NCBI RefSeq assembly: GCF_934309415.1 | Contig: NZ_CAKRDI010000045.1 | Coordinates: 1 to 18,988 of the forward strand | Source of the DNA: an uncultured Mediterraneibacter sp. | GTDB lineage: Bacteria; Bacillota; Clostridia; Lachnospirales; Lachnospiraceae | DNA length: 18,988 nucleotides | Reading direction: 5' to 3' | In this document: positions 1 to 18,988 of the stretch, one piece after another | Position numbering within the stretch: position 1 is the stretch's first letter | Layout of the letters: every line of letters begins with the position of its first letter | Position numbers and translations under genes: made by a program | Notes under the pieces: model-generated | What the model was told of the DNA's origin: nothing | Database searches by the model: none | Seen by the model: the letters and a program-made list of their open reading frames with translations, nothing else

Positions 1-240
1 CTTACAGACGAGAGCGCAACAGCAGTACTGGCAATGAGACAGGCAAGCAAGAACATTCTCTACACTGTAGCAAACAGTGGATACTATGCAGATGGTAACC
101 CGGCAGCAGGAATGAGCAACATGACAAAACTTTTCGTAACAGTAGACGTGATTCTGGCAGTTCTCTTAATTGCAGCAGATGCGATCGTGATCGTACGTTT
201 CAGAAAGAAAAGAAAAAATGTAGATAACGCAGAAGCATAA
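1..240 (+). CDS. C-terminal end of a membrane-anchored glycoside hydrolase family 3 (beta-glucosidase-like) protein, partial
   Basis: The reading frame is open from the first base and ends at TAA 238-240, so only the last 79 residues are present. The segment RQASKNILYTVANSGYY resembles the C-terminal end of clostridial GH3 glycosidases (recalled family resemblance; the catalytic domains lie outside the window). It is followed by a hydrophobic stretch of about 22 residues (LFVTVDVILAVLLIAADAIVIV) and a basic tail (RFRKKRKN), which is a typical stop-transfer anchor. The enzyme would therefore sit on the outer face of the membrane with a short cytoplasmic tail. A terminator follows at once, so this is the last gene of its transcript. 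GH3 is likely but not certain, because the identity rests on the tail alone. Confidence 0.6.
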   Translation, partial: LTDESATAVLAMRQASKNILYTVANSGYYADGNPAAGMSNMTKLFVTVDVILAVLLIAADAIVIVRFRKKRKNVDNAEA

Positions 241-253
241 TATATCAGTGAAG

Positions 254-296
254 ACAGGATTGGACAGATAGAAACAGGCCAATCCTGTTTTTATTT
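254..296 (+). terminator. Rho-independent terminator of the GH3-like gene
   Basis: A perfect 10-bp stem (ACAGGATTGG 254-263, CCAATCCTGT 279-288) is followed by a T-rich tract (288-296). It lies 13 bp after the stop codon of the GH3-like gene. Confidence 0.9.
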
Positions 297-350
297 ACGC
301 GAGCAACGGGTCAAAATCCGTGCTTGCACGAGATCTTGGCGACTGCCGCG

Positions 351-390
351 ATAACTTGAGAAATTCGCGGAGCGTGTTTCTCATAGTTAT
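351..390. repeat. Inverted repeat / hairpin
   Basis: ATAACT-t-GAGAAA (351-363) pairs with TTTCTC-at-AGTTAT (377-390), giving 12 bp interrupted by a small internal loop. The loop, 364-376, is GC-richer than its surroundings. No T-run follows, so a terminator role is unlikely. Confidence 0.6.
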
Positions 391-408
391 GGTAAAATAG
401 CGAGATGT

Positions 409-441
409 GTTACTGTTTGCAGGTTACCTGTGAACAGTAAC
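409..441. repeat. 33-bp imperfect palindrome, copy 1
   Basis: The outer arms are GTTACTGTT (409-417) and AACAGTAAC (433-441), and the inner arms are CAGGT and ACCTG around a single central T. Only the two TG dinucleotides at 418-419 and 431-432 are unpaired. The sequence is identical to 528-560. A second, mutually exclusive hairpin could form between TGAACA (431-436) and TGTTCA (443-448). The site may be an operator, an RNA switch or a dispersed hairpin repeat. Confidence 0.8.
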
Positions 442-480
442 TTGTTCAGAGCCAGTAACAGGTAAATCTTATTATATGAC

Positions 481-509
481 TTGTGACAGATAAAAAAATC
501 CTTTATTAT
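481..509 (+). promoter_or_regulatory. Putative sigma-A promoter for the LytTR/GHKL operon
   Basis: The -35-like TTGTGA (481-486) and the -10-like TATTAT (504-509) are 17 bp apart and match the consensus at 4/6 and 5/6 positions. Transcription would start near 516, which puts palindrome copy 2 in the 5' leader and copy 1 about 40 bp upstream of the -35. This is pattern matching only. Confidence 0.45.
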
Positions 510-527
510 ATAGAAAGTGGGTAAGAT

Positions 528-560
528 GTTACTGTTTGCAGGTTACCTGTGAACAGTAAC
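528..560. repeat. 33-bp imperfect palindrome, copy 2
   Basis: This is an exact copy of 409-441, 119 bp away in the same orientation. It lies between the putative transcription start and the start codon at 671. Protein binding here would block elongation, and the RNA would fold into a strong hairpin in the leader. Confidence 0.8.
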
Positions 561-670
561 GGCAGGATTGTGGGAGTGCATTGCACGAAACAATCCGTAG
601 GTATCATAGTAGGGGCACTTGCCTCTAATGTTACACACGACGATGAAAAACATACGAGAGGAGAATTCCA

Positions 671-1381
671 ATGATCAATATTGCGATTGTAGAAGATGAA
701 GCAATGTATGCGAAACAGCTGGAAGAATTTCTGCATCAATACGAGGCAGAAAACCACGAAGCATTTGATATCACAATCTATTCAGACGGAGATCAGATTG
801 TCAATAAATACAAATCCCAATTTGATATTATCCTTATGGATGTTGAGATGAAATTCATGGATGGAATGTCTGCTGCGGAAGAGATCCGCAAGATGGACAG
901 TGAAGTTGTGATTATCTTTATTACGAACATGGCACAGTATGCGATCAGAGGCTATGCGGTAGATGCACTGGATTATGTATTAAAGCCAGTATCTTATTTC
1001 GCATTTTCACAGAGACTGAACCGTGCGATCGAACGCATGAAAAAGCGAGAGGCAAAGGTCATTATGGTAAATATAAAAGGCGGTATGGTGCGAATCAATA
1101 TCGCAAATATTTACTATATTGAAAGCCAGGGGCATACGTTGATCCTTCATACGATTCTTGGAGATTATGAGACGACAGGGAAAATGAAAGAGATGGATGA
1201 AAAGCTTTCTGGAATGAATTTCTGCAGAGGGAATAAAGGATATCTGATCAATCTGCAGCACGTAGACCGGATTCAGGACAGCTGCGCGGTCGTAAAAGGC
1301 GAAGAACTGGTATTAAGCCGTGCACGTAAGAAAGAATTCATGGAAGCTTTGACCAGATATTGGGGAGAGGTGATAAAATGA
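671..1381 (+). CDS. LytTR-family response regulator (AgrA/ComE type)
   Basis: This is a two-domain response regulator of 236 residues, the usual length for the LytR/AgrA/ComE family. The receiver domain (about 1-120) has the acidic pair Glu8/Asp9 in IVEDE, the phospho-acceptor Asp57 in LMDVEM and the conserved Lys105 in DYVLKPV. The C-terminal part (about 130-232) is a LytTR DNA-binding domain, with the typical FCRGNKGYLINLQHVDRI segment near 184-201. The start is set by an AGAGGAG site about 7 bp upstream. The stop codon overlaps the ATG of the sensor kinase (ATGA 1378-1381), so the two are translationally coupled partners. In this family Asp57 phosphorylation by the kinase increases binding to direct-repeat sites; which promoters it controls is not visible. 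Autoregulation through the structured upstream region is an inference. Confidence 0.93.
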   Translation: MINIAIVEDEAMYAKQLEEFLHQYEAENHEAFDITIYSDGDQIVNKYKSQFDIILMDVEMKFMDGMSAAEEIRKMDSEVVIIFITNMAQYAIRGYAVDALDYVLKPVSYFAFSQRLNRAIERMKKREAKVIMVNIKGGMVRINIANIYYIESQGHTLILHTILGDYETTGKMKEMDEKLSGMNFCRGNKGYLINLQHVDRIQDSCAVVKGEELVLSRARKKEFMEALTRYWGEVIK

Positions 1382-2700
1382 TCGATCATCTGATGCCGGA
1401 TATCCCAAGACTCTATTCGGCAATCGCAGAGTGGATGGCATGTATGATATTTATCCTGCCGTTTCAAAAGAGATTTTCAAAAGTGAAGACAGGCATCATC
1501 ATGGCAGTAATGCTTGTTGTACAGAGTGGATTCATGGTCCTGACGGAAGATGTCAGCCTGTTCTTCTGGCTTCCGTGTATGATCGGAGCCGTACTTCTTA
1601 TGTTATTTTTCATTTATGCATCGTGTTCCATCGAAGTGACAGGTGCAGTCTATGGAGTATTGATCGCATTTGTTGTGGCAGAATTCATGGCTTCAATCGA
1701 ATGGCAGGTTGTTTGCTACTTTGGTATAGCACAATCGGGAGTATGGTGGAAAGAATGGTCAGCTCTCATTTTGGGATACGGATTGATCAGTGTGATTCTG
1801 TACAAGATCTTTCATGTACATTTCCCGGAAGACGGACAGATGGAGATTGGCTGGAAAGAATGTTTGTCAGCATTTTTGATTGCGATATCCGTGTTCGCTG
1901 TCAGCAACATCAGTTATCTCACGGTAAATACACCATTTTCCGGAAGGTATTCATTTGAGATAGCAAATATCCGTACAATCGTAGATCTTGCCGGAATTGC
2001 AATTCTGTACGCACATCTTATGCAGTGCTGTGAGATGCGGGCAAGAAAAGAGCTTGAAGCAGTTCAGAATGTACTTCAGAATCAATACACACAGTATATG
2101 CAGTCAAAAGAAAGTATTGAACTGATTAATTATAAATATCATGATCTGAAACACCAGATCGCAGTATTGAGAAGTGAGGAAGATCCTAAGAAAAGAGAAG
2201 CATTTCTGGATCAGATGGAAGCAGAGATCCGTCAGTATGAAGCACAGAATAAGACCGGAAATAAAGTTCTCGATACCGTGCTGACAAGCAAAAGTCTGTA
2301 CTGTAATAAGAATGGAATCACATTTACCTGTGTGGCAGATGGAACACTGTTAGATTTCATGGACGTTATGGACATCTGCAGTATCTTTGGAAATGCGCTC
2401 GATAATGCGATTGAATGTGAGATGAAGATACCGGATAAGGAGAAGCGACTGATTCATGTCACAGTGTCAAGACAGAAGGCATTTCTGATTCTCAAGTTTG
2501 AGAATTACTGTGAGGAAAAACTGCAGTATCAGGATGGAAATATTGCTACGACAAAGAAAGATAAAAAGTATCATGGATACGGAATGAAGAGTATCCGTTA
2601 TACAGTAAATAAATACGGCGGGGCAGTCACAATCGATACAAAAGAAAACTGGTTTGACCTGAAAATTCTGATTCCAATCAAAGAAGAGCAGGGAAATTAA
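1378..2700 (+). CDS. GHKL-domain sensor histidine kinase (AgrC type)
   Basis: This is the membrane sensor kinase paired with the LytTR regulator. I take ATG 1378 as the start (440 residues): GGGGAGAGG lies just upstream and the ATG overlaps the regulator's stop codon. A TTG frame opening at 1360 is less likely. Residues 1 to about 215 contain about six hydrophobic segments. A linker helix follows, then the phospho-acceptor region YHDLKHQ with His at about 255. Next come the N-box FGNALDNAIEC (about 337-347) and a glycine box HGYGMKSIRYTVNKYGG near the C terminus; these are hallmarks of the GHKL_5 kinases used in peptide sensing and surface-stress responses. The ligand cannot be read from the sequence. 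No peptide-pheromone precursor or AgrB-like protease lies next to it, so a classic agr quorum-sensing system is not shown here. Confidence 0.92.
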   Translation: MIDHLMPDIPRLYSAIAEWMACMIFILPFQKRFSKVKTGIIMAVMLVVQSGFMVLTEDVSLFFWLPCMIGAVLLMLFFIYASCSIEVTGAVYGVLIAFVVAEFMASIEWQVVCYFGIAQSGVWWKEWSALILGYGLISVILYKIFHVHFPEDGQMEIGWKECLSAFLIAISVFAVSNISYLTVNTPFSGRYSFEIANIRTIVDLAGIAILYAHLMQCCEMRARKELEAVQNVLQNQYTQYMQSKESIELINYKYHDLKHQIAVLRSEEDPKKREAFLDQMEAEIRQYEAQNKTGNKVLDTVLTSKSLYCNKNGITFTCVADGTLLDFMDVMDICSIFGNALDNAIECEMKIPDKEKRLIHVTVSRQKAFLILKFENYCEEKLQYQDGNIATTKKDKKYHGYGMKSIRYTVNKYGGAVTIDTKENWFDLKILIPIKEEQGN

Positions 2701-2714
2701 GATTGTATACAGTT

Positions 2715-2733
2715 CCTGGTTTGAAAAACCGGG
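2715..2733 (+). repeat. Short hairpin downstream of the sensor kinase gene
   Basis: CCTGGTTT (2715-2722) pairs with AAACCGGG (2726-2733), including one G-U pair, around a GAA loop. No T-run follows. Downstream, TGCAG recurs four times (2735, 2744, 2755, 2770). The hairpin could be an mRNA 3' stabiliser or a weak attenuator before the GtrA-like gene. Confidence 0.45.
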
Positions 2734-2865
2734 TTGCAGTTTATGCAGAAAAAGTGCAGGTTATGTAAGTGCAGGAGATGGAAAGGAAATCCATGTTAGG
2801 ATATAGATACGAAGTCCGAGAAAGGACAAGAGAATCTAGAATCTTAGAAGAATGGAGAATGTAGA

Positions 2866-3426
2866 ATGAATAAGCTAAACAACATATGGAATCGTTTTGC
2901 CGAGAAACATCCGAGCGCTTCAAAATGGATAAGAGAAGGCGGATTGTTCGTAATCGTAAGTAATCTGATCACTGTACTTAAATATGTGCTGCTGCTGTTT
3001 TTGCCGATGGCATTTGCGGGACTTCCGAACATTGATTTCGGTTTCCCGGGAATCGACATTACATTATTCGGTGAGACATTTAAATGGAACATTATCGGAT
3101 ATGATGCGGCACATGGTGGTCTTCCGTACTTTTGTGCATACATGATTGCAATGCTCGTTGGTGAGTGTATCAACTTCCCAATCCAGAGAAGCTTCGTGTT
3201 CCGCAGCAAAGGAAAGATCTGGTATCAGGCATTCTGGTATCTGATCGCATTCTGTATTGTTACATGTATTGTAAACTCAATCAATTGTATCTGGGTTGCA
3301 GTTGCCGGGATGTTTGTGCCGGGATGGCTTTACAATATCGGAACAACCGTGTTGAACGGAGGAGTGTCGATGGTGGTATTCTTCTTTGTGAATAAGATTA
3401 TTTTCCCGGAGGGAGAAGCGAAATAG
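2866..3426 (+). CDS. GtrA-like small integral membrane protein
   Basis: This membrane protein of 186 residues has about four hydrophobic segments (near 27-50, 85-105, 121-145 and 155-180). The segment CINFPIQRSFVFRS after the second hydrophobic stretch matches the NF...R..VF signature of the GtrA family (PF04138), whose members are implicated in moving lipid-linked sugars across the membrane for cell-surface glycan modification. The ATG at 2866 has a GGAG about 8 bp upstream. It is somewhat longer than typical GtrA proteins (about 120-150 residues), with an amphipathic N-terminal extension and a soluble insert around 55-78. It follows the kinase gene by 165 bp without a clear terminator and may belong to the same transcript. 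The family call is from motifs; the substrate is unknown. Confidence 0.7.
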   Translation: MNKLNNIWNRFAEKHPSASKWIREGGLFVIVSNLITVLKYVLLLFLPMAFAGLPNIDFGFPGIDITLFGETFKWNIIGYDAAHGGLPYFCAYMIAMLVGECINFPIQRSFVFRSKGKIWYQAFWYLIAFCIVTCIVNSINCIWVAVAGMFVPGWLYNIGTTVLNGGVSMVVFFFVNKIIFPEGEAK

Positions 3427-3439
3427 AATAGAGAAAAGA

Positions 3440-3482
3440 AAAACAGGGCAGTGCGCATCAGCGTGCTGTCCTGTTTTCTTTT
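3440..3482 (+). terminator. Rho-independent terminator after the GtrA-like gene
   Basis: A 17-bp stem (3440-3456 with 3461-3477), fully paired if three G-U pairs are counted, closes an ATCA tetraloop. It ends in TTTTCTTTT. It separates the regulatory block from the metal-transport operon. Confidence 0.93.
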
Positions 3483-3488
3483 AACATG

Positions 3489-3563
3489 AAAATCATTTCA
3501 AATTCATCTTGACAATAAAATTTTTTGCGTTAAAATAAAAAATGATTTTTTGATCGATTCGAT
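3489..3563. promoter_or_regulatory. Candidate operator(s) around the metal-operon promoter
   Basis: Two dyads surround the promoter. AAAATCATTT (3489-3498) and AAATGATTTT (3540-3549) are inverted copies that bracket it. ATCGA-T-TCGAT (3553-3563) is a perfect palindrome between the likely start site and the ribosome binding site. Neither matches a Zur, MntR or AdcR box I can recall exactly, so the regulator is unknown. Metal control is inferred from the downstream genes. Confidence 0.35.
3509..3536 (+). promoter_or_regulatory. Sigma-A promoter of the metal-uptake operon
   Basis: A perfect -35 TTGACA (3509-3514) and a -10 TAAAAT (3531-3536) are separated by 16 bp and lie about 45 bp upstream of the first gene's ATG. 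This is the clearest promoter in the window with the one at 16883. Confidence 0.75.
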
Positions 3564-3579
3564 ATGAAAGGAGAAGCAT

Positions 3580-3879
3580 ATGAAGACAAATAAAAAAAGA
3601 TATCTTGCAGCACTTATCTGTGTTCTATTTCTTGTTGTGACACTTGCTTCTTTTTTCTATATTGCGAAAGAGGCAAATCATAAATGTACAGGAGAAGACT
3701 GTCCGATCTGTGCCTGTGTACATCAGGTGGAACAGAACCTGAAGAATCTTGGAACCGGTTTTGCGGCTGATTTCTGTGCCATTTTTTCAGTGCTGTCGAT
3801 AGTTTCAGTGATTTGCTGTCAGACAGAAAATCTTTTTTGTACTTCATTAGTCAGTCAAAAGGTAAGACTAAACAATTGA
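3580..3879 (+). CDS. Small Cys/His-rich membrane protein, first gene of the metal operon
   Basis: This protein of 99 residues has no function I can name. It has a basic N terminus, a hydrophobic segment at about 8-28, then a compact motif with His34, Cys36, Cys41, Cys44, Cys46 and His48 (HKCTGEDCPICACVH), and a second hydrophobic segment at about 62-82. The Cys/His cluster between two membrane spans suggests metal binding on the outer face; an iron-sulfur or disulfide role is also possible. A good AAAGGAG site lies 6 bp before the ATG. It is directly downstream of the operon promoter and 81 bp before the ZnuA-like gene, so it is probably co-regulated with the transporter. I recall similar small proteins beside metal ABC transporters in clostridia, but that is memory, not a search. 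Confidence 0.7.
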   Translation: MKTNKKRYLAALICVLFLVVTLASFFYIAKEANHKCTGEDCPICACVHQVEQNLKNLGTGFAADFCAIFSVLSIVSVICCQTENLFCTSLVSQKVRLNN

Positions 3880-3904
3880 ATAAAACTTTTCAGAAGAAGT
3901 AGTA

Positions 3905-3931
3905 AGAGGTATAAACGTGTACCTCTCTTTT
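3905..3931 (+). promoter_or_regulatory. Hairpin with short T-run between the small ORF and the ZnuA-like gene
   Basis: AGAGGTA (3905-3911) pairs with TACCTCT (3920-3926), and two more pairs extend into the loop, leaving an AACG tetraloop. CTTTT follows (3927-3931). This looks like a weak intrinsic terminator or attenuator that would lower expression of the transporter relative to the first gene. Confidence 0.5.
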
Positions 3932-3960
3932 GTGATGCATAAAAAATGGAGGTTTTATTC

Positions 3961-4965
3961 ATGAAAAAATATATATCAATTCTATTAGTTACAATTATGA
4001 TCATTTTGGGCGTTTCTGCCTGCGGACAAAAGAATTCCGCTAATACCACAACAGAAGTAAAAAAGAGTGATGATTCTAAAATAAAAGTTGTTACAACGAT
4101 TTTCCCGGAATATGACTGGGTGAAATCTATTGTAGGAGAGGACAATTCCAATGTCGAATTGACAATGCTGCTTGATAACGGAGTTGACTTGCACAGCTAT
4201 CAGCCGACAGCAGCGGATATTATGAAAATTTCAGATGGCGATCTGTTTATTTATGTAGGAGGTGAATCGGATTCCTGGGTAGACGGAGCATTAAAAGAGG
4301 CTGTGAATAAGAATATGAAAGTAATTAACCTGTTGGACGTTCTTGGCAATACAGTCAAAGAGGAAGAAGTAAAAGAAGGAATGGAGGCTGAAGAAGAGGA
4401 AGAAGGAGAAGAAAGCGAAGAAGAACCGGAGTATGACGAGCATGTGTGGCTTTCATTAAAAAATGCAAAAGTTTTGTGTAAAGCGATTGCTGATAACTTA
4501 AGTGAGATTGATCCAGAGAACAAAGACGTTTATATTCAAAATGAGAAAGATTATGCAGCAAAACTGGATGCGCTGGATCAGGAGTATCAGACAACCGTGG
4601 ATGCATCAACACAGAAGACATTGCTTTTTGGCGATCGTTTTCCATTCCGGTATCTTGTAGATGACTATGGTTTGGACTATTATGCAGCATTTGTCGGATG
4701 CTCAGCGGAGACAGAAGCAAGTTTCGAGACAATCAAATTTCTATCAGAAAAAGTAGATGAACTTGGACTGAAAAATGTGATGACAATCGAAAAGTCAGAT
4801 CAGAAGATTGCAAAAACAATTATTGAAAATACAAAAGATAAGGATCAGAATATTCTGACATTGGATTCCATGCAGTCGACAACATTTGATGATGTGAAAA
4901 ATGGAACCACTTATCTGTCAGTTATGGAAAAGAATCTGGAAATATTAAAAGAAGCATTACAGTAG
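3961..4965 (+). CDS. znuA: Zinc (or manganese) ABC transporter substrate-binding lipoprotein, ZnuA/AdcA-like
   Basis: This is the extracytoplasmic metal-capture component of a cluster A-I ABC importer, 334 residues. ATG 3961 is preferred over an in-frame ATG at 3946, because the TGGAGG of that earlier codon region is the ribosome binding site. The N terminus is a lipoprotein signal with lipobox VSAC and Cys21 as the anchor. Metal-site landmarks are His in DLHSYQPTAADI and His in DEHVW. The region where family members usually carry a third His reads FGDRFPFRYLVDDYGL, with Asp or Arg rather than His. The usual His-rich mobile loop is replaced by a strongly acidic stretch (about residues 138-162) just before DEHVW. 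The neighbouring ATPase and permease confirm the system. Zinc is the most likely cargo; manganese cannot be excluded. Confidence 0.88.
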   Translation: MKKYISILLVTIMIILGVSACGQKNSANTTTEVKKSDDSKIKVVTTIFPEYDWVKSIVGEDNSNVELTMLLDNGVDLHSYQPTAADIMKISDGDLFIYVGGESDSWVDGALKEAVNKNMKVINLLDVLGNTVKEEEVKEGMEAEEEEEGEESEEEPEYDEHVWLSLKNAKVLCKAIADNLSEIDPENKDVYIQNEKDYAAKLDALDQEYQTTVDASTQKTLLFGDRFPFRYLVDDYGLDYYAAFVGCSAETEASFETIKFLSEKVDELGLKNVMTIEKSDQKIAKTIIENTKDKDQNILTLDSMQSTTFDDVKNGTTYLSVMEKNLEILKEALQ

Positions 4966-4973
4966 GAGGAACT

Positions 4974-5693
4974 ATGGCGCAGTTAATTTGCAAAGATCTG
5001 GCAATTGGATATGAAGGCAAAGCAATCGTGCAGAATATAAATCTTACTGTAAATCAGGGAGACTATCTGTGTGTGATCGGAGAAAATGGAGCAGGAAAAT
5101 CAACGTTGATCAAAACGTTGCTCCATTTAAAACAGCCGGTAAGTGGAGAGATTCAGTTTGAAGATGGAGTAAAATTAAATGAAATCGGATATCTTCCACA
5201 GCAGACAGTCGTTCAAAAAGATTTTCCGGCATCTGTGAAAGAAATTATTCTCTCCGGATGCCAGAACCGTTGTGGTCTTCGCCCATTTTATAATAAAAAA
5301 GAAAAAAAACGGACTCAGGAAATGATGAACAGATTGGGAATAACAGATTTATCAAATTGTTGCTTTAGAGAGCTTTCAGGAGGTCAACAGCAGAGAGTAT
5401 TGTTGGCAAGAGCGTTATGCGCAACGAAAAAAATATTACTTTTGGATGAACCGGTATCTGGTCTTGATCCTAAAGCAACAGAAGAGATGTATCAACAAAT
5501 TCAGTCACTTAATGAAGATGAGAAGATAACAATTATCATGATTTCACACGATATTAAGACTGCGATAGATTATGCAAGTCATATTCTTTATATCGGAGAA
5601 ACATTTTTTTACGGGACGAAACAAGAATTCTTACAAAATCAGATCAGTGAAAAATTTCTGGGGAGAAAAGGAGGAGAAGGATGGATAAATTAG
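4974..5693 (+). CDS. znuC: Zinc/manganese ABC transporter ATP-binding protein
   Basis: This is the cytoplasmic ATPase that powers metal import, 239 residues. All motifs are intact: Walker A GENGAGKST (36-44), Q-loop YLPQQ (73-77), signature LSGGQQQR (134-141), Walker B ILLLDEP (154-160) with catalytic Glu159, D-loop SGLD and switch His192 in ISHD. The ATG follows the upstream gene by 8 bp, with AGGAGG overlapping the previous stop codon. Its last 13 bases overlap the start of the permease gene, so the two are translationally coupled. The FPASVKEII segment after the Q-loop is typical of the ZnuC/MntB subgroup. Confidence 0.93.
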   Translation: MAQLICKDLAIGYEGKAIVQNINLTVNQGDYLCVIGENGAGKSTLIKTLLHLKQPVSGEIQFEDGVKLNEIGYLPQQTVVQKDFPASVKEIILSGCQNRCGLRPFYNKKEKKRTQEMMNRLGITDLSNCCFRELSGGQQQRVLLARALCATKKILLLDEPVSGLDPKATEEMYQQIQSLNEDEKITIIMISHDIKTAIDYASHILYIGETFFYGTKQEFLQNQISEKFLGRKGGEGWIN

Positions 5694-6517
5694 TATTTTA
5701 TTTTCAGTATCCTTTTGTACGGTATGCTATGATTGTCGGAATACTGATCTCATTATGTTCTTCGCTACTTGGAGTGACACTTGTTCTGAAAAGATTTTCA
5801 TTTATTGGAGACGGATTGTCTCATGTGGCGTTTGGAGCGATGGCAGTTGCAGCGGTTTTGAACATTACCCATAATATGTTGTTTATTCTTCTGGTGACAG
5901 TGATATGTGCAATTCTTCTCCTTAGAACAGGACAGAACACAAAAATCAAAGGTGACGCAGCGATAGCAATGATTTCTGTAGGAGCACTTGCAATTGGTTA
6001 TCTTCTGATGAATATTTTTGCAACAGGACCGAATCTTTCCGGTGATGTCTGCAGTACTTTGTTTGGATCGACTTCAATCCTGACACTGAAACTGGAAGAT
6101 GTGCAGTTGTGTGTGGTTCTGTCTATAGTAGTTATTGTTTTATTTATTTTGTTTTATAATAAGATTTTCTGTGTGACCTTTGACGAGACCTTTGCAAAAG
6201 CGACTGGAATTAAAGCAGACCGTTATAATCTTCTGATTGCAGTGATCACAGCGGTGATCATTGTGCTGGCAATGAATCTGGTCGGTTCCTTGTTGATCTC
6301 GGCACTGGTTATATTTCCGGCATTGTCGGCAATGCGTATCTTTAAGACATTTCTCAGTGTGACGGTGTGTTCAGTTATCTTATCTGTTTTCTGTGCGGTT
6401 ACAGGAATGTTATTGTCAATTCTGGCAGGAACTCCTGTAGGATCAACAATTGTGGCAATGGATATTGTGGCATTTCTAGTCTGCTGTATGATCGGGAAAA
6501 TGGCAGGAGGAAAATAG
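5681..6517 (+). CDS. znuB: Zinc/manganese ABC transporter permease (ABC-3 family)
   Basis: This membrane channel subunit has 278 residues and about eight hydrophobic segments, the standard size for the ABC-3 family. The diagnostic region LVLKRFSFIGDGLSHVAFGAMAVA (split here as LVLKRFSFIGDGLSH plus VAFGAMAVA), near residues 34-57, contains the conserved GDGLSH. The cytoplasmic coupling segment is around FDETFAKATGIKA. The start overlaps the end of the ATPase gene and has AGGAGG about 8 bp upstream. The stop codon is 1 bp before the next gene. Together with the two preceding genes it forms a complete importer. Confidence 0.93.
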   Translation: MDKLVFYFQYPFVRYAMIVGILISLCSSLLGVTLVLKRFSFIGDGLSHVAFGAMAVAAVLNITHNMLFILLVTVICAILLLRTGQNTKIKGDAAIAMISVGALAIGYLLMNIFATGPNLSGDVCSTLFGSTSILTLKLEDVQLCVVLSIVVIVLFILFYNKIFCVTFDETFAKATGIKADRYNLLIAVITAVIIVLAMNLVGSLLISALVIFPALSAMRIFKTFLSVTVCSVILSVFCAVTGMLLSILAGTPVGSTIVAMDIVAFLVCCMIGKMAGGK

Positions 6518-6518
6518 T

Positions 6519-6959
6519 ATGAACAGAATGAAGGTATGGTTTGCAGCAGCATTAATGACAGTATGTCTGATCGGATGCGGAAAGTCTGAAAATATTGTGA
6601 AATCCGTCGATTATGATCTTACGGAAATGAACAGTGATATGGTCTACGCAACTGTTTATCAACTGATGATGGATCCGGACAAGTATATTGGAAAAACATT
6701 TAAAATTGATGGTTTGTATTATTCTGGACAAGACGAAAATACAGGTACCGTTTATCATTATTGTGTGATTCAGGATGCGTTAGCGTGTTGTGCCCACGGC
6801 CTGGAGTTTGTTGTAGAAGACAAGGCAGCTTCAGATACAGTGGAGTATCCGGAGGAAGAGACGGAGATTGAAATAAAAGGTACGTTTGAAACTTATAAGG
6901 AATCAGGGGATGACACACTATATTGCAGAATTGCAAATGCTGAAATGAAAATAAAGTAA
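6519..6959 (+). CDS. Small lipoprotein with a Cys-Cys-Ala-His motif, metal operon
   Basis: This 146-residue lipoprotein has a signal peptide ending in LIGC (anchor Cys20). The mature part contains a DPDKYIGKTFKIDGLYY segment (about 52-68) and CVIQDALACCAHGLEF (82-97), with Cys82, Cys90, Cys91 and His93. This layout resembles the C-terminal half of DUF1980/YcgQ-type proteins linked to zinc homeostasis, which also combine a K-x-GK-x-hydrophobic-x-G strand with a CC-A motif. That resemblance is from memory and unverified. The gene begins 1 bp after the permease stop codon and uses an AGGAGG inside the permease gene, so co-expression with ZnuCB is close to certain. A surface metal-binding or metal-delivery role is the natural guess. 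Confidence 0.75.
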   Translation: MNRMKVWFAAALMTVCLIGCGKSENIVKSVDYDLTEMNSDMVYATVYQLMMDPDKYIGKTFKIDGLYYSGQDENTGTVYHYCVIQDALACCAHGLEFVVEDKAASDTVEYPEEETEIEIKGTFETYKESGDDTLYCRIANAEMKIK

Positions 6960-6995
6960 AAAGTAGAGAAGTGAAGAAAAGAGTGAAAACAGACT

Positions 6996-8162
6996 GTGAA
7001 AAATGGTGGAAAATTGATAATTGAATTTATAAAAAAGAGCCGAAAAGGAAAACTATATTGTGTTTTTGGCGTTTTATATCTTCTGGCTATTATATTTGTT
7101 ACAAATGATGCATGGCTGTACAGCACTCCGATTGCAAAACTGACAAAGGTAGAAACCAGTGTGTCAGGAGAAGAGACGGGAACCAGAGGAACGAAGGAGA
7201 AAAAATATAAGCAGAACATCCAGGGAGTGATCCTAAATGGAGAAAACAAGGGAAAGACAATAAGTTTTACGAATGAGTACACGTATACTGGAATGATGAA
7301 ACAGCCATATCATAGAGGAGATAAGGTCCTGCTCAATGGAACAAGCAAGAGAATGGGTTCTGGAATTCGCGGACTGAAACGAGATACAGAGCTTATGATA
7401 CTTGTAGGATTCTTAATGTTTGTATTAATTACCATTGCAGGAAGACAGGGTGCGCTTACGATAGTGACCGTTATTTTCAATGTTGCTGTTTTTGCAATTG
7501 GTTTTTGGAAAGCGGGAGATACATCAAATGTGCTGGAAATGTGCAGCAGGCTGGTGATCCTTTTTGCGGTTATTACATTGGTTGGATTGAATGGGATTCA
7601 TAAAAAGACATGGGCAGCACTTTTTACAACATTGATTGTTCTTGTAATGATCATGGGAATCTTTGATGTTGTAATCCATCATGCAGAAGATCTTGATTAT
7701 TCGACCATGGAGTATCTCGGAAGTATTGATAATCCGGATGAAATTTTCCATGCAGAAATCTTGATTTCAGGATTGGGAGCAATCATGGATGTGGCGGTTG
7801 CCATTGCTGCATCCTTGAGTGAAATTGTTGAAAAGAAGCCGGAAGTGACATTTTTGGAACTATTTAAATCAGGAAGAGAAATTGGATATGACATTATGGG
7901 AACAATGATAAATGTGCTGCTGTTTGTCTTTGGCTGTGGACTGATTCCAATGTGTCTGATTCGAATGAATAATGATGTGAGCTTAATTACTATTATTAAG
8001 CTGCATATTCCATGTGAATTGTGCAGATTCCTGGTTGAAAGTATAGGAATTGTTCTGGCAATACCGATTTCTATTTTGGTTACTTCTGTGATGATGAAGG
8101 CCTCAGGAATGTTTCATAGACAGAAGAAAGCAGGAAAGGTGCAGGGAGAAGGAAAATGCTGA
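6996..8162 (+). CDS. YibE/F-family integral membrane protein (first of a pair)
   Basis: This protein of 388 residues belongs, by overall pattern, to the YibE/F family (PF07907), whose function is not established. An N-terminal membrane span (about 19-38) is followed by an extracytoplasmic beta-rich part (about 45-125) and a polytopic C-terminal half of about seven spans. The ISGLGAIMDVAVAIAASLSEI stretch is typical of the family (ISGLGAIMDVAVAI, then AASLSEI). The start is uncertain: GTG 6996 has no strong ribosome binding site, while TTG 7014 has GGTGGA just upstream; either removes at most six residues. It follows the lipoprotein by 36 bp without a terminator and overlaps the second YibE/F gene by 7 bp, so it belongs to the metal operon transcript. 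Confidence 0.8.
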   Translation: MKNGGKLIIEFIKKSRKGKLYCVFGVLYLLAIIFVTNDAWLYSTPIAKLTKVETSVSGEETGTRGTKEKKYKQNIQGVILNGENKGKTISFTNEYTYTGMMKQPYHRGDKVLLNGTSKRMGSGIRGLKRDTELMILVGFLMFVLITIAGRQGALTIVTVIFNVAVFAIGFWKAGDTSNVLEMCSRLVILFAVITLVGLNGIHKKTWAALFTTLIVLVMIMGIFDVVIHHAEDLDYSTMEYLGSIDNPDEIFHAEILISGLGAIMDVAVAIAASLSEIVEKKPEVTFLELFKSGREIGYDIMGTMINVLLFVFGCGLIPMCLIRMNNDVSLITIIKLHIPCELCRFLVESIGIVLAIPISILVTSVMMKASGMFHRQKKAGKVQGEGKC

Positions 8163-8908
8163 TAACACTTGGATTGATTTTATTGATTTTAATTATGGTC
8201 GTTGGCGGAGACAGAGGCGTCGTTTCGCTTATTGCCCTGTGTGGAAATCTGTTGATCTTAAGTCTTGCAATCTGGCTTATGGCATCAGGAGTTCCTGTTC
8301 TTCTCGTTACGGTTTGCGTTGGTGTTGTCATTTCCTGTATTACGTTGTTCTATCAAAATGGTAGCAATAGAAAGACATGGAGTGCATTTCTGGCTACTAT
8401 GATCACAATGCTGTTGCTGTTTTTCTTTATATATATCGTTGTATGGAGAAGTGAGGCGGGAGGTCTTAACGAGATACAACAGGTTGGAGAAGATGTATTT
8501 TATTATAATATAAACCTGAATATCAGTATGAGAAATGTTGCTGTCTCTGTTATACTTCTCAGTACTCTTGGAGCTGTTCTTGATATGGCACTGACAGTTA
8601 CCACCTCTGTTTATGAAGTGAAAAGCCATAAAGCAGATATGACTTTTAAAGAACTGATTCACAGTGGAATGCAGATAGGAAAGGAAGTGACCGGAACAAC
8701 GGTGAACACACTTCTGTTTGCATATTTAGGTGAATCACTTCTGCTTTTCTCCTATCTGCGTATGCAGGGATATTCGTTTGAACTCCTGCTGAATTCTAAA
8801 ATCATGTTTGAAAACTGTGCCTCAATGATCTTCGGAGCAATCGCCTGTGTGATTGTAATGCCGGTGGCAGCGGTTGTAGGAGGTTATGTCTTCTTTCGAT
8901 TTAAATAA
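8156..8908 (+). CDS. YibE/F-family integral membrane protein (second of a pair)
   Basis: This protein of 250 residues has about seven hydrophobic segments and lacks the soluble N-terminal domain of its partner. The shared segments LSTLGAVLDMALTVTTSVYEV and MTFKELIHSGMQIGKEVTGTTVNTLLFAYLG (quoted here as MTFKELIHSGMQIGKEVTG) align with ISGLGAIMDVAVAIAASLSEI and VTFLELFKSGREIGYDIMG of the upstream protein, so the two are paralogues, probably forming a heteromeric complex. The ATG overlaps the end of the first gene and has GGGAGA upstream, implying translational coupling. It is the last gene of the operon; no clear terminator follows before the fic region. Confidence 0.8.
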   Translation: MLITLGLILLILIMVVGGDRGVVSLIALCGNLLILSLAIWLMASGVPVLLVTVCVGVVISCITLFYQNGSNRKTWSAFLATMITMLLLFFFIYIVVWRSEAGGLNEIQQVGEDVFYYNINLNISMRNVAVSVILLSTLGAVLDMALTVTTSVYEVKSHKADMTFKELIHSGMQIGKEVTGTTVNTLLFAYLGESLLLFSYLRMQGYSFELLLNSKIMFENCASMIFGAIACVIVMPVAAVVGGYVFFRFK

Positions 8909-8914
8909 ATATAA

Positions 8915-9019
8915 AACCCAACATTTAATATAATTCCAACAGCTGTAGACACCGGCTGCGTTCATGTGGAACCCCGCAACAAGTATCAGATCACCGAAAA
9001 CATACAAGATAACACGTAA
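8915..9019 (+). pseudogene. Possible 3' remnant of a lost protein-coding gene
   Basis: An open frame of 34 codons without a start codon reads NPTFNIIPTAVDTGCVHVEP, then RNKYQITENIQDNT and a TAA at 9017-9019. Its amino-acid composition and GC-richer codons look coding, unlike the surrounding A/T-rich DNA. I do not recognise the family. It has no ribosome binding site, and the frame is closed by TAA at 8912-8914. The most likely reading is the decayed 3' end of a gene deleted at this junction. The alternative is chance. Confidence 0.35.
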
Positions 9020-9025
9020 GTTATA
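9003..9025. promoter_or_regulatory. Candidate operator, copy 1, upstream of fic
   Basis: The 23-bp unit contains the dyad ATAAC-N6-GTTAT (9009-9024). It differs from the copy at 9067-9089 at one position. It lies at the expected -35 region of the putative fic promoter. Confidence 0.55.
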
Positions 9026-9046
9026 GTAAAATAAATAAAAACTTAG

Positions 9047-9052
9047 TATAAT
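9047..9052 (+). promoter_or_regulatory. Putative -10 element of the fic promoter
   Basis: A perfect TATAAT lies 53 bp before the fic ATG. No good -35 is found 16-18 bp upstream (the best is a TTATAG-like stretch at 9021-9026, 20 bp away and inside operator copy 1). The promoter is therefore weak or needs an activator, or copy 1 overlaps the -35. Confidence 0.5.
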
Positions 9053-9066
9053 GTAGTAAGAAAACG

Positions 9067-9089
9067 TACAAGATAACAAGTAAGTTATA
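9067..9089. promoter_or_regulatory. Candidate operator, copy 2, at the fic ribosome binding site
   Basis: This is the second copy of the 23-bp unit, with the dyad ATAAC-N6-GTTAT (9073-9088). It starts 64 bp after copy 1, about six helical turns. It lies between the likely transcription start and the GAGAGGG ribosome binding site (9091-9097), a repressing position. Confidence 0.55.
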
Positions 9090-9104
9090 TGAGAGGGAAA
9101 TGAT

Positions 9105-10097
9105 ATGAATACTTATACACCACCATTCAAGCTTACGAATACGATGCTAGATCTAGTCGCATCGATTTCTGAAAAAGTAGGAAGAATCACTACAGGAAAA
9201 AATCTGGAGTCAAAGCCACATTTGAGGAAAAATAACAGAGTTAAATCAATCTATTCTTCTTTGAAAATCGAGGCAAATTCATTGACAATCGGACAGGTAA
9301 GAGATGTCATAGATGGAAGGCTTGTACTTGGAGAACAAAAAGAAATACAAGAAGTAAAGAATGCATACGAAGCATATGAGAAAATAAATAAGATTGATCC
9401 ATATGATATTGAAGAATTAAAGCATATGCATGGGATTATGACAAAGTATCTGGTAGATGAATCAGGATGTTTCAGACATGGAGAAGAGGGTGTTTTCGAT
9501 GGAGAGAAATGCATCTTCATGACACCGCCGGCAAGATTCGTCCCACATCTTATGGAGGAACTGTTTGATTGGATGGAACGAGAAAAGGAAGAAGTTCATC
9601 CATTGATCCTGTCCTGTGTATTTCATTATGAATTCGTATTTATTCATCCATTCGCAGATGGGAATGGACGTATGGCAAGGCTGTGGCATACTTGTCTTTT
9701 AGCAAAGTGGAAGCCTTTCTTTCAATACATTCCAATAGAAAGTCAGATTGAGAGATTCCAGGAAGAATATTACAATGTGATCGCACAATGTCATGTAAAT
9801 GGTGATTCAAATCTATTTATCGAATTTATGTTGCACCAGATTGATCAGATTTTAAAAGAAGTTCTGTTACAATCGGAGGGACAAAGGGAAGACATATCAG
9901 AATATGTAAAACGATTATTAGATGTTATGGAATACGAAGTTCCGTACACCGCAGTTACTTTGATGGAGTTGCTGGGGCTAAAGTCAAAGGAATCATTTCG
10001 AAAGAATTATCTGAATCCGGCAATAGAACTTCAATTGATACGAATGACAGTTCCTGACAAGCCACGTAGCAGAAATCAGAGATATGTGAAAAGATAG
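9105..10097 (+). CDS. Fic family protein (AMP-transferase type) with N-terminal inhibitory motif and C-terminal winged helix
   Basis: Fic enzymes transfer AMP, or sometimes another nucleotide moiety, from a nucleotide onto a hydroxyl side chain of a target protein. The 330-residue protein has the catalytic motif HPFADGNGRMAR at 181-192 with all active-site residues (His181, Asp185, Asn187, Arg189, Arg192). The N-terminal segment YSSLKIEANSLTIGQV (50-65) corresponds to the autoinhibitory helix of class II Fic proteins, whose motif is (S/T)xxxE(G/N); here Ser52 and Glu56 are present but the following residue is Ala57. The C-terminal 65 residues look like a winged-helix DNA-binding domain. The start ATG has GAGAGGG 7 bp upstream. 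Two dyads around the -10 suggest autoregulation, perhaps through its own winged helix. The target is unknown. Confidence 0.92.
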   Translation: MNTYTPPFKLTNTMLDLVASISEKVGRITTGKNLESKPHLRKNNRVKSIYSSLKIEANSLTIGQVRDVIDGRLVLGEQKEIQEVKNAYEAYEKINKIDPYDIEELKHMHGIMTKYLVDESGCFRHGEEGVFDGEKCIFMTPPARFVPHLMEELFDWMEREKEEVHPLILSCVFHYEFVFIHPFADGNGRMARLWHTCLLAKWKPFFQYIPIESQIERFQEEYYNVIAQCHVNGDSNLFIEFMLHQIDQILKEVLLQSEGQREDISEYVKRLLDVMEYEVPYTAVTLMELLGLKSKESFRKNYLNPAIELQLIRMTVPDKPRSRNQRYVKR

Positions 10098-10199
10098 ATG
10101 TTGCTGGGCAAATAAACTGAAGATAGAATTCTATGAAGAAATCGATTATACTAAAAAGAAAGAAATTAAATGAAAATATGCGAGGAGGTGACAGCACAG

Positions 10200-11782
10200 A
10201 TGGGAAGTTATCTGAATCCGGGAAACAGCGGTTTTTCGAATATGAGAAATGATGTTTATGTCGATAAAACAGAAATGATAAGTCTGATTAATCAAACAAT
10301 CAATACGCCACGGAATCTGACATGTATCAGCAGACCACGGCGTTTTGGGAAATCTTTTGCTGCCAAAATGTTGTGTGCATATTATGATAAGACTTGTGAT
10401 TCCAGGGAATTGTTTCATGATCTTAGAATTGCAAAAGATGATGAATATTCAAAATATCTGAATCAGTATGATGTGATCTATCTGGATATGGCGAGTGTTC
10501 TTGGTGTGACATTACCGGAAGATGCAGTCTCCTATGTGAAACGAAATATAACAGAAGAAGTTTTAGATATTTATCCGGAAGTGAAAGAAGCAGAAGAACT
10601 ATTTGATACGTTGGCGAATCTGGTGACTTATACAGGAAATAAAATCATTATGATTATCGATGAGTGGGATGCACCGATTCGTGAGAATGGTGGAAATGAA
10701 AAAATCCAGAGAGAGTATCTATTATTTTTACGGTCATTATTTAAAAATAGTGGAACAACGGATAAGATTTTCGCAGCAGTATATATGACAGGAATCCTGC
10801 CAATCAAAAAGACGGTTCACAGTCTGCAATTTCTGATTTCGAAGAATTTACAATGGTAAAACCAAGAAAGTTTGCGCCATATGTAGGTTTTACAGAACAG
10901 GAAGTAAAGGATTTGTGTAGCGAATATCAAATAGATTTTTCAAAGATGAAGTTATGGTATGATGGATATTCATTCCCAAACGCAAAATCAATTTATAATC
11001 CAAACTCTGTAATGAAAGCACTTAGAAATGATGATTTCGATTCCTACTGGACACAGACATCGGCAGCAGAGAGTTTAATGGAATATATTAGTCTTGATTA
11101 TGACGGACTTCCCAAGACGATCGCTGAACTGATCGGTGGTATTGAAGTAGAAGTTGATACAAGTGGATTTTCGAACGACCTTGTGACTTTCAGAGAGAAA
11201 GATGATGTACTGACATTGTTGATTCATCTGGGATATCTGGCTTATGATAAAGAAACGGAAAAAGTGCATATTCCAAATGAAGAAATCAAGCGGGAATTTT
11301 CAAGGACGATCAGGGGAGTCAGACGGAACGAGACAATTCAGCGTGTACGTGAAAGCGACCAGATCATCTCGGATACGGTACATATGAATGCGGATGCAGT
11401 AGCAGCACAGATTGAGAAGATCCATACAGAGGAGACAACGGCTCTTTTCTATAATAATGAGCAGGCATTACGAAGTGTGATCAAGCTGGCATATTTTAGT
11501 TATCGCGATTATTATCTGAAATTTGAAGAACTTCCGTCAGGAAATGGTTATGCAGATATTGTATATTTTCCAAAGAAAACATCGAATCTTCCGGCATTAG
11601 TAGTTGAAATGAAGTGGGACAAATCAGCAGAAGGAGCGATTACACAGATTAAGAAACGGAACTACCCGGCGGAAATCAAAGATTTTGGTGGTGAGATTCT
11701 GCTGGTTGGAATTAATTATGATAAAGATGCTCCGGTGGGTGAACGGAAGCATACGTGTGTGATAGAAAAATATCAAGTGTGA
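10200..11782 (+). pseudogene. AAA-ATPase-like / PD-(D/E)XK nuclease-domain protein, split by a single-base frameshift
   Basis: The protein would have about 527 residues from ATG 10200, chosen because AGGAGGTG lies 9 bp upstream (an in-frame ATG at 10170 lacks one). The first part, 10200-10859, has the P-loop-like SRPRRFGKS and the Walker B-like IIMIIDEWDAP of the AAA-ATPase_like family (PF09820). The second part, in another frame to 11782, continues with the family's MVKPRKFAPYVGFTEQEV segment and ends in a PD-(D/E)XK domain (PF08011), with Asp in GYADIVY and Glu-x-Lys in VVEMKW. Reading gac at 10811 instead of acg restores KKDGSQSAISDFEEFTMVKP without a gap, so one base is missing in or next to the A-run 10806-10810. 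The cause could be mutation, sequencing error or -1 slippage on AAA-AAG. The family's role is unknown; its members are often multicopy. Confidence 0.85.
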
Positions 11783-11793
11783 TATATTAGTGC

Positions 11794-11830
11794 ATGAGGA
11801 GGCTGTCACTGAGTGTGACTGCCTCCTCAT
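11794..11830. terminator. Strong hairpin between convergent genes
   Basis: ATGAGGAGGC (11794-11803) pairs with GCCTCCTCAT (11821-11830), and GTCAC pairs with GTGAC after one T-T mismatch, for 15 paired bases around a 5-nt loop. It lies between the converging AAA-ATPase and beta-galactosidase genes. No T-run follows on either strand, so termination would be atypical; transcript-end protection is an alternative. Confidence 0.55.
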
Positions 11831-11872
11831 ATAAGGGCTAAAAACTGTAAAAAGTGAATTGGCTTTTATCTA

Positions 11873-14800
11873 TTATTTTGAAAGACGAACGCGTTCATGT
11901 GCAATCTGTTTGTCTTCCATCTCCTTGTTGTTGAATGGAGTTACGCGGAAGTCAATTGTAAAAGCTTCGTTCTTTGCACGGAATTTATCCAGCTGCCACT
12001 GACCGCAGGAGTATGATCCAAGTGCATTCTGTTTGTAGTCAATGTTGAATACAACATAGTCACGTTTCACAAGATCACATGTATGTTTTGCGTCATCCAA
12101 GTCTTTCTCCTCGTAGAAGGAAGCACTGAAATTGAAGCTGTTTTCTGTTGATGCAACCATACCCATTCCTCTGTCATTTGTCAGAGATACCCATTTGCAA
12201 TCCATGTGGTTTCCGTTTGCCTGTGGCACAACATAGTTTGTGAACAGACCGTCAACTGTATTTTCATATACACCCATAAGTCCGGCCTCTTTAGAGTCAG
12301 AGTAGTTCTCTCCAGGTCCACGTCCGAAGTAACGAACATTTTCCATAGACTCATCTAAGTGCATTGTTACACCGATTCTTGGGAACATATCAGGAGCGCA
12401 TCCTAATTTGCCGCCCATTGCCATGTTTGCGGAAGATCCGTTTGCAGACATTGTTGCGCCAGTGTCCTCACGTTTTCCACCCGGAGTACCGGATACACGG
12501 ATCATAACATCTCCTGTCGGGCATACAATGTATTCGTATGTTGTATCGAAATGCCAGGCACTGTTTGTTGTTCCATTGATTGTCTTAACAACCATCTTAA
12601 GGAAATGTCCATCTTCTTCATAGTTGATATCCATAACTACTTCATGCTCTAAGTGTAAGAAGTATACCTTCTTCAGCTGATCGATGATTTCCATATCGTT
12701 GCTGATCGGAGCTCTCCAAAGTGTCAGTCTTGGTCCTTTGCTCATGATCTGCATTCCATCACGAACGATACTTGTGATGTTACCACGTACAAGATCGAAT
12801 TCTACGGAGAAGTTTGCACCTTCTGCACGAAGTGTTGTGTGCTCTTTTGTTACCTTTAATGTTCCTTCCGGAATTACTTCGATTCCTTCTTTGTAGATAG
12901 GAAGCTTAAACTGTGCTGTTGCAAGCTCATGTCCTGCCGGTGCATATGGTGTTGCATCTTTTAACTGATAGGAAATATTTAAGTAATACTCAGCCCCCGG
13001 TTTTGCCTGAACACCTTCTAATGTATAAGGAACAGTGATGTCTTTGCCTGCTCTTGCCGGAATTGACGGAAGATCAAAGCTTCCACACTGAATCATTACA
13101 TCATCTTCCGTTACCTGATATACAAGACGGAACTGATCCAGATCCGCAAAGTCATAGCGGCTTAACAGATGAATGATTCCCTTTTCAAGATCTACTTCTG
13201 TAGTTGTGATCGGCTCAACAACTTTCTTGTATTCATATAATCCCGGTGAAGGAGTACGGTCTGGCATTAACATTCCATCGATACAGAAATCTTTGTTACT
13301 CGGATCATCGCCGAAGTCTCCGCCATAACGGTAATATTTTTCACCATCTTCTGTATATGTTTCAATACCGTGATCGAACCACTCCCAGATGAATCCACCC
13401 TGAAGTTTGTCATGTGCGTAGAACAGATCCTGATATTCTTTCAGGTTTCCAGGTCCGTTACCCATTGCATGACAGTACTCACAAAGCAGATGTGGGTGCT
13501 TGCTGTTTGCAATAACATCTTTCATAAGGAAAGGCTTCGCAGGGTTCTCAAGCCATGTATACATTGTAGAGTAAACATCCGCATATTCCATATCGAAGTC
13601 ACCTTCGTAGTGAACCAGTCTTGTCGGATCCATCTGATGTGCAACTTCTGTCATCTTGAAGAAGTTACATCCGGAAGCAGACTCATTTCCAAGAGACCAC
13701 ATTAAGATAGATGGATGGTTTTTATCGCGCTCGATCATTCGAACCATACGTGTTACATAAGCTGTTTCCCATGTCGGATCATCTGAAATCCAGGCATAGT
13801 CTCCTGTTAATTCGAATCCATGGCACTCAAGGTCTGTCTCGTCAATGAGATACATACCATATTCATCACACAGATCATACAGGTAGTAAGAATCCGGATA
13901 ATGACAGGTACGGATTGCGTTTACATTGAACTGCTTCATTAAAATGATATCTTTTTCGATTTCTTCTCTTGCTACAACGCGTCCGTTTCTTGGGTTATAA
14001 TCATGACGGTTCATTCCTTTAAATTTGATTGCAACACCATTTACAAGGAATGTATCTCCGTTCAGACGAATGTTACGGAATCCTACATTCTGCGGGATTA
14101 CTTCAATCACTTCACCATCTTTTTCTACTGTCATGAGTAATTTATATAAGTAAGGTGTTTCTGCTGTCCAATGCTCAACCTTTTCAATCTCAGCTTTGAT
14201 GCTGACTGAATGACCTTCAGATGCAGCTTCGCCTGTCCATACACAAACTCCCTTAGCATCTAATAATTCATATTTTACCTGAACTGTATCTTCTGTTCTA
14301 AGGAGCGCATCTACAGAAAGAAGACCATTCACATATTCATCATCAAGATCTGCAACTACTGCAAAATCATTGATACCTGTTGTCGGAACTCCGAGAAGTT
14401 CAACATCACGGAAGATTCCGCTTTCCCACCACATATCCTGATCTTCCAGATAAGTTCCGTCAGACCACTGATATACACGAACTGTCACTTCATTTTCTTC
14501 TCCGACTTTCACTAGATGTGTGATGTCGAATTCAGCTTCATTTCTTGCGCCTTTGCTGTATCCTACTTCTTCTCCGTTGATCCAGAGGTGGTAAGCAGAG
14601 TCAACGCCGCAGAAACGAATGATGATCTGTTTTCCACGGAAACTCTCATCTACGTAGAAGTTACGTTTGTAGATTCCTGTCGGATTCTCTGTCGGTACAT
14701 ACGGCGGATTGATCGGGAAGTTGTACCACAGATCAGAGTAGTGCATCTTTCCGTATCCCTGCAGCTGCCAGTTACCCGGCACTGTGATATCATCCATAAC

Positions 14801-15013
14801 AGATGTATCAAATTCTGTACTTTCAAATCCTTCCGGGCTATATTCCGGAGCATCGAGGAACATAAATTTCCAAATTCCGTTTAAGTTTTTAAATGCATGA
14901 GTATATCCGTTGCTTCCTAATAATGCTTTATCTCTTGTAGGAAATGTTAAAAAATGTGCTCTTGCCGGCATTCTGTTTATATGATCAACCTGATGATTTT
15001 CCCAAACTTTCAT
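11873..15013 (-). CDS. lacZ: Beta-galactosidase, glycoside hydrolase family 2
   Basis: This is a full-length GH2 enzyme of 1046 residues, close to the 1,023 of E. coli LacZ. It hydrolyses terminal beta-galactosides such as lactose. In order it has the sugar-binding jelly-roll (about 40-215, including GSNGYTHAFKNLNGIWKF), the immunoglobulin-like domain (about 218-315), a TIM barrel (about 318-620) and the C-terminal beta-galactosidase small-chain domain (about 760-1035). The acid/base is Glu444 in SLGNESASG and the nucleophile is Glu512 in LLCEYCHAMGNGPG; the NRHDYNP metal/substrate segment is at 335-341. There is no signal peptide, so it acts in the cytoplasm. The ribosome binding site GGAGG lies 10 bp before the ATG. 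The gene sits downstream of a permease gene on the same strand and is probably regulated by the divergent AraC-family protein. Confidence 0.95.
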   Translation of the reverse strand: MKVWENHQVDHINRMPARAHFLTFPTRDKALLGSNGYTHAFKNLNGIWKFMFLDAPEYSPEGFESTEFDTSVMDDITVPGNWQLQGYGKMHYSDLWYNFPINPPYVPTENPTGIYKRNFYVDESFRGKQIIIRFCGVDSAYHLWINGEEVGYSKGARNEAEFDITHLVKVGEENEVTVRVYQWSDGTYLEDQDMWWESGIFRDVELLGVPTTGINDFAVVADLDDEYVNGLLSVDALLRTEDTVQVKYELLDAKGVCVWTGEAASEGHSVSIKAEIEKVEHWTAETPYLYKLLMTVEKDGEVIEVIPQNVGFRNIRLNGDTFLVNGVAIKFKGMNRHDYNPRNGRVVAREEIEKDIILMKQFNVNAIRTCHYPDSYYLYDLCDEYGMYLIDETDLECHGFELTGDYAWISDDPTWETAYVTRMVRMIERDKNHPSILMWSLGNESASGCNFFKMTEVAHQMDPTRLVHYEGDFDMEYADVYSTMYTWLENPAKPFLMKDVIANSKHPHLLCEYCHAMGNGPGNLKEYQDLFYAHDKLQGGFIWEWFDHGIETYTEDGEKYYRYGGDFGDDPSNKDFCIDGMLMPDRTPSPGLYEYKKVVEPITTTEVDLEKGIIHLLSRYDFADLDQFRLVYQVTEDDVMIQCGSFDLPSIPARAGKDITVPYTLEGVQAKPGAEYYLNISYQLKDATPYAPAGHELATAQFKLPIYKEGIEVIPEGTLKVTKEHTTLRAEGANFSVEFDLVRGNITSIVRDGMQIMSKGPRLTLWRAPISNDMEIIDQLKKVYFLHLEHEVVMDINYEEDGHFLKMVVKTINGTTNSAWHFDTTYEYIVCPTGDVMIRVSGTPGGKREDTGATMSANGSSANMAMGGKLGCAPDMFPRIGVTMHLDESMENVRYFGRGPGENYSDSKEAGLMGVYENTVDGLFTNYVVPQANGNHMDCKWVSLTNDRGMGMVASTENSFNFSASFYEEKDLDDAKHTCDLVKRDYVVFNIDYKQNALGSYSCGQWQLDKFRAKNEAFTIDFRVTPFNNKEMEDKQIAHERVRLSK

Positions 15014-15039
15014 TTCTAAGATCCTCCTGCTTTATATGT

Positions 15040-15070
15040 CGTATCAGGCGTTACACTGACACCTGATACG
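15040..15070 (-). promoter_or_regulatory. Intercistronic hairpin upstream of the beta-galactosidase gene
   Basis: CGTATCAGG (15040-15048) and CCTGATACG (15062-15070) are perfect inverted copies. On the minus-strand RNA the stem extends to 12 bp through a U-G pair, which supports function as minus-strand RNA. It ends about 10 nt before the lacZ ribosome binding site and has no U-tract. Likely roles are mRNA processing or stabilisation of the lacZ message, or an operator. Confidence 0.6.
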
Positions 15071-15106
15071 ATGAATTTCTAAATTAATGTTTCAATTTCA
15101 AAATTA

Positions 15107-16573
15107 TTACTTCGCTGCAGATTTCATTTTCTTTTCATAATGATTCCAGCAGACCCATGCAATTCCCATGAATATTACAACACCTAATACGTTGTATACT
15201 AATGTTCCAATCGGATTTGCTACACCTTCCGGTAATGTTCCGTTAATCGCCTGCATGATCAGTGTTGGCTCTGGAACTGTTGACATAAAGAATACGAAAA
15301 CGAATACTGCTAATAAAAAGATTCCTGCTACGATACCGAATGTACGGTTACCAAAGTGGAAATCTCTTTCCATATTATCTTTCTTCCAACGAAGCCCAAT
15401 ATAAGCTGCAAGTAAGAACAGCACCGGAAGAAGAGATGTCGCTGCTGTCATGTTGATCAGCATTTCAAGGAAACTGTCAATATTTCCAATTCCGAGTGCC
15501 GGGATGATCAGCAATACTGTTACAACGATTCCCTGTACAAACAGAGCATTTGTCGGGTTTCCTTCATCGTTTGTCTTAACAAGCCATTTTCCGAATACAC
15601 CTTCCGGAATCTCTGAGAAGAATACTTTAACAGGTGCTGCTGTCCAGAGTGCAAGTGAACCAAGGTTACCGAGCAACAGAATCACACCAACGAGACGAAC
15701 AATCACTCCCTTAGGGATTCCAAAGTGTCCACCAAGAATCTGGAACACATCAAAGATACCGTTTGAGAAGTTACCCGAAAGAACTTCGCCAGGAACGATC
15801 AGCCCAACTGCAACAGCTCCAAGAACATACATGATTCCAACGAATACTGTTGACATAACCATTACTTTAACAAATGTTTTATTTCCGCCTTTAACGTCTT
15901 TTACATAAACTCCGATACTTTCACCGCCGCCTACAGCCTGAAGTACCCATGCCATTGTCATGAAGAATGTCCAGTTAAACTTCGGTGTAATTGTCTGCAT
16001 TGAAAATTCCTGTGCAGGAGCTTTGCCAAATCCGAATACAACTACGAATGCAAGGAACACAAATGCAATTCCCATAAACAAACGCGCGCTTCCTGCAAAA
16101 CTTGTTACTTTTGAAATCCAGCTGACACCTTTAATGCAAACATAGGTAGCTAACCAGAATAACAAAATTGAAATAATAGCAATAACTTTTGTTCCGTTGG
16201 CACCGCCAAACACATTCTTACCTACAAATGCATATGAAGCATAAATCAATGTCTGTGGCAGAAGCGAACAGAAGTAGAATAAGTTTACAAAGAAATATGC
16301 CCAGGCACCTAAGAAAGCCCATTTTGCTCCAAGGACACATTCTAACCAACTGTGGACTCCCGATTCTTTTTCAGAGTTTGCAGAAGAGAATTCTGCAATC
16401 ATCAGAATGAATGGGAGAAAGTAAAATACCGATCCGAAAATATATGCCGGTATCGTTGCTAATCCGATCTGGATACTATTGTTAATGATACTCGGGAACG
16501 CAAACACTGCTGAAAATGTCATCATCATAAGTGCAACCGAACCCAACCGTTCTCTTGAATTTGTGTTTTCCAT
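15107..16573 (-). CDS. APC-superfamily amino acid permease/antiporter, YjeM-like
   Basis: This is a polytopic transporter of 488 residues with about 12 hydrophobic segments. The N-terminal pattern, with LMMMTFSAVFAFPSI in the first span and AEFSSANSEKESGVHSWLE after the second, resembles the glutamate/GABA antiporter branch of the APC superfamily, especially YjeM. APC carriers move amino acids or amines, often in exchange, so its position directly upstream of lacZ is unexpected; a lactose permease would be usual. The C-terminal tail is short and basic (KKMKSAAK). The ribosome binding site AAGGAGA is about 9 bp before the ATG. The 93-bp gap to lacZ holds a hairpin but no terminator, so one transcript is likely. 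The substrate cannot be read from the sequence. Confidence 0.85.
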   Translation of the reverse strand: MENTNSRERLGSVALMMMTFSAVFAFPSIINNSIQIGLATIPAYIFGSVFYFLPFILMIAEFSSANSEKESGVHSWLECVLGAKWAFLGAWAYFFVNLFYFCSLLPQTLIYASYAFVGKNVFGGANGTKVIAIISILLFWLATYVCIKGVSWISKVTSFAGSARLFMGIAFVFLAFVVVFGFGKAPAQEFSMQTITPKFNWTFFMTMAWVLQAVGGGESIGVYVKDVKGGNKTFVKVMVMSTVFVGIMYVLGAVAVGLIVPGEVLSGNFSNGIFDVFQILGGHFGIPKGVIVRLVGVILLLGNLGSLALWTAAPVKVFFSEIPEGVFGKWLVKTNDEGNPTNALFVQGIVVTVLLIIPALGIGNIDSFLEMLINMTAATSLLPVLFLLAAYIGLRWKKDNMERDFHFGNRTFGIVAGIFLLAVFVFVFFMSTVPEPTLIMQAINGTLPEGVANPIGTLVYNVLGVVIFMGIAWVCWNHYEKKMKSAAK

Positions 16574-16698
16574 GAAAGGTTCTCCTTTTCTAAAACTGTT
16601 TTCCTTTTTTTAGCATTGGCCATCTGCTTTGTGACTATATTGTAGCATCCTGAAAATCCGAATTCTATAAATAATGTTGACACATTTGTAACTTATGT

Positions 16699-16718
16699 TG
16701 CCAATACGATAACTGGCA
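16699..16718. promoter_or_regulatory. Candidate operator TGCCA-N10-TGGCA
   Basis: Perfect 5-bp arms have centres 15 bp apart. The site lies about 55 bp upstream of the minus-strand -10 of the permease gene, a usual distance for an activator site. It is nested inside a second inverted pair, TGTAAC/GTTACA. Confidence 0.4.
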
Positions 16719-16882
16719 TTTGTTTTACTTTCAATGTTACAGATTCCTTTTATGAGTGAATATTATTATCTCATTCTTTTTAATCCACTTATTTTTGTGC
16801 ATATAGCACAGTTTTTGGCGCCTGCTTTATGGCATAATTACTTTTTGAAATATATCAGAAATGTTGAATGTTTATATATATG

Positions 16883-16911
16883 TTGACTGGATATGCGTTA
16901 AACTGTATAAT
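16883..16911 (+). promoter_or_regulatory. Sigma-A promoter of the AraC-family gene
   Basis: TTGACT (16883-16888) and a perfect TATAAT (16906-16911) are spaced by 17 bp. The start site would be near 16918, giving a leader of about 58 nt before the ATG at 16976. Confidence 0.75.
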
Positions 16912-16975
16912 AGCAGTAAATTAAGCGATTTGTTCCTGTTGTTTTCAGACATAAAATAAAAAAAGGAGTACTACT

Positions 16976-17812
16976 ATGCCAAAATTTTTCGAAAAAGAAA
17001 TTGGGATTTTAGTTGACGATGATCCAATCTTCAGTGAATTTCAACTATGCGAATCAGGGTTTGAAGAATGTAAACCCACAAAACCATATGAATTTATAAT
17101 GATTGATTATTGGGTAGTGCATTACTGTATCGATGGAGAAGGATATTTCGGAGTCAAGGATAAACAGAATCATATCCATCCCGGTGACATTTTTATGATT
17201 CCTCCAAATACAAAGAATAAATATTTCCCGGATGTGGTCAATCCCTGGTCTTATCTGTGGATTGGTGTAAAAGGTACTCTTGCAGAACGGGTTCTTGAAT
17301 CTTGCGGTCTTACATCGGATAACTATATCCTGCATCATAAGGTAGATTCACGGCTGCAGAACTTATTCGAAACCACCTATGATGAGATGCAAAGGAATCA
17401 TAATCTGAAAGCGTTAGGAAGAGCGTTCCAATTGTTGGATTATATCCAGCACAATGTTCATAATGATTCTTCTGATCAGATTACTTCTGGAGAACTTTAT
17501 TTTAATAAAGCAATTCATTTTATAGATAAAAATTATTTTAATAATATTACGATTTCAGATATTGCAGCAGCTGCGAATATCGACAGAACTTATATGTTTA
17601 AATTATTCCAAAAATTTTTAAAACAGAGCCCGAGTCAGTACCTGCAGCAGTATCGCCTGGACAAAGCGGGGGTTTTGCTTCGTAAGAGTGCTTTAAGTAT
17701 CACTGATGTAAGTTATGCGGTTGGGTTTCAACACCCGCCATATTTTACAAAATTGTTTACACAGTATAAAAAGATGACTCCGTCAGAATATCGAAAAGGA
17801 TTCCTGCAATGA
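16976..17812 (+). CDS. AraC-family transcriptional regulator with N-terminal cupin domain
   Basis: This regulator of 278 residues has the standard two-domain build. The N-terminal part (about 35-110) looks like a sugar-sensing cupin, with HYCIDGEGYFGV and HPGDIFMIPPNTKNKYFPD as the beta-barrel landmarks. The C-terminal 105 residues carry the double helix-turn-helix: ISDIAAAANIDRTYMFKLFQ is the first and ITDVSYAVGFQHPPYFTKLF the second, followed by the signature K..TPSEYRKGF. The ATG has AAAAGGAG about 8 bp upstream. It is divergent from the permease-lacZ unit and is therefore the best candidate for its activator. Its stop codon overlaps the ATG of the broken MATE gene. Family members of this type (MsmR-like) usually respond to sugars; galactosides would fit. 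Confidence 0.92.
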   Translation: MPKFFEKEIGILVDDDPIFSEFQLCESGFEECKPTKPYEFIMIDYWVVHYCIDGEGYFGVKDKQNHIHPGDIFMIPPNTKNKYFPDVVNPWSYLWIGVKGTLAERVLESCGLTSDNYILHHKVDSRLQNLFETTYDEMQRNHNLKALGRAFQLLDYIQHNVHNDSSDQITSGELYFNKAIHFIDKNYFNNITISDIAAAANIDRTYMFKLFQKFLKQSPSQYLQQYRLDKAGVLLRKSALSITDVSYAVGFQHPPYFTKLFTQYKKMTPSEYRKGFLQ

Positions 17813-18291
17813 TAATGAAACGAATTGATTTTGAACATGGAACAGTTACAGGAAATATTTTGGGAGCAGCGTTACCGATGCTTGTGGCTCAGATACTGAG
17901 CCTTTTGTACAACATTGTGGATCGGATTTATATTGCCAGGATTCCATCAGTAGGAACAACTGCGCTTGGAGCAGTGGGATTGTGCTTTCCGATTATTGTG
18001 ATTATCACTGCATTCAGCAATTTATTTGGCAGCGGTGGAGCTCCGCTATTTTCAATCAACAGAGGGAAAGGAAATATAAAAAAAGAGGAAATGATCATGA
18101 ATACATCATTTTCAATGCTGTGTATTTGTGGAGTGGTATTGATGGTGATCGGAATGCTGTTCGCAAGTCCGATTCTGGTGTTGTTCGGGGCGTCAGAAGA
18201 AGGGCTGTCTTACGCATATCCATACATGATGATTTATTCTTTTCCATTTGTGAGTCTGACACCACAGGCTCTGTCTCCATCTTGTTTGTAA
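17809..18291 (+). pseudogene. MATE-family efflux transporter, truncated to its N-terminal third
   Basis: MATE transporters export cationic compounds in exchange for Na+ or H+ and have about 450 residues. Only about 143 residues look genuine here: GTVTGNILGAALPMLVAQIL, SLLYNIVDRIYIARI, GLCFPIIVIITAFSNLFGSG and the loop before YPYMMIYSF, which cover roughly the first four spans. After about 18240 the expected sequence stops, and an unrelated 15-residue tail leads to TAA at 18289-18291. The start overlaps the AraC stop codon (ATGA), with AAAAGGA upstream. The remaining two thirds are absent from the window, and a different gene remnant follows, which points to a deletion. It is almost certainly non-functional. 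Confidence 0.85.
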
Positions 18292-18306
18292 ATGCTTTTA
18301 ATCCGG

Positions 18307-18827
18307 TCGGGAGTACAAGATCTGTTTTTTCGGGAACAATCAGATGAAACAGATTTTTTTCTACATGCCATTTCATTTTCGCATCATATTCCTGAAATAA
18401 TTTTCTTACTCAGATTCATAATCCTGAAATACGTTTAAAAACAGAATTTCATTCTGATGTTGAGTGCGAAGAAGCATTGTATCAAGGAAAAACAGATGCG
18501 GCATTTCTGGATTAGCCGGAATATTCCGATGATTATGATACGTATCTTGTTGTGAAGAGTCTTCTTGTTGCAGTAATGAGAAAAGATCATGTACTGAGCC
18601 GGAAAGAATCCATCAGCATGAAAGAACTTGCCGGGATGAATGTTTATATACCAGATGACAGCCATCGTATGACCCAACGTTTTATCCAACACTGGCCTGA
18701 ATTTTATAAGTCAGTTATTATAGATTTTACTACGAATGAATATGAATCTTTTTATCGTGATCTTCCTAAAAGTAACGATGGAATAGCACTCACATTTCGC
18801 TTCCTTTGCAAGGAAAAACTCCTGTGA
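18307..18827 (+). pseudogene. Decayed LysR-family transcriptional regulator remnant
   Basis: Pieces in two frames together read like the end of a LysR helix-turn-helix (GVQDLFFREQSDET) and its effector-binding domain (SHHIPEIIF, then QIHNPEIRLKTEF, ECEEALYQGKTDAAF). A frame change lies near 18400-18411, and an in-frame TAG interrupts the domain at 18513-18515. After it, the frame runs on through LVVKSLLVAVMRKDHVLSRK, SISMKELAGMNVYIPDDS and GIALTFRFLCKEKLL to TGA at 18825-18827. The N-terminal DNA-binding part and the last 40 or so residues are missing. LysR proteins often regulate a neighbouring transporter; here the neighbours are a truncated MATE gene and a symporter gene. Identity rests on motif resemblance. 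Confidence 0.6.
18320..18360 (+). terminator. Possible intrinsic terminator after the truncated MATE gene
   Basis: ATCTGTTT (18320-18327) and AAACAGAT (18347-18354) form an 8-bp stem with a 19-nt loop, followed by six or more T residues. The loop is long, and the sequence also lies inside the putative LysR remnant, so this may be chance. Confidence 0.35.
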
Positions 18828-18860
18828 TTTGGCAGTTTCAAATCACAGGAGTTTTTTTCC
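18814..18860. terminator. Strong bidirectional rho-independent terminator
   Basis: A 17-bp perfect stem (18814-18830 with 18840-18856), with a 9-nt loop, is flanked by an A-run and a T-run, so it works on both strands. It begins 4 bp after the minus-strand stop codon at 18864 and overlaps the end of the LysR remnant. Confidence 0.93.
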
Positions 18861-18863
18861 TAT

Positions 18864-18988
18864 CTATTCAGTTACTTCCAGACAAATTTCTTTCGTATCA
18901 GTTCCAACTCTGCGGATCCCGGCGAATAAAGAGCCTGATATATTATGCCATACACTGAAGATCGCTCCCGGAAGCGTTGCCAGTGGAT
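18864..18988 (-). CDS. C-terminal end of a bile acid:sodium symporter-family (BASS) protein, partial
   Basis: The minus-strand frame is open from the window edge to TAG (18866-18864), giving 41 residues. [23 protein letters not shown] matches the C-terminal end of BASS-family transporters, whose last span carries a SVWHN-SG motif (quoted as two halves: [15 protein letters not shown] and ISGSLFAG). The family imports organic anions such as bile acids, pantoate or oxo-acids with Na+. The frame is too short to call by open-reading length alone, but the motif and the terminator directly after its stop codon support it. The rest lies beyond the window. The decayed LysR gene convergent to it may once have been its regulator. 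Confidence 0.65.

Follow-up and report, generated by a model that had tools for sequence, protein, structure and literature searches.

The seven genes considered here lie within an 18,988-nucleotide stretch of DNA (the window) from an uncultured Mediterraneibacter sp., and we read them, with moderate confidence, as a zinc-uptake operon under FUR/Zur control that is accompanied by helpers for handling zinc outside the cytoplasm and was extended in this lineage by a YibE/F pair, which would form an RND/SecDF-like device for extracytoplasmic metalloproteins. The gene content is as an earlier interpretation of the bare letters (the sequence-only reading) had described it, i.e., each of the seven is an open reading frame, and the ZnuABC and YibE_F proteins score above their Pfam cut-offs (Table 1). 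That interpretation also proposed the operon with its four accessory genes, those for a Cys/His membrane peptide, a lipoprotein and two YibE/F proteins, as the best candidate for an undescribed system in the window; treating all four as one such system is too strong a claim. In relatives, the peptide and the lipoprotein belong regularly to a znu operon; the YibE/F pair is a rare, lineage-specific addition to the znu operon of the window.

Table 1. Genes and candidate control sites of the operon, in positions of the window.
Feature	Position	Strand	Basis
Fur-family-type operator candidate TGAAAATCATTTCAA	3487..3501	+	two mismatches to TGAAAATNATTTTCA
Sigma-70-type promoter candidate TTGACA-16-TAAAAT	3509..3536	+	11/12 positions
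Cys/His membrane peptide, 99 aa	3580..3879	+	ORF; no Pfam family
ZnuA-type metal-binding lipoprotein	3946..4965	+	PF01297, 3.5e-69
ZnuC-type ABC ATPase	4974..5693	+	PF00005 (ABC_tran), 5.9e-30; best NCBIfam match AztA, under cut-off
ZnuB-type ABC-3 permease	5681..6517	+	PF00950, 2.6e-49
OB-fold lipoprotein with DAxACC motif	6519..6959	+	likely distant DUF1980_C relative
YibE1, GTG start	6996..8162	+	PF07907 (YibE_F), 6.7e-61, residues 133-364
YibE2, YibE_F domain only	8156..8908	+	PF07907 (YibE_F), 1.1e-59

Layout and control of the operon

The tight or overlapping gene order that had been proposed holds from znuA onward, where successive genes up to yibE2 are spaced by a gap of 8, an overlap of 13, a gap of 1, a gap of 36 and an overlap of 7 bases, but not for the peptide gene, which is separated from znuA by 66 bases with a terminator-like hairpin inside (3905-3926). 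A scan of 2800-9200 gave 18 promoter-like sites, the best of them being the candidate that precedes the peptide gene, and as shuffled sequences yielded 20.7 such sites, only the quality and place of that candidate carry weight. The same scan found no forward-strand candidate in 5572-7065, and hence none directly before yibE1. Seven genes on one strand behind a single good promoter candidate are suggestive of a common transcript, and the YibE/F pair is probably co-transcribed with the importer. Rfam models had zero matches in the window.

The palindrome TGAAAATNATTTTCA, whose consensus was picked by eye from the window and two relatives (L017 and L067), was sought in the operon starts of relatives and of the window, 76 in all, of which 26 carry it with at most two mismatches, where mononucleotide shuffles led us to expect 0.4; the effective number of starts is lower, owing to near-duplicates (L003/L004 and L010/L011/L193). 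Seven perfect copies are found among the 76, against 0.0 in shuffles, and a Fur-type pattern was enriched there too at two mismatches (9 versus 0.3). A B. subtilis-type Zur box was also tried on the 76 starts and was set aside, showing no enrichment. In the window itself, the operator candidate ends seven bases upstream of the -35 element, and two-mismatch matches to TGAAAATNATTTTCA over the window alone are not in excess (6 versus 5.0). Relatives hold both of the elements by which a Zur/FUR regulon was to be recognised, the shared operator and a FUR gene, the latter standing directly upstream of the peptide in 14 of the 40 peptide loci, with Pfam confirming all four fur genes tested (L013, L144, L145 and L204). 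Whereas many relatives have a fur gene before that of the peptide, the window has a GtrA-type gene at this place and no fur gene. The operon is probably under a FUR-family repressor, of which Zur is the likely one.

Two small proteins of the znu operon

Two hydrophobic stretches of the peptide flank the motif HxCxGxDCPxC, a K-x-R close to its C-terminus is conserved, and among 26 homologues chosen from the 120 listed (of 138) the residues Y27, E31, H34, C36, G38, D40, C41, P42, C44, K94 and R96 are invariant. Because its N-terminus is basic, the Cys/His loop is predicted to face outward. Codon comparison of ten locus pairs, in which saturated or zero synonymous change left some without a ratio, gave dN/dS values of 0.13-0.38 in seven pairs, i.e., purifying selection, and 0.70 in one that had hardly diverged; on this comparison, a reading of the peptide as a leader or as a non-coding stretch was dropped. 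For the lipoprotein, the five pairs with a value gave 0.04-0.14, again purifying selection.

The linkage of the two small proteins to znu genes, which the sequence-only reading had supposed, is borne out in relatives. The peptide, searched for independently of the lipoprotein, is present in 57 of 397 related genomes, and in the 40 loci fetched, which represent approximately the head of the list, some entries having been skipped, it is directly followed by znuA in every case and has the lipoprotein downstream in 30. The alignment search for the lipoprotein returned 376 relatives in species genomes. Among the best 80 of these, 68 loci carry an ATPase of the znuC kind, 67 carry znuB, 60 carry znuA and 39 carry the peptide gene; several of the contigs end inside the operon, so that missing genes are in part a matter of truncation. 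In one relative (L076) the lipoprotein domain is fused to ZnuA, as the C-terminal portion of a single protein of 467 residues, and in L062, L204, L219 and L052/L054 (the last being two contigs from the same genome, whose genes are identical) the lipoprotein directly follows znuA with no znuBC between, an arrangement also seen, as fragments, in L144 and L197.

Among 21 lipoprotein homologues chosen from the 120 listed (of 810), the invariant residues include D86, A87, A89, C90, C91 and G94, and the protein of the window is without a linker of about 50 aa that is present in relatives such as P0002. Foldseek matched it to generic OB folds, none at E < 0.001. Pfam produced only a sub-threshold match to DUF1980_C (PF21537; score 18.0 bits, cut-off 25.9), and TIGR03943 likewise fell short of its cut-off (17.5 against 88.8 bits), and the lipoprotein is likely a distant DUF1980_C relative. 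One paper gives ScfAB, homologues of YcgR/YcgQ, as being of unknown function (PMC5584981). Metal binding by both small proteins would fit their conserved residues, and the peptide may have a sensing or delivery role. These two families, without a function so far, gain a concrete and testable place in zinc uptake in Lachnospiraceae and relatives.

The YibE/F pair and its neighbours

YibE1, whose YibE_F domain is preceded by about 130 N-terminal residues, and YibE2 score 206.3 and 202.3 bits, respectively, against a PF07907 cut-off of 27.2. The pair had been thought a regular part of the znu operon, an expectation that failed in relatives: YibE/F was found in none of the best 80 of 376 lipoprotein loci, even with broader YibE models, and in none of the 40 peptide loci, and among 35 genomes with a znu-lipoprotein cluster a YibE_F match occurs in eight, over the cut-off in seven; in the control, Lactococcus lactis, PF07907 is present. 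YibE/F as such is widespread, a YibE2 relative being present in 105 of 397 family genomes and YibE/F matches in 128 of the 398 genomes sampled from the phylum (Bacillota). The reading of 100 YibE loci, mostly from the top of the lists (40 of the family and 60 of the phylum), turned up znu genes beside the pair in two. One (L145) has the order fur-znuA-znuC-znuB-yibE1-yibE2, its ZnuA being divergent and both small proteins absent, and the other (L144) is a decayed relative of the window operon, in which the znu genes are fragments and the YibE2 frame has a stop. The YibE2 closest to that of the window (78%), in L143, belongs to a pair without znu genes. This pattern of linkage indicates that the association of YibE/F with znu is either young or often lost. 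The lipoprotein P0002 and the YibE2 protein P0249 lie on contigs of equal size (122131 bases), as do the peptide P0122 and the YibE2 protein P0257 (13015 bases), a hint that close relatives keep the small proteins and YibE/F linked.

The absence of YibE/F from the lipoprotein and peptide loci, the two znu-linked cases with one of them decayed, and the znu-free pair of L143 are all as they should be if the pair were a hitch-hiker behind znu in one small clade, the five upstream genes being the working zinc operon. We consider this unlikely, given the independent operon of L145, the overlap of yibE1 with yibE2, the stretch ahead of them that is free of forward-strand promoter candidates, and the FUR, feo and metallophosphatase genes that recur beside YibE.

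Those neighbours in other Bacillota agree with the metal linkage that the sequence-only reading had predicted for YibE/F, insofar as 11 of the 100 loci have a FUR-family gene no more than three genes away from YibE; for the znu genes themselves the prediction hardly held. In six loci the FUR gene immediately precedes YibE on its strand, with an overlap or at a distance of some 20 bases at most, against an expectation of about 0.1 for 100 such places (163 FUR matches in 61 genomes, or 2.7 per genome, with 2500 genes per genome assumed), although the six cases, whose YibE proteins are 41-77% identical to each other, are not independent because of shared ancestry. The order in L253 is yibE-fur-feoB-feoA, followed by suf-like genes, and similar orders occur in L245 and L264; Pfam confirmed FeoB and FeoA on L274 and L251, the other feo and suf names being read by eye, as was a siderophore-type ABC operon upstream of YibE in L234. 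Most of the 100 loci have no recognised metal gene.

The 66 neighbours scanned with Pfam models (63 same-strand upstream and three hand-added, long proteins being cut to 650 residues) include eight alkaline phosphatases, six FUR proteins, five Metallophos proteins (at least one of which, from L235, was hand-added), four proteins with a purple acid phosphatase domain and two 5'-nucleotidases. Such a list, with a Na/Pi cotransporter-like gene two genes upstream of YibE in six loci (confirmed by Pfam in L288), could mean that YibE/F serves phosphate through secreted phosphatases and phosphate uptake rather than metal, and that its place behind znu is incidental. We find this decidedly improbable in view of the FUR genes directly upstream of YibE and its feo and znu neighbours, even though the FUR and Na/Pi signals are not independent, since the six FUR-upstream loci tend to have Na/Pi as their second upstream gene. 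The phosphatases in the list are metalloenzymes too. A role in supplying extracytoplasmic metalloproteins with metal, or in folding them, appears to account for the neighbours better than any one substrate would, and this is the least certain of our conclusions.

As to what kind of device the pair might be, the model of YibE2 (m8b7b342bea44) is of low confidence (pLDDT 66), and its structure comparison returned transmembrane domains of the RND superfamily (MmpL3, SecDF and AcrB) in all 50 of the matches listed. Pfam RND models (ACR_tran, MMPL and SecD_SecF) matched neither YibE1 nor YibE2 at E up to 10. Profile comparison with pooled RND proteins gave a weak match for short YibE proteins (23.8%, P 8.4e-4) and weaker figures for all YibE (2.2%) and long YibE (1.5%), against controls of 92-99% for true RND pairs, P of at least 0.079 for ten other membrane families and P of at least 0.02 for reversed profiles; a first comparison with shallow profiles was negative, and the weak signal came only with deeper ones. 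Global-mode hhalign results (P 7.9e-4 to 4e-3 with one RND set) were discarded for their end overhangs and a motif out of register, and the single match of the YibE2 profile to PDB sequences, an ABC transporter at E 1.9, was put down to chance. YibE proteins have an invariant G-x3-D-x10-E, which is also present in SecD. A tentative and on the whole doubtful extension is that the two YibE/F subunits, with a six-helix half per gene, make up a so far unrecognised branch of the RND/SecDF superfamily and drive the export, folding or metal loading of metalloproteins outside the cytoplasm, with FUR-placed copies near phosphatases and iron or zinc systems and one recruited to a zinc-starvation operon, where it would adjoin two new proteins that handle zinc outside the cytoplasm.

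No paper on the function of YibE/F or on this operon emerged from a literature search, for which subscription journals were mostly beyond reach. An S. aureus transposon study lists the YibE/F pair among the genes for which fitness in human blood was strongly reduced (log2 fold changes of -4.64 and -4.40), and znuB, znuC and mntABC are named there too (PMC13227979). Through its gene neighbours together with the RND-like model, a role of YibE/F in supplying metal outside the cytoplasm becomes testable.

Proposed zinc handling and comparison with known systems

The passing of Pfam cut-offs by ZnuA, the ABC-3 permease and the ABC ATPase in one operon identifies a ZnuABC-type importer, and its substrate would be zinc rather than manganese, the top NCBIfam matches of the three proteins being the zinc families AdcA, AztA and AztB. 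As none of the NCBIfam zinc models (AdcA, AztA, AztB, AztC and ZnuA/B/C) reaches its cut-off in the importer, with best scores of 138/700, 164/220 and 118/280 bits (score/cut-off), its zinc specificity is a point that we infer. Transport of manganese or of several metals, with accessory genes serving that metal, is the least probable explanation considered, the good scores of the MntC and MntA families against ZnuA and the ATPase and the shortfall of the zinc models being outweighed by the zinc families as best matches, by Cys-rich partner proteins and by a DUF1980_C domain fused to a CobW-type GTPase in one locus (L416), CobW being a zinc chaperone.

In the zinc-uptake reading that we prefer, the operon would scavenge zinc under a FUR-family repressor, probably Zur; ZnuA would capture zinc outside the cell for import by ZnuB and ZnuC. 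The lipid-anchored OB-fold lipoprotein would act as the partner of ZnuA, binding zinc or handing it over via its CC motif in a putative relay to ZnuA, and the peptide would present a Cys/His site next to the importer on the outside of the membrane. As for YibE/F, the pair may be a two-part, RND/SecDF-like membrane device that serves extracytoplasmic metal-binding proteins through metal loading, export or folding, a role suggested by its neighbours in other Bacillota; every functional step for the pair is one that we infer.

Both YibE proteins are full members of PF07907, and their pairing of a long with a short gene recurs in some two dozen loci among those read; the difference lies in the position behind a znu operon, a setting seen in only two of 100 other YibE loci. 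One source assigns a YibE/F protein to transporter class TC 9.B.141, with six transmembrane segments (PMC3924187). The helix arrangement predicted, at low confidence, for YibE2 would resemble that of RND proteins, SecDF in particular, the G-x3-D-x10-E motif is shared with SecD, and the paired subunits recall SecD and SecF, whereas the lack of a Pfam RND match, the weak profile match and the small N-terminal domain of YibE1 set the pair apart. With DUF1980_C and TIGR03943 proteins (the YcgQ type) the lipoprotein shares profile similarity across the OB core, the CC motif being in register, but it remains below the curated cut-offs of both families and stands as a separate protein, the membrane part of DUF1980 proteins being absent. 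Accessory zinc carriers are known from ZnuABC and AdcABC importers in the form of ZinT and the extra domain of AdcA. A further comparison case is the transfer of zinc between Pht and AdcAII, as reported in PMC3842936. Like those systems, the operon of the window joins an ABC importer and a metal-binding lipoprotein with an additional extracytoplasmic protein adjoining or fused to the binding protein; unlike them, its accessory protein is an OB-fold lipoprotein with a CC motif, and a two-segment Cys/His peptide stands before znuA.

Neighbours of YibE/F genes in related genomes

Among the loci read from the genomes of relatives (L numbers), the genes encoding membrane proteins of the YibE/F family were found in several settings. 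In eight, a single YibE gene had an alkaline phosphatase gene directly upstream (L243, L247, L256, L267, L270, L271, L277 and L278), and in 15 Lachnospiraceae-type loci (including L129, L130, L131, L132, L136 and L140) single YibE genes adjoined large secreted-looking proteins, some of which carried metallophosphatase domains, while many had no assignment. A further row, in which a Na/Pi cotransporter-like gene was followed by a gene for a FUR-family regulator and then YibE, recurred in L242, L248, L285, L288 and L290. The two tandem YibE genes of L261 were nearly identical. L144 carried a decayed operon related to that of the window: fur and the Cys/His membrane peptide gene were retained, the lipoprotein and znu genes were fragmentary, and a stop interrupted the YibE2 frame.

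The window's operon and its surroundings

The hairpin separating the peptide gene from znuA has a short T-rich tail, and could allow separate levels of the peptide and the importer. Elsewhere in the window, adjoining genes for a LytTR response regulator and a GHKL-type sensor kinase lie upstream of the GtrA-type gene, and AAA-ATPase_like and PDDEXK_9 parts, expected in a single gene, are split over two overlapping ORFs.

Positions of features in the window and in relatives' loci
Source	Positions	Feature
Window	671-2700	GHKL-type sensor kinase adjoining LytTR response regulator
Window	3905-3926	Terminator-like hairpin
Window	6519-6959	Lipoprotein
Window	10170-11782	AAA-ATPase_like and PDDEXK_9 parts (ORFs 10170-10859 and 10853-11782)
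L144	7943-11044	Decayed operon
L261	5332-7914	Tandem YibE genes
L416	889-1866	CobW-type GTPase and DUF1980_C domain, one fused protein

The lipoprotein and DUF1980_C

The window's lipoprotein has no counterpart of the acidic stretch, about 50 aa long, that follows the lipid anchor as a linker in relatives such as the homologue P0002. The genome that encodes the DUF1980_C-CobW fusion also has a znu-lipoprotein operon.
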